DNA of 63,157 nucleotides from contig JACNGQ010000250.1 in assembly GCA_014384025.1 (NCBI GenBank), forward strand, positions 1 to 63,157. Direction: 5' to 3'. Each line of letters starts with the position of its first letter. The stretch's first letter is position 1. The stretch is from Planctomycetota bacterium (GTDB lineage Bacteria > Planctomycetota > Phycisphaerae > Sedimentisphaerales > Anaerobacaceae). Below the pieces are notes generated by a model that saw nothing but the letters and a program-made list of their open reading frames with translations, ran no database searches and was not told where the DNA came from. The position numbers were made by a program, and so were the translations under genes. Positions 1 through 63,157 of the stretch are shown here, piece after piece.

Positions 1-2
1 GA

Positions 3-39
3 GTGCCTAAAGTGACTAAAGTGCCTAAAGTGAGCTAAA
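3..39. repeat. 9-bp tandem repeat, about four units
   Basis: Units GTGCCTAAA (3-11), GTGACTAAA (12-20), GTGCCTAAA (21-29) and GTGAGCTAAA (30-39) follow one another, and a partial fifth unit begins at 40. The array may extend left of the window. No function is visible. Confidence 0.75.
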
Positions 40-101
40 GTTGGGTATCTCATATATCAAATCTCAGATTTAATATTTCATATTCAGTGAGGGCAGAAAA
101 A

Positions 102-132
102 CCCCATTAGAGTATAAGGCACTCTAACGGGG
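102..132 (-). terminator. intrinsic terminator-like hairpin (leftward)
   Basis: Read on the minus strand, CCCCGTTAGAGT, a 7-nt loop and ACTCTAATGGGG form a 12-bp stem with one G.U pair. It is followed at once by TTTTT (101-97). This is the classical shape of a Rho-independent terminator for leftward transcription. On the plus strand the stem has an A.C mismatch and no T-run, so the leftward reading is preferred. The nearest leftward gene ends at 1018, some 0.9 kb away, so what it terminates is not clear. Confidence 0.55.
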
Positions 133-413
133 CAAGACACTGCCTCTATAATTAGACGGGTGTGCAGCACTTATGATTTATTATTTACTATTGACTATTT
201 ACGATTGATGGTTTGCTAATCCCCGATTACGGCATTCGGGGACAATTTTGACTTGGCTTTCTGGCCTGAACTTCCCCCTTCTGAGGGCTTTCGTTAGCCT
301 GCTGGCTAACACATACGTATTATACCATATTTTAGTCGAAAAATCAACTTAAAAAATCAAAAATCTACTTGACTCCCAATTGTGTACCTGATGCTTGGAA
401 GTTGTTGTTATGG

Positions 414-471
414 AAGGAGATAAAAATTATGGAAATATTTTATTTTTGTTTTTGAGAGTGAGCGTTTTTGA
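414..471. repeat. 58-bp interspersed repeat, copy 1
   Basis: This matches 610-667 with about four mismatches over 58 bases. It starts AAGGAGATAAAAATT and ends GCGTTTTTGA. The start contains a ribosome-binding-site-like AAGGAG, but no lasting frame follows. Confidence 0.7.
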
Positions 472-609
472 CTGAATATTCGAAGGATTTTCAGCCGTAT
501 TGAGAATTGCGTGATGCGTATTGCGTATTGAGAATTTATTGTTTTTTAGCGTTTTTGACTTAAAAAGTCTCGAATTTCGAGGCTGGATTCTTGTAACTCG
601 AGGTTCAAT

Positions 610-667
610 AAGGAGATAAAAATTTTGGAAATATTTTATTTTTGTTTTTGGGTGTGCGCGTTTTTGA
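610..667. repeat. 58-bp interspersed repeat, copy 2
   Basis: This is the second copy of the element at 414-471. It is followed immediately by a perfect 8-3-8 inverted repeat, GAAACTTC-CTC-GAAGTTTC, at 670-688. The terminal motif GCGTTTTTGA also occurs alone at 549-558, where it is followed by the dyad CTCGAA-T-TTCGAG (569-581). Confidence 0.7.
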
Positions 668-1017
668 ACGAAACTTCCTCGAAGTTTCATTAGTTTTGAG
701 TTTTTAGTGTTGAGTTTTGAGTTAAGGTGCCCCTTCGGGCACCTAATTTAACAGATTACTATCATTGGAAAATGGGGATTTTGGGTGAAAAATTGCTTGA
801 ATTTGTTGAATATTGGTGGTTTTTCTTTGTTTTTTAGTGTTTTTTGTCGAAAATTGGTAACTATATTGCCTATTTTCACGGTAAAATAAGGCAAAAGACA
901 GCGGGTAGCACAACACAGGTTTATCATTGGATGCTCCATACATCGGTTAGCTGCGAGAAGTTGATACGTTTTTAGCCGTGACAATTTATCGCAATATTAA
1001 ATTGTCCAACAACGTCT

Positions 1018-1614
1018 TTATTTATCGCTCAATATTTTTGAAAAATCGGTGTCTTTTGGAATACTATAGCCTACGTACTCTGAAATTCTTTTAATAAAAT
1101 CATCCTGAAGTTCCGAATCTTCCCTTTTTAAGTCAAGCAATTCCTCTGATCCGCTTTCCACTCCATTAGCGTATGCAGATTCCACAACGCCTTTGATATG
1201 CTTGGTACAATAATCTTTGACTTCGTTTTTCCCAGCTACTAATGCAATGTAATCTCGATATCTAATATTCACAATAGAGGCTACTACTGTGAGGATCGCA
1301 ATGATTGCCATAGCCACCCAAAAAACCATCCACCGGCTTTTGATAAGAAATACGGTATTACGGACGAAGATAAGCGAAATTACTTGAATTAAAAATGCCA
1401 GTAAAACATATCCGATACCACACAATGTATCTGCCTTTTGCGTAGCCAAAGACAGAATGTTTTGTTTTGAGGCAAAATCTAATGTTGAATATTTAGGTGA
1501 AGTTAAATATACAATAGCTTTAGGAGTTAAAGCCAGTACTCCTTTAGACAAAAAAACGGCACCAATTAAACCAAATAAAGCCGCCAAAAGACTAAGGGAT
1601 TTATGCAATTCCAT
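1018..1614 (-). CDS. hypothetical membrane protein, 198 aa
   Basis: I do not recognise the family. Three hydrophobic segments lie in the first 115 residues (roughly 8-30, 64-86 and 93-113). They are followed by a charged, soluble C-terminal half of about 85 residues that probably faces one compartment. The ATG at 1614 has TAGGAG about 8 nt upstream, which supports the start. The gene stands alone, with 272 bp of AT-rich DNA before it and the repeat region after it. Both it and the next upstream gene combine N-terminal membrane segments with a soluble C-terminal part, but nothing ties them together. No function is proposed. Confidence 0.65.
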   Translation of the reverse strand: MELHKSLSLLAALFGLIGAVFLSKGVLALTPKAIVYLTSPKYSTLDFASKQNILSLATQKADTLCGIGYVLLAFLIQVISLIFVRNTVFLIKSRWMVFWVAMAIIAILTVVASIVNIRYRDYIALVAGKNEVKDYCTKHIKGVVESAYANGVESGSEELLDLKREDSELQDDFIKRISEYVGYSIPKDTDFSKILSDK

Positions 1615-1886
1615 TTCATACTCCTATCTTTTAGAAAACTCATATTCCAGTACTACTCATTTTTATGATTGCCGCAGGACTGTCCGAAATACTTGAATAG
1701 CTCCTTTTTATTTTCGTTGTTTACAGACTTTTACCTTGTGGTAAATATTTCTTTTCAATCTATTTCTTGACAGTCTGTTTGCGAAACTGAACTTTTTTCT
1801 GCGGTTTCTTCGGTTCCATATATTTAACATTCTATTAAATTTATTATATAAAAATCAGTTTAGTTTACCCTTTCGGCCTTTTCACG

Positions 1887-2837
1887 CTATTCCTTTGCCC
1901 CGGCTTTTTCAAGGAGCTTAACAACTTTTGTATGACCATTTTGCGCCGCCATCAAAAGAGCCGTTACTCCATTTTCAGTACTCGTATTAACGTCAGCGCC
2001 TTTTTCTAAGAGGATATTGACCATTTCAGTATCGCCTGTGTATGCAGCTACCAGCAGAGCTGTTGCGCCTTTGTTATTCTTGATATTGATCTCGGCACCA
2101 TTTTCAAGCAGAAGCCCGACAATTGCTGTATGGCCGCTCTTAGTTGCTGCTGTCATCAAAGCTGTCTGGCCATTGTCGGTTGTTTTAGCATTTATATCGA
2201 TATCCTTTGCCAGTAGAATCTTGGTGATTTCCATATGGTTCTGCTCTGCTGCCAGCATCAAGGCCGTTATGCCTTTGTTAGTTTTCGCATTAACATCAGC
2301 ACCCTTCTCAAGGAGAAGTTTGACAATTTCCGCGTGGCCTTTGTATGCTGCCCATCCAAGAGCCGTTTTGCCATCGAAATCTTTCGAATTAGCCTCAATC
2401 CCATTAGTAAGTAAGCCCTGAACTGTCTGTAAGTCACCATATTTTACGGCTTGAATCAATTTAGCACTGTCTGTTGATTTATAGACTGTCTCATAAGCAT
2501 CAAGACGCTGCGAGTTTCGAATTTTTTCCGACGGGATACCAATTCTGACAATCCCAGCATAAACCGACCCAAAGATTTTAACGAAACTGTATAACAATGG
2601 GACACGATGGGCTAATATAAATGTGCATAACATGACAAAGATAAAACCAGACGGCAGTAGCCACCATGAGTGCAATTTATTTATTCCAAATACCCCTAAC
2701 AATATTGCGGCAACCATGTAAAATAATGCGCCCATTATTGTAAAGAGGCCTGCTCCAAGTTTAATTCTTACGCCCAGTGACCACGTTACGGCAAAGAAGA
2801 TTAAAATGGTGTAACCAACGTATCCGAATATTTGCAT
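1887..2837 (-). CDS. membrane-anchored ankyrin-repeat protein, 316 aa
   Basis: The first ~105 residues hold three or four hydrophobic segments. Residues ~125-316 form six consecutive ankyrin repeats of 33-34 residues with the usual G-TAL-AA-GH--V--LL--GA pattern. Ankyrin repeats bind other proteins, so this is probably a membrane-tethered interaction or scaffold protein. The repeats most likely face the cytoplasm, but topology is not certain. TAAAGGA precedes the ATG at 2837. It is monocistronic, with 272 bp to the next leftward gene. The partner and role are unknown. The repeats are regular and unbroken, so the gene looks intact. Confidence 0.85.
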   Translation of the reverse strand: MQIFGYVGYTILIFFAVTWSLGVRIKLGAGLFTIMGALFYMVAAILLGVFGINKLHSWWLLPSGFIFVMLCTFILAHRVPLLYSFVKIFGSVYAGIVRIGIPSEKIRNSQRLDAYETVYKSTDSAKLIQAVKYGDLQTVQGLLTNGIEANSKDFDGKTALGWAAYKGHAEIVKLLLEKGADVNAKTNKGITALMLAAEQNHMEITKILLAKDIDINAKTTDNGQTALMTAATKSGHTAIVGLLLENGAEINIKNNKGATALLVAAYTGDTEMVNILLEKGADVNTSTENGVTALLMAAQNGHTKVVKLLEKAGAKE

Positions 2838-2950
2838 TTCTTTTTCCTTTAACGCCTTCAGGGGTATAGGATAATGTAAAGAAATTAAAAAGGCAAAAGG
2901 AATATTTTAGAGAATTAGTGAATTAGAGATTGGTTAATTAGAAGGATATC

Positions 2951-2976
2951 AGGGCAAGCACATGGGGAAAGCCCCT
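2951..2976. repeat. degenerate REP-like hairpin upstream of the transposase
   Basis: AGGGC at 2951-2955 and GCCCCT at 2971-2976 can pair around CAAGCACATGGGGAAA. The tail GCCCCTAC is the same as that which follows the full palindromes at 3296 and 3609. It probably marks the left side of the transposase-associated repeat group. Confidence 0.4.
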
Positions 2977-3020
2977 ACAAAGAGGTTGGCAACTCAATGG
3001 ATATATCATAAAATTCATTC

Positions 3021-3551
3021 ATGTGCGGGAAGTATGATCCTAATATTCATCACCGTCGTTCCATTCGTCTTGAGGGATATGATTATTCACAAGATGGTTG
3101 GTATTCTGTTACGATCTGCGCTTTTGGCCACAAGTGCCTCTTCGGGAAATTTGTCAACGGACAGATTCAGTTATATGAATACGGTCGAATCATAGAGAAA
3201 TGCTGGAAATGGCTGGCCGAGCAATATGATTATGTGCATTTGGACAGTTACGTAGTTATGCCAAATCATATGCATGGGATTATTATTATTCGTGAGGGCG
3301 GTTCACGAACCGCCCCTACAAGCAATACGCAGAAATGCAAACCTTTATCGCGTTTAATTGGGGCTTTTAAGACTGTCTCTACTAAACAGATTAACATCAT
3401 CCGAAATACACCCGGTCGAAAATTATGGCAGCGAAATTATTACGAACATATCATACGTAATGAAGAAGAGTTGAATCACATTCGTGAGTATATTGCCGAA
3501 AATCCTCTCAATTGGGGAACAGATGAAGAAAATCCGGATGTAATGGCCTAA
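3021..3551 (+). CDS. REP-associated tyrosine transposase (RAYT), 176 aa
   Basis: This is an HUH single-strand nuclease of the Y1/TnpA_REP (IS200-like) family. Such proteins process REP palindromes. The metal-binding HxH is visible in PNHMHG at about residue 82-87. The catalytic tyrosine is probably in QRNYYEHIIRNEEE near residue 137, and the family-typical ending EYIAENPLNW is present. The start at 3021 gives the usual family opening (KYDPNIHHRRS) but has no strong ribosome-binding site. A perfect REP palindrome (3296-3315) lies inside the frame and is translated as GGSRTAP between the HxH and Tyr motifs, a linker that varies in the family. Two more REP sequences follow the gene. It is probably domesticated, not a mobile insertion sequence. 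Confidence 0.9.
   Translation: MCGKYDPNIHHRRSIRLEGYDYSQDGWYSVTICAFGHKCLFGKFVNGQIQLYEYGRIIEKCWKWLAEQYDYVHLDSYVVMPNHMHGIIIIREGGSRTAPTSNTQKCKPLSRLIGAFKTVSTKQINIIRNTPGRKLWQRNYYEHIIRNEEELNHIREYIAENPLNWGTDEENPDVMA
3296..3315. repeat. REP palindrome inside the RAYT frame
   Basis: GGGCGGTTC-AC-GAACCGCCC is a perfect 9-2-9 inverted repeat followed by CTAC. It differs from the copy at 3609-3628 only in the two central bases. It does not break the transposase frame. Confidence 0.85.
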
Positions 3552-3567
3552 CGCGTAAATCACGTAA

Positions 3568-3581
3568 GGGCGGTTCGCGAA
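3568..3581. repeat. partial REP, left arm only
   Basis: GGGCGGTTCGCGAA equals the first 14 bases of the palindrome at 3609-3628. The right arm is lost after that point. It lies 17 bp after the transposase stop codon. Confidence 0.7.
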
Positions 3582-3608
3582 GAAACCCAAACAACAAAAA
3601 AATACAAA

Positions 3609-3628
3609 GGGCGGTTCGCGAACCGCCC
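3609..3628. repeat. REP palindrome abutting the aconitase-X small-subunit stop
   Basis: GGGCGGTTC-GC-GAACCGCCC is a perfect 9-2-9 inverted repeat. The stop codon of the leftward gene at 3629 (CTA on this strand) is part of the REP flank CCTAC. The element therefore sits exactly at the 3' end of that gene, where it could act as a transcript-stabilising or terminating hairpin. Confidence 0.85.
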
Positions 3629-4072
3629 CTACGGGGGAGTATTAATTTTTACTGTTCCATCGGGTTCGATAGTTAGATGGTCGTTTTCTTTGATGGAGAA
3701 GAAGTCTTTTTCTTTCAGGACTACGATAGGAACAGCTTGATGGTATAGTTCGTCTGAGACTATACTCCCCAGTGCTAAAATTGGATCGACTTTAAGATTA
3801 ATTATGGCCGCGGGGGCGACACCGGCGGCTATACTTTCCATTAATGTGGCGCTTGATGTGCTCGAACCTCTGCCCTGCGGGAAGACGAACACGCGGCCGG
3901 TGACTATCGCTCCTGAAAGCTCATGACGGCGGTCTATTATTTCACCTGTACGCGGGCATATGCCTCCCCAGAAACTTATCGGCTCTTTGGAAACTAAAGC
4001 CGCTCCTTCGGCGGAGCCTGCGACTACAGGTTTTCCGGTCAGGATTTTTTCCACAGTGACTCCTTTTTGCAT
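3629..4072 (-). CDS. aconitase-X small (swivel) subunit, DUF126 family, 147 aa
   Basis: This is the small swivel-domain partner of the aconitase-X dehydratase encoded just upstream. The family signature is clear in GKPVVAGSAEGAALV (about 14-28), SFWGGICPRTGEIID and LPQGRGSSTSS-like text around residues 65-73. Known complexes of this kind dehydrate cis-3-hydroxy-L-proline in bacteria or mevalonate 5-phosphate in archaea. The ATG at 4072 overlaps the large subunit by 34 bp, so translation is coupled. A GTG at 4054 (codon 7) has an excellent AAAGGAG five bases upstream and may be the real start, giving 141 residues. The last codon runs straight into a REP palindrome. Confidence 0.85.
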   Translation of the reverse strand: MQKGVTVEKILTGKPVVAGSAEGAALVSKEPISFWGGICPRTGEIIDRRHELSGAIVTGRVFVFPQGRGSSTSSATLMESIAAGVAPAAIINLKVDPILALGSIVSDELYHQAVPIVVLKEKDFFSIKENDHLTIEPDGTVKINTPP

Positions 4073-5325
4073 ACAAGCCCCTTAACAGCCGAATCAACAC
4101 ACTCAGCCATATTCGCGAATGCGACCTGTACCGACAATTCTCCCGGGGCATAGTATGCGCACTTGCCGGAATTGGTCATAATTACCTTAGTATCCTTAGA
4201 GACTATCGGTGTGTGGAACATGCAGGTATCCAGGGTGATTTCTACTCCAAAGTCAGTGAGCGTATTCATAAACTCACTTCTTTGCAGAAGGGAGTAAGAT
4301 GTTTGGGAGGAAATAACAATAAACCTGACGTCCGGATGGAGCGTTTGGCCTGCTTCTTTGTGGGCTTTTATCAGCTCAGCCAATTGGCGAAACTCGTCGA
4401 AGGAAAAATGCGGACAACCCAATACGACCAAATCAAGATTGATACCTTCATGAGCTGTGGACAATTCAGAGGCGGCTTTCTGCAAATCAGAAAGATGAAT
4501 GTCAATCGCTCTTTCCGGCTGCTCACCCTGGAATGCTTCTTCCAACGTATTAGCTTCCGGGGTAATTCCGATGGCGTGAAAAAGGGCCAGGGCCCCTGAA
4601 GAGGCCGCGGCCGCACAAAAAGCTTTTAGCTGGTCGCTCGAAGCTTTAACGGGAAGGCCTTCAATGACCGGGATTTTATCATCGGCCAAGGAGCCTGTTA
4701 GATGTCCCAATACTGCGAAAAAAGCATTGCTTTGCATGATGGCAGGATTGATGTCCACGAGCCGTAACAGGATTTGCCCCTTGCGGTTTTGTTTTAGATG
4801 CAGGCCGCACTTAGGGACCCTGCCGGTTATGGCCGCACAGATATCAATAAAATCTCCGTATCTGTTGGTTCTGGCCCCGAGGACCGAATTGGCGTAGCAG
4901 ATGGCGTTGGATTCACCCCAGGCAAGTTGCTGACCGAACCTTGGGGTTAAATAACTTTGATAAGGGGCACAGGTCCAGGTGGGGATACACCCCATATCCG
5001 TATAGGCCTTTGCCTGCCTGATGGCTTTGGCGGCAAAATTTTCACTCACTCCAAATTGCCTCCAGTTCTGAAGATCGAGCGGTCCCATATTCAGCGTCGT
5101 AGGGATGGATACTTTTGCTCTTTTTGCTGCCAGGGTCTCGGCAAATTCCAGGCCCGTTTCGCTGAGCAGGCCGCAGCCGTCTATGTGGGCCTGGCTGACG
5201 TCCATCATTTCCGGCGCATCAACGACATCAGCCATTCTTACCATAATGCGCATGGCCATCTGTGCCGCAGGTCCTTTTTGGCCATTGAGCATCTGCTCAT
5301 CCTCCTGGCGGAGCTTAACCGACAT
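4039..5325 (-). CDS. aconitase-X catalytic subunit (DUF521), 428 aa
   Basis: This is the large iron-sulfur catalytic subunit of an AcnX-type hydro-lyase. The hallmark GESNAICYANSVLGARTNRYGD lies near residues 136-157, and conserved blocks TTLNMGP and TCAPYQ precede it. In type II enzymes the catalytic and swivel domains are separate proteins, as here. The substrate cannot be told from the sequence: cis-3-hydroxy-L-proline is the usual bacterial one and mevalonate 5-phosphate the archaeal one. No proline racemase, ketimine reductase or isoprenoid gene is nearby to decide. The 185 bp upstream contain a TATAAT-like -10 on the minus strand but no convincing -35. The pair forms its own two-gene transcription unit. 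Confidence 0.88.
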   Translation of the reverse strand: MSVKLRQEDEQMLNGQKGPAAQMAMRIMVRMADVVDAPEMMDVSQAHIDGCGLLSETGLEFAETLAAKRAKVSIPTTLNMGPLDLQNWRQFGVSENFAAKAIRQAKAYTDMGCIPTWTCAPYQSYLTPRFGQQLAWGESNAICYANSVLGARTNRYGDFIDICAAITGRVPKCGLHLKQNRKGQILLRLVDINPAIMQSNAFFAVLGHLTGSLADDKIPVIEGLPVKASSDQLKAFCAAAASSGALALFHAIGITPEANTLEEAFQGEQPERAIDIHLSDLQKAASELSTAHEGINLDLVVLGCPHFSFDEFRQLAELIKAHKEAGQTLHPDVRFIVISSQTSYSLLQRSEFMNTLTDFGVEITLDTCMFHTPIVSKDTKVIMTNSGKCAYYAPGELSVQVAFANMAECVDSAVKGLVCKKESLWKKS

Positions 5326-5510
5326 TGAATCCCCTTATTTACTTTCCTGCATGCTTGCTGCGTTATTTCATTATAAAGATTTGCATTGACAGTGATTACC
5401 AGAACAAGAACTGCTGAGAGCCAATGTGCTTTAGACATTTCTTTTTATACTCCATCGTTTATGTAGCTCAAATGATAATGCAGTTATCTGTGCAGTGTGA
5501 ACTTCGAGAC

Positions 5511-6266
5511 TTAATCCTCTTCAATAGCCCATCCATATTCCTTGTAGAATTTTCGCGAATCCGGGGATGCAAGAAAATTCATAAACTGCCTGGCGGCCTC
5601 GGGTTCCTTACTGAAAGACAACAGCCCGACTCCTGTTCCCCTCAGCACCTGCTGTTCTTTCGGTATTTCAATGACTTCTATTCTTTCCGGCTCCAGATGT
5701 TGAAAGGCCGTCCAGCCAAATGCGGCGTCGATTTCATTGGTCGCCACTGCTTCAACAATAGCAATGCAGCCGTTGGCGTAGTAACAGATGTTTTGCCGAA
5801 TCTTGTCCAAAAGTTTCAATCGTCCGCTGATATCTTCCCACAATCCTTTCAGGCAATCTATTACCGATACACCCAAACGAACACCAGGCATAGCTATATC
5901 TTCGACGGAACGTATATTCTTAGGATTGCCTGCCGATACAATAATAGCCGAAGTGCGGTATGCTATCGTACGGCGTTGCCCCTTTTGCACGATTTTTCGC
6001 ACTTCCCCGTCATCAAGTAAGTACTCCGCTCCCGCTATGGCAAGGTCATGTATTCCTGCATCGGATATTTCCAACAGAAAATCATCGCCGCCTGTCTCTC
6101 CAGTAGCTTCTTCAGCCACAGGATTGGCACAATGGCGGCTGCATACGTCGATTGCTACGGAGATGCCCGTCTGCTCTTCAAATAATTTGGCAGCTTTTTC
6201 CAGTGGTGCTGCACACGCCCTGGCACTGAAAATACGTACAATTTTATTGTCAGATTTCTGACTCAT
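5511..6266 (-). CDS. leaderless ModA-like substrate-binding-fold protein, 251 aa
   Basis: The protein has the type II periplasmic binding-protein fold of the molybdate/tungstate/sulfate-binding group. This shows in the opening strand and SARACAAPLEKAA, then GDDFLLEISDAGIHDL, and the final RQFMNFLASPDSRKFY. It differs from normal family members in having no signal peptide or lipobox. The ATG at 6266 is fixed by GGAG 9 nt upstream, so the leader was not simply missed. It has cysteines at ARAC and CSRHC near the ligand side. It overlaps the TauE-like gene by 17 bp and is the last gene of the leftward sulfur operon. No ABC permease or ATPase is present. It may bind an oxyanion or other ligand in the cytoplasm; the role is unknown. 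Confidence 0.8.
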   Translation of the reverse strand: MSQKSDNKIVRIFSARACAAPLEKAAKLFEEQTGISVAIDVCSRHCANPVAEEATGETGGDDFLLEISDAGIHDLAIAGAEYLLDDGEVRKIVQKGQRRTIAYRTSAIIVSAGNPKNIRSVEDIAMPGVRLGVSVIDCLKGLWEDISGRLKLLDKIRQNICYYANGCIAIVEAVATNEIDAAFGWTAFQHLEPERIEVIEIPKEQQVLRGTGVGLLSFSKEPEAARQFMNFLASPDSRKFYKEYGWAIEED

Positions 6267-6726
6267 TGTTTATTTCTCCATGTTTAAGTGAACTTACTGT
6301 TTTTTGTTCTGTCATACTATTATCAAGACCGGCTCGTCCCGGTTTTGCCGAAGTCATAAACATTTTTAGAGCTGCTATTACAAGAACCGCAGCGAATGCT
6401 TTCCTCAATATATGGCCCGGCAGGCGAGAGGCCAATTCTGTTCCAACCAACACTCCGACCAGAGCACCGCATATTATCAATCCAACAGGCAGGAGATTCA
6501 TCTCAATTTCCGGATTTCTCCAGTACCGCAGCGCCCCGGCCAGTGCCAATGGGGCCATCACAGCCAAGGCCATCCCCTGGGCGCTTTTCTGCCCAAAACC
6601 ACAAATCAATACGAGTGTGGGGACAATTATAGTTCCCCCGCCTAATCCCAGAGCACCTCCCATGAGGCCTGCACAGATATCCAACACAATAAAAACCCAC
6701 CACGGACTGGACAATTGGCCTATCAT
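6250..6726 (-). CDS. half-size TauE/SafE-family permease, 158 aa
   Basis: This belongs to the TauE/SafE family of sulfite, sulfoacetate and related organosulfur anion exporters. The family's GALGLGGGTIIVPTLV signature is at about residues 23-38. Only about four membrane segments are present, whereas full-length members have seven or eight from two repeats. It is therefore a one-repeat protein that presumably dimerises. The start has TGGAG 7 nt upstream. After residue ~125 a polar tail of about 30 residues follows, ending within the next gene. Its place between two solute-binding proteins in a sulfur operon suggests movement of a sulfur oxyanion, which is an inference. Confidence 0.8.
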   Translation of the reverse strand: MIGQLSSPWWVFIVLDICAGLMGGALGLGGGTIIVPTLVLICGFGQKSAQGMALAVMAPLALAGALRYWRNPEIEMNLLPVGLIICGALVGVLVGTELASRLPGHILRKAFAAVLVIAALKMFMTSAKPGRAGLDNSMTEQKTVSSLKHGEINNESEI

Positions 6727-6779
6727 AATTAATCTCCAATTTGCATACTATAAATGACTTCTCACCGGATAAATCCCTT

Positions 6780-7559
6780 TTATTCCGGAGGTTTGGTACT
6801 GTAGTTGTGTTTGTTAAAAATCCGTTGGCCTGCTTCAGATGTAACAAAATTCACGAACTTTTCCGCCAGCTCTTTATGCTTGCTGAATTTCAGCACACCA
6901 ATATCGACGGTGGAAATTACATTTTTCTCCGGGGGTATGGGTATTTCATCTCCGTAACCACTGTAGTATTTTGCTGTTGCGTCCCAGACGATAACAGCAT
7001 CGAGGGCTTTGGCCTGTATCTGCATACCCAGCTCATTAACAGTAAGGGATTGGAACACCAGATTTTTTTGTATGTCTTCCCGTTTAATATTGTTCTTTTC
7101 GAGTATCTGCTTTGATGTTCTGCCGATTGCACAAGCGTCCGAGTCACCAAGGCCCAGCTTTATTCCGGGTTTTAGCAGGTCATTTAACTCGCGGATTTCT
7201 TTCGGATTGCCCTTGCGAACGAGGATAGTTGGAACCCAGCAGCAAACCGATCGTTGGGAAAGAATCATACCTGCCTGGGCGGCCTGTTCAACATAATGTT
7301 TGTCGCCCGGCATATAGAGATCGCCCTGTCGTATAAGCTTTATCTTTGACAGCAGCACCTCACTGCCGGCATAATCCGGAGAAATCTTAATCCCATATTC
7401 GCGTCCAAAGGTCTCAATCAGCTCATCAGCCGGCGGACGGATACCGGCACCACAATATAACAACAGTTCTTCCTGGGTGGATTGTCCATCTTTTTTGTCG
7501 TCACAGCCAATGAACAAAATGGCCGGGATAATAATTACTGCCAATATTACTCGTTTCAT
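6780..7559 (-). CDS. ModA/WtpA-like solute-binding lipoprotein, 259 aa
   Basis: This is a type II solute-binding protein of the molybdate/tungstate-binding group. The start chosen (ATG at 7559) has AAGGGA just upstream and gives a clean lipoprotein leader, KRVILAVIIIPAILFIGC, with the lipid-attachment cysteine at residue 19. A longer frame from 7613 would overlap ThiH and spoil the leader. Conserved pieces include LLLYCGAGIRPPADEL, the GSEVLLSKI loop and VIVWDATAKYY. It lies 10 bp after thiH and 53 bp before the TauE-like gene. No ABC permease or ATPase lies in the window. It may hand an oxyanion to a transporter encoded elsewhere. Confidence 0.85.
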   Translation of the reverse strand: MKRVILAVIIIPAILFIGCDDKKDGQSTQEELLLYCGAGIRPPADELIETFGREYGIKISPDYAGSEVLLSKIKLIRQGDLYMPGDKHYVEQAAQAGMILSQRSVCCWVPTILVRKGNPKEIRELNDLLKPGIKLGLGDSDACAIGRTSKQILEKNNIKREDIQKNLVFQSLTVNELGMQIQAKALDAVIVWDATAKYYSGYGDEIPIPPEKNVISTVDIGVLKFSKHKELAEKFVNFVTSEAGQRIFNKHNYSTKPPE

Positions 7560-7569
7560 GTTTCCCTTC

Positions 7570-8733
7570 TTACTTGATAAAAGCAACATCCCAGTCTTTC
7601 CAGACGGGTTCAAAGCCCTGCTGTTTTATCATAGCAGCCACCTGAGCCGGACTGCGATTATCGTCGATTTCAAATTGCTTAATTGCTTCATTGTGTCCTG
7701 AGTACCCGCCGGGGTTGGTCTTGCTGCCGGCGCTAAATTTTGTTATTCCAAGTTTAACCAAATGGTCTCGCAGTTGGGCTCGTTCACGAGTTGACAGCAC
7801 CAGCCCCGCATCGGCAAAACATAATCGCAGCGCAGTTATCATTTGCACAAGATTCTTATCACTAAGCAAATACCTGAATTGTGAGCTTCCGACTTCCAGG
7901 GCCGGCCGGAGCCTCGGAAAAGAAAACGAAACGTGAGATTGCCAGTAGCGCTTGATTAAATAATGGGCGTGCTCGGCAAGGGCCAGTGTTTCAATTCGCC
8001 AGTCGGTTAGCCCTAAAAGAACACCTAATCCAACCTCGCGCATTCCCGCGGCGGCAATATTCTCAGGAGTCTCAAGCCTGTTATCGTAGTCGGACTTTGG
8101 GCCTGAAGGATGATAGTATTTGTAAGCTTCGCGGTCGTATGTTTCCTGATAGAGTGTTACACCTTCGATACCGGCCTTAAAGAGTTGGGTATATTCGCTA
8201 CTGCTCATTTGATAAATTTCTATTGAGATTGAGGCGAATTTCCCCCTTAGTTTCCCCGCAAGCTCGACGAGGTAATCAACACTGATAAATTGTCTGTCTT
8301 CGCTGCTGACAAGCAGAATGTCTCTGAAGCCCTCGGAGGCAATAATATTTGCCTCTTCTAAAGCCTGGTCTATTGTCAGTCTCGTCCGCTCGGATTTGTT
8401 TTCCTTATTGAAGCCGCAGTAATAGCAACTGTTCGAACAGTAATTGGATAAATACAAAGGGGCATATAGTCTGATTGTCGGTCCGAATCTTCGGATGGTG
8501 AGCTGATGAGCCGATTGGGCCATTTGCTCAAGATAATTTTCAGCAGCCGGCGAAATAAGGGCCAGGAGCTTTTCAAAACTATAAGTGCCAATGGGTTCGG
8601 ATAAGGCTCTTTCAACGTCAGTGCTGCTGATTTTCTCTAACTGCTGCCGCCAATACTTACCGTTTCGGTCGAGACCTTTTTCAGCGATGATCGTTTTTGT
8701 ATCTGCGTTGGTATATTTTAGTGAGCGTGACAT
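7570..8733 (-). CDS. thiH: 2-iminoacetate synthase ThiH, 387 aa
   Basis: This radical SAM enzyme cleaves tyrosine to dehydroglycine (2-iminoacetate) and p-cresol, supplying the C-N unit of the thiamine thiazole ring. The radical SAM cluster motif CSNSCYYC is at residues 99-106, and the family-typical LYLSNYCSNSC context is present. The length is normal. The gene starts two bases after thiG ends, in the order thiS-thiG-thiH. Use of ThiH instead of oxygen-dependent glycine oxidase ThiO fits an anaerobic or microaerophilic way of life. No TPP riboswitch was seen near these genes. Confidence 0.95.
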   Translation of the reverse strand: MSRSLKYTNADTKTIIAEKGLDRNGKYWRQQLEKISSTDVERALSEPIGTYSFEKLLALISPAAENYLEQMAQSAHQLTIRRFGPTIRLYAPLYLSNYCSNSCYYCGFNKENKSERTRLTIDQALEEANIIASEGFRDILLVSSEDRQFISVDYLVELAGKLRGKFASISIEIYQMSSSEYTQLFKAGIEGVTLYQETYDREAYKYYHPSGPKSDYDNRLETPENIAAAGMREVGLGVLLGLTDWRIETLALAEHAHYLIKRYWQSHVSFSFPRLRPALEVGSSQFRYLLSDKNLVQMITALRLCFADAGLVLSTRERAQLRDHLVKLGITKFSAGSKTNPGGYSGHNEAIKQFEIDDNRSPAQVAAMIKQQGFEPVWKDWDVAFIK

Positions 8734-8735
8734 TT

Positions 8736-9509
8736 CTATTTTTCTCTTAGAAAACCCGTCAGCGGGCTCGAAGCACTTGCTCTGCTGCTGACAGCAGGCT
8801 TCCCGGATTCATAAGCCATCCGCCCCGCCTGAACTGCCAGCTTAAAGGCCGCAGCCATCTCAGGCGGGTCAGCCGCTGTGGCAATTGCCGTATTTACCAA
8901 AACGGCATCGGCGCCAATTTCCATTGCATCTGCTGCATGGGACGGCAGACCCAAACCCGCGTCAACTACCACCGGGACGTTGGCCTGCTCGATTATAATT
9001 TCAAGGGCTGCACGAGTCTTGAGCCCCTGGTTCGAACCAATAGGGCTTGCAAGGGGCATCACCGTAGCGGTGCCCACATCTTCGAGTTTCTTTGCCAAAA
9101 CCGGGTCCGCATTAATATACGGCAGAACGACAAAATCATCTTTTACCAGAATCTCAGCGGCCTTTAATGTTTCAACCGGGTCGGGAAGCAAATAATACGG
9201 GTCCGGCGTAACTTCCAGTTTTAGCCAGTTAATACCTGTTGCTGCGCGTGCCAGCCTTGCCAAACGGACGGCCTCGTCGGCGCTGCGTGCTCCGGAGGTA
9301 TTCGGAAGCAGCAGATACCTGGTCCGGTCTATGCTGGAAAGAATGTCGTCATTTTCGTTTTCTATATCGACTCTGCGAAGAGCGACGGTGACAATTTCTG
9401 TACCCGACTTTTCAATAGCTTCGGCCATAAGCCCGCAAGACGCAAACTTACCCGTTCCAATAAGCAGCCGGGAATTAAATTCTCTTCCTGCAATAATTAA
9501 TTTATCCAT
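8736..9509 (-). CDS. thiG: thiazole synthase ThiG, 257 aa
   Basis: ThiG is a TIM-barrel enzyme that builds the thiamine thiazole phosphate from deoxyxylulose 5-phosphate, 2-iminoacetate and ThiS thiocarboxylate. The family opening ([17 protein letters not shown]), the Schiff-base lysine in [11 protein letters not shown] and the phosphate-binding [26 protein letters not shown] region are all visible. It lies 4 bp after thiS and 2 bp before thiH, so the three are surely co-translated. Its length is normal and no key residue is missing. Confidence 0.96.
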
Positions 9510-9513
9510 ATAA

Positions 9514-9723
9514 TCAGCCCCCTCCTACAAACCGAACTAATTCGATCCTTTGGCCGCTGGATAGCTGTGTTTGTGAAAAGTCTTCTCTGGCAATAATTTT
9601 TCCATTAATTTCAGCCACTACGGTTGCCTGATTAATATCCAACTGCTTCAACAATTCAATCAGTGTTTTGGGCAATCCATCAGGAAATTGCTTTTCAATA
9701 CCGTTTATCTTCAACACTTCCAT
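9514..9723 (-). CDS. thiS: sulfur carrier protein ThiS, 69 aa
   Basis: This beta-grasp protein carries sulfur as a C-terminal thiocarboxylate for ThiG. It ends in the free VGGG tail, so it needs no processing, unlike the ThiS-like protein at 21436. The ATG at 9723 (MEVLKINGI) gives the normal family length. The frame opens at 9786, but that extension is not family-like. The 59 bp between the LarE gene and this start contain no gene. No ThiF-type activating enzyme is in this operon; the only one in the window is at 21638. Confidence 0.93.
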
Positions 9724-9782
9724 TATAAACTCACCCGCTCGATTTATCGCGATTAAATATTGCTTTCCCGTTCGACTAGCGC

Positions 9783-10613
9783 TCAAGGCAGGGTTTTTTG
9801 TTCTTTTGTAAGTAACTCATTGAGCGAACCTGAGCGGAAACCCTGCAGGTCAACCGTAATATATTTGAAGCCGACGGATTTCAGTTTTTCAACTATCTTT
9901 TGTCTTACCGACTCGGTTGAAACTTTTTCGATATCCTCCGGACGTACTTCAATTCGGGCAATCGTATCGTGATGACGCACACGAAATTCAACGAAGCCCA
10001 ATTTCCTTAAGAAATCTTCGGCTTCTTCAACCTGCTTTAACCGTTGTTCTGTAACTTCCAGGCCGTACGTGAGTCTGGATGCAAGGCATGGCGAAGCCGG
10101 GATATCCGCGGTTGGCAAATTGAATTGTCTGCTCATATTTCGGATGTCGTCTTTGGTCATCCGGGCTTCGGCCAGAGGGGAAAGGACACCATATATCCGG
10201 GCCGCTTTATTGCCGGGTCGAAAATCGTCCATATCGTCGAAATTACAACCACAAATAACACTGCCAAATCCCTTTTTCTCAGCAATGTTTTGCAGAACCG
10301 TGTAGAGATGAGATTTGCAGTGAAAACAGCGGTCGGGATTATTTGCCGAATACTTAGTGTCCAGAACTTCGTGTACTTCAACCTCCTCAAGCGCCGCTCC
10401 TATATTGGCGGCACATTCTATAGCCCGGTTGTATTGCGATTTGCCTAAGGACGAACTGACACCGATACACGCCAGCACGTTTTCTGTCCCGAGAGTATCA
10501 ACCGCAGCTTTTAAGAGGAAAGTGCTGTCAACCCCGCCGGAATATGCGACAACCACTTTGTCCAGTTTTTTGAGTATTGCCGCCAGCGAATTATATTTAT
10601 CCTGAAAAGTCAT
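9783..10613 (-). CDS. larE: LarE-like ATP-dependent sulfur transferase, 276 aa
   Basis: This is a PP-loop ATP pyrophosphatase of the LarE family. LarE adenylates a carboxylate and replaces it with a thiocarboxylate while making the nickel-pincer cofactor of lactate racemase. The PP-loop SGGVDS is at residues 25-30. A CxxC (C96, C99) and the conserved C176 in SPCLASR are present. C176 matches the sacrificial cysteine of Lactiplantibacillus LarE, and a CxxC plus that cysteine is the set reported to hold a [4Fe-4S] cluster in other LarEs (from memory). Neither larB, larC nor larA is in the window. The gene sits between nifS and thiS, so a role in sulfur transfer to ThiS is worth considering. Confidence 0.88.
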   Translation of the reverse strand: MTFQDKYNSLAAILKKLDKVVVAYSGGVDSTFLLKAAVDTLGTENVLACIGVSSSLGKSQYNRAIECAANIGAALEEVEVHEVLDTKYSANNPDRCFHCKSHLYTVLQNIAEKKGFGSVICGCNFDDMDDFRPGNKAARIYGVLSPLAEARMTKDDIRNMSRQFNLPTADIPASPCLASRLTYGLEVTEQRLKQVEEAEDFLRKLGFVEFRVRHHDTIARIEVRPEDIEKVSTESVRQKIVEKLKSVGFKYITVDLQGFRSGSLNELLTKEQKTLP

Positions 10614-10625
10614 AAAATCAAATAC

Positions 10626-11783
10626 CTACTTTGCAACAAAAGGTGACAATTTACGGAGCTGGTTTACAATGGGCGGCATCTTTTCAATCGTATAATCAAC
10701 TTCCTCTTCGGTGTTATACCTGCTCAGGCTGAACCGAATCGAGCCGTGTGCGGCAGTGAACGGCACGCCCATCGCGCGTAAGACGTGACTCGGCTCTAAT
10801 GAGCCGGACGTACAGGCCGAGCCGCTGCTGGCGCAGATACCGTATTTATCCAACATAAGCAAAATAGCTTCGCCCTCGATATACTCGAAGCTGATATTAG
10901 TCGTATTGGGCAGGCGGTTTTCCTTGTAGCCGTTGAGCCGGGCGTCAGGACACTTTTCTAATATCGCACCCTCAAGCTTATCGCGCAGTTTCCTGACTTT
11001 GCTGTTTTCCTGCTCGAAATTCTTTGCCGCTAACTCACACGCCTTTCCAATGCCGACTATTCCGGGTACATTTTCGGTTCCCGCTCTTCTGCCGGCTTCC
11101 TGATGACCGCCTAACATATATGGCGACAACCGGGTTCCCTTGCGGACATATAAGACTCCGACTCCCTTGGGTCCATGCAGCTTATGACCGGAGAGACTAA
11201 GCAAATCGATATTGCTTTTCGAGAGGTTGAGCGGTATCTTGCCGACAGCCTGTACCGCATCGGTGTGGAATACTACCCCCTTCTCGGCAGTCAAGCTGGA
11301 AATTTTATCAATCGGGAATATTACACCGGTCTCATTGTTTGCGTACATTATCGTAACCAAAGCAGTATCATCGTCGAGTTCTTCGGCCAACTGTTCAATG
11401 TCAAGCTGCCCCTCCTTGTCCACCGGCAATTCCACAACCGTGTAGCCTTGATTTTCCAACTCCCGACAAACCGTCAGTACAGCCGGATGTTCAATTCTAC
11501 TTGTTATGATTTTGAGTTTGTGAGGCAGAGCGGCCAACGTGCCCTTAATAGCGGTGTTGTCACTTTCTGTGCCGCCGCTCGTAAAAACAATCTCACTCGG
11601 TTCGCAGCCGAGTAAGCCGGCAACCTGCTCACGCGCTTGACCGATTTTGCGGCCCATTTGTCCGCCAAAAGTATGCATACTCGAAGGATTACCGTACAAC
11701 TCACAGAACAACGGCTGTATTTCTTCAAGCACCTCTTCGGCTACTTGTGTCGTAGCGTTATTATCGAAATATATGGTTTTCAT
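10626..11783 (-). CDS. nifS: cysteine desulfurase, NifS/IscS type, 385 aa
   Basis: This PLP enzyme removes sulfur from cysteine as a persulfide for Fe-S clusters, thiamine and tRNA thiolation. The PLP lysine is K201 in SGHKLHGPKG. The cofactor-binding SGGTESDN is at 69-76, and the persulfide cysteine is C324 in SSGSACTSG. It follows nifU by 2 bp and precedes the LarE-like gene by 12 bp. The neighbours include several sulfur acceptors: NifU, LarE, ThiS and NadA. Length and motifs are those of an intact group I enzyme. Confidence 0.95.
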   Translation of the reverse strand: MKTIYFDNNATTQVAEEVLEEIQPLFCELYGNPSSMHTFGGQMGRKIGQAREQVAGLLGCEPSEIVFTSGGTESDNTAIKGTLAALPHKLKIITSRIEHPAVLTVCRELENQGYTVVELPVDKEGQLDIEQLAEELDDDTALVTIMYANNETGVIFPIDKISSLTAEKGVVFHTDAVQAVGKIPLNLSKSNIDLLSLSGHKLHGPKGVGVLYVRKGTRLSPYMLGGHQEAGRRAGTENVPGIVGIGKACELAAKNFEQENSKVRKLRDKLEGAILEKCPDARLNGYKENRLPNTTNISFEYIEGEAILLMLDKYGICASSGSACTSGSLEPSHVLRAMGVPFTAAHGSIRFSLSRYNTEEEVDYTIEKMPPIVNQLRKLSPFVAK

Positions 11784-11786
11784 TTT

Positions 11787-12668
11787 CTATTCCCTGTGAC
11801 TATGAGGTTGCTGTGCAGATTCTTTGTCCTCTTCTACGAAAAGCTCCTCGGAGACAAATTCCTTCAGTTTGGCCTCGACCACATCCTTCATTGTAAGCTC
11901 GGCCAGAGTACACTGGGCACACATCCCTCTGAATGCGACGACAACTTTGTTTCCTTCAACATCTATAAGCTCAACATTACCTCCGTGAGCCCGCAGGGCC
12001 GGCCTGATTTGCTCATTTATCGTCTGCTGGATTAACTGTATTTTCTGGATATTGGTAAGTTTGCCGACCCGTCTAACTGCTGCTGCAGGAGCCTGTTTTA
12101 TTTCATCAGGTTTGAGCTTTTCTATCATTTTTTCGATTTCGCCCTGGCATCCCCCGCAGCCGCCTCCCGCTTTACAGTAATTCGTAACCTCTTCAACCGT
12201 TGTCAGATTATTCTCGCGTATTACTCTTTCTATTTCCTTGTCGGTTACACCGAAGCAGGTGCAGATAACATTACCTTCAATCTCATGTTTTTTCTTTCCG
12301 CCGCCCTGGAAATTTTCAATCGCTGCTTCGAGGGCTTCTCTACCCATAACCGAGCAGTGCATCTTCTGTTCCGGTAAACCGCCCAAGTAGTCTGCGATAT
12401 CTTTGTTAGTTAGTTTGATGGCTTCATCCAGAGTCAGGCCTTTTATCAATTCGGTTAAGACTGACGATGTCGCAATTGCGCTTGCACAGCCGAACGTTTT
12501 AAACTTTGCATCCTTAATTCTGCCGTTTTCGTCGAGTTTAAAAGTCAGCTTCAAAGCATCGCCGCAGGCCAACGAGCCAACCTCGCCGATGCCATCGGGG
12601 TTTTCGATTTCACCAACGTTTCGCGGATTAAAAAAATGGTCTTTGAGTTTGTCTGTATATTCCCACAT
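11787..12668 (-). CDS. nifU: three-domain NifU Fe-S scaffold, 293 aa
   Basis: NifU assembles Fe-S clusters with sulfur from NifS. All three domains of the full-length type are present. The IscU-like domain has C35, C61 and C105. The central ferredoxin-like domain has C136, C138, C171 and C174. The C-terminal Nfu domain has CAQC at 250-253. No nitrogenase genes are nearby, so it probably serves general Fe-S assembly, for example for NadA, ThiH, APS reductase and the sulfite reductase of this locus. It lies directly upstream of nifS. Confidence 0.95.
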   Translation of the reverse strand: MWEYTDKLKDHFFNPRNVGEIENPDGIGEVGSLACGDALKLTFKLDENGRIKDAKFKTFGCASAIATSSVLTELIKGLTLDEAIKLTNKDIADYLGGLPEQKMHCSVMGREALEAAIENFQGGGKKKHEIEGNVICTCFGVTDKEIERVIRENNLTTVEEVTNYCKAGGGCGGCQGEIEKMIEKLKPDEIKQAPAAAVRRVGKLTNIQKIQLIQQTINEQIRPALRAHGGNVELIDVEGNKVVVAFRGMCAQCTLAELTMKDVVEAKLKEFVSEELFVEEDKESAQQPHSHRE

Positions 12669-12670
12669 AA

Positions 12671-12708
12671 TTAGTTTTGAGTCCTTAGTTTTGAGTTTTT
12701 AGTTTTTT
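12671..12708. repeat. TTTGAGTT-type low-complexity repeat, left flank of four-helix gene
   Basis: TTAGTTTTGAG, TTAGTTTTGAG and TTTTTAGTTT follow one another. The same motif family occurs at 691-724 and on the other side of the adjacent gene at 13069-13103. On the coding strand it makes up the last codons of the four-helix gene (tail KKTKNSKLRTQN). Confidence 0.6.
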
Positions 12709-13087
12709 TCGGTACATCTTGCCGAATATCGTTACCGGTTTTTACTATACTGGTCAAAATCTTAATCAATTCTTCCGAGGCTTCAACCAGATTTTGACTC
12801 TCCTGCCCATCAAAAAATCCTGCGTCTTTTATCAATCGCAGCCAATAATTTGTCTCTCTGGCCTCTTTTGAGGCAATAGACATTTTAGCGAAAAAATCTT
12901 TTCTGCTTTGTCCCGCCAAAGCTTCTTCAACATTTGCTCCAATACTTGTACCCGACCGCAAAAGCTGACTTGATATCTCAAAATGCTTTGCATTACGCAA
13001 TTGAACGCACAGTTTTATCACCTGCAGAGCGAAATTATAACTCTTTTGTTTGACAATACTTTCTACCATCAACTTAAAACTCAACAT
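12671..13087 (-). CDS. four-helix bundle protein (23S rRNA intervening-sequence type), 138 aa
   Basis: This belongs to the small four-helix bundle family first found inside 23S rRNA intervening sequences. The family core is clear in SSQLLRSGTSIGANVEEAL (about 40-58) and the ETNYWLRLI stretch. Its biochemical role is unknown. The start is either ATG 13087 or ATG 13069 (MVESIVKQ), neither with a good ribosome-binding site. It interrupts an otherwise sulfur-only operon between metY and nifU. It is bordered on both sides by TTTGAGTT-like repeats that even encode its last residues, so it looks like an inserted cassette. No rRNA is nearby. Confidence 0.85.
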   Translation of the reverse strand: MLSFKLMVESIVKQKSYNFALQVIKLCVQLRNAKHFEISSQLLRSGTSIGANVEEALAGQSRKDFFAKMSIASKEARETNYWLRLIKDAGFFDGQESQNLVEASEELIKILTSIVKTGNDIRQDVPKKTKNSKLRTQN

Positions 13088-13103
13088 TCAAAACTCAGAA
13101 CTA
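13069..13103. repeat. TTTGAGTT-type repeat, right flank of four-helix gene
   Basis: On the plus strand this reads AACTTAAAACTCAACATTCAAAACTCAGAACTA, the complement of GTTTTGAATGTTGAGTTTTAAG. It is a loose inverted relative of the run at 12671-12708. It spans the junction between the metY stop and the four-helix gene start. Confidence 0.5.
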
Positions 13104-14380
13104 CTTTTCAGTGCCTGGTCGAAATCAGCTATTATGTCATCAATGTGCTCAGTACCGACCGATGCCCGAACATAATCGGCCGTTACACCAGCCGCAAGCT
13201 GCTCAGTCTCGTTAAGCTGCTGATGTGTGGTACTGGAAGGGTGTATCACAAGGGTTTTGCTGTCACCTATATTGGCAAGGTGACTGGCTAATTTAACGTT
13301 GTTAATAAACTTAATACCGGCTTCTTTGCCGCCTTTAATTCCAAAGCCAAGTATCGCCCCCTGGCCATCGGGCAGATATTTTTGTGTCAGTTTATAATCC
13401 GGATGCGATTCAAGACCCGGATAATTTACCCAGGTAACCGTGTTCTGCTTTTCGAGCCACTTTGCCAGTTTCAGGGCATTTTCTGAATGCCTGGGCATCC
13501 GCAAATGCAGCGTTTCCAGCCCCTGTAAAAACAGAAATGCGTTGAATGGTGACATGCATGAACCCATATCCCGCAGGAACTGGGTCCTGGCTTTGATAAT
13601 GTAGGCCAGTGCGCCGAATGACTCAACGTATTTAACTCCGTGATAACTCGGATCCGGCTCAGTCAGATCAGGATACCTTCCGTTTGCCCAGTCGAACTTG
13701 CCCGAGTCAACAATCGCCCCGCCGATGCTCGTACCGTGGCCGCCAATGAACTTGGTACAGCTATGGACAACAATGTCGATGCCGTATTCAATCGGTCTGA
13801 ACAGGATTGGTGTTGGAACAGTATTGTCACAGATAACCGGTAAACCATTTTTATGGGCGACGTCGGCAATTTTCTCATATTGAAGGATGTCGTTCTTGGG
13901 ATTGCCGATTGTTTCTATATAAATCAGCCGGGTATTATCCTTGATTGCTTTGGCAAAATTCTCCGGCTCTTTAGGATCAACAAAAGTAACTTCAATCCCC
14001 AGTTTTTTAAAGGTCTGGCTAAAAAGTGTGACCGTCCCGCCATATAGGGAGTTCGAAGATACGATATGACCTCCGGCGCCACAAATGTTAAAGATACTCA
14101 CGTAAATTGCAGACTGGCCTGAGCTGAATGCAAGACCGCCGACTCCTCCTTCCATTGCAGCAAGCCGCTTCTCTAATACATCAGTCGTCGGATTCATCAG
14201 ACGGGTATAAATATTGCCGAACTCTTTAAGGGCAAACAGGTTTCCGGCGTGCTCGGTATCTTTAAATACATAACTGGTTGTCTGATAGATAGGAACAGCC
14301 CGGCTTAATGTATCTGAATCAACCTGCTGACCTGCATGTAAAGCCAGTGTTTCCAAACGGTATTTAATATTTTCATCCAT
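13088..14380 (-). CDS. metY: O-acetylhomoserine sulfhydrylase MetY, 430 aa
   Basis: This PLP enzyme of the Cys/Met-metabolism family forms homocysteine from O-acetylhomoserine and sulfide. Visible features are the family opening ETLALHAGQ, the conserved YTRLMNPT, and the PLP-lysine region [14 protein letters not shown] with the conserved glycine-rich end. It follows the metX-metW fusion, which makes its substrate, by 3 bp. It is one of two MetY paralogues in the window. The other, at 20189, is grouped with the protein-thiocarboxylate genes, so this one is the better candidate for the free-sulfide reaction. That division of labour is an inference. Confidence 0.94.
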
Positions 14381-14383
14381 AGT

Positions 14384-16186
14384 TTATTCCTTACTTGTAA
14401 CATAAATTACCTGCTCGGCAAACAGATTAGGCGCAAATCTTACCGGGCTTCGACTAGTTTTAATTAACGGAATCTTTTTTTCTACTTTAATGGCCAGCCT
14501 TTTGCAAAATTGGTCGAAATCCTTTAGGGACAGACAATGTATATTCGGTGAATTGTGCCACTCAAAGGGCAGTTGCTTGGTCACAGGGGCGCTACCTGCC
14601 AAAAATAACTGTGCTCTGCACCGCCAGTGAGCAAAGTTGGGAAAACTGACAATCACTTTCTGACCCACCCGAAGCAGCTCAGTAAATACCATCTCAGTAT
14701 TTTTCATGGTTTGCACTGTTTGTGAAAGTATTACATAATCATAGCTTTTGTCGGCGAAGTTTTCCAAACCAAGCTCAATATCGTGCTGAATAATCGACAG
14801 CCCCCGGTTTACACAAGCTAAGACAAGGTCCTGCTCAACCTCGATACCCTTGCCTGTTATGTTTTTGTCGGCTATAAGATTTGCCAACAATTCTCCGTCA
14901 CCGCAGCCGATATCCAGAACTGTGCTGTTTGGTTTTATCAGCGATTCAATCACATCATAGTCAACTCGAACTCGATGAGCCTGTTTTAAATCATGTATTT
15001 GTGCGTGCTCCTGTATCCTTTTGCCCGTATGATTTTTTTTCACTTCCGGCTGATGTGTGGCATCTAAAAAACCGGAAATAAAAGAGCCAAGCACCTCCGG
15101 CTCTAACAGGAATGCATCGTGGCCGTATGGCGAAGCAATATCACAATAACTGACATCTTTATCATTAGCAACAAGTGCGTTAACCATGGTTATGGATTGA
15201 ACGGGTGTAAAGAGCCAGTCGCTTGCAAAGCTAATTATGAGGAATCTGCATTTGGTCTTAGCAAAGGCCTTCTTTAGAGACCCGTAATCTTTTTCCAGGT
15301 CGAAATAATCTGCGGCCTTTGTTAAATAAAGATAACTGTTCGAGTCAAATCTTTCCACGAAGCTTTGCCCCTGATAGTCCAGGTATGTCTCAACGGAAAA
15401 CTCAGCATTGATATCATAATTGTAGCTGTCGGAATTCCGCAACTGCCGTCCAAACTTTTCGCGCATGCCCTGTTCGGACAGATACGTTATGTGCCCTATC
15501 ATCCGGGCAATTGCCAGGCCTCTGTCAGGCCCCTTCTCGTCGGTGTATTGCCCGCCTGCGAAATTCGGGTCTGCCAGTATCGCATTGCGTCCCACCGCAT
15601 CAAATGCAATCGATTGAGCTCCAAGATGCGAGGTTGTGGCAATTGGTATGGCGGATTTGACGAAGTCAGGATACTCAATCGCCCACTGCAAGACCTGCAT
15701 CCCACCTACCGAACCGCCAATCACGGCCAAAAGCTCTTTGATACCGAGTTTGTCGAGTAATATCTTCTGGACCTTGACCATGTCAGCTATAGTAATAATT
15801 GGAAAGTCAAGGCCGTATTGTTTTCCTGTTGACGGATTAATTGAGGATGGGCCTGTTGTGCCGCTGCAACCGCCGAGAAAATTTGAGCAGATGACAAAAT
15901 ATTTACTCGTATCGATTCCCTTGCCTGGTCCTACCATAATATCCCACCAGCCGGGCTTTCGGTCATCGGGCCCGTTTAGGCCGGCAACGTGAGCATTGCC
16001 GCTGAGGGCGTGACAGATTAAAATAACGTTATCTCCAGCCTCATTCAGCTCACCATAGGTTTCATAGGCAATATCAATAGGAGCCAGTGTTTTACCGCAC
16101 TCCAGCTTTAAAGGCTGCTCCGGCTCAATCAACCGAATAGTCTGAGTATGCACGATACCAACGGATTTTTTTTCGACTTCTGACAT
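14384..16186 (-). CDS. metXW: MetX-MetW fusion: homoserine O-acetyltransferase with methyltransferase-like domain, 600 aa
   Basis: Residues ~10-375 are MetX, an alpha/beta-hydrolase that acylates homoserine. The nucleophile S159 is in GGSVGGMQ, D323 in ASDWLFTP and H356 in YGHDAF. Residues ~405-600 are MetW, with the SAM-binding VLDIGCGDGE at 423-432. In many bacteria metX and metW are neighbouring genes, and MetW is needed for full MetX activity. Here they are one chain joined by a ~30-residue charged linker. The acyl group (acetyl or succinyl) cannot be read from the sequence with certainty; MetY partners suggest acetyl. The gene is followed by metY. Confidence 0.93.
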   Translation of the reverse strand: MSEVEKKSVGIVHTQTIRLIEPEQPLKLECGKTLAPIDIAYETYGELNEAGDNVILICHALSGNAHVAGLNGPDDRKPGWWDIMVGPGKGIDTSKYFVICSNFLGGCSGTTGPSSINPSTGKQYGLDFPIITIADMVKVQKILLDKLGIKELLAVIGGSVGGMQVLQWAIEYPDFVKSAIPIATTSHLGAQSIAFDAVGRNAILADPNFAGGQYTDEKGPDRGLAIARMIGHITYLSEQGMREKFGRQLRNSDSYNYDINAEFSVETYLDYQGQSFVERFDSNSYLYLTKAADYFDLEKDYGSLKKAFAKTKCRFLIISFASDWLFTPVQSITMVNALVANDKDVSYCDIASPYGHDAFLLEPEVLGSFISGFLDATHQPEVKKNHTGKRIQEHAQIHDLKQAHRVRVDYDVIESLIKPNSTVLDIGCGDGELLANLIADKNITGKGIEVEQDLVLACVNRGLSIIQHDIELGLENFADKSYDYVILSQTVQTMKNTEMVFTELLRVGQKVIVSFPNFAHWRCRAQLFLAGSAPVTKQLPFEWHNSPNIHCLSLKDFDQFCKRLAIKVEKKIPLIKTSRSPVRFAPNLFAEQVIYVTSKE

Positions 16187-16188
16187 TT

Positions 16189-17103
16189 TTATTTCGCCGG
16201 CAGAATCTCTACCATTTTATCCAGGGCTATTTTGGCCTTTTCCCTTATTACTTCGGGCACAGAAATTTTGTATTGCATATCTTCAAGGGCCCAGACGATT
16301 TTCTCCAGGGTAATCTTTTTCATATTGTGACAGATAGCCCTGTTGCTGGCCGGAATAAATTCGGCCTTGGGATTCTGTTTTTTCAGGGTATGAATTATTC
16401 CCATCTCGGTAGCTATTATAAACTGTTTTGCGGTGCTATCGGCTGCAAACTTGAGCATTTGTCCGGTGCTGAGCAATTCATCTGAAAGCTCTTTGACCGG
16501 CTCGCTGCATTCCGGATGCGCCATCACAATCGCATCGGGATATTTTGCTTTTGCAGTTTTAATATCATCTTCGGTTATCATCACATGCGTTATGCAATAA
16601 CCGGGCCAGAGTATAAGGTCTCGACCGGTTCTATCAGCCACAAACCGGCCAAGATGCTGATCCGGCACAAAGATAATTTGTCTATCTTTTGGTAATGAGC
16701 TTACCAACTCGACCGCATTGGCACTTGTGCAGCAGTAATCGCTCTCGGCCTTGACCTCTGCGGTACTATTTACATAGCAAACCACAAGCGCATCTGGGTG
16801 TTCCTGCTTGAGCTTACGTAATTGTTCTGCAGTTATCATATCTGCCATCGGGCAGCCGGCCGACTTATCAGGCAGGAGCACGGTCTTCTCGGGTGATAGA
16901 ATAGCAGCGGTTTCCGCCATGAACTGAACACCACAGAATACGATTACCTCAGCTTCTGTCTGGGCCGCCTTTATGCTCAAGCCCAAAGAATCGCCGCTGA
17001 AATCAGCGATGTCCTGTATTTCGCCCGGCTGATAATTGTGCGCAAGAATTACAGCATTATGCTGTTGCTTTAATCTTTCAATATTCTCAACTAACTTTTT
17101 CAA
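16189..17103 (-). CDS. nadA: quinolinate synthase NadA, 304 aa
   Basis: NadA condenses iminoaspartate with dihydroxyacetone phosphate to quinolinate, the NAD precursor, using a [4Fe-4S] cluster. The cluster ligands are probably C84 (SAGCPMAD), C170 (PGYCITH) and C258 (NRAICHN). The length matches the compact family. It is the only NAD gene in the window; nadB and nadC are absent. Its place in an operon with nifS and nifU fits its need for a cluster. It is 2 bp from the metXW start and 23 bp from the cysE end. Confidence 0.95.
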   Translation of the reverse strand: MKKLVENIERLKQQHNAVILAHNYQPGEIQDIADFSGDSLGLSIKAAQTEAEVIVFCGVQFMAETAAILSPEKTVLLPDKSAGCPMADMITAEQLRKLKQEHPDALVVCYVNSTAEVKAESDYCCTSANAVELVSSLPKDRQIIFVPDQHLGRFVADRTGRDLILWPGYCITHVMITEDDIKTAKAKYPDAIVMAHPECSEPVKELSDELLSTGQMLKFAADSTAKQFIIATEMGIIHTLKKQNPKAEFIPASNRAICHNMKKITLEKIVWALEDMQYKISVPEVIREKAKIALDKMVEILPAK

Positions 17104-17126
17104 ACGCCGGCTCCTGTGCTGTTTTA

Positions 17127-18059
17127 TTATTTATTCTTTTTATGTTTTTTATGTTTACGGTGCTTGTACAGTGAATCAAGTTTCGCCATCGAGACCGTCG
17201 TACCGGGAGGAACGGAGTTTCTAATCCACACGTTTCCGCCTATTACAGAGCCTTTGCCGATAGTAACATTTCCGAGTATGGTCGCTTCGGCGTATATAGT
17301 AACATCATCTTCGATCGTGGGGTGGCGCTTTGCACTTTTTATGCTCTGGGCTTTTTTCGGAATACTGACGGCGATTAATGAAACACCCTGATAGAACCTG
17401 ACATTGTCGCCTATAACCGATGTTTCGCCAACTACAACACCAGTGCCGTGATCGATAAAGAAGTTTTTACCTATCTTTGCTCCGGGATTTATATCGATAC
17501 CGGTTTTAGAATGGGCAAATTCGGTCATTATTCGTGGAATTAAAGGTACTTGTTTGAGATAAAGCTCATGGGCGATGCGATACGTTGCAATTGCCATGAT
17601 GCAGGGATAACTTATCACAATCTCTTCAAAAGATTTTGCCGCCGGGTCTCCCCCAAAGGCCGCACCGACGTCACCTTTTAACAGCTCTCTGATTTTCGGC
17701 AGTTGCGTCAATAAATGTTGTGTAGCCTTCTCCGCCATTGTCCGGCAGTCACAGCCGTCACACTTCTTAATTCTGCACTGGTATTGAAAAGCTCGTTCTA
17801 TTTGTTCTGAAAGCTCGGTATAGACCTGACACAGAATATCTCCGACGATGAAACTGATGTTTGATTTTGTGACAGTCCTTGTTCCAGTATAGCCGGGGAA
17901 AAGCACTTCCGTCAGTAACTCAAGGATTTCCAAAATCTTTCGTCGGATCGGCAGATTAGAGACGTCAATGAAATTTATACCGGTGTCGCCTTTATACGTT
18001 TGGGCAATTTCACTGACCAGTTTTTCCATTTTCCGGGAGGTTAATTTGTTCTTTTTCAT
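17127..18059 (-). CDS. cysE: serine O-acetyltransferase CysE, 310 aa
   Basis: CysE makes O-acetylserine, the substrate of cysteine synthase. It has a long helical N-terminal half, then the left-handed beta-helix hexapeptide region with GTGVVVGETSVIGDNV near residue 210 and RHPTIEDDVTIYAEATILG. The cysteine-rich insertion CRIKKCDGCDC around residues 92-102 is notable. The C-terminus is a lysine/histidine tail, KHRKHKKHKKNK, encoded by short A-rich repeats and probably not functional. It follows the Rrf2 regulator by 9 bp. This CysE is plausibly partner to CysK of the divergent operon. Confidence 0.93.
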   Translation of the reverse strand: MKKNKLTSRKMEKLVSEIAQTYKGDTGINFIDVSNLPIRRKILEILELLTEVLFPGYTGTRTVTKSNISFIVGDILCQVYTELSEQIERAFQYQCRIKKCDGCDCRTMAEKATQHLLTQLPKIRELLKGDVGAAFGGDPAAKSFEEIVISYPCIMAIATYRIAHELYLKQVPLIPRIMTEFAHSKTGIDINPGAKIGKNFFIDHGTGVVVGETSVIGDNVRFYQGVSLIAVSIPKKAQSIKSAKRHPTIEDDVTIYAEATILGNVTIGKGSVIGGNVWIRNSVPPGTTVSMAKLDSLYKHRKHKKHKKNK

Positions 18060-18068
18060 TATTTAGCC

Positions 18069-18503
18069 TTATATGTGATAATTTATCGCTTTGTTTTGTT
18101 TTGCCCTGTCAACGAGATTTTGTAATGTCATTGATTGCAAAACTCCCATAACCGCCTTTTGCACTTCTGTCCATACCTGTCTTGCAATACAATCATTTGT
18201 TCTTTCACAAAAACTTTCGTCTTCAACACATTCTGTTGTGATTACGGATCCTTCCAAACATTGAAAACACTCGCTCACTTTTACCTGGCCGGGTGGTTTA
18301 GCGAGGATGTAACCTCCTTTGGAGCCTCTGACGCTCCTGACAATCCCTGCTGCTTTGAGCATTGCCATTAATTGTTCCAGATATTTTACAGATACTACCT
18401 GGTCACGTGCAATAACTCTCAACTGCAAAGGTCCGTTGCCGTAATTTTCTGCCAATTCCAATATTGCCCGTATTCCATATCTGGTTCGAGTAGAAAGTTT
18501 CAT
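18069..18503 (-). CDS. Rrf2-family regulator with IscR-like cysteines, 144 aa
   Basis: This is a winged-helix transcription factor of the Rrf2 family and the first gene of the leftward operon. Cysteines at 92, 99 and 105 (after C79 and C82) have nearly the spacing that binds the IscR cluster, so it may sense Fe-S or sulfur status. AAGGA lies 8 nt before the ATG. Its own promoter carries a perfect inverted repeat over the -10 (18525-18539), suggesting autoregulation of the whole operon including nifS and nifU. It is distinct from the second Rrf2 protein across the intergenic region, which lacks the cysteine triad. Confidence 0.92.
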   Translation of the reverse strand: MKLSTRTRYGIRAILELAENYGNGPLQLRVIARDQVVSVKYLEQLMAMLKAAGIVRSVRGSKGGYILAKPPGQVKVSECFQCLEGSVITTECVEDESFCERTNDCIARQVWTEVQKAVMGVLQSMTLQNLVDRAKQNKAINYHI

Positions 18504-18524
18504 AGTTATGTTCCTTATAATTTC

Positions 18525-18539
18525 CTACTACATTAGTAG
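18525..18539. promoter_or_regulatory. inverted repeat over the leftward promoter (putative Rrf2 operator)
   Basis: CTACTA-CAT-TAGTAG is a perfect 6-3-6 dyad. It overlaps the predicted -10 of the leftward promoter, a normal place for repressor binding. Confidence 0.55.
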
Positions 18540-18560
18540 CATATTACGAACTTTTGTCAA
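18532..18560 (-). promoter_or_regulatory. leftward sulfur-operon promoter
   Basis: On the minus strand TTGACA (18560-18555), a 17-bp spacer and ACTAAT (18537-18532) form a sigma-70-like promoter. A second TTGACA lies 13 bp upstream (18573-18568). The start of transcription would fall about 20 bp before the Rrf2 ATG. Confidence 0.5.
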
Positions 18561-18610
18561 CCAATGTTGTCAAAAATTTAACGAAAAACAGCGTATTTTT
18601 CAGGTTTCTC

Positions 18611-18628
18611 AATATTTTTGAAAATATT
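18611..18628. promoter_or_regulatory. AT-rich dyad between the divergent promoters
   Basis: AATATTTT-TG-AAAATATT is a perfect 8-2-8 inverted repeat just upstream of the rightward -35. It could be an operator or an UP-like element. Confidence 0.4.
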
Positions 18629-18642
18629 TTACAAAAAAACTG

Positions 18643-18691
18643 TTGACAGCGAACATTTATATCGATAGTATAGTATTCCGATAGAATTACT
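18643..18691 (+). promoter_or_regulatory. rightward sulfur-operon promoter with Rrf2/CymR-like dyad
   Basis: TTGACA at 18643-18648 is followed after 17 bp by TAGTAT (18666-18671), or after 20 bp by TATAGT. Overlapping and following it, AGTATTC-CGATA-GAATTACT (18672-18691) is an inverted repeat with one extra base in the right arm. Its ATTCC...GAAT core resembles CymR-type sites. It would cover the transcription start. Confidence 0.5.
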
Positions 18692-18705
18692 GAGGTATGA
18701 TTTAT

Positions 18706-19152
18706 ATGAAAATATCTAAGAAATGCCAATATGCATTAAAAGCAATACTTGAAATTGCCCGGCGAAATACCAGCCAGGCAGTTAAAACTCATGATATCGC
18801 TTGTTCTCAAAGGATATCTCAACGATTTACTGAGATTATTCTTAACGAACTCAAACATGGCGGCTTTGTCGAATCAAGACGAGGCAATGAAGGCGGCTAT
18901 TTACTGGCAAGAGACCATAAAACTCTGACGGTCAGGGAAGTAATTGAATATATCCAGGGTGACATTTCAGTTGCTCCAGAAGCCCTCAAAGATAATGGGG
19001 ACGCCTCATTATTTGGAGACGAAGCCTTTAAGAAGCTTTGGCAGGAGGTTAATAATTCAGTATCGGAGGTTTGCGCAAGCAAGACATTTGCCGACTTGAT
19101 AGATTTTGAAAATACTAAAAGAGAAAAATGTGTTCCAAATTACAACATTTAA
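18706..19152 (+). CDS. Rrf2-family regulator, CymR-like candidate, 148 aa
   Basis: This second Rrf2-type winged-helix regulator heads the rightward sulfur-assimilation operon. The ATG at 18706 (MKISKK) is chosen because GAGG lies 10 nt upstream; an ATG at 18697 would sit on top of that site. The recognition helix region SQRISQRFTEIILNEL and the wing RRGNEGGYLLAR are typical. It has no IscR-like cysteine triad. In Bacillus the Rrf2 protein CymR represses cysteine genes with CysK as partner. Here cysK is in the same operon, so similar control is plausible but unproven. Confidence 0.9.
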   Translation: MKISKKCQYALKAILEIARRNTSQAVKTHDIACSQRISQRFTEIILNELKHGGFVESRRGNEGGYLLARDHKTLTVREVIEYIQGDISVAPEALKDNGDASLFGDEAFKKLWQEVNNSVSEVCASKTFADLIDFENTKREKCVPNYNI

Positions 19153-19194
19153 GACATAAAGACAGGGCTTTACTAAACTTGGAGAAATAAAAAC

Positions 19195-19416
19195 GTGGAA
19201 TCGCATTACAGAAGTATCGTTAAAGCAATAACGTGGCGGGCAGGTGGCACTATCGTGACCTTTGGCGTTGCCTGGATTCTCACCGGCGATATTAGTTTTT
19301 CAGCAAAAATGGGAATGTTAGACACGATGGTCAAGATAGGTGTCTTTTATTTTCATGAAAGATTATGGAATCGACTGAATTTTGGCAGATCGAAACCGCC
19401 CGAGTATCAAATATAA
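19195..19416 (+). CDS. DUF2061 small membrane protein, 73 aa
   Basis: This is a DUF2061 protein, identified by SIVKAITWRAGGTIVTF and the ending FHERLWNRLNFGR. It has one or two hydrophobic segments. The function is unknown, but members often occur next to sulfate-activation and reduction genes, as here. The start is GTG at 19195 with GGAG ten bases upstream. It lies 42 bp after the regulator and 39 bp before APS reductase. Confidence 0.9.
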   Translation: MESHYRSIVKAITWRAGGTIVTFGVAWILTGDISFSAKMGMLDTMVKIGVFYFHERLWNRLNFGRSKPPEYQI

Positions 19417-19455
19417 GCAAGTTTAATCAGTTAAGTTACAAGGAGACATAAGGTT

Positions 19456-20169
19456 ATGATAATCCAAGAAGTTACAGAAAATGTTGTTGAGCTTGTTGAG
19501 AAGCTTAATTTTGCAGAGAAAGTCGATCGCTCACTTGAGTTGATTGATCGTGCTTACAAGGAATTCGGGGACGGACTAGTAGTTGCGAACAGCCTTGGCA
19601 AAGACTCCAGTGCCGTATGGCATCTTGCAAAACGTGTAAGTCCAAAGATTCGAGGTTTTATCGTTACTACAAGGTTCAAACCAAAGGAAACTAAGCAGTT
19701 TATGGCAGAAGAAGTTGCCCGATATCCGGAATTGAAGATTTACAGCAATGACGAAAAAATTCCGGATAAGCTATACGAGACCGACCCTGACAAATGTTGT
19801 GAAATCCTAAAGGTTCAACCAGTCCGACAAGCTGTGCAGGAAATGAACGTTGAGTGCTGGGTTACAGGGCTTCGCTGCACTGAAGGCCGGACTCGCACGA
19901 ATTACAAAGAAGTGGAAGAGCTGGACAAAGGCCTGATTAAGCTTAATCCCATTCTTATTTGGTATGAGCGTGAAATTTGGCAGTATCTGGCCTTAAATGA
20001 TGTACCTGTTAATCCGCTTTACAACAAAGGATATAGGTCCCTGGGTTGTGCTCCGTGCACGAAAATCGCTCAGGGTGTTGACGAGCGGGCAGGCCGTTGG
20101 ATTGGAACGAGCAAGTGCGGCGGTGAGTGCGGTATCCACACAAAGCCTCTACTTGACTACCAGATATAG
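19456..20169 (+). CDS. cysH: adenylylsulfate (APS) reductase, CysH family, 237 aa
   Basis: This enzyme reduces activated sulfate to sulfite. The PP-loop-like SLGKDSS is at 46-52. The paired cysteines C114-C115 and the CAPC at 198-201 are the [4Fe-4S] ligands that mark the APS-using, cluster-bearing type and are missing from E. coli-type PAPS reductases. The catalytic cysteine is C225 in the C-terminal ECGIH. Its product, sulfite, is the substrate of the sulfite reductase five genes downstream. ATP sulfurylase, which makes APS, is not in the window. AAGGAG precedes the ATG. Confidence 0.93.
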   Translation: MIIQEVTENVVELVEKLNFAEKVDRSLELIDRAYKEFGDGLVVANSLGKDSSAVWHLAKRVSPKIRGFIVTTRFKPKETKQFMAEEVARYPELKIYSNDEKIPDKLYETDPDKCCEILKVQPVRQAVQEMNVECWVTGLRCTEGRTRTNYKEVEELDKGLIKLNPILIWYEREIWQYLALNDVPVNPLYNKGYRSLGCAPCTKIAQGVDERAGRWIGTSKCGGECGIHTKPLLDYQI

Positions 20170-20188
20170 TAAAAAGGTAAAACTGAAA

Positions 20189-21439
20189 ATGAAGCAAGAC
20201 ACTTTGTCAATTCACGGCGGTTTTGCAGGAGATAGTATCAGCGGTGCTACGGCTGTACCTATTTGTCAGACCGTCTCTTACGCCTACAAAACCGCTCAGG
20301 AACTTGCCGATGTTTTTCACGGCAAAGCTCCCGGTTATATTTATACACGGATTGCGAATCCAACCACTACCGCTCTTGAGGCCAGACTGAATCTGCTTGA
20401 AGACGGGATCGGGTGTATTGCTACTTCCAGCGGTATGGCAGCTATCGCGTCGGTTGTGATGAATTTAACAAGGGCCGGAGACGAGATAATAGCCGCAACG
20501 GGCATATTCGGCGGGACGGTATCTTTGTTTGAAAATACGTTAGGGCGGTTCGGAGTAAAGACCAACTTTGTTGATGCCGCGAATACAAATCAATTCGCAA
20601 AAGCTATCAATGACACAACAAAACTGATTTTCATCGAGACTATTGGCAATCCTCGAATGGATGTGCCTGATATACCGGAGATTGCTGAAATTGCTCATAA
20701 GGCCAATGTGCCTTTGGTTGTTGATAATACTGTTACTACACCTTTTATCATAAGGCCTGTGGATTTCGGTGCTGATATTGTTGTTCATTCGACATCAAAG
20801 TTTATTAACGGGCACGGTACAGCGATTGGGGGGGCAATAATCGATACGGGAAACTATAACTGGAGAAAAGGGGCGTTTGATGATATAAGAGATTTATCTG
20901 AAAGAGTAGGCCAATTGGCTTTCCTTGCAAACTTGCGAAACCTGATTTATCGCGATCTCGGCGGCTGTCCTGCTCCGATGAATTCTTTTCTTATGCTGCA
21001 GGGCTTAGAGACTCTGCCTGTAAGAATAGTCAAACACGACGAAAATGCAAAGCAGTTAGCCCAATTTCTACAGACCCATCCGAAAGTATCATGGGTGAAC
21101 TACCCGGGATTGACCGACAGCAGGTTTAGCGAAAGAGTTACAAAGCTTTTTGCCGGCTGTGGCGGTGGATTGCTCACATTCGGCCTTGGCGACAAGCAAC
21201 GAGCTTTTAACTTTATCGATTCACTTAAGCTGGCAAAGAACCTTGCAAATCTCGGTGATGCAAAAACACTGGTAGTACATCCGGCCTCTACTATATTTCA
21301 TGAGTTCAGCATTACCGAGCAGAATAAAATGGGAGTTACCGAAGATATGGTCCGTGTTTCGGTCGGCATCGAGGATTTTGAAGATATAAAGGCTGATTTT
21401 CAGCAGGCAATAGAAAGAGCTTTTAAGGAGACAAAATGA
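20189..21439 (+). CDS. metY: second MetY-type O-acetylhomoserine sulfhydrylase, 416 aa
   Basis: This PLP enzyme of the Cys/Met-metabolism family has the opening DTLSIHGG, YTRIANPT, and the PLP-lysine region VVHSTSKFINGHGT. The ATG at 20189 is chosen: the frame is open from 19997, but that extension lies inside cysH and is not family-like. Its last codons overlap the start of the ThiS-like carrier gene (ATGA). That coupling, plus the ThiF-like and JAMM genes, marks it as the MetY that should accept sulfur from a protein thiocarboxylate, as in the Wolinella HcyS system. The paralogue is at 13088. Confidence 0.92.
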   Translation: MKQDTLSIHGGFAGDSISGATAVPICQTVSYAYKTAQELADVFHGKAPGYIYTRIANPTTTALEARLNLLEDGIGCIATSSGMAAIASVVMNLTRAGDEIIAATGIFGGTVSLFENTLGRFGVKTNFVDAANTNQFAKAINDTTKLIFIETIGNPRMDVPDIPEIAEIAHKANVPLVVDNTVTTPFIIRPVDFGADIVVHSTSKFINGHGTAIGGAIIDTGNYNWRKGAFDDIRDLSERVGQLAFLANLRNLIYRDLGGCPAPMNSFLMLQGLETLPVRIVKHDENAKQLAQFLQTHPKVSWVNYPGLTDSRFSERVTKLFAGCGGGLLTFGLGDKQRAFNFIDSLKLAKNLANLGDAKTLVVHPASTIFHEFSITEQNKMGVTEDMVRVSVGIEDFEDIKADFQQAIERAFKETK

Positions 21440-21651
21440 ATCTTGTTATAAATGGCAAAGAGACTAATATTACTGCTGGTTTGACTGTGAATCAACTTCT
21501 GGCTCAGGAGAATGTACAGATGCCGGATATGGTGTCGGTCGAACTTAACGGGCAGATTCTAAAAAGAACTAAGTTTGACCAGACAATACTAAAGGACGAC
21601 GATAAAGTGGAATTTCTATATTTTATGGGAGGCGGAAGTGTCTCTAACTGA
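21436..21651 (+). CDS. hcyS: HcyS-like sulfur carrier with masked C-terminus, 71 aa
   Basis: This is a ThiS/MoaD beta-grasp carrier. Unlike the ThiS at 9514, it does not end in Gly-Gly but in MGGGSVSN, so four residues follow the glycines. They must be cut off before the carrier can be adenylated and thiocarboxylated. A JAMM protease two genes downstream is the obvious cutter. In Wolinella succinogenes HcyS has a C-terminal residue removed by HcyD in the same way (from memory). AAGGAG lies 5 nt before the ATG. The gene overlaps metY by 4 bp and the ThiF-like gene by 14 bp. Confidence 0.9.
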   Translation: MNLVINGKETNITAGLTVNQLLAQENVQMPDMVSVELNGQILKRTKFDQTILKDDDKVEFLYFMGGGSVSN

Positions 21652-22453
21652 AAAACAAATAGAAAGATACAGCCGGCATATAATCCTGGAGCAGGTTGGC
21701 GGTAAAGGTCAGGAAAAACTGCTAAGATCCAAAGTGTTGATTATAGGTGCTGGCGGTCTTGGAGCCCCGGCCGGTTTATACCTTGCCGCCGCCGGGGTCG
21801 GAACAATTGGAATTGTCGATTGCGATAAGGTCGATTTGACAAACCTGCAACGCCAGATAATCCATCATACAAGCGATGTAGGCGTCGAAAAAATCAAATC
21901 CGCCGAGAATAAGATGCGGGCAATAAATCCGGACATCACTGTCCAGACTTATCAGACCAGAGTGGATGCCAAGAATATATCAGATATTATCCGTAAGTAC
22001 GATTTTGTCATTGACGGCACGGACAATTTCCCTGCCAAATTTCTTATCAACGATGCGTGTTATTTCGAGAAGATACCGTTTTCACACGCAGGGATTCTGC
22101 GGTTCCATGGCCAGTTGATAACAGTACTGCCCGGCGAAACAACGTGCTACCGCTGTATCTTTAGTGCTCCGCCCCCTGCCAACGCAGTACCATCTTGTTC
22201 GCAGGCCGGTGTGCTTGGTGTTCTGGCCGGGGTCATTGGTTCTTTGCAGGCAACCGAAGCAATAAAGTATTTATTGGGACTCGGCAAGCTGCTGACCGGA
22301 ACGTTGTTGACGTATGATGCGCTTGAAATGAACTTTCGCGCGGTCAAATTAAACCGTAATCCAAACTGCCCACTGTGTGGTGGAAAACCAAAAATAACAG
22401 AACTGAAAGACGAAGAACAGGTCGTATGTGATCTGAAGAACTGCAAATGCTGA
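21638..22453 (+). CDS. hcyF: HcyF/ThiF/MoeB-type carrier-activating enzyme, 271 aa
   Basis: This E1-like enzyme adenylates the C-terminus of a ThiS-type carrier. It shows the nucleotide-binding GAGGLGAP (about 32-39), the DLTNLQRQ arginine loop, and zinc cysteines CYRC and CPLC. The conserved cysteine is in PSCSQAGVLG. The start is GTG at 21638. Its ribosome-binding site GGGAGG lies inside the Gly-Gly-Gly codons of the carrier gene, and the start codon lies within the carrier's tail codons. The protein ends in an unusual CDLKNCKC. As the only ThiF-like protein in the window it might also serve ThiS. Confidence 0.92.
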   Translation: MSLTEKQIERYSRHIILEQVGGKGQEKLLRSKVLIIGAGGLGAPAGLYLAAAGVGTIGIVDCDKVDLTNLQRQIIHHTSDVGVEKIKSAENKMRAINPDITVQTYQTRVDAKNISDIIRKYDFVIDGTDNFPAKFLINDACYFEKIPFSHAGILRFHGQLITVLPGETTCYRCIFSAPPPANAVPSCSQAGVLGVLAGVIGSLQATEAIKYLLGLGKLLTGTLLTYDALEMNFRAVKLNRNPNCPLCGGKPKITELKDEEQVVCDLKNCKC

Positions 22454-22857
22454 AGTTAGAGATTCCAAATACAATATTCCAACAGATGGTTGCTCAAGCC
22501 AAGGCTCTGGCGCCAATCGAGGACTGTGGAATCCTGGCGGGCAGCAACAGTAAAGTCGAGAAACTCTATAAGATGACAAATACTGATAACAGCAGCACGC
22601 ACTATATGATGGATCCGAAGGAGCAGTTTGCGACTGTCAAAGATATTCGTTCGGCCGGACTTGAGATGTTAGCGATATATCACAGCCATCCTGAAACACC
22701 GGCCAGACCTTCGGCTGTGGATATCAGGCTGGCACTTACGCCGAATGTGATTTATGTAATTGTTTCGCTACAGAATAATAATGGTTCTGCGATCAAAGGA
22801 TTTCATATAACAGGAACTAATGTAGCTGAAGTGCCTATAAGGATTTTGGAAAGATAG
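22447..22857 (+). CDS. hcyD: JAMM/MPN metalloprotease, HcyD-like, 136 aa
   Basis: This is a zinc isopeptidase-type protease of the JAMM (M67) family. The full zinc motif is present: E25, then H79-S-H81, seven residues, S89 and D92 (HSHPETPARPSAVD). It overlaps the ThiF-like gene by 7 bp and is followed after 1 bp by the sulfite reductase. In this setting it should remove the SVSN tail from the carrier at 21436 to expose Gly-Gly. Bacterial JAMM proteins with ThiS/ThiF partners do this in cysteine (CysO/Mec) and homocysteine (HcyS/HcyD) synthesis. Confidence 0.92.
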   Translation: MLKLEIPNTIFQQMVAQAKALAPIEDCGILAGSNSKVEKLYKMTNTDNSSTHYMMDPKEQFATVKDIRSAGLEMLAIYHSHPETPARPSAVDIRLALTPNVIYVIVSLQNNNGSAIKGFHITGTNVAEVPIRILER

Positions 22858-22858
22858 A

Positions 22859-25084
22859 ATGAGTAAACCAGAAGAGCCAATTTTACATATTCCCCAAAGC
22901 GTCAAAGAAGATACTCATGGCTACCGCAGCCAGGTCAAAAAGTTTCTTGACGGCCAAACGTCACCGGTAGCCTTCAGAGCCTATCGAGTGCCGATGGGAA
23001 TCTATGAGCAAAGAGCGGCAGGTAAATTCATGGTTAGGATACGTATCGGAGCAGGGCTGGTTTTGCCGCATCAACTGGAACGAATTGCTCATTTGAGTAA
23101 AACCTATGGCAATGGAATTGTTCACGTTACAACCAGGCAGGATATTCAGATTCACGAGGTGGATATCGAAGATTCACCTGACGTACTGGAAGGTTTACTT
23201 GAAGCCGGGCTTTCTTCACGCGGCGGCGGCGGTAATACCGTCCGTAATGTTACAGCCTGTCCGGAGGCGGGAGTCTGTCCGGAAGAAGAATTTGACGTGG
23301 CTCCTTATGCGATTGCCGCCGCAGAATATCTCCTGAAGGACAGAAGCTCTTTTAATTTGCCGAGAAAATACAAAATAGTCTTTTCCGGCTGTTCAAAGGA
23401 TTGTGCATTTGCCTCTATAGCAGACCTCGGCTTTTTCGCCCACATGAAAAACGAAGCGAAAGGTTTTTCTGTTTACGCAGCGGGGGGGCTCGGGTCAAAC
23501 CCTGCGGTTGCAGCGAAAATTGAAGATTTCATAGAAGCTGAAGAGATTTTCGAAGTTGCAGAGGCCGTCAAGAAATTGTTCGATAAATACGGTGACAGGG
23601 CAAACAAACATAAAGCAAGACTGAGATACGTGCTCGCCAGAGTCGGTATTGAAAAATTTATCAAATTATACCGGGCCGAAAGAGATATACTTAAGACCGA
23701 AGGACTCCCTTACACAGCACCGCAAATTTGTGAGATTACCTCAATCTATAAGGTTCCCAAGACGTCGATTACTGTGCGATTACGGTTAAAAAACGGTGAC
23801 ATACCCGCAGATGACCTGAGCAAAGTTGGTCAAATCGCAGCTAAATACGGCCAGGGGCTCATAAGGACTACTCAACTGCAGGACCTTCTCATCACAGGCA
23901 TTGTCAAGGAAGATAATGACAAGGTCCATAGCGAGCTTAAAAAACTCAGCATTGATGTTTTTGGCGACGGCAGCTCTAAAATAGTTGCCTGCGCCGGTGC
24001 TTCAACATGCAAACTCGGACTATGTCTTTCAAGAGGTTTGGCAGAGGCGATTTCAAATAAGCTAAGCCGGACGGCTTCTTCAGCCGGTTTGTCAGAAACA
24101 ACCATAAGAATCAGCGGCTGTCCGAATTCCTGCGGGCATCATTATATCGCCGCAATAGGATTACAGGGCAAAGCCAAAAGAGTCAACGGCAAACTGATGC
24201 CATGCTATGATGTATTGGTGGGCGCAAAAACCATTGAAGGTGATGCACATCTGGGCAAAAGGATAGGTACGGTACCCGCAAAAAAAATACCTGAGCTGTT
24301 AGCAGAAGTCTTTGATGCCGGTGAAATTAATGAAGAAAAGCTAAAAAACCGGGTTGGCCAATATAGTGATTTTTCTTCCGAGCAATTTCCGGATGACTAT
24401 TATTACGACTTCGGTTCGAATGAGCCGTTTTCACTGGCCGGCAGGGGACCGGGTGAGTGCGGCGCCGGCGTAACGGACGTAATCAAGCTGGATATCGACG
24501 AAGCGAAAGACGCTCTCAAATCCGCACCTACCAACAGTGAAAATATTTATAAGGCGGTTATTGCCGCCGCCAGAGCGCTGATGGTTACGTTTGGTCTGGA
24601 GCCAAAAAAGGACAGGGAAATATTTGCTGCATTTACAAGAGGTCTTATTGAGCCGGGCTGGGTTAAACCTCAGACACAGCAGCTCCTTGACGATGCAATT
24701 GACTGGCGTATGGGGGATAAAGAGTCAATCGAGGATTTGTTTCCGCAGGCCGAGGATTTAACAAAAAGAGTAGAAGAGCTTTATCTGTCCCTTGATGCCA
24801 ATCTAAAGTTTAAGATAGAGCCGGTGGCTAAGAAAACCAACGTTGATAAGGAAGATGCCGACAATCATGTTATCGATTTACGAGGAGTCGGATGCCCCTT
24901 AAACTTTGTTAAAGCAAAACTTGAGCTTGAAAAGCTCGATACAGGTGCTATTCTTGGCGTATTGCTTGATGAAGGGGAGCCGGTAAGGAATGTTCCGGCA
25001 AGTTTTGCCGAACAGGGCCAGGAAGTTTTGGAAGTTAAAAACAGCGGTGATCACTTTTTTGTAAAAGTGCGCCGAAAAAAATAA
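22859..25084 (+). CDS. sulfite reductase fused to TusA, 741 aa
   Basis: Residues ~1-480 are a two-repeat siroheme sulfite/nitrite reductase. Both repeats carry the complete cluster motif C-x5-C then C-x3-C: C134, C140, C178, C182 in the first and C378, C384, C421, C425 in the second. In usual assimilatory enzymes only the second repeat keeps these cysteines. Residues ~540-650 are a helical region I do not recognise. Residues ~669-740 are a TusA sulfur-relay domain with the persulfide cysteine C679 in GVGCP. The fusion suggests that sulfide made at the siroheme is passed on the chain to the carrier machinery. It lies 1 bp after the JAMM gene. Confidence 0.9.
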   Translation: MSKPEEPILHIPQSVKEDTHGYRSQVKKFLDGQTSPVAFRAYRVPMGIYEQRAAGKFMVRIRIGAGLVLPHQLERIAHLSKTYGNGIVHVTTRQDIQIHEVDIEDSPDVLEGLLEAGLSSRGGGGNTVRNVTACPEAGVCPEEEFDVAPYAIAAAEYLLKDRSSFNLPRKYKIVFSGCSKDCAFASIADLGFFAHMKNEAKGFSVYAAGGLGSNPAVAAKIEDFIEAEEIFEVAEAVKKLFDKYGDRANKHKARLRYVLARVGIEKFIKLYRAERDILKTEGLPYTAPQICEITSIYKVPKTSITVRLRLKNGDIPADDLSKVGQIAAKYGQGLIRTTQLQDLLITGIVKEDNDKVHSELKKLSIDVFGDGSSKIVACAGASTCKLGLCLSRGLAEAISNKLSRTASSAGLSETTIRISGCPNSCGHHYIAAIGLQGKAKRVNGKLMPCYDVLVGAKTIEGDAHLGKRIGTVPAKKIPELLAEVFDAGEINEEKLKNRVGQYSDFSSEQFPDDYYYDFGSNEPFSLAGRGPGECGAGVTDVIKLDIDEAKDALKSAPTNSENIYKAVIAAARALMVTFGLEPKKDREIFAAFTRGLIEPGWVKPQTQQLLDDAIDWRMGDKESIEDLFPQAEDLTKRVEELYLSLDANLKFKIEPVAKKTNVDKEDADNHVIDLRGVGCPLNFVKAKLELEKLDTGAILGVLLDEGEPVRNVPASFAEQGQEVLEVKNSGDHFFVKVRRKK

Positions 25085-25133
25085 ATTTTATTAAGGTTGT
25101 ATTGTTACACATTATTTTTCGAGGATTGATTAA

Positions 25134-26054
25134 ATGAATATTGCAAAAGATATGACTGAGCTAATTGGTAAAACGCCGCTGGTCCAGCTCAACAGAGTAA
25201 GTAGAGATTGTAAAGCAAAAATAGTAGGCAAACTGGAGTTCTTCAATCCAGCCAGCAGTGTCAAGGACCGTATAGGTGTAAATATGGTATTGTCTGCGGA
25301 ACGAGCCGGTAAAATCAAACCCGGAATGACCCTTGTTGAACCGACCAGCGGAAATACCGGAATCGCCCTTGCCTGGGTTGCAGCGGCAAGAGGATATAAG
25401 CTGATACTTACAATGCCGGAATCAATGACAATCGAGCGAAGAAAAATACTTCAGCTATTCGGTGCCGAACTTGTACTTACACCTGCAGAAGAAGGTATGA
25501 CCGGTGCGATCAATAAGGCCAATGAAATCGTGGAAAAAACCGATGGCGCCTTTATGCCACAGCAGTTCCTTAATCCTGCGAATCCCCAGATACATAGAGA
25601 AACAACCGCTGAAGAGATTTGGGCCGATACCGATGGACAGGTGGACATCTTTGTTTCCGGCGTAGGTACCGGTGGTACAATAACCGGTGTTGGTGAAGTG
25701 CTGAAATCGCGCAAACCATCCGTCAAAATTGTTGCCGTTGAACCTGCGGAATCCCCGGTCCTTTCCGGCGGCAAGCCCGGTCCGCATATGATTCAGGGCA
25801 TTGGTGCAGGCTTCGTCCCGGATGTTTTGGATTTGGAAGTTGTTGATGAGGTTGTACAGATAACAAATGCCGAAGCATTTGATATGGCAAAACGCTTAGC
25901 TAAAGAAGAAGGTATCTTTACCGGCATATCAGCCGGTGCCGCAACGGCCGCAGCTATCAAGATAGGTAAACGCCAGGAAAATGCCGGCAAACTGATTGTT
26001 GCCGTCCTCTGCGACACAGCCGAGAGATATATCAGTACGGGACTGTTCGAATAA
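25134..26054 (+). CDS. cysK: cysteine synthase A CysK, 306 aa
   Basis: CysK makes cysteine from O-acetylserine and sulfide with PLP. The PLP lysine is in [11 protein letters not shown] (about residues 37-47). The substrate loop TSGNTG is near 70-75, and the phosphate-binding GTGGTITG is near 176-183. GAGG precedes the ATG. It lies 49 bp after the sulfite reductase. O-acetylserine would come from CysE of the divergent operon. In some bacteria CysK also binds CysE and Rrf2-type regulators, so it may carry a regulatory signal here. Confidence 0.96.
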
Positions 26055-26070
26055 AGACTTCTCGGTAATT

Positions 26071-27195
26071 ATGACAACCGATAAGTGGAACATTAAGTTA
26101 TTGGGGCCGAGTTTTTCGCCCTGGTGCCCTGACAAGGATCGCTCAAGACCTATCGCTGTATTAATGAGCGGTGGAGTTGACAGCAGCGTTACCGCTTATT
26201 TGCTCAAAGAACAAGGCTGGGATGTTTTGGGTATCACGATGAAGATACCCGTCTCGTGCAACACCAATAAAAGAGGATGCTGTGGAGCCGATGCCGCCTT
26301 TGTTTGCGGTGAATTGAATATACCTCATTATTTTGTCGATGTTACCGAGGCCTTCGAAGAGCTTATAATCAAGCAGTTTCGTCAATCTTATTCAAGAGGT
26401 GAAACTCCAAATCCCTGTGTGGACTGCAATACGCTCCTGAAGTTTTCATTGCTATGGGATTTCTTAGAGGAAACATTTGGTATTAGCTATCTTGCTACTG
26501 GCCATTACGCGAGAGTTTCCAAATCGAACGGCCAGATGCGACTTGGCCGGGCAATGGATAAAACCAAGGATCAGAGCTATTTTATATATGGAATGCCGCC
26601 AGAAAAACTTCAAAGGTTTGTTCTTCCCTTAGGCGAATTATCAAAAAATGAAGTTCGTTCTACTGCCGCTCAATTAAATCTGAGCGTTGCGGACAAAGCG
26701 GAAAGTATGGAACTTTGTTTTGCGGGAGAGGGTGATTATCGGTTAGCTCTGAATGATGCCGAGGCCAATCAGCAGGGTAACATAATAGATATGCAGGGCA
26801 ACAGGATAGGTACACATAAAGGCATCGCAAATTACACCCTTGGCCAAAGGCAGGGTATTGGCTATGCCGGGGGTAAGCCGCTATATGTGGGTAAGATCGA
26901 TGCTGAAGCAAACACTATTGCATTAGGTACGAGAGAAGAAGTAAGCACTCATACCCTCAGGGCAAACCGGATTAACACCCTAATACCGGAAGAGCTTGTA
27001 CTGGGCAGAAAATTCTTTGGAAAAATCCGTTCCTATGGAGACCCTCAGCCTTGCAAACTCATCGATATCGGGGGAAATAGTATAAAAGTCAATTTTGGCC
27101 GACCTCAATTCGCACCCTGCCCAGGTCAAAGGCTTGTGCTTTATAATGATAGCGATAATATCGTTGCAGGGGGCACAATATCGGCCCAAAAGTAA
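26071..27195 (+). CDS. mnmA: tRNA 2-thiouridylase, MnmA family, 374 aa
   Basis: MnmA thiolates U34 of Lys, Glu and Gln tRNAs. The PP-loop MSGGVDSS is present, as are the catalytic cysteines in NPCVDCN and ELCFAGEGDYR, tRNA-binding KDQSYF and the C-terminal beta barrel. ATG 26071 (MTTDKW) is chosen; the frame opens at 25996 inside cysK. About 30 residues precede the usual start, and a cysteine-rich KRGCCGAD follows the PP-loop region, so it may be a cluster-bearing variant. As the last gene of an operon with a TusA domain, it could receive sulfur from that relay. TusA feeds MnmA in E. coli. Confidence 0.9.
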   Translation: MTTDKWNIKLLGPSFSPWCPDKDRSRPIAVLMSGGVDSSVTAYLLKEQGWDVLGITMKIPVSCNTNKRGCCGADAAFVCGELNIPHYFVDVTEAFEELIIKQFRQSYSRGETPNPCVDCNTLLKFSLLWDFLEETFGISYLATGHYARVSKSNGQMRLGRAMDKTKDQSYFIYGMPPEKLQRFVLPLGELSKNEVRSTAAQLNLSVADKAESMELCFAGEGDYRLALNDAEANQQGNIIDMQGNRIGTHKGIANYTLGQRQGIGYAGGKPLYVGKIDAEANTIALGTREEVSTHTLRANRINTLIPEELVLGRKFFGKIRSYGDPQPCKLIDIGGNSIKVNFGRPQFAPCPGQRLVLYNDSDNIVAGGTISAQK

Positions 27196-27227
27196 TTGTG
27201 TAAAAACAGTTTTTTTCCGAACACAGC

Positions 27228-27244
27228 ATACCCCCGGGGGGTAT
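27228..27244. promoter_or_regulatory. CsoR operator
   Basis: ATACCCCC-G-GGGGGTAT is a perfect 8-1-8 inverted repeat of the GC-rich kind bound by CsoR/RcnR repressors. It overlaps a TATATT -10 element (27242-27247) and lies 33 bp before the CsoR start. The repressor therefore probably controls itself and the efflux operon downstream. Confidence 0.75.
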
Positions 27245-27277
27245 ATTGGATGTACAGAGATAAATAAGGAACAAGTA

Positions 27278-27559
27278 ATGAAAAAACATCCAAGTCACGA
27301 AGATAATCTGGTAGCATTAAGGCGAATTGAGGGGCAGGTTCGAGGCGTCCAAAGGATGGTCGGAAATCGAAAATACTGTATTGATATTTTAAACCAGATA
27401 TACGCTATCAAAGGTGCACTTACCAGAGTCGAAGCAAAGATTTTAGAAAAACACTTTCAAAACTGCGTAACTCAAGCTATAAAAGGAAGCTCGGAGGAGG
27501 AAAAACAGCAAAAGCTGGATGAAATTCTTAAGCTGATACATCAAAAACGTAGAGGATAA
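27278..27559 (+). CDS. csoR: CsoR-type copper-sensing repressor, 93 aa
   Basis: This is an all-helical DUF156/CsoR metal-responsive repressor. The Cu(I) ligands are C34, H59 and C63, the same C-H-C set and spacing as CsoR; a nickel/cobalt RcnR set would start with an N-terminal histidine. The ATG at 27278 has AAGGA before it, and the longer open frame overlaps mnmA and the operator. It heads the tripartite efflux operon and has a perfect operator just upstream. Confidence 0.93.
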   Translation: MKKHPSHEDNLVALRRIEGQVRGVQRMVGNRKYCIDILNQIYAIKGALTRVEAKILEKHFQNCVTQAIKGSSEEEKQQKLDEILKLIHQKRRG

Positions 27560-27635
27560 AATACGGTGAAAAGCTGTTCCGATTTACAGGGGTCATGAAA
27601 TGCTTGTATCGTGCCAAATGTTAGGGGTGAAAAAT

Positions 27636-28940
27636 ATGAACAGACAAGTCATTGCGGTTTTAATAATTGTGCTCGTCTTAACTATGTCTGTCAGAGCTAC
27701 ACAGCAGCCGTCTGATACAAATGATTTACGAAAACTCGCGGATTATCTGCGTTATGCCTCTCTAAATAACGCTGAGTTAAAAACAAAATTTGAGCAGTGG
27801 AAGGCTGCATTAGAGCAGATACCCCAGGCGAAAGCGTTAGATGACCCGAAATTTACCTACAGCTATTTTATAGAGGAAGTCGAGACACGGGTCGGGCCGC
27901 AACAACAAAAACTCGGTATAATGCAGGTATTCCCCTGGTTTGGCAAAATCCAGGCCAGAACCGACATGGCCGCGGCAAAGGCACATGCTGCAAGGCAAAG
28001 ATACGAAACAACAAAGTTAAAACTTTTTTGGCAGGTAAAAGCGGCTTTTTACGAATTTACATATCTGGCCACTGCGATTGGCATTGCAAAGCAAAACCTC
28101 GAACTGCTGCAGCATTTCGAAGAAGTCGCACGAACCAAATACAGAACCGCCACGGCGATACATCCCGACATAATTCGTGTCCAGGTGGAATTAGCTAAAC
28201 TTGAGGATATCTTAAAAAGTCTGGAGCAGCTCAGAGAGCCAACAGTTGTGAAACTCAATTCGGTGCTTAATCGGTCGATTGATGCAGAATTAGTCTGGCC
28301 CGAAAAAAGTCAGCCGGAAAATGTCCAGCTTGACCGCAAGCTGCTTATTCAGGCGTTAAAAAGAGCGAATCCTGAACTTGCCGAGCTTAGCTGGGAAATT
28401 CAGGCGGCGCAAAGCAGTGTGAAGCTGGCAAAAAAGAAGTTTTATCCCGATATAGGAGTAGGCCTCGATTGGATTCAGACGGATGGAGCGGTTTCTCCGG
28501 GAGTCAGAGGCAGCGGCGATGACCCGGTGATTTTAATGTTTTCAATGAATATCCCCCTGTGGCAGAACAGCTATAAAGCTGCTGAGCAGCAGGCAAAAGC
28601 CAATGTCAGGAAAATTCAGGAGCAAAGAACAGATACCGAAAACAAAATATTATCAAGAGCGTTCGAGGTGCTGTACGATATCGAAGACAGTCAAAGAAAG
28701 ACACATCTTTATGGGGATGTTTTAGTTTCCAAGGCCGAAGAGCTTGTTCAGGCATCCGAAACCGCCTATAAAGCAGGCACGATAGATTTCCTCTCGCTGA
28801 TAGATGCCCAGCGCATGCTGCTTAAGTATGGGCTGGACTACGAAAGGGCTGTTACAAATAATCAGCAGAAACTGGCCGAACTGGAAATGCTTATCGGGAT
28901 CGAACTGCCCTCAGTCAACAGCAGCGCTTTGGAAAAGTGA
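27636..28940 (+). CDS. TolC/CusC-like outer-membrane efflux protein, 434 aa
   Basis: This is the outer-membrane channel of a tripartite heavy-metal pump. It has a signal peptide (NRQVIAVLIIVLVLTMSVRA) and two long coiled-coil repeats typical of TolC-type proteins. The start at 27636 has AGGGGTG upstream. It lacks the lipobox cysteine of E. coli CusC. It lies 76 bp after csoR and belongs with the CusB-like and CusA-like genes that follow. Confidence 0.92.
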   Translation: MNRQVIAVLIIVLVLTMSVRATQQPSDTNDLRKLADYLRYASLNNAELKTKFEQWKAALEQIPQAKALDDPKFTYSYFIEEVETRVGPQQQKLGIMQVFPWFGKIQARTDMAAAKAHAARQRYETTKLKLFWQVKAAFYEFTYLATAIGIAKQNLELLQHFEEVARTKYRTATAIHPDIIRVQVELAKLEDILKSLEQLREPTVVKLNSVLNRSIDAELVWPEKSQPENVQLDRKLLIQALKRANPELAELSWEIQAAQSSVKLAKKKFYPDIGVGLDWIQTDGAVSPGVRGSGDDPVILMFSMNIPLWQNSYKAAEQQAKANVRKIQEQRTDTENKILSRAFEVLYDIEDSQRKTHLYGDVLVSKAEELVQASETAYKAGTIDFLSLIDAQRMLLKYGLDYERAVTNNQQKLAELEMLIGIELPSVNSSALEK

Positions 28941-28980
28941 TTCAATCGTTCATTTGGTTTGGTTAAAGAAAGGAATAGAA

Positions 28981-29283
28981 ATGAAGCCATACGTATTGAT
29001 ATTTCTGCTGGCATTTATTTTTTGGGGATTAGCCTTGAGCGAAAATGCTTTTGCGAATGACCAGGCCAGCCAAGAAGACCATGACCCCAGCTCTTTTTCA
29101 TTATTGTTCATGGTCAAGCCTCTGGGAATAGCTACGCTCTGTTTAGTTTTCACCACTTTCCTGACGGGTCTGTTTCGCAGAAAGCTGCGCCTAAAATTTC
29201 TCAAAATACACCTGCCTCTGGCCATAATTTCTGTCTTCCTGGGATTAACGCATGGCGTATTGGTCCTGATCCTGTATGGTTAA
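28981..29283 (+). CDS. small membrane protein of the copper operon, 100 aa
   Basis: I do not recognise the family. The chain has an N-terminal signal-like segment (KPYVLIFLLAFIFWGLALS), a short acidic HD-containing stretch, then two membrane segments (about 42-62 and 74-98). Histidines in KIH and LTHG lie at the start and middle of the last segment, a placing seen in heme- or metal-binding small membrane proteins, but that is only suggestive. AAAGGAA precedes the ATG at 28981. It lies 40 bp after the TolC gene. Confidence 0.75.
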   Translation: MKPYVLIFLLAFIFWGLALSENAFANDQASQEDHDPSSFSLLFMVKPLGIATLCLVFTTFLTGLFRRKLRLKFLKIHLPLAIISVFLGLTHGVLVLILYG

Positions 29284-29426
29284 GGGCAATTTGTTTGTTC
29301 TATTGGGCTCGGCAAAAAAGCACACAAAGCAAAAAGTTGTTGATGTTGATAATGGCTTAAAAGCTGTGTTTAATTGAACATAGCTCCTATGGCAATAGTA
29401 TGATTAACAAGTTATAGGTGGCTGAA

Positions 29427-31406
29427 ATGAAAATGACACAAGCCAAATCGTTATTGAGTGGTCGGGTATTTAAGACTGTTATTTTAGTAGTTATAACGTT
29501 CCTTGCGGGTTATTTCTTCCACGCGCTTTTGAAGCAATCCACCACCGGCCCAGAGCATGAACATACCGGCGAACAAGCTGCCGCAGAAAAACAGACGATG
29601 TGGACATGCTCGATGCATCCACAGATTCGTCAGCCAAAACCTGGCAAGTGCCCGCTTTGCTTTATGGATCTGATCCCGGCATCATCCGAGAGTGGTGACG
29701 TAGGCCCGAGGCAAATCACCTTCTCTCAAGAGGCCTTAAAGCTTATGGAGGTTCAAACGACCCCTGTGGAGCGAAAATTTGTCGAGGCCGAAATCCGCAT
29801 GGTTGGCAAGGTTGATTATGACGAGACCAAGGTAAAAAATATCACCGCCTGGGTCCCCGGCAGAATCGACCGGCTTTACGTGGATTTTACAGGCATTACG
29901 GTTAACAAGGGCGACCACATGGTCGATCTTTACAGTCCTGAACTAATCAGCGCACAGGCAGAGCTGCTTCAGGCCCTAAAAGCTGTCGGTGGTATTAAAG
30001 ACAATACTTCTGACATTATGAAAAGAACCATTCTTGCCACACTTGAAGCGTCCAGAGATAAACTTCGACTGCTTGGTCTTGCCGATGCTCAAATTGAAAA
30101 CATCGAAAGCGCCGGCGAACCGGTCACTCATATAACGATTTATTCACCTATGGGCGGGGTAGTCATCCATAAGAACGCCACAGAAGGTATGTACGTTAAC
30201 ACAGGCACACCTATTTACACCCTTGCGGACCTTTCGCGTTTGTGGATTAAGCTGGATGCTTACGAGTCTGATTTGCCCTGGATTCGGTACGGTCAGGAAG
30301 TTGAATTCTCAACGGAAGCATATCCGGGGCAGATATTCAAAAGCAAAATAAGCTTCCGTGACCCCATACTCAACGCAAAGACCAGGACGGTCAAGGTGCG
30401 CCTCAACGTCGATAATCCTGACGGAAGTCTCAAACCCGGAATGTTTGTAAGAGGCGTATTGCGGGCGAAAGTTGCCCAGGGAGGCGCCGCAATGGACCCC
30501 GAACTGGCCGGCAAATGGATTTGTCCGATGCATCCATCTGTTGTCAAGGACCAGCCGGGAGCCTGCGACATCTGCGAAATGGATTTGGTGGCTACCGAGT
30601 CACTATTCGCTATGGCTAATGAACCCAACGAGCCGCCTCTGGTAATTCCCGTTACTGCGCCTTTGATAACGGGCAAACGAGCGATTGTGTATGTCCGGAT
30701 ACCAGATGCAAATAAGCCGACGTTCGAGGGTAGAGAGGTAGTTCTTGGCCCAAGAGCGGCGGATTACTATTTAGTCAAAGAGGGACTTGCCGAAGGAGAG
30801 ATTGTCGTTACTAACGGTAATTTTAAGATTGATTCGGCCCTTCAGATACAGGCCAAGCCCAGTATGATGAGCGCAGAAAAAGTTCAGACAGCAACAGAAC
30901 ATCAGCTTTCCGTCAGCGAAATTAAATACGAGATTTTTGAAGTGCCGGATGAGTTTCGCAGGCAAACCTGGGGGATTGTTGAAAAGTACTTATCGCTTCA
31001 GGGTGCCCTGGCTTCTGATGATAAAGATGGCGCCACCCGTGCGGCGGGCCAGACACAGGCAGCGCTCTCTGCGGTTGATATGAGTTTGGTTAGCGACAAG
31101 GCTCATAATGTGTGGATGGCTAACAGCACGAAAATGAAAGCGGCGTTAGATAAGATAAAAGAAGCCAAGGCAATTGAGCCGATGCGCGAAGGATTTGAGG
31201 GGCTTTCCAACGAGCTTATTGCTGTTGTCGGGCAATTTGGAGTTTACGAAGGTAAGACTCTTTACAAGCTAAATTGCCCGATGGCGTTTAATAACAAGGG
31301 AGCAGACTGGCTGCAAATAGATGAGGATATTCGTAATCCTTATTTTGGCGCCTCTATGTACAAATGCGGCCAGGTTAGTGAAGTAATAGGCACAAAGCCG
31401 AAATGA
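29427..31406 (+). CDS. cusB: CusB-like periplasmic adaptor with two heavy-metal-binding domains, 659 aa
   Basis: This is the membrane-fusion adaptor of an RND metal pump. After one membrane anchor (about 15-34) comes a heavy-metal-binding domain with C61, H64, C75 and C78 (WTCSMHP...CPLCFMDL). The adaptor barrel and hairpin follow. A second such domain (WICPMHP...CDICEMDLV) is inserted near 357-385. The last ~170 residues look like a DUF3347-type domain with another possible metal site. The ATG at 29427 has AGGTGG five bases upstream and is preferred to GTG 29418. Two metal-binding domains in one adaptor is more than E. coli CusB has. Confidence 0.92.
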   Translation: MKMTQAKSLLSGRVFKTVILVVITFLAGYFFHALLKQSTTGPEHEHTGEQAAAEKQTMWTCSMHPQIRQPKPGKCPLCFMDLIPASSESGDVGPRQITFSQEALKLMEVQTTPVERKFVEAEIRMVGKVDYDETKVKNITAWVPGRIDRLYVDFTGITVNKGDHMVDLYSPELISAQAELLQALKAVGGIKDNTSDIMKRTILATLEASRDKLRLLGLADAQIENIESAGEPVTHITIYSPMGGVVIHKNATEGMYVNTGTPIYTLADLSRLWIKLDAYESDLPWIRYGQEVEFSTEAYPGQIFKSKISFRDPILNAKTRTVKVRLNVDNPDGSLKPGMFVRGVLRAKVAQGGAAMDPELAGKWICPMHPSVVKDQPGACDICEMDLVATESLFAMANEPNEPPLVIPVTAPLITGKRAIVYVRIPDANKPTFEGREVVLGPRAADYYLVKEGLAEGEIVVTNGNFKIDSALQIQAKPSMMSAEKVQTATEHQLSVSEIKYEIFEVPDEFRRQTWGIVEKYLSLQGALASDDKDGATRAAGQTQAALSAVDMSLVSDKAHNVWMANSTKMKAALDKIKEAKAIEPMREGFEGLSNELIAVVGQFGVYEGKTLYKLNCPMAFNNKGADWLQIDEDIRNPYFGASMYKCGQVSEVIGTKPK

Positions 31407-31444
31407 AACTATTTAGTCAAACATATTTTTTAAGGAGTGTAACA

Positions 31445-31804
31445 ATGAATGTAAAAATTATGAAAAATGGGATGATGCTTTTAGTAACAGGGCTTTTGCT
31501 TGTCGGATTGATTATGGTAAATGGCTGCAAGAAGGAGGAGCCGGCACCCGCTGAAACAACCACTTCACAGATGCAGGGGCATGAAGGGCATGGGCATGCA
31601 TCTATGACGGACGAACCGATAGAAGCGGTTGCCGCTGCAATAGAGCAGACAACCTGTCCGATTATGGAGGGTAATCCTATCAATAAGGCCCTTTTCGTTG
31701 AGTATAAGGGCAAGAAGGTGTATTTCTGCTGCCCCGGCTGCGAAGAGAAATTCAAAGCAGAACCGGAAAAGTATGTCGCCAAACTGCCCCAGTTCAAGCA
31801 GTAA
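31445..31804 (+). CDS. YHS-domain lipoprotein, 119 aa
   Basis: This is a periplasmic lipoprotein with the lipobox LIMVNGC near residue 25. A His/Met-rich stretch (GHEGHGHASM) follows. The YHS domain carries TTCPIMEGNPINK and VYFCCPGCEEKF. YHS domains bind metal ions, and here the protein probably traps or delivers copper to the pump. AAGGAG lies 7 nt before the ATG at 31445. It sits between the adaptor and pump genes, so an accessory role in metal handling is likely. Confidence 0.88.
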   Translation: MNVKIMKNGMMLLVTGLLLVGLIMVNGCKKEEPAPAETTTSQMQGHEGHGHASMTDEPIEAVAAAIEQTTCPIMEGNPINKALFVEYKGKKVYFCCPGCEEKFKAEPEKYVAKLPQFKQ

Positions 31805-31918
31805 ACACAGCAGCTTCAAGACTTAATGGTACCGGGCCTGCAGGTAAGCCTCTGATAGTATGAGGTTGGCCGTATGGGAACTGCGGCAATAGTGTAAAGA
31901 TAGTGTGGTTCAGCTTAA

Positions 31919-34900
31919 GTGGATGAAGTTATGGAAGAACTACCTGGTCAGAAGCAATCACCGATAGACAAAGTAATACGGTTTTGCCTTGAGAACAAGC
32001 TGGTCGTCGGGCTTTTAGTGATAATGTTCATCGGATGGGGCCTTATGGTGGCCCCATTCGACTGGGACCTTTGGGGCCTGCCGAGAAGCCCTGTTCCAGT
32101 GGACGCCATTCCGGATATAGGCGAAAACCAGCAGATAGTTTTTACCGAATGGATGGGACGTTCGCCCCAGGACGTTGAGGACCAGATAACATATCCTTTG
32201 ACAGTATCCCTTCTGGGAATTCCCGGCGTCAAAACTATCCGCAGTTACTCGTTTTTCGGATTCTCCTCAATATACATTATATTCGAAGACAATGTCGATT
32301 TTTACTGGTCACGGAGCCGGGTCCTTGAAAAGCTTAATTCACTGCCTGCCGGAACACTTCCCGAAGGTGTCCAGGCTGCATTGGGACCTGATGCGACGGG
32401 CCTGGGGCAGATTTTTTGGTACACCCTTGAGGGCCGGGACGAAAAAGGCAATCCGGCCGGAGGATGGGACCTGGATGAGCTTCGCACTATCCAGGACTGG
32501 CAGGTCCGCTATGCCCTGCTATCTGCCAAGGGCATAAGCGAAGCGGCCTCTGTGGGCGGGTTTGTTAAAGAATATCAAATTGACGTGGACCCTGACGCGA
32601 TGCGGGCATACGACGTCGGCCTGGATGAGATATTTATGGCGGTAAAGATGTCCAACATCGATGTCGGCGCCAGGACGATTGAGATTAACAGGGCTGAGTA
32701 TGTAATTCGCAGCCTGGGCTTTATCGAAGACCTCTCCGATATAGAAAGGTCGGTAATAAAGGTTAACGATAATGTCCCGATATACATTAAAGACGTAGCG
32801 AAGGTTTCATTCGGACCTGCACTGCGTCGAGGTGCGCTGGACAAAGGTGGTGCCGAGGCGGTGGGGGGCGTTGTTGTAGTTCGCTATGGGTATAATCCTC
32901 TCGAAGCCATTAAAAATGTAAAAGCCAAAATCGAAGAGATATCACCAGGGCTGCCCAGAAAGACTTTACCCGACGGAACGGTTTCACAGGTGACGATTGT
33001 ACCGTTTTATGACCGCACAGGACTTATTTACGAGACATTAGGCACATTAAACACCGCTCTGACCGAAGAAATACTGGTTACTATCATCGTCGTTATCGTT
33101 TTAGTAGTGCATCTGAGAAGCTCGGTATTAATCAGCGGCCTGCTTCCTTTGGCCGTGCTGATGTGCTTTATTGCCATGAAGGTCGGCGGGATAGACGCTA
33201 ATGTCGTAGCGCTGTCGGGAATTGCGATTGCTATCGGCACAATGGTTGATATGGGGATAATAGTCTGTGAGAACATTCTAAAACATCTTAACGAAGCCAG
33301 GCAGGATGATAATAAGCTGGAAGTAGTTTTCAAAGCAGCCAGCGAGGTCGGCGGTGCGGTTTTGACGGCGGTTTCGACTACTGTTGTCAGCTTTTTACCG
33401 GTCTTTACAATGACCGGAGCGGAAGGAAAGCTCTTTAAGCCTTTGGCGTTTACCAAGACTTTTGCGCTGATCGCTTCGGTGATAGTGGCTTTAACTATAA
33501 TTCCGCCGGCGGCCCATATCCTTTTTACAAGAAAAGCTGCCCTTAAAAAGGTGAGGCTATACTTATTGGGTGGATTATTAGCCGTCGCTGCTGTTATCGC
33601 GGCTTTCTGGCTTACCTGGTGGATAGGCGTTCTTATCGGCGTAATAGCAATTTACCATCTCTCAAGAGACTACATCCCAAAGAGAATGAACAGTCTGCTG
33701 CCCATTATTGCCAACGCCCTGGCCGTTGTTCTGGTCGGGATTATACTCGCCAACCACTGGCTGCCCTTAGGTTCGGATAAAGGTATGCTGCGAAATCTCG
33801 TGTTTGTGGCATTGTTGATCGGCGGACTGCTCTTGTTTTTCAGTATTTTCCAGAAATTCTATCCTCACATTTTAGGCTGGTGCCTCAGACATAAAATAGC
33901 TTTTTTATCGCTCCCCAGTGCACTTATAGTCATTGGCATGATGGTATGGCTTGGGTTCGGGAGGGTCTTTTTCTTTGTACCGGAGGGATTGAAAACAAAT
34001 AAATTGTGGTATGCCGGCGTGCATAGCTTTCCGGGACTTGGCAAGGAATTCATGCCTCCTTTGGATGAAGGCTCCTTTTTATACATGCCGACAACTATGC
34101 CGCATGCTTCTATCGGAGAGTGCCTGGACGTCTTGCAAAAGCAGGACATAGCCTTTCAGGCCATCCCTGAGATAGACTCAGTAGTGGGAAAAATCGGCCG
34201 TGTTGAATCTCCACTGGACCCTGCACCAATTTCTATGGTCGAGACCGTCATCAATTATAAGCCTGAATATATCATCGACAAAGATGGACATCGTATTCGC
34301 TTCCGGTATGACAAAAAAACAGGAACATACCCTCTCGATGAGAAAGGCGAGCTAATACCCGACCGTTACGGCAGACCTAAAAGACAATGGCGGGATAAGA
34401 TTAAAAATCCGGATGACATCTGGGATGAGATTGTAAAAGCAGGTCAGATTCCTGGCACGACCTCAGCGCCGAAATTGCAGCCAATTGCTACGAGAATAGT
34501 GATGCTTCAGAGCGGCATGCGGGCGCCGATGGGTGTCAAAGTAAAGGGGCCGGATCTGGATACGATCGATAGGGTTGGCCTGGAGATTGAACGTTTTCTT
34601 AAAGAAGTCCCTTCTGTGGAACCGGCCGCGGTAATAGCTGACAGGATTGTTGGCAAGCCCTACCTTGAGATTGATATAGACCGGGATGCTATTGCAAGAT
34701 ATGGCATAAAGATTCGGCAGGTGCAGGACGTTATTGAGGTTGCGATAGGCGGCAGGCGAATTACCACAACGGTCGAAGGACGTGAGCGATATAGTGTCAG
34801 GGTAAGATATGCACGTGAGTTGCGGGACCAGATTGAATCGTTAGGTAAGATTTTGGTTCCCTCGGCCGATGGGGCACAGATTCCAATTATCCAATTAGCG

Positions 34901-35707
34901 GAAATCCGCTATGTGCGCGGGCCTCAGGCCATAAAGAGCGAAGATACATTTCTGGTTGGCTATGTGCTTTTCGATATGAAGGCCGGCCACGCCGAGGTCG
35001 ATGTCGTTCAAGACTGTCAGAAGTATCTAAAGGCCAAGATCGACAGCGGCGAATTCGTTATACCGGAAGGTGTGAGTTATACATTCGCCGGCAGCTATGA
35101 AAATCAGATTCGTGCTGCCAAGACACTTTCGATAGTTATACCTTTGGCTCTCTTTATCATATTCATAATTCTATATTTCCAGTTCAAATCCACGGCAACC
35201 AGCCTGCTGGTGTTTTCAGGAATAATTGTTGCCTGGTCGGGCGGCTTTTTGATGATATGGCTGTACAGCCAGGAATGGTTCCTGGATTTCGGCGTATTCG
35301 GTGTGAATATGCGTGAGCTTTTCCAGGTGCATCCTATCAATCTGAGCGTGGCAATATGGGTTGGATTTTTGGCATTGTTCGGGATTGCGTCGGATGACGG
35401 TGTCGTTATGTGCACATATCTGAAACAATCGTTCCAGAAAAAAACACCGGCAAGTATTGACCAGACCCGTCAGATGGTGATAGAGGCGGGAAAACGTAGA
35501 ATTCGCCCCTGCCTTATGACGACTGCAACGACGGTATTGGCGCTTATTCCGGTACTCACTTCCACGGGGCGGGGCTCGGACATCATGGTGCCGATGGCAA
35601 TACCTTCCTTTGGTGGAATGACGATTGAAATTCTTACCATGTTAGTTGTACCGGTCTTGTATTGCTGGATAAAAGAAGTTAAAATCCACAAGCAGCAATT
35701 AACATAG
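31919..35707 (+). CDS. cusA: CusA/CzcA-like heavy-metal RND pump, 1262 aa
   Basis: This is the inner-membrane proton-driven pump of the operon. Family marks include the opening with FxxVPVDAIPDIGENQQIV-like text, the proton-relay aspartate D444 in AIGTMVD, and the porter-domain methionines in FMPPLDEGSFLYMP. It is over 200 residues longer than E. coli CusA. About 100 extra residues with four additional hydrophobic segments lie at ~545-650, and a hydrophilic insertion rich in Lys/Arg lies near 785-840. The start is GTG 31919, or ATG 31931 four codons later; neither has a strong ribosome-binding site. It is the last gene of the copper operon. Confidence 0.93.
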   Translation: MDEVMEELPGQKQSPIDKVIRFCLENKLVVGLLVIMFIGWGLMVAPFDWDLWGLPRSPVPVDAIPDIGENQQIVFTEWMGRSPQDVEDQITYPLTVSLLGIPGVKTIRSYSFFGFSSIYIIFEDNVDFYWSRSRVLEKLNSLPAGTLPEGVQAALGPDATGLGQIFWYTLEGRDEKGNPAGGWDLDELRTIQDWQVRYALLSAKGISEAASVGGFVKEYQIDVDPDAMRAYDVGLDEIFMAVKMSNIDVGARTIEINRAEYVIRSLGFIEDLSDIERSVIKVNDNVPIYIKDVAKVSFGPALRRGALDKGGAEAVGGVVVVRYGYNPLEAIKNVKAKIEEISPGLPRKTLPDGTVSQVTIVPFYDRTGLIYETLGTLNTALTEEILVTIIVVIVLVVHLRSSVLISGLLPLAVLMCFIAMKVGGIDANVVALSGIAIAIGTMVDMGIIVCENILKHLNEARQDDNKLEVVFKAASEVGGAVLTAVSTTVVSFLPVFTMTGAEGKLFKPLAFTKTFALIASVIVALTIIPPAAHILFTRKAALKKVRLYLLGGLLAVAAVIAAFWLTWWIGVLIGVIAIYHLSRDYIPKRMNSLLPIIANALAVVLVGIILANHWLPLGSDKGMLRNLVFVALLIGGLLLFFSIFQKFYPHILGWCLRHKIAFLSLPSALIVIGMMVWLGFGRVFFFVPEGLKTNKLWYAGVHSFPGLGKEFMPPLDEGSFLYMPTTMPHASIGECLDVLQKQDIAFQAIPEIDSVVGKIGRVESPLDPAPISMVETVINYKPEYIIDKDGHRIRFRYDKKTGTYPLDEKGELIPDRYGRPKRQWRDKIKNPDDIWDEIVKAGQIPGTTSAPKLQPIATRIVMLQSGMRAPMGVKVKGPDLDTIDRVGLEIERFLKEVPSVEPAAVIADRIVGKPYLEIDIDRDAIARYGIKIRQVQDVIEVAIGGRRITTTVEGRERYSVRVRYARELRDQIESLGKILVPSADGAQIPIIQLAEIRYVRGPQAIKSEDTFLVGYVLFDMKAGHAEVDVVQDCQKYLKAKIDSGEFVIPEGVSYTFAGSYENQIRAAKTLSIVIPLALFIIFIILYFQFKSTATSLLVFSGIIVAWSGGFLMIWLYSQEWFLDFGVFGVNMRELFQVHPINLSVAIWVGFLALFGIASDDGVVMCTYLKQSFQKKTPASIDQTRQMVIEAGKRRIRPCLMTTATTVLALIPVLTSTGRGSDIMVPMAIPSFGGMTIEILTMLVVPVLYCWIKEVKIHKQQLT

Positions 35708-35764
35708 TAATAATATTAAAAGCGCCGAACTTCTGCTCCCGGCCATATCGAGGATATTGAAGTG

Positions 35765-38248
35765 ATGAGAGAACCAAATGTAAGCTCCCTGTGTTCAGTA
35801 GATTGTAGAAATAAGAGTGATATTATTCGAACCTGCGGCCTCCTTCTCCTGATATGTTTCAGCTTGGCGCCGCCGCGATTCCTATATGCAGAGCCTTCTC
35901 AAAAGCAAAGCATCCTTGCGAACGCTGATGGTGCTGTTGTAAAGAGAGTGCTCGACTTGCGAGGTGCTGATGAAAACCTTCTTAAACAAAATGCATGGAG
36001 GCCATGGCAAAAGGGCTTCGACCGGCAGGGCAATATTTTTATTTGCGATAACGGCGATGATGCCCAGGCCCAGAGAGGTATCTCCCAGACGGTTATACTG
36101 AACCAAACCAAACCAGAACCGATTATCGCTGCCGCCTGGAGCAAAGCGGAAGAAGTAACCGGCAGCCGCAACAGTGATTATTCCCTTTATCTCGATCTTG
36201 TTTATTCTGATGGAAGCTCATTGTGGGGTCAGACCGACTCTTATAATGTTGGTACAGGTGATTGGGAAAAAGCTGAAGTTACTGTATTTCCTGAAAAGCC
36301 TGTCAGGTCAGTTTCTTTTCATATGCTGCTGCGGCGTCATAAGGGCAAGGCCTACTTCCGCAGTCCCGAGCTGCGTGTTATCAGGCCCCCAAAAGGAGCC
36401 GGTATGTTCGACGGCGTGCCTGTTTCATTGACGGGACGAGCAAGAGAAGGTTTTCAGGTTCGTGACGTAGCCGCCGGCTCCGACTTCGTTCGGCTTGAAC
36501 GAAGCGCTCTTGGTCTCGAACTTAATTATGAGAAAAAACATACTGACCAGGCTACGTTTTATGATGTGACCATCAGCGATAAGACCGGAAAAGACCGCGC
36601 TGTGACTCTGATTTATGCCGTTCCCATCCCGACCGGGCAATGCTGCTGGTTACAGGACCCGCGTCAAAGTATGATGGTTGAGCCGGCCCGCGAATATATC
36701 AATGCCAATGGATTCTCAGCCGGAGCCAACGGCCAGCTCTCGCGGTATCCATTCGCGGCTGTGTCTGCTGATGACCAGGGCTTCGCTCTGGGTATCGACA
36801 TGGCCCGGCCGGCCTTTTTCCGTGCGGGCTACAACAGCGGGACGGGTGAGTTGTTTCTTGCTTATGACATCGGCCTTGCACCTGAAAAGCCAACCGCCCA
36901 TTTGAGGTTCTGTAAGTTTAATTTCAATCCCGAATGGGGATTTCGTGCAGCCCTGTCTCGATTTTACGAAATATTCGACGACTACTTCCGCTGCCGTACA
37001 CCCCAGCAGGGCCTCTGGATGCCTTTTGCCAAAATCAGCGAAGTTAAGGATTGGCAGGATTTCGGTTTCAAATTCAAAGAAGGCAATAATGAAACAGCCT
37101 GGGACGATGAACACAATATCATTACCTTCCGCTACACCGAACCGATGACCTGGTGGATGCGCATGCCCAAAGAAATGCCCCGAACGCTTGAAGCCGCCCT
37201 TGGCCATGCCCGACAGCTCGCTGATGAAAAATCAGACCCTCGTGCCAAAGCTTTTTTCACGAGCGGCTATCATGATGAGGCCGGGCAATTTTCTGCGAGG
37301 CTGCTTAACACGCCCTGGTGCGACGGTGCGGTATGGAGCATTAATTCCATGCCGGGCCTTCAGGGTGATATTACCGAATTCGAAAACAAGTGGAACGCGA
37401 ATCTTCTGGAAAAACTTTACGGAACCAGCCGCAAGTCCGACCTGGACGGTGAATATATCGATTCGAGCGAAGGCTATGTGACCGACGAGCTGAACTTTCG
37501 CCGCGACCATTTCGCCGCGGCCCAAACACCCTTGACCTTCTCTCTGAAGAGCCGGAAAGTCGGTATCTTTCGCGGCCTGATAGCCTTCGAATATATTCGT
37601 ACAATCTCGAACGACATACATAGCATGGGAAAGCTCATGATGGCAAATTCCACTCCCATCCGCTTATGCTGGCTGGCACCGCAGCTTGATGTAATGGGCA
37701 CTGAAACCGACTGGAACCCCGGCCGAACATGGCGTCCTATGTCTGATAGTGAACTACTTTATCGTCGGGTACTTTGCAAAGGCAAACCCTATTGCTTCCT
37801 TCTGAACACACGTTTCGAAGAGTTCTCCCATGAACTCGTGGAAAAATATATGAAGCGTTGCCTTGCCTATGGCATGTATCCCGGCTTTTTCAGCCATAAT
37901 GCTTCACAGGGCCATTACTTTACCCGACCAGAACTTTACGAACGGGACAGAGACCTCTTCAGGAAATATGTTCCACTATGCAGACTCGTAGCCGAAGCGG
38001 GCTTCGAACCGATTACCCGTGCTCGTTCGAGTGATGAGCAAATCTACGTCGAGCGGTTCGGCAGCCGATACCTGACAGTTTTCAATGACAGCTCGCAGCG
38101 CCGCAGCGTAACCATCACTATGGAAGGAAATACTTCGGCGTCGGGCCGCGAGTTAGTTCACGGTCAAAAAACCAGCTTCCGTAACGGCCAAGCCAGCCTT
38201 ACACTCGACGCTGAGGACGTCGCTGTTATTGAAATGAAGGAATTCTGA
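35765..38248 (+). CDS. uncharacterised secreted protein, glycosidase-like, 827 aa
   Basis: I cannot assign a family. After a long N-region there is a signal segment (CGLLLLICFSLAPP) with likely cleavage after LYA. Residues ~55-220 look like a beta-rich region with DNGDDAQAQRGISQ. The middle and C-terminal parts resemble a TIM-barrel glycosidase: the motif DGEYIDSSEGY near residue 562 offers Asp/Glu candidates, and PYCFLLNT and MKRCLAYGMYPGFF follow. The last 90 residues look like a beta-sandwich. It starts 57 bp after cusA, but its content fits the carbohydrate region. It converges with the metallophosphoesterase gene with a 5-bp gap. Confidence 0.7.
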   Translation: MREPNVSSLCSVDCRNKSDIIRTCGLLLLICFSLAPPRFLYAEPSQKQSILANADGAVVKRVLDLRGADENLLKQNAWRPWQKGFDRQGNIFICDNGDDAQAQRGISQTVILNQTKPEPIIAAAWSKAEEVTGSRNSDYSLYLDLVYSDGSSLWGQTDSYNVGTGDWEKAEVTVFPEKPVRSVSFHMLLRRHKGKAYFRSPELRVIRPPKGAGMFDGVPVSLTGRAREGFQVRDVAAGSDFVRLERSALGLELNYEKKHTDQATFYDVTISDKTGKDRAVTLIYAVPIPTGQCCWLQDPRQSMMVEPAREYINANGFSAGANGQLSRYPFAAVSADDQGFALGIDMARPAFFRAGYNSGTGELFLAYDIGLAPEKPTAHLRFCKFNFNPEWGFRAALSRFYEIFDDYFRCRTPQQGLWMPFAKISEVKDWQDFGFKFKEGNNETAWDDEHNIITFRYTEPMTWWMRMPKEMPRTLEAALGHARQLADEKSDPRAKAFFTSGYHDEAGQFSARLLNTPWCDGAVWSINSMPGLQGDITEFENKWNANLLEKLYGTSRKSDLDGEYIDSSEGYVTDELNFRRDHFAAAQTPLTFSLKSRKVGIFRGLIAFEYIRTISNDIHSMGKLMMANSTPIRLCWLAPQLDVMGTETDWNPGRTWRPMSDSELLYRRVLCKGKPYCFLLNTRFEEFSHELVEKYMKRCLAYGMYPGFFSHNASQGHYFTRPELYERDRDLFRKYVPLCRLVAEAGFEPITRARSSDEQIYVERFGSRYLTVFNDSSQRRSVTITMEGNTSASGRELVHGQKTSFRNGQASLTLDAEDVAVIEMKEF

Positions 38249-38253
38249 GCTTT

Positions 38254-39141
38254 TCAGCGCAGAGTAAAGACAGTAATTTCAGGTCTTATTTTCATCCGTG
38301 TTCTGCCAACCCGGCCAAGGCCGCGGTTTACATACAATTTCGTACCTTCAACCTCGTACAAACCTGAGTGAAAACGCCTTTCCTCGTTCGTCCAGGGCAG
38401 GCTGACTGAAAACCTCGATTTTCTTCCGTGTGTGTGTCCGCTAACGATAGCATTGGCTTCGAATTCACCCAGGTGCTCGACGCCGCGGGGATTATGTATC
38501 AACGCGATAGTTACCTGGTCGGTGGGCACCTCAGCAAAGGCCTTCTCAGGCTGGAAGTCGCCGACGTTCAAATCACCTAATCCCACAAGCCAAAGTGGAT
38601 GACCGTCGATGTCCAATGCAGTTGATTCATTACGCAAAACCGTGATTCCGCTGGCCTCCATGCCTCGTATCAGCTTACGCAGCAAGTTCCCCCGCCTGCG
38701 GCCCGACAGGGCAACACCATAATCGTGATTACCAAGGCAGGCATAAGCACCGAAGCGGCTCTCGATATTGCCAAGCAGGGCGATGACCTTTTCTCTATAC
38801 TTGCCTCGAACATCATAGGTAATGTAATCTCCTGTCATTACCACTACGTCAACATCGAGCATATTAATCCGCTCCACGCAGCGATGCAAATACGCTCCAC
38901 TGACAGTTCTGCTGTAATGAAGGTCGCTGATATGCGCTATTCGCATTCCGTGTAAGCGGCTATGAGGAGTTTGCAGATGCAAATCGATTTCAACAACTTC
39001 AATCCACTCAGGCCCGATTCCATTAGCATCAACCGCCCAACGAGTGCAGAAACCCAAAGAGCCCAGAGTTACACCTTTCAAATAGTGCCCCCGGTTATTT
39101 GACGCCCTGCCACCTGATATTAGTTCTACTTCTTTATTCAT
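38254..39141 (-). CDS. metallophosphoesterase, 295 aa
   Basis: This is a calcineurin-like phosphoesterase with all metal-binding blocks: DLH (HISDLHYS), GDY (MTGDYITYD), GNHD (CLGNHDYG), a histidine in ALIHNP and GHTHG. It is similar to the YkuE/LpxH-related group often acting on lipids or nucleotides at the membrane. No clear membrane anchor is seen in its ~70-residue N-terminal part. ATG 39141 is chosen; a TTG at 39159 is possible, and neither has a good ribosome-binding site. It stands alone between carbohydrate genes. The substrate is unknown. Confidence 0.88.
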   Translation of the reverse strand: MNKEVELISGGRASNNRGHYLKGVTLGSLGFCTRWAVDANGIGPEWIEVVEIDLHLQTPHSRLHGMRIAHISDLHYSRTVSGAYLHRCVERINMLDVDVVVMTGDYITYDVRGKYREKVIALLGNIESRFGAYACLGNHDYGVALSGRRRGNLLRKLIRGMEASGITVLRNESTALDIDGHPLWLVGLGDLNVGDFQPEKAFAEVPTDQVTIALIHNPRGVEHLGEFEANAIVSGHTHGRKSRFSVSLPWTNEERRFHSGLYEVEGTKLYVNRGLGRVGRTRMKIRPEITVFTLR

Positions 39142-39256
39142 AACGTACAATATTGTCAACCGTAGGATCGTATGTGCTATACGGTCAAAACGAACAACAG
39201 GTTCTACAAAAAAAAACTACCTTAGTCAAGCATAAATCACCGGCGAGTTTCTTGCG

Positions 39257-39262
39257 TTGACA
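39257..39262 (+). promoter_or_regulatory. possible -35 of the sugar-acid operon
   Basis: The 243 bp between the outward-facing starts at 39141 and 39385 hold no gene. TTGACA at 39257-39262 is followed after 17 bp by only a weak -10-like TAGCTT (39280-39285). The palindrome AGCCGGCT lies next to it. The promoter call is tentative. Confidence 0.3.
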
Positions 39263-39384
39263 AGCCGGCTCATCTAAGATAGCTTATTCATAGTGCTTAT
39301 ACTCGGTGCCGCAGATAGATTCGATTATAAAAGCACCGGCAAAATTGTTACATCTGTAAGAAATATCAGGTAGGAAGAAAATCA

Positions 39385-40239
39385 ATGCCACTTGAAAATA
39401 TGAAAGCGATGCTCAGCAAGGCCGCAGACGAGGCTTATGCCGTTGGTGCATTCAATATCCTGGATTACAATTCCACAAAGGCCGTCGTCCTCGCAGCAGA
39501 GCAGGCAAATGCTCCGGTAATCATCCAGACATCGGCAAAGACGGTTATCTTCTGGGGCACTTCAGCTATAGTCTCCTGGGTAAGGCAGCTTGCCGGCTCA
39601 TCAAGCGTCCCGATTGCTTTGCACCTTGACCACTGTAAGGATTTAGAACTTATTGAAGAGTGCATCGAATCAGGCTGGACCTCGGTTATGATTGACGCCT
39701 CTTCAAAGCCGTTCGAAGAGAATCTCGCATTGAGTCAGCAGGTCGTACAAATGGCCCGGCCCCGGGATGTTACAGTTGAGGCTGAGCTTGGAGCCATCGT
39801 CGGCGTCGAGGATGACATCCACGTTAAAGAGCAGGATGCACATTTAGCTGATTCGCAGCAGGCTATAGAGTTTTGCCGTCAAGTCGGGCCCGACTGTTTC
39901 GCGCCCGCCATTGGGACTGCCCATGGCGTGTATAAGGGTGTACCTAAGATTGCTTACGACCGGCTCGAAGAAATCGCCGCAAAGACGGACGTCCCTATTG
40001 CCTTACACGGCGGGACAGGACTCGCAGACGATGTATTCAGGAAATGCATTTCTCTTGGTTGTGCAAAAGTAAATATATCGACCCAGCTCAAATATGCGTT
40101 CATCGACGGATTTGTTGCTTACCACAATGCAAACAATACGCAGTACAATCCGCTGAAAGTTCTCGAAGCTCAGTTCAATCAGCTTAAGACCGGAATTATT
40201 GAGAAAATAAAGCATTTCGGCAGCTCAGGAAAGGCTTGA
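39385..40239 (+). CDS. class II ketose-bisphosphate aldolase, 284 aa
   Basis: This is a zinc-dependent aldolase of the fructose/tagatose-bisphosphate group. Metal and active-site residues are visible in LHLDHCKD (H80, D82, H83), VEAELG, GTAHGVY and LHGGTG. It is the first gene of a sugar-acid operon, so it may cleave a phosphorylated intermediate of that pathway instead of acting in glycolysis. AGGTAGGAAG precedes the ATG. The exact ketose phosphate cannot be told from the sequence. Confidence 0.92.
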   Translation: MPLENMKAMLSKAADEAYAVGAFNILDYNSTKAVVLAAEQANAPVIIQTSAKTVIFWGTSAIVSWVRQLAGSSSVPIALHLDHCKDLELIEECIESGWTSVMIDASSKPFEENLALSQQVVQMARPRDVTVEAELGAIVGVEDDIHVKEQDAHLADSQQAIEFCRQVGPDCFAPAIGTAHGVYKGVPKIAYDRLEEIAAKTDVPIALHGGTGLADDVFRKCISLGCAKVNISTQLKYAFIDGFVAYHNANNTQYNPLKVLEAQFNQLKTGIIEKIKHFGSSGKA

Positions 40240-40286
40240 TAGCTGTATCTGCATAACAACAGGCACAGGCACCAGGAGACTCTTCA

Positions 40287-42278
40287 ATGCCAAATAAAAT
40301 AATGCTCGAAGATATCTTAGATAGTAAAGACGATGGCATTTATAACATCACAACAAATGCCCCAGGGCCGCAGGGACAACTGCCTTTGACTGAAAGCCTC
40401 CTTGTCGATGCTCCCAGCGGCGATATCTTTGCAATGAGTCAGAATGCGGGCATGGGATGGGAGCCATCCAAATTGGTTCGGCAGCAGTTTTTGTTAATAA
40501 GCACTCAGGGGGGGATTAGTAAAGGCGACGGTACGCCGGTTGCTCTCGGTTACCATACCGGGCACTTCGAACTTGGCCTTCTAATGGAAGCAGCAGCAAA
40601 AGAACTACAGCTTCTTGGCTACATACCATTTGCGGCTTTCTGCACCGATCCTTGCGACGGCCGCACCCAGGGCACACCCGGCATGATGGATAGTCTGGCA
40701 TATCGAAATGACGCAGCGATAGTCTTTCGCCGTCTCATACGCAGTTTGCCCACAAGAAAAGGAGTGCTTGGCGTAGCAGGCTGCGACAAAGGATTGCCGG
40801 CGATGATGATGGCTGTGGCAGCTATGCACGAGCTGCCGTCTGTGTTGGTGCCGGGCGGAGTGACACTTCCGCCAACTGAGGGCGAGGACCTTGGCAAAAT
40901 ACAATCCATTGGCGCACGTTTTGCCCATGGTGAGGTGACGCTGGAATATGCCAGACAAATGACCTGTCGTACCTGTGCGAGCCCGGGAGGCGGCTGCCAG
41001 TTCCTTGGAACAGCAGCAACCTCTCAGGTTGTCGGCGAGGCTCTTGGATTAAGCCTTCCGCACGCCGCGCTTGCTCCGTCCGGACAACCGATCTGGCTGG
41101 ACATGGCACGCCGCTCAGCCAGGGCACTCGCAGGACTGTATCAGCGTGGCTTAACTATAAAAGATATCCTTACCGACGCGGCCCTTCATAATGCTATGGC
41201 TGTTTACGCGGCTTTCGGCGGCTCGACGAACCTGCTGTTACACATACCCGCAATTGCCCACGCTGCTGGCCTGAGACGCCCGACTCCGGAGGACTGGAAA
41301 AAACTCAACCAAAAGGTTCCGCGTCTTGTTGACGTTTTACCCAATGGCCCGGTAGGACATCCCACAGTGCGTGTTTTTCTGGCAGGCGGAGTACCGGAAG
41401 TCATGCTGAAATTAAGAAAACTTGGCCTTTTGGATTTGGATGTTATGACAGTATCAGGCCAAAAGCTGGGCGAGCTTCTCGAATGGTGGGAGAAATCAGA
41501 TCTCCGCCGGAGACTGCGTGAGATGCTCAAAGAAAAAGACAATATCGATCCCGATGACGTGATTATGAGCACTGCCCGAGCCACAAAGGCAGGCCTGACG
41601 AGTACCATAACCCTGCCCCAAGGCAACCTTACCCCGGAAGGCTCGGTCGTAAAGAGCACTGCTATTGACCCAACCCTTCTGGATTCCGCCGGTGTGTACC
41701 GAAAGATCGGCCCTGCCCGTGTCTTCATAAGCGAACCTGATGCTATCCGGGCAATAAAAGAAGGAGTTATTCAACGTGGCGACGTCATCGTACTTATTTG
41801 TGCGGGCCCAATGGGCAGCGGCATGGAAGAAATACTGGAAGTTACCGGGGCCCTGAAGTTCATTTCCTGGGGAAAAGATGTTGCAGTAATCACCGACGGG
41901 CGATTCAGCGGCGTAAGCACGGGTGCATGTATTGGTCATGTCGCCCCGGAAGCGTTAGCTGGCGGTCCGGTCGGAAAAGTGCTGGAAGGAGATATCATTC
42001 AAATTATTATTGATTGTAACAAACTAGAGGGAAGTGTTGATTTGATTGGAGAGGTTGACACTCCGGTCAATCAGCAAAGCGTGGAACTTGGCACGCGAAT
42101 ATTGGCCGAGCGTCCGTTTCGGTCCGACCTGGCGCCTCGCTCGGACCTGCCGGATGATACGCGCTTATGGGCCGCCCTGCAACAGGCAGGTGGAGGTACA
42201 TGGGGCGGCTGCGTGTTCGATGTTAACGAAATCGTTGAAACGATGGATGCCGGCAAAGAAACCTTGCCGAAGAAATAG
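40287..42278 (+). CDS. YjhG/YagF-type sugar-acid (D-xylonate) dehydratase, 663 aa
   Basis: This belongs to the IlvD/Edd superfamily of Fe-S dehydratases. Its length of ~660 residues, against 550-610 for IlvD or Edd, together with [27 protein letters not shown] and [17 protein letters not shown], places it with YjhG/YagF. Those E. coli enzymes turn D-xylonate into 2-keto-3-deoxy-xylonate. The aldolase gene that follows is the expected partner, as in the E. coli yag and yjh operons. The substrate could be xylonate or another aldonate. No key cysteine is missing. Confidence 0.92.
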
Positions 42279-42322
42279 CAGATGATTAAATTGTGATACT
42301 TTTGTGTAATAAGGATAAGACT

Positions 42323-43225
42323 ATGGTACAAAACAAGAAGAAGCTCTCAGGCGTCTTTGCTCCTGTTGTAACGCCTTTTAATTCTGATGAACTCGCACTC
42401 GATGACTTAAGGTTCAACCTGCGAAAACTTAATGAAACTGATCTTACCGGCTATCTAGCGCTCGGTTCGAATGGTGAATTCAGGTCTCTAAGCGACAAAG
42501 AGCAGATTCAGGTCCTTGAGGTTTTCGCTCAAGAAAAAGGCAATAAAGTAGTTTTGGTCGGGACCGGCTGTGAATCCACCAGGCAAACAATCGAAAAGTC
42601 AAAACTGGCTTCTGAGATGGGCTTCGATTATGTCAGTATTATTACTCCGAATTATTTCTCCAAACACATCGACGGCGTAACTTTACAACATTATTACACA
42701 CAAGTCGCCGATTCAATTGATATACCTGTATTACTCTATAATGTACCGGGCTTCGCAGGTGGCGTAGTAATACCGCCTCAAACTGTTGCTGATCTTTCGA
42801 AGCACCCTAACATTGTGGGCATGAAAGATTCTTCGCCGACAGGACCGGCAAAATTCCTCGCCTGCCTTGATCCTGCGGAAGATTTTCATGTTCTGGCAGG
42901 TTCTGCCAATTTCATTTATTCGTCTTTTCACCTTGGAGCAACCGGCGGCGTCCTCTCGCTTGCAAATGCTCTTCCTGAGCCATGCTGCAATTTATACCGT
43001 TTGTTTACACAAGGCGAATATGATAAAGCAAAGGAACTTTCCTTCAGACTTGCCAGACTCAATGAGGCTGTTTCAAGCTCGTGGGGTGTAGCCGGCGTGA
43101 AAGCCGCGATGGATAAAACCGGATTTAAAGGGGGCCAGCCCCGGCATCCACTCCGGGGGATTTCAGATGAAGCTAAGGAACGAATAAAGCAGGCGATTAT
43201 CAATGAAAGATTTATGTCAGCCTAA
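42323..43225 (+). CDS. DapA-family 2-keto-3-deoxy-acid aldolase, 300 aa
   Basis: This Schiff-base TIM-barrel lyase has the lysine in VGMKDSS, the tyrosine in LLYNVPG and the opening GVFAPVVTPF. Next to a YjhG-type dehydratase it is most likely a YagE/YjhH-like aldolase that splits 2-keto-3-deoxy-xylonate (or -gluconate) to pyruvate and an aldehyde. A role in lysine synthesis is unlikely. The ATG at 42323 has AAGGA upstream and is preferred to the longer frame from 42293. Its end overlaps the kinase gene by 23 bp. Confidence 0.9.
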   Translation: MVQNKKKLSGVFAPVVTPFNSDELALDDLRFNLRKLNETDLTGYLALGSNGEFRSLSDKEQIQVLEVFAQEKGNKVVLVGTGCESTRQTIEKSKLASEMGFDYVSIITPNYFSKHIDGVTLQHYYTQVADSIDIPVLLYNVPGFAGGVVIPPQTVADLSKHPNIVGMKDSSPTGPAKFLACLDPAEDFHVLAGSANFIYSSFHLGATGGVLSLANALPEPCCNLYRLFTQGEYDKAKELSFRLARLNEAVSSSWGVAGVKAAMDKTGFKGGQPRHPLRGISDEAKERIKQAIINERFMSA

Positions 43226-44660
43226 ATACGTTGGAACGCGCGTCAGTAAAAAATTACAGGTAAGGTACCCCAGGCAGATTGTGAAGGCTCAAAACAAAAG
43301 TCGAAAGACAAAAAAAGGCAACACAATTTTGGCGGTTGATATCGGGACGACCGGTATGAAAATGGGGATATTTCGACTAACCGGCAGTAAGCTGAGTCTG
43401 GTTTGCCAATTCTCACAGGAGTATGAGCTAAACATTTATAATGACGGCTTGTTTGGGGATATAGAACAGGAAAAATGGAAAACTGTCTTCATCGCCGGAT
43501 GTAAAGAAATGAAGGATTTTATCAGCGATGTCGATGTTATTTCCCTTTCCGGTACCACGCCGGGTCTGACGGCCATGGACAAATCCGGCCGGGCTCTTCT
43601 CCCGGCCATCCTCATGCTTGATCAGCGTTCCCGCAAGCAGGCTCGATTCATAATAGAAACCATCGGAATAGAGAACCTTTTAAAGACCACGGCAAATATG
43701 CCGGTTGCTGGCGGATGTTCGCTGGCAAGCATTCTTTGGATTAAAGACAATTGTCCTGAAATCTTCGATAAAACCTACAAATTCGGCCATTCCAACACGT
43801 ACTTCGCTCACTGGTTGACAGGCGGCTTTGCAATCGACCCTTCATCTGCATCACTAACAGCACTGTACAATACTGTTCAAAATGACTTCACCTGGAACGA
43901 GAATATCGCCTCGGCTTTCGGACTCTCACTTAACAAGTTACCACAAATAATCCCGGCGTATGAAAGCGCCGGTCGAATGAGCAATTCACTCGCTCGGAAA
44001 CTGGGCTTCAAAAAGGAACCTCCGGTATTAATCGGCGGTAATGATGCGGTCTTGGCGGCGTATTCGGTGGGTATCAACGAGCCCGGTGACATAATTAATG
44101 TAAACGGTACCTGCGAAATCACTCTCGTATGCCTTGACAAATGCCTGAGTTCTGCGAATTACAACATCCGGGCCCACGTGCTGAAGGATCGATGGCTCAC
44201 TTTGCATGTTATGAATGCCGGTGGCAAAGCACTGGACTGGTACAAAAGCCTGTTCTGCAGTGAATTGAGTGCCGAGGAATTTTACAACAGCTTCCTTCCG
44301 CAGGCAATTGAGAGCTGGCTCAATTGCCAAAGCAGTGTTACTTACATACCTTATCTTATGGGTTCACGATATAGTCTGGAACCTCTGAAAGCTCAGTTAT
44401 TGGGATTGACCCAGCAGACCACCCGCGAGGAAATATTAGCCGGAATTGTCAGAGGACTTTGCGAATATCAGAAAGAACACCTGGAAGAAATTGGAAAGAA
44501 GATTCCTCTTAAAGACGTTATCCATGTAACGGGTGGCGCGACAAATCCGGCTTTAATGCGGGCAAAATCAAAATGGATGAGGGACAGCGAATATATCCAT
44601 AATGAGCAGTCATCCATGAAGGGAGCCGCCTTGCTTGGTCAGAAATATCTTGATAGTTGA
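43203..44660 (+). CDS. FGGY-family carbohydrate kinase, 485 aa
   Basis: This is a sugar kinase of the xylulokinase/gluconokinase family. The ATP-phosphate loop ILAVDIGTTGMKMGIF begins only at residue ~42. About 35 basic residues precede it, so the true start may be a later GTG (for example the codon in QIVKAQ); ATG 43203 overlaps the aldolase gene. Other marks are LSGTTPGLTAMD, INVNGTCEI and GGATNPALMRAKSKWM near the end. It probably phosphorylates the sugar or acid used in this operon, but which one is not readable. Confidence 0.88.
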   Translation: MKDLCQPKYVGTRVSKKLQVRYPRQIVKAQNKSRKTKKGNTILAVDIGTTGMKMGIFRLTGSKLSLVCQFSQEYELNIYNDGLFGDIEQEKWKTVFIAGCKEMKDFISDVDVISLSGTTPGLTAMDKSGRALLPAILMLDQRSRKQARFIIETIGIENLLKTTANMPVAGGCSLASILWIKDNCPEIFDKTYKFGHSNTYFAHWLTGGFAIDPSSASLTALYNTVQNDFTWNENIASAFGLSLNKLPQIIPAYESAGRMSNSLARKLGFKKEPPVLIGGNDAVLAAYSVGINEPGDIINVNGTCEITLVCLDKCLSSANYNIRAHVLKDRWLTLHVMNAGGKALDWYKSLFCSELSAEEFYNSFLPQAIESWLNCQSSVTYIPYLMGSRYSLEPLKAQLLGLTQQTTREEILAGIVRGLCEYQKEHLEEIGKKIPLKDVIHVTGGATNPALMRAKSKWMRDSEYIHNEQSSMKGAALLGQKYLDS

Positions 44661-44735
44661 TGACATCTTTGCACTGAAAACTTGTTAAGCTTGTGAAGTT
44701 TTGTTTATCCTGTTGATTGATAGGAGCACTGTATT

Positions 44736-46127
44736 ATGTTCAGCCTGCACCCGCTAATAATTCTTGTCATCGGCATGCTGACCGTCATACTCATGATTAC
44801 GGTCTTGAAGATGAATGCTTTCATCGCTTTGATTACCTCTGCCGTGGTCGTCAGCCTGCTTGCCCCTGGCGATTTTGCTGAAAAAATAAGCCGGGTGGCC
44901 GAAGCGTTTGGAAACACTGCCGGAAGTATTGGTATTGTTATTGCTTTGGCAGTGGTTATCGGCAAGTGCATGATGGATAGCGGTGCAGCGGATCGCATCG
45001 TTAGAGCTTTCCTCTCGGTGCTTGGGGAAAAGCGCAGCTCAACAGCTCTTATGGCCAGTGGTTTTGTACTTTCTATTCCGGTATTTTTTGACACGGTTTT
45101 TTATCTGCTCGTGCCCCTGGCCAGGTCTATGCACAGACGTACGAAGAAACATTACCTTAAGTATGCGATGGCTATTGTGGCCGGAGGAGTCGTTACACAC
45201 TCTCTTGTTCCACCAACTCCTGGGCCGCTTATCGTGGCCGATAACCTTGGCATTGATATAGGCGTTATGATTATGGTCGGAGCACTGGTTGCGCTTCCCG
45301 CCGCCATCATAGGAATGATCTTCTCGGGATATGCAGACAGGAGAATGAATATACCAATGAGACCACTTGGCGGCGAGCTTTCCGAACCAGAGCCGCTCGA
45401 AGACCATCAGTTACCGGGACTGCTGATATCACTTTTACCGATTATCCTGCCTGTGTTGCTGGTCTCGACCAATACGATTGTTCGCACGATAGCCAAAGGT
45501 GCTGCTGAGGGCTCGGGCTTAAACCAAGCCGCCGCCATCACAGCCGTGTTGGGAAATGTAAATCTGGCAATGCTCTTATCGACTGCTATTGCTATGTGGA
45601 TGCTCAAGAGCAAACGTGCTCTAACAAATGTACAATTGGCAAAAGTTGTTGAAGTGTCATTGATGAGTGGCGGCGTAATTATCCTTATTACCGCCGGTGG
45701 GGGGGCCTTCGGTGCAATGCTTAAGGCCGCCCAGATAGGACCGGCGATTGAAAAACTATTCACCAGTGATACCGGTCAACCGACAAGTGGTCTGATGCTC
45801 CTGGTCCTGGGTGCTCTTATCGCTGTGCTGATGAAAATAGCTCAGGGTTCAACCACCGTCGCAATGATAACATCATCAGCGATGATTGGCTCTATGATCA
45901 CATCGACACAAACGTTGGGTTATCATCCTGTATATCTGGCCGCTGCCATCGGAGGCGGCTCGATGGTAGGTTCATGGATGAACGACAGCGGGTTCTGGAT
46001 ATTCGTAAAAATGTCCGGACTCACTGAAGCCGAAGGCCTAAAAACCTGGACGCCGCTGCTGGCAATAGTCGGTCTCACATCCATCGTCGTCTCGCTGCTG
46101 TTAGCTCTGATTTTGCCAATGGCATAA
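44736..46127 (+). CDS. GntP-family gluconate/sugar-acid permease, 463 aa
   Basis: This is a multi-pass inner-membrane transporter of the GntP family, which imports gluconate, xylonate, glycerate and related acids. About 12 hydrophobic segments are present. Family-like text includes GSIGIVIALAVVIGKCMMDSGAA and the helix-loop HSLVPPTPGPL. As the last gene of the operon it supplies the substrate for the dehydratase. Its stop codon lies in a small hairpin shared with the convergent gene. Confidence 0.92.
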   Translation: MFSLHPLIILVIGMLTVILMITVLKMNAFIALITSAVVVSLLAPGDFAEKISRVAEAFGNTAGSIGIVIALAVVIGKCMMDSGAADRIVRAFLSVLGEKRSSTALMASGFVLSIPVFFDTVFYLLVPLARSMHRRTKKHYLKYAMAIVAGGVVTHSLVPPTPGPLIVADNLGIDIGVMIMVGALVALPAAIIGMIFSGYADRRMNIPMRPLGGELSEPEPLEDHQLPGLLISLLPIILPVLLVSTNTIVRTIAKGAAEGSGLNQAAAITAVLGNVNLAMLLSTAIAMWMLKSKRALTNVQLAKVVEVSLMSGGVIILITAGGGAFGAMLKAAQIGPAIEKLFTSDTGQPTSGLMLLVLGALIAVLMKIAQGSTTVAMITSSAMIGSMITSTQTLGYHPVYLAAAIGGGSMVGSWMNDSGFWIFVKMSGLTEAEGLKTWTPLLAIVGLTSIVVSLLLALILPMA

Positions 46128-46150
46128 AGGCTTATAACATTCTGCCTTTA
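46125..46150. terminator. small hairpin between convergent genes
   Basis: TAAAGGC (46125-46131) and GCCTTTA (46144-46150) form a perfect 7-bp stem with a 12-nt loop. It includes the stop codons of both converging genes. There is no T-run, so it is at best a weak bidirectional terminator. Confidence 0.3.
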
Positions 46151-48634
46151 GTAGTCCATGATTGCCCGGCCTATTTTTTCTATGAAAGTGCCATATATTG
46201 TATCTGTGATTGGAAACTCATTTTGGTCAAGACCGAGACGAACGATCACCATATCCCATTCCGGAATGACAAACATATCATTGTTATTATATCCACTGGC
46301 CGAATAGGTTCCCGCCGGAGCACCGGGCCACTTTCGCTTGCCGTCGTGCTTAATACTGTTGACCCACCAGTTATAGCCATAAACACCGCGGCCATCCGCA
46401 CCGCTCAGATCTTCCAGGGGTAAGGATGCCGGCACCTGGGCCCGCGTCGCCTGATAAACCCAGGCACTGCTGATTAACTGTTTACCTTTCCATTTACCCT
46501 TATTCAGAAATAAGTGGCCGAAACGAGCTAATTCTCGAGCCGAAATCTGAATGTGCTTGTTACCATTTCCCGAGCCGCCATTGACCACGATACCGTTCAC
46601 CTCTCCGAAATCGCCCCAGTCCCACTTGTCGGAGTTCATTCCAATCGGGTCAGCGATTTTCCGCTTGAACAGTACCTCTATCGGCTCGTCTGCTATGCGT
46701 GTCAGAACATTTCCAAACTGGTTCATCGCCGAATCCCAGTAAGCATACTTCGAGCCGGGCGGAGAAAATAGTGGTTTATCGGCCGGCTTAAAGGGTGTCG
46801 AACTCGGGCCGTGTTTATAGCCGCCCCGAGGTTCATCACCAACGGCGTAATATCCCGATGTCATTGTCGTGAAATGCCGAAGAGTGATAGCCGGATATGT
46901 TGAAGACATGCCGGATACGTATTCTTTTGCCCGCGTTTCCAGAGTCGCCCTGACGTCATCGATAAGCAGACCAAGCACCGTACTGGTAAAAGACTTGGTC
47001 AGAGACCAGACTCCGTGAACTTTGTCTATGTTCGAGCCTTTCCATATCATATATCCGTTGCGTATGATGACCAGCTCATTGATACCGTCCCTCCCGGTAT
47101 TATCCTTAAGATATGATATGGCAGCGTTAAACTTAGCAGAGTCTATACTTTGCGACTCAGGCTTCACCTCTTCCCAGTCTTTTCCCGGAAATGTCATTGT
47201 TGAATTGGTAATGTAAAGGACAGCGTCACCTTTCGAAGGGACTTGAAAGGTTTGTTCGCCCCAGTCTGCCCTTATTATAGTTCCTTCTGATATAATCCTG
47301 CCCTGACCGGGATCGAACCACTCGTATTTGTATCTGCCGGATTTCAATGTTACAGTTATTGAATTTTCATCAGTTGCAGGCTTAAAAACCAGATACTCCA
47401 CGCCGGGATTTGCCAGGCAATATTTTGTCGAGGCCAAACCTTTGTAGGGCCGCATCGCAGCCAGATTCATTCTCTCGGCATACCTTCGTGTATGCCCCAT
47501 ACTTACACGAATCGATTCCCACTTCGGGTCAAATTTTTCTCCGAGAACCACACCATCATACGGATCCATAAAAATCGGATTGTACCCCCGCAGGAAACTC
47601 TTCCATACCCATGCCTGATTTCCACCAATTCCCCATAAATGGTCTGTGTCATTCAGGATGACCTTTCGGCCATCGGCAGCCGGTGGATTGTCCCTATAGC
47701 CGCCCTCATTATTAGGGGAAATCCAGTCGGCAGGACTGTCGAACAGAGTTTCATTTTTTCCTCCGCGATACTGGAACGTCATCCCGACCGGATGCTGCTT
47801 AGGTTTGTCTTTCTCATACTTTTTAATAAAACGAATCATGTGATATTGCCATTGCGTTGATGGCGGATGATTTTCATTAGAAATCTCATATAACACATTG
47901 TCAAAATCGTTGACCGTATCAATGACCTTGCGCACATAAGCTTCCTGCAAAGCAGTGACCTCCGGGTTGGCCAGAGTATGAAATTCGAGTCCTTTACCAT
48001 CTTCATTTTGGTCTCCATCAATACCATTAATATTATTCTGCTTATGAAATGGATGGCCTTCCCACGCTCCGTCTGAAAACTGCATTGCCCAGCCCTCGAA
48101 GAGCATTACCGAAACGTAGATGCCGCGTTCACGGGCCGCTGAAATACGGCGCCGCAACCGGTCAAAGTAAGCGGGATTGAACTTCGTAAGATCAAACTTC
48201 GGCTTGCCGTCAAGGGCCTTACCCGGCCCGGTTCGCGCCCAGGGTTGAGGTGCGGATGTATGGAGCTTGCTCTCCCTGTTTGCTTTTGTGTTCCAGGTTA
48301 CCGGCTCCCATGTCCACATTCGGATAAAGTTGTGGTTCAGCTTCTGCATCCAATCAAGGCATGCGGTAAAGTCGAATTCCGGCGGCGGGTCTTTCGGGCC
48401 AATGTCCACCAGATTTGACCATGTATGCGAGCCCGTAAGATAAACAGCCCGGCCGCTATCATCAGTAAAATAGCGAGGATTGTCCTTGAGAACTCGCAGC
48501 GGACCTTGCATTCTTATATCTTTCGCACCGGCCTCCAGATTTACAAAAACGGAGCTAACAATAAGGGCCGAGACCAATATCCGTCTTAAGGTCGTAAACT
48601 TAGTTTTGCGTGTCCCAATAATTTTCCGATACAT
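46148..48634 (-). CDS. DUF4038 apiosidase-like glycosidase fused to a class C beta-lactamase-type serine hydrolase, 828 aa
   Basis: This is a secreted protein with three parts. After a signal peptide (to about 37), residues ~45-380 are a DUF4038 TIM barrel as in apiosidase-type GH140, with candidate acid E254 in ISNEN. Residues ~385-478 match the collagen-binding-like C-terminal domain usual in that family. Residues ~490-828 are a serine beta-lactamase/esterase fold with the nucleophile S544 and K547 in SLTK, a tyrosine in KYAYWD and a typical C-terminal NNNDMFVIPEWDMVIVRLG strand. AGGAG precedes the ATG. The C-terminal part may be a sugar esterase, not a drug-resistance enzyme. It is a single gene. 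Confidence 0.85.
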   Translation of the reverse strand: MYRKIIGTRKTKFTTLRRILVSALIVSSVFVNLEAGAKDIRMQGPLRVLKDNPRYFTDDSGRAVYLTGSHTWSNLVDIGPKDPPPEFDFTACLDWMQKLNHNFIRMWTWEPVTWNTKANRESKLHTSAPQPWARTGPGKALDGKPKFDLTKFNPAYFDRLRRRISAARERGIYVSVMLFEGWAMQFSDGAWEGHPFHKQNNINGIDGDQNEDGKGLEFHTLANPEVTALQEAYVRKVIDTVNDFDNVLYEISNENHPPSTQWQYHMIRFIKKYEKDKPKQHPVGMTFQYRGGKNETLFDSPADWISPNNEGGYRDNPPAADGRKVILNDTDHLWGIGGNQAWVWKSFLRGYNPIFMDPYDGVVLGEKFDPKWESIRVSMGHTRRYAERMNLAAMRPYKGLASTKYCLANPGVEYLVFKPATDENSITVTLKSGRYKYEWFDPGQGRIISEGTIIRADWGEQTFQVPSKGDAVLYITNSTMTFPGKDWEEVKPESQSIDSAKFNAAISYLKDNTGRDGINELVIIRNGYMIWKGSNIDKVHGVWSLTKSFTSTVLGLLIDDVRATLETRAKEYVSGMSSTYPAITLRHFTTMTSGYYAVGDEPRGGYKHGPSSTPFKPADKPLFSPPGSKYAYWDSAMNQFGNVLTRIADEPIEVLFKRKIADPIGMNSDKWDWGDFGEVNGIVVNGGSGNGNKHIQISARELARFGHLFLNKGKWKGKQLISSAWVYQATRAQVPASLPLEDLSGADGRGVYGYNWWVNSIKHDGKRKWPGAPAGTYSASGYNNNDMFVIPEWDMVIVRLGLDQNEFPITDTIYGTFIEKIGRAIMDY

Positions 48635-48904
48635 GTTGATTCTCCTAAATAAATCTGATTATGGATTCTGTAAAGATTAAGCTTCTTCTGCCTTCTACCT
48701 CCTGAATGATTTATTATAACAGCAGTAAGATTTCAACGAGTACTCATAGTAGTCTAACGAACTAAAGTCTTCTAATCAAATACTAAACGAATCCTGAACA
48801 TTGAAAGCTTTCAGAGAGTATATATTTTTAATCGAAGTGAAATTGGACAATGTATAAAAACACTTAATAGATAGAAACAAATACCTAATGCATAGAATGT
48901 AAAT

Positions 48905-50080
48905 ATGCTTCAATCAAATGCAATAGCGCCCGGCTGTTATAAAATGCCTCTGTCCTTAAGTAGGATTCGACATTTGCCTTCTATATGTGTGATTTTGTGC
49001 CTTTTGCTGGTTCAAATCACCGCATCCGCAGCACAGATAACTTCATATAATGACACGATTATTCCTATTCCCCACCCTATTACAAGTCTCTTGTGGTCAG
49101 AAACAGTTCACAGAGAGCTGGGATTTTCAGCGGCCCAGATTAATGAAGTAGAGAACGTAGTTTCTGAAAGTGACCTGCCCCTGTGGCGATTGCGTGACCT
49201 TCCGCCCCAGAAACGTAATGAAGCAGCCGCTCCGCTTATTAATCAACTTAACAGCAAACTTGCCCAAATACTTTCCGACCGGCAATTGGAACGGCTGGAC
49301 CAGCTCGTATGGCAAGCGAGAGGTATCGACGTAATTCTTGGGCCCCAGGTCACTCTAAGACTTAATCTCTCGTCCGAGCAAACAGGCAGAATCCGAACGT
49401 TATTAAATATATCCTATGGCAAAATCACTTCATTAAAGAACAACGTCGATATAAGCTCCGAGTCACAAAGAGCAGCTTACATCCAAAATCTGCAAGCCGA
49501 AACTCAAAGGAACATCCTGGCCGTTTTGAATAGCTATCAAAAGAATACTTTTACAATGCTAATGGGACGTCCTTTTAATTTCTCTCGGGTTCAAACTGTC
49601 GCCTGTAAAGCCCCCGAATTTGAAATTGACACCTGGATTAACTCACCGCCGGTCAGGCTGTCCGAACTAAAAGGAAAAGTAACAGTCATACATTTTTACG
49701 CATTCGGCTGCAGCAACTGCATCCGCACACTTCCCTACTATAACGACTGGCACAAGAAATTTCCCACAAGCAGCTTTTCCATAATTGGAATCCACAGGCC
49801 GGAGACTGAACAGGAGCGAAATATCGAAAAAGTCGAAGACAAAGCTACTCGAGCACGTATTGAATATCCGATTGCCATCGATAATGACAGCCTTGCCTGG
49901 AATTCATGGGCAAACAATATTTGGCCCAGCATATACCTTATCGACAAGAACGGCTTCGTACGATACTGGTGGTACGGCGAACTAAATTGGCAGGGTGCAG
50001 AAAGCGAAAAGTTACTGGCCGAAAGAATCCGGGAATTAATACTTGAGCTTGTAGCAGCACCGGACACTCCCATGAACTGA
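48905..50080 (+). CDS. TlpA/AhpC-type thioredoxin-like periplasmic protein, 391 aa
   Basis: An N-terminal signal segment (HLPSICVILCLLLVQITASAA, about 24-44) is followed by ~180 helical residues (45-230) with no known match. The C-terminal ~150 residues are a TlpA/AhpC-type thioredoxin domain with the redox motif CSNC, and cis-proline context WPSIYLIDKNG. The protein probably reduces or exchanges disulfides outside the cytoplasm. The start is unsure: ATG 48905 or ATG 48944 (MPLSLSR), neither with a clear ribosome-binding site. It converges with the subtilisin gene, 29 bp away. Confidence 0.85.
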   Translation: MLQSNAIAPGCYKMPLSLSRIRHLPSICVILCLLLVQITASAAQITSYNDTIIPIPHPITSLLWSETVHRELGFSAAQINEVENVVSESDLPLWRLRDLPPQKRNEAAAPLINQLNSKLAQILSDRQLERLDQLVWQARGIDVILGPQVTLRLNLSSEQTGRIRTLLNISYGKITSLKNNVDISSESQRAAYIQNLQAETQRNILAVLNSYQKNTFTMLMGRPFNFSRVQTVACKAPEFEIDTWINSPPVRLSELKGKVTVIHFYAFGCSNCIRTLPYYNDWHKKFPTSSFSIIGIHRPETEQERNIEKVEDKATRARIEYPIAIDNDSLAWNSWANNIWPSIYLIDKNGFVRYWWYGELNWQGAESEKLLAERIRELILELVAAPDTPMN

Positions 50081-50109
50081 TTGGAACTTGCCAATAACTT
50101 ATCCTGCAG

Positions 50110-53100
50110 TTAGACTGGGTTTTTTACCTGAAATGCCTCTGATAAGATAGTGCTTTGACCATCAGGAGATCGTAAAGTAATATCATATATTCCCTGGGGC
50201 AATCCTGCAGGAACAAGAATTTCCATACTTCCATTCATATTGATTGACTTTATTTCCACGGGGATATCGTTAAGAAGAACATCATGACCGACTAAAAAAT
50301 TAATTCCTTCAAGTGTTAGCATAACTGTCAAAGGGACACTGTTATCGTTTTGAATTTCAGGTTCAACCAAGTGAATAGATAAGAGCTTTTTTGAGCCTTC
50401 CGCCAGCCAATCAAGGCTGTTTTTCATAATCATGTTCATTCCATTATTTGAAATTCGCTCAAGAGCAAAAGCAAAAAACACTGCACGATAACTGCCGGTC
50501 TCCACGGTAATTCCAATAACGTCTTCAGGATTCTGATTAGTGAAAAGAGCCGGTTTTGCTATATCACTGCTATCCAATACTAAAATATCCGTCATATTCG
50601 GAACGTTTGCATCGAATTCGGCATTCAAACCGGATATTCCAAGGCCGATGGGACTATCGGTTATTTCAGAAATATCCAATGTGGTTTCCTGAGATAAAAT
50701 CTCTCCAGTGTCTGAGTAGCTAACAAATGGATCATGGTTAAATCCTAAAATATGTAAAACCTGTTGTCCAAACGGAGTATGTTCATGTTGATCGCTCCAA
50801 TCCATACCTGAAATCAGCAGCCGTCCACCTTGTGCTAAATACTGTGTTAGTTCAACATTGAATCGGGTTCGGTAATTCAATAGCAGCACTAAATTATCTG
50901 TAACGGCGTTAAGTGATGTAGTAGCCATAAACCATGAAACCGCCTGAAAGTTTTGCATATAATCAAGAGTAGGATAAGCATTCAGTGCGTTCACATCCCA
51001 CAAAGTTGACTCATAACCTGCAAGATTTATTGCTTCGATATATTGGTTCTCGATAGAATCGCTGCCGTCATCATCAATTAATAATACATTTCCCTCTGGA
51101 GCGGGAACCTTCGTAACGCGCGCCCACACAGGAACGCGCAGAACTTCTGCCTGGCTGTCCAAATCTATGATCACATCACCACTGATGTCTTCGAATTCTC
51201 CGAGTTGCGATGGGGGATTGAATTTCAGTTTTAACAGGACTTCGACACTTTCAGATGGTGCTAAATCAAATTGATTGGGGAATATATCGAAAGATTCTAT
51301 TCGTTCCGTGCGAGATAATTCCATTGAGATGAAAAAAGATTGAGGCTGCTGCGATACATTTCTTAAGCTGACAATTCTTTCGGATTCAGTCAAGTTACCG
51401 ACCAATAAATTTGCCCAGCTTATGGTCGATGGTGTTGCGATCAAAGGAATATTCATGGCCTTGCCGGGATCAATATGGCCCCCTCCCCGTTCCATCCCGG
51501 ACATCGAAGCAATATTCAATGGTCGTTCGGCAGAAATGACTATTGCTGATTTGATATCTTCGGGTTTCCATGAGGGATTCATTTGTTTGATGAGGGCGGC
51601 AGCCCCTGCCACACGGGGTGCCGAAAAGCTGGTTCCATTACTGAAACTAAAACCCGACAAATCAAATGCTGTGTACTCGAAGGAATTAAATTGGAATTCA
51701 CCGGGAAAGTCGTCTTGTGTCGCCGCATAACTTCCTTCACCTATCGCAACTATCTCAGGCTTTAAAGAATAGCTAAGAGATGGACCCAGAGAAGAAAAAG
51801 TACTTAATTGAAAAGGATTTTGCTCTCTGTCTAAGGGCGCAGCGGCATAAAACTCTATTTCCACGATGCTTGAGTTCTTAATGGCATCCTTGATAAACAA
51901 TCCGGTATTGTGCGACAGGAAATATGAAGGTATTTCTGTGCCGGGAACGCTTGGACCAAGAAGAAGTTCGTCTGGACCCTCTTCTGCATTACTATTATTA
52001 TAGATCAAAGCGCCCCAGCCGCCAATTTCCTGTATATGGTCAATTTTAGTTGTGAATGTGCAAATACCTCGCTGAACCAAAACCCATTTATTCTCCGCAG
52101 AACCACCAAGCAGGTTCTCACAAACCAGGCCATCTTGATCGCCTCCGAAACTGCGGCCGTCATAATTATCAGCGTCAATAAGTTCGAAACGTCCGAGGAA
52201 TGGCCGAGAGAAAAAATCCGAATCCGGACCTAAAACAACTTCTTCTCCGCTTAAGATTTCTCTACCATCGGCATATACGTTCATCATCGCAATTGACGCC
52301 TTGGCGGAAAACTCACCAGTGTGAGAATTTGTCAAAGAACCGACCGTGATAACTTCCGGAATCTGCCCCGGAGCTCCGATTGTCTCTGTCTTACCGGAAT
52401 TACCTGCTGCAGCAACGACAACTACTCCCGCCTTTATCGCATTCTTGATTGCCACAGCCTCGGGATCCAGGAGGGTATTGATATAAGATTCGGAACCTAA
52501 GCTGAGATTCACAACATCCATACCATCTTCAACACAGGCCTCAAGTGCGCCAAGGATTTGTTCTAATGTTGTAAAATCACTTGTGAAAACCTTATAATTT
52601 CCCAAATATGCATTAGGTGCAAAACCTGAGATTAATCCCAAAGGCGATATAGTATTCAAACTTCCTGCCGCGCAGGATGCTACATGTGTTCCATGTCCAT
52701 TCCGGTCAAAAGGAGTCGAATCTTGAGCCGAATCTCCGGCCTTTGTGAAAACACGCGCCACAATAATTTTATTGTTGGTAAAATTCGTATCACCGAGCGG
52801 AAATCCCTCGGGAAGCTCATATCCTTCATCATTGAACATTATGTGGGTGATGTCTATCCCCGTATCGATAATTCCGATCTTGATTCCTTGTCCGGCAAGT
52901 GATTGACCGCCGCTGAGCTGCCATGCCAAAGGGGCATTCATTAGATCATTGCTCTTGGTTAGTAAGCGATTGTATTTCCGGTTTGGAACTATCGCTAATA
53001 CCTCAGGCAGGGACCGAATTCTTGATACGATTCTACCCGGCATCTCCAGAGATAGGCCATTTATAAGGCCGGTAAATCGACGACGAGGAACGATATCGGG

Positions 53101-53370
53101 AGAAAGTTTTCTTAATCGATTCTCAAAATTGCTGAGGTTCTCTTGCAGCTTCCTGCGACGCTTCATTAAGTGTTCGACACGCCGATTCTCACGTTTAGAT
53201 ATCCCCTTATATAAAGAGTTCCCCCGTTCGTCAAAAGCACTACTGCTCAGAGAAGGCTCTTTCAATACAATAATGAAACTGCTAAGCCCCGGTTGGTTTA
53301 AGGGCCGGGCATGATTATTACTTATGGCAAATAAGCAACATAATAAAAATACGAAAATCCTTTTCGGCAT
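50110..53370 (-). CDS. large secreted subtilisin-like S8 protease, 1086 aa
   Basis: The start ATG 53370 has GAGGGA upstream and gives a signal peptide of ~21 residues. An I9-type propeptide spans roughly 30-135. The S8 catalytic triad is D169 (IIDTGID), H226 (NGHGTHVAS) and S581 (NGTSFSAP), with N323 as oxyanion helper. A protease-associated domain is inserted at about 385-510. After the catalytic part come a beta-sandwich (~615-740), a GATase-like alpha/beta region (~745-920) and a C-terminal IPT/TIG-like domain (~1000-1086). It is probably an extracellular or cell-surface protease. It is monocistronic. Confidence 0.93.
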   Translation of the reverse strand: MPKRIFVFLLCCLFAISNNHARPLNQPGLSSFIIVLKEPSLSSSAFDERGNSLYKGISKRENRRVEHLMKRRRKLQENLSNFENRLRKLSPDIVPRRRFTGLINGLSLEMPGRIVSRIRSLPEVLAIVPNRKYNRLLTKSNDLMNAPLAWQLSGGQSLAGQGIKIGIIDTGIDITHIMFNDEGYELPEGFPLGDTNFTNNKIIVARVFTKAGDSAQDSTPFDRNGHGTHVASCAAGSLNTISPLGLISGFAPNAYLGNYKVFTSDFTTLEQILGALEACVEDGMDVVNLSLGSESYINTLLDPEAVAIKNAIKAGVVVVAAAGNSGKTETIGAPGQIPEVITVGSLTNSHTGEFSAKASIAMMNVYADGREILSGEEVVLGPDSDFFSRPFLGRFELIDADNYDGRSFGGDQDGLVCENLLGGSAENKWVLVQRGICTFTTKIDHIQEIGGWGALIYNNSNAEEGPDELLLGPSVPGTEIPSYFLSHNTGLFIKDAIKNSSIVEIEFYAAAPLDREQNPFQLSTFSSLGPSLSYSLKPEIVAIGEGSYAATQDDFPGEFQFNSFEYTAFDLSGFSFSNGTSFSAPRVAGAAALIKQMNPSWKPEDIKSAIVISAERPLNIASMSGMERGGGHIDPGKAMNIPLIATPSTISWANLLVGNLTESERIVSLRNVSQQPQSFFISMELSRTERIESFDIFPNQFDLAPSESVEVLLKLKFNPPSQLGEFEDISGDVIIDLDSQAEVLRVPVWARVTKVPAPEGNVLLIDDDGSDSIENQYIEAINLAGYESTLWDVNALNAYPTLDYMQNFQAVSWFMATTSLNAVTDNLVLLLNYRTRFNVELTQYLAQGGRLLISGMDWSDQHEHTPFGQQVLHILGFNHDPFVSYSDTGEILSQETTLDISEITDSPIGLGISGLNAEFDANVPNMTDILVLDSSDIAKPALFTNQNPEDVIGITVETGSYRAVFFAFALERISNNGMNMIMKNSLDWLAEGSKKLLSIHLVEPEIQNDNSVPLTVMLTLEGINFLVGHDVLLNDIPVEIKSINMNGSMEILVPAGLPQGIYDITLRSPDGQSTILSEAFQVKNPV

Positions 53371-53945
53371 AATAATTCCCTCACCCACAGGATTGAATCA
53401 CTAACATGTGTTTCTTATCGGTATGGGGGTTCTACAATTAAATACATTTTTTTGAAAATAGTCGGTAATGTAATCCGGAATTCCTTATTTGCCATCAATT
53501 TTCTTACATTACTTTATATTTGACGATTCCATGATACCAAATTTTTGTCAGTAATTCAATATTCTGGTCATTATCGACCAAATTAACCTGTCACTTGCCA
53601 CCTGACTATACTAATACCCAATAAAACATTTCGTTGTTCTGAAAACTCTTCGTAATTAATCTCTTTTCTCCTGCAACCTTACCCTTCTCAAAGAAAATAG
53701 TGTCTATATATAAGTGCATAAGAACACCTTTTTGGTAACGGAAAAACAATACTGTCTATCGCAAAAAATACTCATTTGGTTGAAAAATAGTTATAACTGC
53801 ACAATCTTACCCAAACCTCTTATTTCTGCCTGTTCAAGTACATGGAAAAGGGCTATATCTCAACCAAATCCCAATTATGCCTTGACTTATCAAGTCACCT
53901 CTCTATAAGATAAGGAGTGTTATTATATAGGAAACTTCTCTGGTT
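53371..53945. other. AT-rich intergenic region between divergent genes
   Basis: These 575 bp separate the leftward subtilisin from the rightward transporter operon. A short open frame at 53714-53908 has no family features and no ribosome-binding site, and is left out. The only element that stands out is the promoter with dyad at 53882-53909. No RNA gene was recognised. Confidence 0.6.
53882..53909 (+). promoter_or_regulatory. promoter of the SSS-isomerase-GH106 operon with overlapping dyad
   Basis: TTGACT (53882-53887), a 16-bp spacer and TATAAG (53904-53909) match the sigma-70 consensus at 5 of 6 positions in each box. The perfect inverted repeat TGACTT-ATC-AAGTCA (53883-53897) covers the -35 and reaches into the spacer, where a sugar-responsive regulator could bind. 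AAGGAG follows at 53912-53917 but is too far from any start codon. Confidence 0.55.
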
Positions 53946-55496
53946 TTGTCTCTACTGTTGGTTCTCAACTTCATGACCGATTTGAGCTTCATAGACTGGT
54001 GCGTATGCGCCGCTTATCTTGCCGTGGTCTTTGGCCTGGCTGTCAGAAGTGCCAGAGGCCAGCAGGATAACGAAGACTACTTTCTCGGTGGCAGGAACAT
54101 GAACTGGTTCGTGGTGGGTGTCTCGATGTTCGCCACCAGTTTCAGCTCCATATCCTTCCTGGGGCTTCCTCAGCGAGGTGCCTACCAGGACTTCAGTTTC
54201 TACCTGACCATCCTCTTCATCCCCTTTGTCATCACCCCAATTCTGTGGTGGATTTTTGTCCCGATGTTCGTCCGTCTTAAGGTCAGCAGCGGATACGAAT
54301 ATCTGGGCCGAAGGTTTGGTCTGCCCGCGCAGAAAATCGGCTCAGGACTTTACTGCATCTATGCAATCGGCTGGATGGGCACAATGCTTTACGCGGTGGC
54401 CCTTACCCTGCAAACCGTAATGGGTCTCAACGAAGCCCAGTATTTCTTGGCGCTCATTGGCATCGGGGCCTTCGCAACTATCTATACCGTCATGGGTGGT
54501 TTGAAAGCAGTGATTTGGACTGATGTCCTGCAGGCGGTCGTCCTTGGCGGAGCAATCATATCCGTCATGTTCCTGGCCGTAAGCCGTATCGTTGGAGGCT
54601 GGTCGGCTTTTTGGTCGATAGCATCTCAGCACAATAAATTTCAAATGTTCCACCTCAACGCCAATCTTCTGGCACCGGAGAATTTCACAGGTAGAAATAC
54701 CGTATTCACCGCCGCTGCCTATGGTCTGTTCATGTACCTGCCAGGCTACGCTGTCTCTCAAAATATGATTCAGCGCTATGTTTGCACTGGTACTCTGGCC
54801 GGGGGACGACGTATGGTTGTCCTCAGTGCCGCAATCAACACCGTTCTTGGCTTTCTCTTTCTATTGGTCGGCACAGCGCTGTTCGCCTTTTACAGCCAGC
54901 CGGGCGGCGTTGGCTTACCTGCCGCCGGTCTCGCAATCGCAAAGGAAGATCAAATCCTGCCTTATTTCGTATCTACCCAACTGCCCGGAGTCGGATTGGT
55001 AGGGCTTATACTGGCCGGTCTTTTTGCCGCAGCCATGAGTACTATAGACAGCGGAATCAATGGAGTGACATCGGTTATCGTTTATGACTGGCTGTCCGGT
55101 AGGAAACTGCCCTTAAGGATTGGCAGAATTCTTACTTCTGTGCTTGGTATAGTGGTCATTGGTGCGGCTATTCTTGTTCCCGTTCTCGGCGATACGGTCT
55201 TTGAAATCATCACGGTAATCGCCGGGACTTCGCTGGGTATGCTGCTGGCCATTTATCTGCTCGGGATGTTTATGCCTCACGTGAATTTACCCGGAGTTCT
55301 GACCGGGCTTGCGGTCGGACTTATATGCCTGGCACTCGTTTGGATTTTGACAGATGTCCCTAAATGGTGGTTCGGGGCTTTTACTATTTTTCCCACTTTC
55401 ATCGTCGGAGCAATAGCCAGCCTCTTCTTTCCAAAGCCGCCTGAATCCGCGTTGGAGAACACGCTGCTGAGAGGACAAAAGGAGCAAAAAATATGA
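53946..55496 (+). CDS. sodium:solute symporter (SSS family), 516 aa
   Basis: This is a sodium-coupled sugar-type transporter with about 13 membrane segments. Marks are DYFLGGRNMNWFVVGVSMFATSFSS near the N-terminus and AAAMSTIDSGINGVTSV in the sodium-site helix. The start is either TTG 53946, with a weak AGGAAA ten bases upstream, or ATG 53973 (MTDLSFIDW), which matches family starts better but has no ribosome-binding site. It overlaps the isomerase gene by 4 bp (ATGA). The substrate is probably the monosaccharide released by the GH106 enzyme of the operon. Confidence 0.92.
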   Translation: MSLLLVLNFMTDLSFIDWCVCAAYLAVVFGLAVRSARGQQDNEDYFLGGRNMNWFVVGVSMFATSFSSISFLGLPQRGAYQDFSFYLTILFIPFVITPILWWIFVPMFVRLKVSSGYEYLGRRFGLPAQKIGSGLYCIYAIGWMGTMLYAVALTLQTVMGLNEAQYFLALIGIGAFATIYTVMGGLKAVIWTDVLQAVVLGGAIISVMFLAVSRIVGGWSAFWSIASQHNKFQMFHLNANLLAPENFTGRNTVFTAAAYGLFMYLPGYAVSQNMIQRYVCTGTLAGGRRMVVLSAAINTVLGFLFLLVGTALFAFYSQPGGVGLPAAGLAIAKEDQILPYFVSTQLPGVGLVGLILAGLFAAAMSTIDSGINGVTSVIVYDWLSGRKLPLRIGRILTSVLGIVVIGAAILVPVLGDTVFEIITVIAGTSLGMLLAIYLLGMFMPHVNLPGVLTGLAVGLICLALVWILTDVPKWWFGAFTIFPTFIVGAIASLFFPKPPESALENTLLRGQKEQKI

Positions 55497-56953
55497 ACGT
55501 AACACGAAGAAAAAAAAGAACGGCTAACATCGGTATTTTCGGAGTTGGTTTTCATAAATACTGGTCCCAGTTCGACGGCCTGCTCGACGAACTGACACAT
55601 AAACTGAATATCTTCACGGATCGGGTCAAAGCTCACGAAGTGAATGTTACGTCTTTCGGCATATCAGACGATGCCGCCTCTGCTTATGCCATTTTACCAA
55701 AGCTCAAGGCCGCTGACCTCGACCTGGTATTCTGTCACATGCTCACCTATGCCGCATCGGCATCATTCGGAGCAATCATTCGCGAGCTGGATGTCCCAAT
55801 CGTTCTGGTTGCGCTTCAGCCCTTAAAAGCCCTGGACTACTCCAAAGCCTCCACCTACATGCAGTTGTGTAATGACGATTTCTGCGCTGTCCCTGAATTC
55901 ACAGGCGTGGCCGTCCGCATGGGCAAAAAGCCTCCTCCCGTTATCCTCGGCACCCTCGAGGATGACCCAGTGGCTGATAGAGAAATAAACGAATGGTGTA
56001 ATATCGCAATGGTCCTGCATGACCTTAAACGGGCACGGATTGGCCATTTCGGCCATCCCATCGAAAATATGCTGGATATGCAGACGGATCATACCGCGCT
56101 GACCGCGGCATTTGGCTGTCACATCGTACAAACAGAGCCCGATGAGCTACTGAAACTGGAACGTACTGTCACCGAAGAGGAAATAAACGCCAAAAAAACA
56201 CGAATTCTCGATCTATTCGAAACACCTGAACCTAAATCCGATCCCATCACCGAAAAACTCACCGAAAAAGACCTCCAGGTTGCCGCCCGTGTGGCAGTAG
56301 CATTAGATAAATTCATCGACACATATAATCTGGATGGACTTGCCTACTATTACGAAGGCGAAGAAGGCAGTCCGATGCGTGAATTAGTTACTAATCTGAT
56401 AGTGGGCAATTCTCTGCTAACCGCGGCCGGCTTTCCAATGTGCGGTGAGTCTGATTTGAAGACCTGCATTGCCATGCTCATTATGGATCGCCTAAATATC
56501 GGGGGAAGCTTTGCGGAATTTCACCCCATCGATTTCAACGAGGGCTTTGTACTGGTTGGCCACGATGGGCCGCACCATATCAACATTGCAGACAGCAAAC
56601 CAATTCTTCGCAGCCTGTCCAAATACCACGGAAAACCAGGAGCCGGAGCAAGCGTCGAATTTAAAATTAAAGAAGGCCCGATTACTATTCTCAGCATTGG
56701 GCTTACTGCCAACGGCCGGTTCAAATTTGTACTTGCAGAAGGCGAAAGTGTACATGGCCCCATACCACCCACCGGCAATACGAACACAAGGGGATTTTTC
56801 AAACCTGATGTCCGCTCATTTCTTAAAAAGTGGGTGGCTGAAGGACCGACCCATCATTTTGCACTTGGCATCGGTCACCATGCCCGAACAATTCAACAGA
56901 TCGCTGAGATTCTCAACATAGAAAGTGTGATTGTTACATCGGAGGATAAGTGA
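55493..56953 (+). CDS. L-arabinose/L-fucose isomerase-like sugar isomerase, 486 aa
   Basis: The fold and metal-site pattern are those of L-arabinose isomerase-type enzymes. YYYEGEEGSPMRE and GESDLKTC carry the glutamates, EFHPIDFNEGFVLVGHDGPHH the first histidines, and HHFALGIGHHARTI the last. Overall similarity to classical AraA seems low, so the sugar may differ, for instance rhamnose or a related deoxy sugar. It is translationally coupled to the transporter (4-bp overlap) and is followed after 2 bp by the rhamnosidase gene. No kinase is in this operon. Confidence 0.85.
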   Translation: MNVTRRKKRTANIGIFGVGFHKYWSQFDGLLDELTHKLNIFTDRVKAHEVNVTSFGISDDAASAYAILPKLKAADLDLVFCHMLTYAASASFGAIIRELDVPIVLVALQPLKALDYSKASTYMQLCNDDFCAVPEFTGVAVRMGKKPPPVILGTLEDDPVADREINEWCNIAMVLHDLKRARIGHFGHPIENMLDMQTDHTALTAAFGCHIVQTEPDELLKLERTVTEEEINAKKTRILDLFETPEPKSDPITEKLTEKDLQVAARVAVALDKFIDTYNLDGLAYYYEGEEGSPMRELVTNLIVGNSLLTAAGFPMCGESDLKTCIAMLIMDRLNIGGSFAEFHPIDFNEGFVLVGHDGPHHINIADSKPILRSLSKYHGKPGAGASVEFKIKEGPITILSIGLTANGRFKFVLAEGESVHGPIPPTGNTNTRGFFKPDVRSFLKKWVAEGPTHHFALGIGHHARTIQQIAEILNIESVIVTSEDK

Positions 56954-56955
56954 AC

Positions 56956-59900
56956 ATGAAACACACTAATATTATTAACCTGTTGCTGCTGCTTACAATC
57001 TTTTCAATCCCCATACAAACACGAGCGGCTGAAAAAACGGATGTTACCAATCCGTTGGTTGCCGGATTTCTACACCCGCCTAAAGCCGCCAGGCCATCGG
57101 CGTATTGGCTATGGCTCAATGGATACGTCAATCGTGATTACCTGGAAAGCGAATTGAAGCAGTTCAGCGAAAAAGGTATTGGCGGTCTGTGCATCTTTGA
57201 CATGGGAGCACGGGGCGATACTAAGGCGGCCCCTCCAGCCGGTCCACCGTATATGAGTGATGAATTCATTGAGAATATTGCATATACACTGGAACTCGCC
57301 GCCAGGTTTAATCTCGATGTTCAGCTAGCGGCCTGCAGCAGTTGGGACCTCGGCGGTTCCTGGGTACAGCCCCGCCATGCAAGTATGGGCCTGTACCATA
57401 CGAAAATCCGTCTCAAAGGCCCTGCTGATTATGACAAAGTGCTTCCTTTTCCGGAGCTTCCTCCGAGCATCCCAAAAACTCCGGACGGCAAGCCGGCTTT
57501 TATTAAGAACGTTGCAGTATTGGCCATACCGGAGACCAATAGACAGCCGGCACATGAATTCATATTCAAATTGCCGCGGACCGATATTCATCGCATCGAC
57601 CATGTCATCCTCTATAATGCTAAAAGCGACAATCCCAAACGCTATGGAGTTCTTCACCTTTTCGCCAAAGATTTTTCCGTAGCCGTATGCACCGATAGTC
57701 TTGAAGAACAGTCTTTCAGTGAAATTATTCGAGACAGATTAAAGCCGAATACTAATCCCCAGCGTTTCAACTTCGAACCGGTAGAGGCACGCTATGTCCG
57801 GCTCCGAATTTATAACGGTTATAACACCAATTTTAATATGGTACAGCTCGCTGAGTTTGAGGTCTATGATACCAGCGGAAACAATATTGCCGCTTCAAAA
57901 GAAATCGATCGAACAAAGGACTCGGCCCTGATAATTCTTTCCAATTCCCAGAGCGCATCCGACACAAAATGGAATGCAGACAACCTCAATGACGGCCAAA
58001 AAGCCGGCTCCGACGGGACATGGCTCTCAACCGGACCGCCCCCTCTGGTCATTAAAGACCGCTCCGAAATCCTTGACCTCACCGAGCGGATTAATACCGA
58101 AGGAAAACTGACATGGAAAATCCCGCCCGGCCAATGGACCATCATCCGGTTCGTCTGCGCCAATACAGGCGAGAAACTAAAAGTTCCCAGTCCGAATTCC
58201 GATGGACTGGCAACCGACCACTTCAGCCATGAAGCTACCCGTGAATTTATTCAATATCTTACCACTCGTCTTAAAGATAAACTTGGCGATTTAAAATCCA
58301 CCCCCCTGAAACAACTCTACCTGCCGAGTTATGAGGTAAGGGGAGCTACATGGACTCCGGATTTCCTCGAGCAGTTCACCAAATACTGTCATTACGATAT
58401 GACACCCTATCTACCTGCCCTGGCTGGTTGCATCATAGAAAATCAAGATATTAATTCTCGTTTTCTTTATGACTATCGAAAAATGCTGGGTGATCTTCTT
58501 GTTGATGCTTATTACCGCACGGCAAGCGAAACCGCCAACCGGGCGGGCCTGGGAATCGAGGCAGAGGCGGGAGGCCCCGGCCCGCCGGTGCATCAGGTCC
58601 CTGTCGATGCACTGAAAGCTCTTGGCTCTATAGATGAAATGCGCGGAGAGTTCTGGCCCTGGAGGCAGGAACGAAGCCAGCTTTGGATAGTCAAGGAAAC
58701 CGCCTGCGCCGCCCACGTCTATGGCCGCCAACGAGTACACATGGAAGCCTTTACCGGCTTTCGCCATTGGCAGGATGGCCCATTCGACCTCAAACCTTCC
58801 GCTGACCGTGCGTTCTGCGAAGGAATGAATCATGTTGTCTGGCATACCTCCTCGCATCAACCTCCGGAGGCCGGAAAACCCGGCTGGGTCTATGGCGCCG
58901 GAAGCCATCTAACACCTAACCTAACGTGGTGGCCAAAGGCAAAGCCGTTTATCGATTACCTCTCTCGATGCTCTTTCATGCTGCAGCAGGGGCTGTTCGT
59001 AGCAGATGTATGTTACTACTACGGAGATCAGGGTTTTAATTTTGTTCCTGCCAAAAATATTGATCCGTCACTCGGATACGGCTACGACTACGATGTAACC
59101 AATGCCGAGGTTATTCTAAACCGGATGAGCGTGAAGAATGGTCGCTTCATTCTGCCTGACGGGATGCAGTACGAGCTGCTCGTCCTGCCGGACCGAAAAG
59201 ACATGAACCTGCACGTCCTGCAAAAAATCAAAGAGCTGGTAACAGCCGGCGGAACAGTAGTAGGCCCGAAGCCTACTCAATCAAACGGACTTACCGACTA
59301 TCCCGCCCGCGATCAGCAGGTTAATCAACTTGCCGATTTGCTGTGGGGAAACTGCGATGGGAAAAACGTGCTGGAGCATCGATATGGCAGCGGGAAAATC
59401 ATATGGGGCCGCTCTCTGAGAGATGTCCTTTTATCACGCGGTATCGGTCCTGACTTCCATTATACCAGCGAAAAAGAAGATACAGATCTGGATTTCATTC
59501 ACCGGCAAACCTCGGAAGCAGACATCTATTTTATTCGCAATAAAACGATGCGCCGGGAATTTGTCAATGCCCATTTCAGAGTCTCCGCCAGGGCCCCCGA
59601 ACTTTGGCTGCCTGATACGGGCACTATCCTGCAGCAGCCGGTTTATGAGCAAACACCCGAAGGCGTGCGTGTTCCATTGCGGCTTGGTCCTTCCGGTTCA
59701 CTCTTCGTTGTATTTCGAAAGCCGGTTAGCCGGCCTCATCTGGTTTCACTGGACCCCGGTATCGATGCGACAAAAGTTACCGAAAGAAAAGTCCGTCTCA
59801 CCGCTTTTGAAAACGGTTCTTACAAAATGAAAACTTCGAATGGCCGAACTATGGAAATCGAAATAGACCGGGTCCCATCCGCCCTTCAGTTAACCGGCCC

Positions 59901-60405
59901 CTGGAATGTCTATTTCGATACCGGATGGGGAGCACCGGATTCTGCGATATTCGCAGAGCTGAAGTCCTGGACCGAGCATGACAATCCCGGAATTCGTAAT
60001 TTTTCAGGTACTGCCAGTTATAAAACGAATTTTCAAATATCTCGCCAATGGTTCGGAAAAGACAAAAAGATTTATCTCGACCTCGGCGACCTATGGTCTC
60101 TCGGCCAAATCACCCTGAACGACAAACTGTTGGGTATTGTATGGAAACCACCCTATCGAATTGAAATCACTGAAGCTGCCAGGGCCGGCCAAAACAAGCT
60201 CGAAATTGAAATCACCAACACCTGGGCCAATCGCCTCGTTGGTGACGCAAAGCTGCCGCCCGACCAGCGTTATTGCAGAACGAACATTACGGTTTCCGGA
60301 ACACCGGGAATAGCATGGAAAGACATTCCGTTGCGTCAATCGGGCCTGCTGGGGCCGGTAAAGCTAATTCAGGCCGTAGAAAAGACAATTGCCTTGACGG
60401 AATGA
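56956..60405 (+). CDS. GH106 alpha-L-rhamnosidase-like protein, 1149 aa
   Basis: This is a large secreted glycosidase of family GH106, which removes alpha-L-rhamnose from pectins and glycosides. It has a signal peptide (NIINLLLLLTIFSIPIQTRA). The family opening is AYWLWLNGYVNRDYLESEL with GIGGLCIFDMG. A long TIM-barrel part follows, containing EAEAGGPGPPVHQVPVDALKALGS and the RQRVHMEAFTGF block. A carbohydrate-binding-like insertion lies at ~240-330, and a galactose-binding-like end (SLGQITLNDKLLGIVWKPPYRIEIT) closes the chain. The ATG at 56956 has GGAGG ten bases upstream. It is last in the SSS-isomerase operon. Confidence 0.9.
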   Translation: MKHTNIINLLLLLTIFSIPIQTRAAEKTDVTNPLVAGFLHPPKAARPSAYWLWLNGYVNRDYLESELKQFSEKGIGGLCIFDMGARGDTKAAPPAGPPYMSDEFIENIAYTLELAARFNLDVQLAACSSWDLGGSWVQPRHASMGLYHTKIRLKGPADYDKVLPFPELPPSIPKTPDGKPAFIKNVAVLAIPETNRQPAHEFIFKLPRTDIHRIDHVILYNAKSDNPKRYGVLHLFAKDFSVAVCTDSLEEQSFSEIIRDRLKPNTNPQRFNFEPVEARYVRLRIYNGYNTNFNMVQLAEFEVYDTSGNNIAASKEIDRTKDSALIILSNSQSASDTKWNADNLNDGQKAGSDGTWLSTGPPPLVIKDRSEILDLTERINTEGKLTWKIPPGQWTIIRFVCANTGEKLKVPSPNSDGLATDHFSHEATREFIQYLTTRLKDKLGDLKSTPLKQLYLPSYEVRGATWTPDFLEQFTKYCHYDMTPYLPALAGCIIENQDINSRFLYDYRKMLGDLLVDAYYRTASETANRAGLGIEAEAGGPGPPVHQVPVDALKALGSIDEMRGEFWPWRQERSQLWIVKETACAAHVYGRQRVHMEAFTGFRHWQDGPFDLKPSADRAFCEGMNHVVWHTSSHQPPEAGKPGWVYGAGSHLTPNLTWWPKAKPFIDYLSRCSFMLQQGLFVADVCYYYGDQGFNFVPAKNIDPSLGYGYDYDVTNAEVILNRMSVKNGRFILPDGMQYELLVLPDRKDMNLHVLQKIKELVTAGGTVVGPKPTQSNGLTDYPARDQQVNQLADLLWGNCDGKNVLEHRYGSGKIIWGRSLRDVLLSRGIGPDFHYTSEKEDTDLDFIHRQTSEADIYFIRNKTMRREFVNAHFRVSARAPELWLPDTGTILQQPVYEQTPEGVRVPLRLGPSGSLFVVFRKPVSRPHLVSLDPGIDATKVTERKVRLTAFENGSYKMKTSNGRTMEIEIDRVPSALQLTGPWNVYFDTGWGAPDSAIFAELKSWTEHDNPGIRNFSGTASYKTNFQISRQWFGKDKKIYLDLGDLWSLGQITLNDKLLGIVWKPPYRIEITEAARAGQNKLEIEITNTWANRLVGDAKLPPDQRYCRTNITVSGTPGIAWKDIPLRQSGLLGPVKLIQAVEKTIALTE

Positions 60406-60492
60406 TGTATTATAACGACCGTAACATTCAAAGGAATACGCAGAATAGTCCAACAAACATGGATAAGTTTGTAACATTTATCGCCTTACACA

Positions 60493-61272
60493 TCAGGAGC
60501 CAGTGGTTAGCTCTTTGATGAAAATGTTACGGAACTGGAGAAATGAGGCTCCCCATTCTCCGTCCTTCCGCTCGCCATGATGCTGCAGCGCAATTGGTCC
60601 CTGAGACGGAACGCCGGGCAAGTGAGCTTTGTCGAGGACAAGCTTTCCATTGAGCCTCACTGTCAGGCGGTCCCCCTTCATTATGATATGAAAAGTGTTC
60701 CATTGACCAATCGGCCTGTCCGCCCTGACCTTTGGCGTCACCCCGGCGTGCACCTCGGGTGAAAACGCCGGATCGGTACGATAACCCCACACTTCGCCAG
60801 AACCTACCGGCCAGCACCAGATGTTCACCTGAGACTTATGACGGCCGCGGAGAAAAATTCCCGAATCCGTATTCGGAACTTCAATCAGCAATTCTTTTCC
60901 GGAATCATCCTTCTTGTAAGTCCCGTCAGGAAGAACAATCTTGGCGGCCCGATTGATGTAGGGACTCTTCTTGATCCGCCAGTCCACTAACAGCTCGAAG
61001 TCGCCATAGCTCCCGGTGGTCCACAAGTTTCTATCACCTTGTCCCTCATGGGGATCACAATCGATGACTCCATCTACAACTTGCCAATCCCTGTTCTCAG
61101 CCTGCCGAACATTCCAGCCATCCAGGTTGATTCCGTTAAATAACGATACGAATCCTTCCGGCGATCCTGCTGCGGTTACCGGGTTGGGTACGGCTGGCGC
61201 TGTTGTCCGACGGCACGAATAGCCCACCATGAGAAAGCAGGCAAGTAACAGTAAGTATGTTTTGATATGCAC
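60493..61272 (-). CDS. DUF1080 (3-keto-disaccharide hydrolase) lipoprotein, 259 aa
   Basis: This is a concanavalin-like DUF1080 domain protein. Such proteins are very abundant in Planctomycetota, and some hydrolyse 3-keto-disaccharides. FVSLFNGINLDGWNV, NTDSGIFLRG and the ending LQFRNIFIKEL are characteristic. The start is GTG 61272 with AAAGGAA upstream; it gives a short hydrophobic leader with a cysteine at GYSC that suits a lipoprotein. The frame is open to 61380, but that part is not leader-like. It lies 61 bp after the next gene and is probably co-transcribed with it. Confidence 0.9.
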   Translation of the reverse strand: MHIKTYLLLLACFLMVGYSCRRTTAPAVPNPVTAAGSPEGFVSLFNGINLDGWNVRQAENRDWQVVDGVIDCDPHEGQGDRNLWTTGSYGDFELLVDWRIKKSPYINRAAKIVLPDGTYKKDDSGKELLIEVPNTDSGIFLRGRHKSQVNIWCWPVGSGEVWGYRTDPAFSPEVHAGVTPKVRADRPIGQWNTFHIIMKGDRLTVRLNGKLVLDKAHLPGVPSQGPIALQHHGERKDGEWGASFLQFRNIFIKELTTGS

Positions 61273-61333
61273 GATGATGTTCCTTTCATAATTGTTAGCC
61301 CGGCTAATGTCACCATAAGCTATACATTTATCA

Positions 61334-63157
61334 CTACCAGCGGAAGAATCGGTACGGGTCGTCCCACTCTTCCGGTACATCCAAATATAAGCTGTCCAGC
61401 CACCGCTTCTCGTTGGCTTTGGATGTTTCCACGGGTTTATGGAAATGCTCCGGAATAGGCGTTGACCCGGCCGCTCCCATATTAGCCAGCAGACGCGTAA
61501 CGAGGTAACTGCTGCGTCGGAAAGTTCTCTTTATGTTTTGCGGCTGATTGCGGTCGAACTGCCATGGCACGAGTTGGAAGAAGAAAACATTCAGGTTCTC
61601 CGCTGTTGCCAGAACACCATCGCCGATGATTGTAGCTCCTGACAAGACAAGAGGTATTTTACGCGGTTCACGACTGTGCACATCCGCTGGCCCGACTCCC
61701 GCCAACATAGAGTTGAAACCAAACGGCTCGAAATAAGCTGCTATATGTTCCTGCTCCTTCGTGCGAATTTTAATCGGCAAAAATGCATTGGCTTCCTGCT
61801 CGTCGAGCCCGATAGCCAGCAAATTTCCGCCCTTCTTCAGCCAGTCTTCTATGAATGCGGCATCTCCTGAAAGTTTCTGTCCCCCACCTGGCCCGACGAC
61901 AATGACCTGGTCGGCGGACAGGTTCCTCTTGTCATAGGGAGTAAGAGATACACCTGCGGATTCGAAATGCTGCCTCCCGGCAGGATCACCGACATAAACG
62001 ACCTTTCTTCTCGGGGCCGGTCGCCAGGCCGATATGTAATTAAGCATGTTTCGGGCAAGCGTCTGCCCCGCCGGGTCATCTTCTGTGCGCCCGGTTAAAT
62101 CTATCTGGCAGAAGATCACCATTCCTTTGCCTTCTCGGTACTCCATTAGAGGACTGTACTGCAGGCTGTAGCCGCTGTCGAGAATCGGAAGGAAATCACC
62201 TCGCGCTGGCTTTTCAATGAGGACCGACGCAACGTTTCCGCGATTGCCGCAACGCCAAAGCCGAGTGACTGGGATGTCGCACCACTTGACCGTCGGGCCG
62301 TAACGGGGCCGCATTTCGTAATCGAGACGCGCAGGCAGGATAGTTGCCTCGCCGCGCCAGTCGCGCAAGTGCTCCGCCTCTATCCCTCTAAGGAGTGGAT
62401 GATTGGGTACTCGCTTAAAGACCTGTCGCAGACCGTATGTAGCCACGCGGAATCCGAACCGCTTTTCCAGCACATCCGGCGACTGCTCGAAAATAATCAC
62501 CTTTAGTCCTTCGCGCACTCGTGTGATGTCCGGTGCCGGGCTCTCTACAGTCAGGGCGGACTTGCCGACGATGAGTATGTTGTATGCCGACAAATCGGCG
62601 TTTGCTTCCACTGGCCGGTATCGTATCCCCATCCCGTTCAATAGTGTGCCGGTCTGCCCTTTTGGATCGAACAGCGCAATCCTTCCGTCCACCTTTGGGG
62701 CTTTGGGATGCTGCATGACATCAAAATAGAAGGAATCGGTTTGGGTCTGGCCATTGTCGAACTCGAAGGTTGCGCTGAGTTCATACTTACCCGGGGCCAG
62801 AGTGGCCGGAAGTTTGAAACGCAAGGCAATTCGCTCCTGTTGCCCCGTCGGCAATGTAACTTGATTTTGACCGGTAACTGCTTTAGGTAGGCCGAACGAC
62901 CATTCGCAATTCGCTCTCACGGTTTCGCGGCAGTTGTTAATGATGATGAGCTGTTTTTCAACTATCTCACCCGGCATGAAGTTATGGTCTTTGCTCGTGA
63001 AGGCTGCTGGTTTGCCGCCGATGTAACCTAACAGCGGCTGGTTATGGCGTATCAGAGCCTGTGCTGCAACTGTTGGAATCCAGTCCGAATGCTCGAAGGC
63101 CAGGTCCACCCGTTCGTATTGCTGATCGATATAATCCGGGCTGAAGCCCGGCTGCTG
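61334..63157 (-). CDS. C-terminal part of a glycoside-hydrolase-like protein, cut by the window edge
   Basis: The frame stays open through the right edge, so at least 607 residues are seen and the N-terminus is missing. A GTG at 63109 is an internal codon, not the start. The visible part opens with the end of a domain, then a beta-sandwich (NFMPGEIVEKQLIIINNCRE...CEWSFGLP). Two flavodoxin/GATase-like alpha/beta units follow (ILIVGKSALTVESPAPD..., VIVVGPGGGQKL...). This layout is common downstream of GH2- or beta-galactosidase-type catalytic domains. No catalytic residues are in view. It is followed by the DUF1080 gene. Confidence 0.75.
   Translation of the reverse strand, partial: QQPGFSPDYIDQQYERVDLAFEHSDWIPTVAAQALIRHNQPLLGYIGGKPAAFTSKDHNFMPGEIVEKQLIIINNCRETVRANCEWSFGLPKAVTGQNQVTLPTGQQERIALRFKLPATLAPGKYELSATFEFDNGQTQTDSFYFDVMQHPKAPKVDGRIALFDPKGQTGTLLNGMGIRYRPVEANADLSAYNILIVGKSALTVESPAPDITRVREGLKVIIFEQSPDVLEKRFGFRVATYGLRQVFKRVPNHPLLRGIEAEHLRDWRGEATILPARLDYEMRPRYGPTVKWCDIPVTRLWRCGNRGNVASVLIEKPARGDFLPILDSGYSLQYSPLMEYREGKGMVIFCQIDLTGRTEDDPAGQTLARNMLNYISAWRPAPRRKVVYVGDPAGRQHFESAGVSLTPYDKRNLSADQVIVVGPGGGQKLSGDAAFIEDWLKKGGNLLAIGLDEQEANAFLPIKIRTKEQEHIAAYFEPFGFNSMLAGVGPADVHSREPRKIPLVLSGATIIGDGVLATAENLNVFFFQLVPWQFDRNQPQNIKRTFRRSSYLVTRLLANMGAAGSTPIPEHFHKPVETSKANEKRWLDSLYLDVPEEWDDPYRFFRW

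Follow-up and report, generated by a model that had tools for sequence, protein, structure and literature searches.

Assimilatory sulfite reductases (SiRs) are, on the accepted account, fused duplicates that arose by duplication and fusion, one of the two halves having subsequently lost its cluster site, and the description of Fsr states for the assimilatory enzymes in general that it is the N-terminal half from which the cluster motif has been lost (PMC10229431). Among the solved enzymes, the NirA/plant-type ferredoxin nitrite and sulfite reductases from tobacco, spinach and M. tuberculosis (3b0h, 2akj, 1zj8) display a two-repeat fold with the canonical cluster motif and basic active-site residues, while the motif of repeat 1 is gone. 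Fsr (7np8, 7npa) is assembled as a homo-oligomer from single-repeat chains, and both of its sites are active; five basic residues of one protomer (Arg355, Arg388, Arg423, Lys460 and Lys462) anchor the siroheme, and the other protomer contributes the cluster (PMC10229431). DsrAB, in turn, is a pseudo-dimer of two separate subunits in which each half carries a cluster motif, and keeps a structural siroheme at its inactive site (PMC10229431).

The gene surroundings described below also have known counterparts. In Wolinella, a sulfur-transfer pathway composed of HcyS, HcyF, HcyD and MetY was reportedly shown by Krishnamoorthy and Begley in 2011 (cited in PMC5764234). Iyer et al. (2006) delineated a neighbourhood, type 4e, comprising a ThiS/MoaD-like protein, a JAB protein, an E1 without a rhodanese domain, a sulfite reductase, an O-acetylhomoserine sulfhydrylase and a PAPS reductase, in which a SirA (TusA) protein is always found and was predicted to substitute for rhodanese (PMC1779556). 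The pathway, and the place of TusA within it, are therefore already known.

The sequence analysed here, referred to as the window, is a stretch of 63,157 nucleotides from a planctomycete contig. The SiR gene and its neighbours are arranged as follows, with the parts of the SiR listed after the gene itself.

19195-19416, + strand: DUF2061 membrane protein, member of the conserved gene set
19456-20169, + strand: CysH-type APS/PAPS reductase
20183-21439, + strand: MetY-type O-acetylhomoserine sulfhydrylase (TIGR01326 above cut-off)
21436-21651, + strand: HcyS-like sulfur carrier of the ThiS fold, ending in GGG-SVSN
21638-22453, + strand: HcyF-like E1/ThiF adenylyltransferase without a rhodanese domain
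22447-22857, + strand: HcyD-like JAMM/Prok-JAB protease
22859-25084, + strand: fused assimilatory SiR with HEPN-like and TusA tail, 741 aa
23003-23674, + strand: SiR repeat 1, residues 49-272, which contributes R62, R93, R129, K170 and K172 to the canonical siroheme site and bears the N-terminal Cys set
23258-23404, + strand: N-terminal cluster motif C134-x5-C140...C178-x3-C182
23759-24328, + strand: SiR repeat 2, residues 301-490
23990-24133, + strand: canonical siroheme-linked cluster motif C378-x5-C384...C421-x3-C425, complete in all 138 homologues
24464-24796, + strand: HEPN-like helical domain, residues 536-646 (VIA-align Z 12.4 to 2hsb; weak Pfam HEPN match, E 0.15)
24854-25081, + strand: TusA domain, residues 666-741, with catalytic C679 (codon 24893-24895) in a CPLN motif, not CPxP
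25134-26054, + strand: CysK cysteine synthase (TIGR01139 above cut-off)

The SiR reading frame opens with ATG, contains no internal stop and encodes cysteines at positions 134, 140, 178, 182, 291, 378, 384, 389, 421, 425, 449, 534 and 679; both C-x5-C...C-x3-C sets and C679 thus sit exactly where the first-pass annotation had placed them. Pfam assigns two NIR_SIR and two NIR_SIR_ferr domains and a TusA domain (671-738), every match lying above its cut-off, and the presence of both pairs of repeats on one chain is a feature of NirA-type membership. The best NCBIfam matches are likewise NirA-type enzymes, albeit all far under cut-off (PRK09567: 256 bits against 523). In an AlphaFold2 model with a mean pLDDT of 79.9, in which confidence is low at some loops (the 120s, 382-386 and 422-424), residues 13-500 superpose on plant NiR and M. 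tuberculosis NirA with VIA-align Z scores of 35-36.5 (rmsd 3.0-3.2, 451-463 residues aligned). The window enzyme shares with these proteins the fold, the canonical cluster motif and the basic active-site residues, and differs from them in retaining the motif of repeat 1. Repeat 1 alone (model residues 35-282) matches the SiR domain of single-repeat Fsr (7np8: Z 22.2, rmsd 2.2, 233 aligned; 7npa: Z 21.8), whose C-x5-C...C-x3-C resembles the canonical motif, and also matches DsrB (Z 19.0). Like DsrAB, the window SiR has cluster motifs in both halves, but it joins in a single chain what DsrAB distributes over two subunits and what Fsr assembles from separate single repeats. Its assignment as a NirA-type, that is, ferredoxin-type and fused two-repeat, siroheme sulfite reductase within a sulfate-assimilation gene cluster is a prediction that we hold probable jointly with the remainder of the explanation set out below.

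For a wider comparison, a set of 138 homologues was used, drawn from Planctomycetota, Omnitrophota and Latescibacterota together with named plasmid-borne genes. The C-terminal Cys set is complete in every one of them. At the N-terminal set, 78 have all four cysteines, 17 have three, nine read C-x-C-H, and 34 retain at most one (two in a single row); the first and last of these classes are referred to as four-Cys and Cys-lost enzymes.

The C-terminal tail of the window SiR ends in a TusA domain (PF01206, 58.1 bits against a cut-off of 28.6), which has the catalytic cysteine and superposes on TusA 3lvj with a VIA-align Z of 12.3. In E. coli TusA the motif at this cysteine is CPEP. The window carries CPLN at 24887-24904, and all 35 SiR-fused TusA tails found by pattern have CPxN, one of them with an ambiguous base at the cysteine; CPxP was seen in none. 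The HEPN-like stretch contains no histidine, so that it represents a HEPN-like domain without the RNase R-x4-6-H motif. A HEPN-TusA tail is absent from 3b0h, 2akj and 1zj8. The Wolinella Hcy set and the Iyer type 4e neighbourhood have in common with the window the ThiS-like carrier, JAB protein, rhodanese-free E1, sulfite reductase, O-acetylhomoserine sulfhydrylase, PAPS reductase and SirA/TusA, but in the window the HEPN-like domain joins TusA and the reductase into one protein.

The first-pass annotation had asked whether TusA and the HcyS genes invariably accompany the double motif. A coupling of the double motif to TusA is ruled out, since the tail is present in 24 of the 78 four-Cys enzymes and in 9 of the 34 Cys-lost ones; the two are unlinked features. 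The tail goes instead with the genes for HcyS, HcyF and HcyD. The genes for the ThiS-like carrier, the E1-like protein, the JAMM protease, MetY and the sulfite reductase are adjacent in the window, and the order DUF2061-cysH-metY-hcyS-hcyF-hcyD-SiR-cysK is largely kept among planctomycete relatives. Where enough flanking sequence is available, the reductase has JAMM and ThiF genes as neighbours at 25 of 29 loci with a TusA tail and at 1 of 23 without one, counts that are not independent because many of the loci share ancestry. Within the tailed loci, this adjacency is found for four-Cys (18/20) and Cys-lost (7/9) enzymes alike. Two lineages nested in the clade of the window SiR (L132/L133 and L135) have neither the tail nor thiocarboxylate genes nearby. 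The in-frame stops of L132 and L135 were considered as selenocysteine codons and rejected: they fall at query position 519 or 505, beyond the SiR core, and are therefore taken as the normal end of a tail-less enzyme.

Further upstream (16189-19152), a nadA-like gene, a CysE-like serine acetyltransferase gene and two Rrf2-type regulator genes flank the sulfur genes, in an order kept in loci L002 and L007. What appears to be a separate module for metal efflux lies downstream at 27600-31406, where a CsoR-like regulator gene is followed by one for an outer-membrane efflux protein and one for a metal-efflux membrane-fusion protein.

The gene linkage and the known families suggest how the tail might operate. 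The HEPN-TusA tail would couple the SiR to the HcyS pathway, independently of any second cluster: sulfur made at the siroheme would pass, directly or via C679, to an HcyS adenylated by HcyF and trimmed by HcyD, and from there to MetY for homocysteine formation, while CysK may take free sulfide. Since the carrier ends in GGG-SVSN, trimming would have to precede activation, and trimming by the JAMM protein fits this arrangement. It seems to be general among these carriers, whose GGG precedes a terminal stretch of about 1-9 residues that varies from one carrier to the next (SVSN in the window; RCL, R and HASERATD in others).

That C679 takes the newly made sulfur directly, as the first-pass annotation had suggested, is possible. 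In its strongest form, the TusA tail would accept partly reduced sulfur, at the S0 level, from the siroheme as a C679 persulfide in a DsrC-like manner, and the product of the enzyme would be this persulfide in place of free sulfide, a reading that bears on the tail and is compatible with any interpretation of the clusters. The linkage of the tail to the HcyS/F/D genes speaks for it, as does the absence of a rhodanese domain from HcyF, given the prediction that a SirA/TusA protein takes over the work of the rhodanese in gene sets of this kind (PMC1779556). However, the arginine equivalent to R93, which is replaced by threonine in DsrA, marks six-electron assimilatory sites (PMC10229431), and R93 is invariant here, as in enzymes that reduce sulfite fully to sulfide. 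The tail-less enzymes L132, L133 and L135 of the same clade also count against a persulfide product. In vitro, bisulfide from Sir is said to suffice in Wolinella, which is a further point against it. We therefore consider a persulfide product doubtful.

Turning to the clusters, hhalign matches one half of the SiR to the other along 196 columns (probability 99.9, E 2e-36), in a register that sets C134, C140, C178 and C182 over C378, C384, C421 and C425. The pattern is not missing from close homologues, an outcome that the first-pass annotation had named as one that would tell against it: all four N-terminal cysteines are invariant in a 20-row alignment spanning 38-90% identity to the window SiR. 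That only the second repeat binds the siroheme-linked cluster in known assimilatory enzymes, also stated there, fits the sequences of the solved tobacco NiR, spinach NiR and M. tuberculosis NirA, from which the N-terminal set is absent, and agrees with the general statement in PMC10229431. Yet the complete N-terminal motif is present in the window SiR and 77 of 137 homologues, so that its loss is a trait of the solved members and not a requirement of the family. Five further named enzymes read CDCC (Nonomuraea), CKCC (Halocatena), SDTE (Deinococcus), ADGS (Sulfitobacter) and DVLR (Acinetobacter) at the four positions.

A four-Cys cluster cannot hold for every member, because in the recurrent three-Cys class C140 alone is replaced, by D, S, R, L, Q, E or A. 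The CDCC variant, with aspartate for C140, recurs in haloarchaeal, actinobacterial, planctomycete and Omnitrophota NirA-like enzymes (L063, L165, L059, L045, L049, L086 and L095) and possibly holds a cluster with an aspartate ligand. CSCH, another ligand pattern, occurs in Thermus and Omnitrophota (L057, L082, L085, L087, L089, L090, L091, L096).

The distribution of these classes was followed on a tree built without the four N-terminal Cys columns, a quick reconstruction that used no mixture model and contains long branches. It calls for 16 changes among the four classes; the near-lost state requires 14 changes, at least 9 of them forced by starred branches. When loss is taken as irreversible, many events drop three or four cysteines on a single branch and others fewer, and the simultaneous disappearance of three or four is expected for ligands of one metal centre. 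Loss is favoured over gain by the duplication itself, as repeat 2 carries this motif without exception and single-repeat Fsr has it too; the direction is given by this argument and not by the tree. Together, the class counts and the repeated losses lead us to regard the N-terminal cysteines, judged by sequence, as a real and mostly all-or-none ligand set. Enzymes of the window type look like holders of a second cluster site that the textbook assimilatory enzymes have lost, in line with the published scenario of fused duplicates (PMC10229431).

Whether this second site might also hold siroheme was approached through the five basic residues that anchor the cofactor in Fsr. Repeat 1 of the window SiR keeps all five equivalents (R62, R93, R129, K170 and K172), which face the repeat-2 cluster and are K or R in 99-100% of the 78 four-Cys homologues. 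Mirrored by hhalign onto repeat 2, they correspond to R309, L340, S373, E413 and T415, of which one is basic; at these positions K or R is found in 27, 4, 3, 13 and 56% of the four-Cys enzymes, and in 18, 3, 9, 3 and 56% of the Cys-lost ones. Planctomycete DsrB, in alignments read by eye, keeps four of the five, whose equivalents line the structural-siroheme site and face the second site. Of the features of a DsrAB-like second siroheme site, the window SiR thus has the cluster cysteines in both halves but lacks the basic residues of the partner half. The columns that best distinguish four-Cys from Cys-lost representatives are the four cysteines and D95 in repeat 1, and L394 only in repeat 2. 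D95, in the sequence TTRQD (codon 23141-23143), accompanies the N-terminal cysteines (94% of the four-Cys representatives, 13% of the Cys-lost ones), and it may contact the second cluster. Genes for siroheme synthesis (two cobA and cysG-N) are present in the same genome.

Two sirohemes are unlikely because the mirrored site is without its basic residues, and two catalytic sirohemes are ruled out on the same residues, together with the observation that repeat 2 follows the N-terminal cysteines at L394 only. Of the earlier proposal of two clusters or two sirohemes, the reality of both Cys sets therefore stands, while the two sirohemes do not. Most likely, as far as the residues indicate, a second [4Fe-4S] cluster without siroheme lies beside the catalytic siroheme-[4Fe-4S] centre. 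The catalytic siroheme would be held between the repeat-1 basic residues and the [4Fe-4S] cluster of C378/C384/C421/C425, and C134/C140/C178/C182 would hold the second cluster, predicted to be siroheme-free since the basic residues needed to cradle the cofactor are gone from repeat 2. APS reductase would provide sulfite, and electrons would run from ferredoxin or a similar donor through the repeat-2 cluster to the siroheme. The second cluster would survive as an ancestral site and stabilise the fold, and it may store or relay extra electrons for the six-electron reduction. Taken as a whole, one siroheme-[4Fe-4S] centre, a second siroheme-free [4Fe-4S] cluster and a HEPN-TusA tail tied to the HcyS pathway constitute an explanation that we consider probable.

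It is unlikely that siroheme or sirohydrochlorin occupies both sites, the second being a structural porphyrin site as in DsrAB but fused into one chain. Repeat 1 does resemble Fsr and DsrB, which bind cluster and siroheme together, the inactive site of DsrAB offers a precedent, and R309 is kept in the window SiR; yet R309 is not conserved among the four-Cys members, the mirrored site has one basic residue against four in DsrB, and a single leucine is all that tracks the N-terminal cysteines in repeat 2.

More improbable still is that the N-terminal cysteines bind no cluster and are a structural relic, as a zinc site, disulfides or free thiols. The persistence of the three-Cys and CxCH variants would be understandable in that case, as would the functioning enzyme core of relatives with none of the four cysteines. 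However, spacing and identity are fully conserved in 78 homologues, the register is identical to that of the cluster motif proven for repeat 2 and for Fsr/Dsr, and several cysteines are often lost together. Very unlikely is a single chain in which a catalytic and a structural centre coexist, both complete and of the siroheme/cluster type, and which stands near the postulated fused intermediate before loss and passes sulfur at the S0 level to the cysteine of its own TusA domain and on to the ubiquitin-like carrier.

The two variations that set the window SiR apart, its fusion to HEPN-TusA and the presence of two cluster motifs in a fused assimilatory enzyme, are without description in the literature searched, most subscription journals lying outside its scope. 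Set against the accepted account of duplication, fusion and loss of the cluster site in one half, the complete ligand set is still present in many fused enzymes of Planctomycetota, Omnitrophota and Latescibacterota, and its loss has recurred, which supplies naturally occurring before-and-after pairs in which to look for the role of the second cluster. The TusA tail, for its part, is tied to a ubiquitin-like sulfur-carrier pathway, and relatives of the window enzyme have or lack the double motif and the tail separately.
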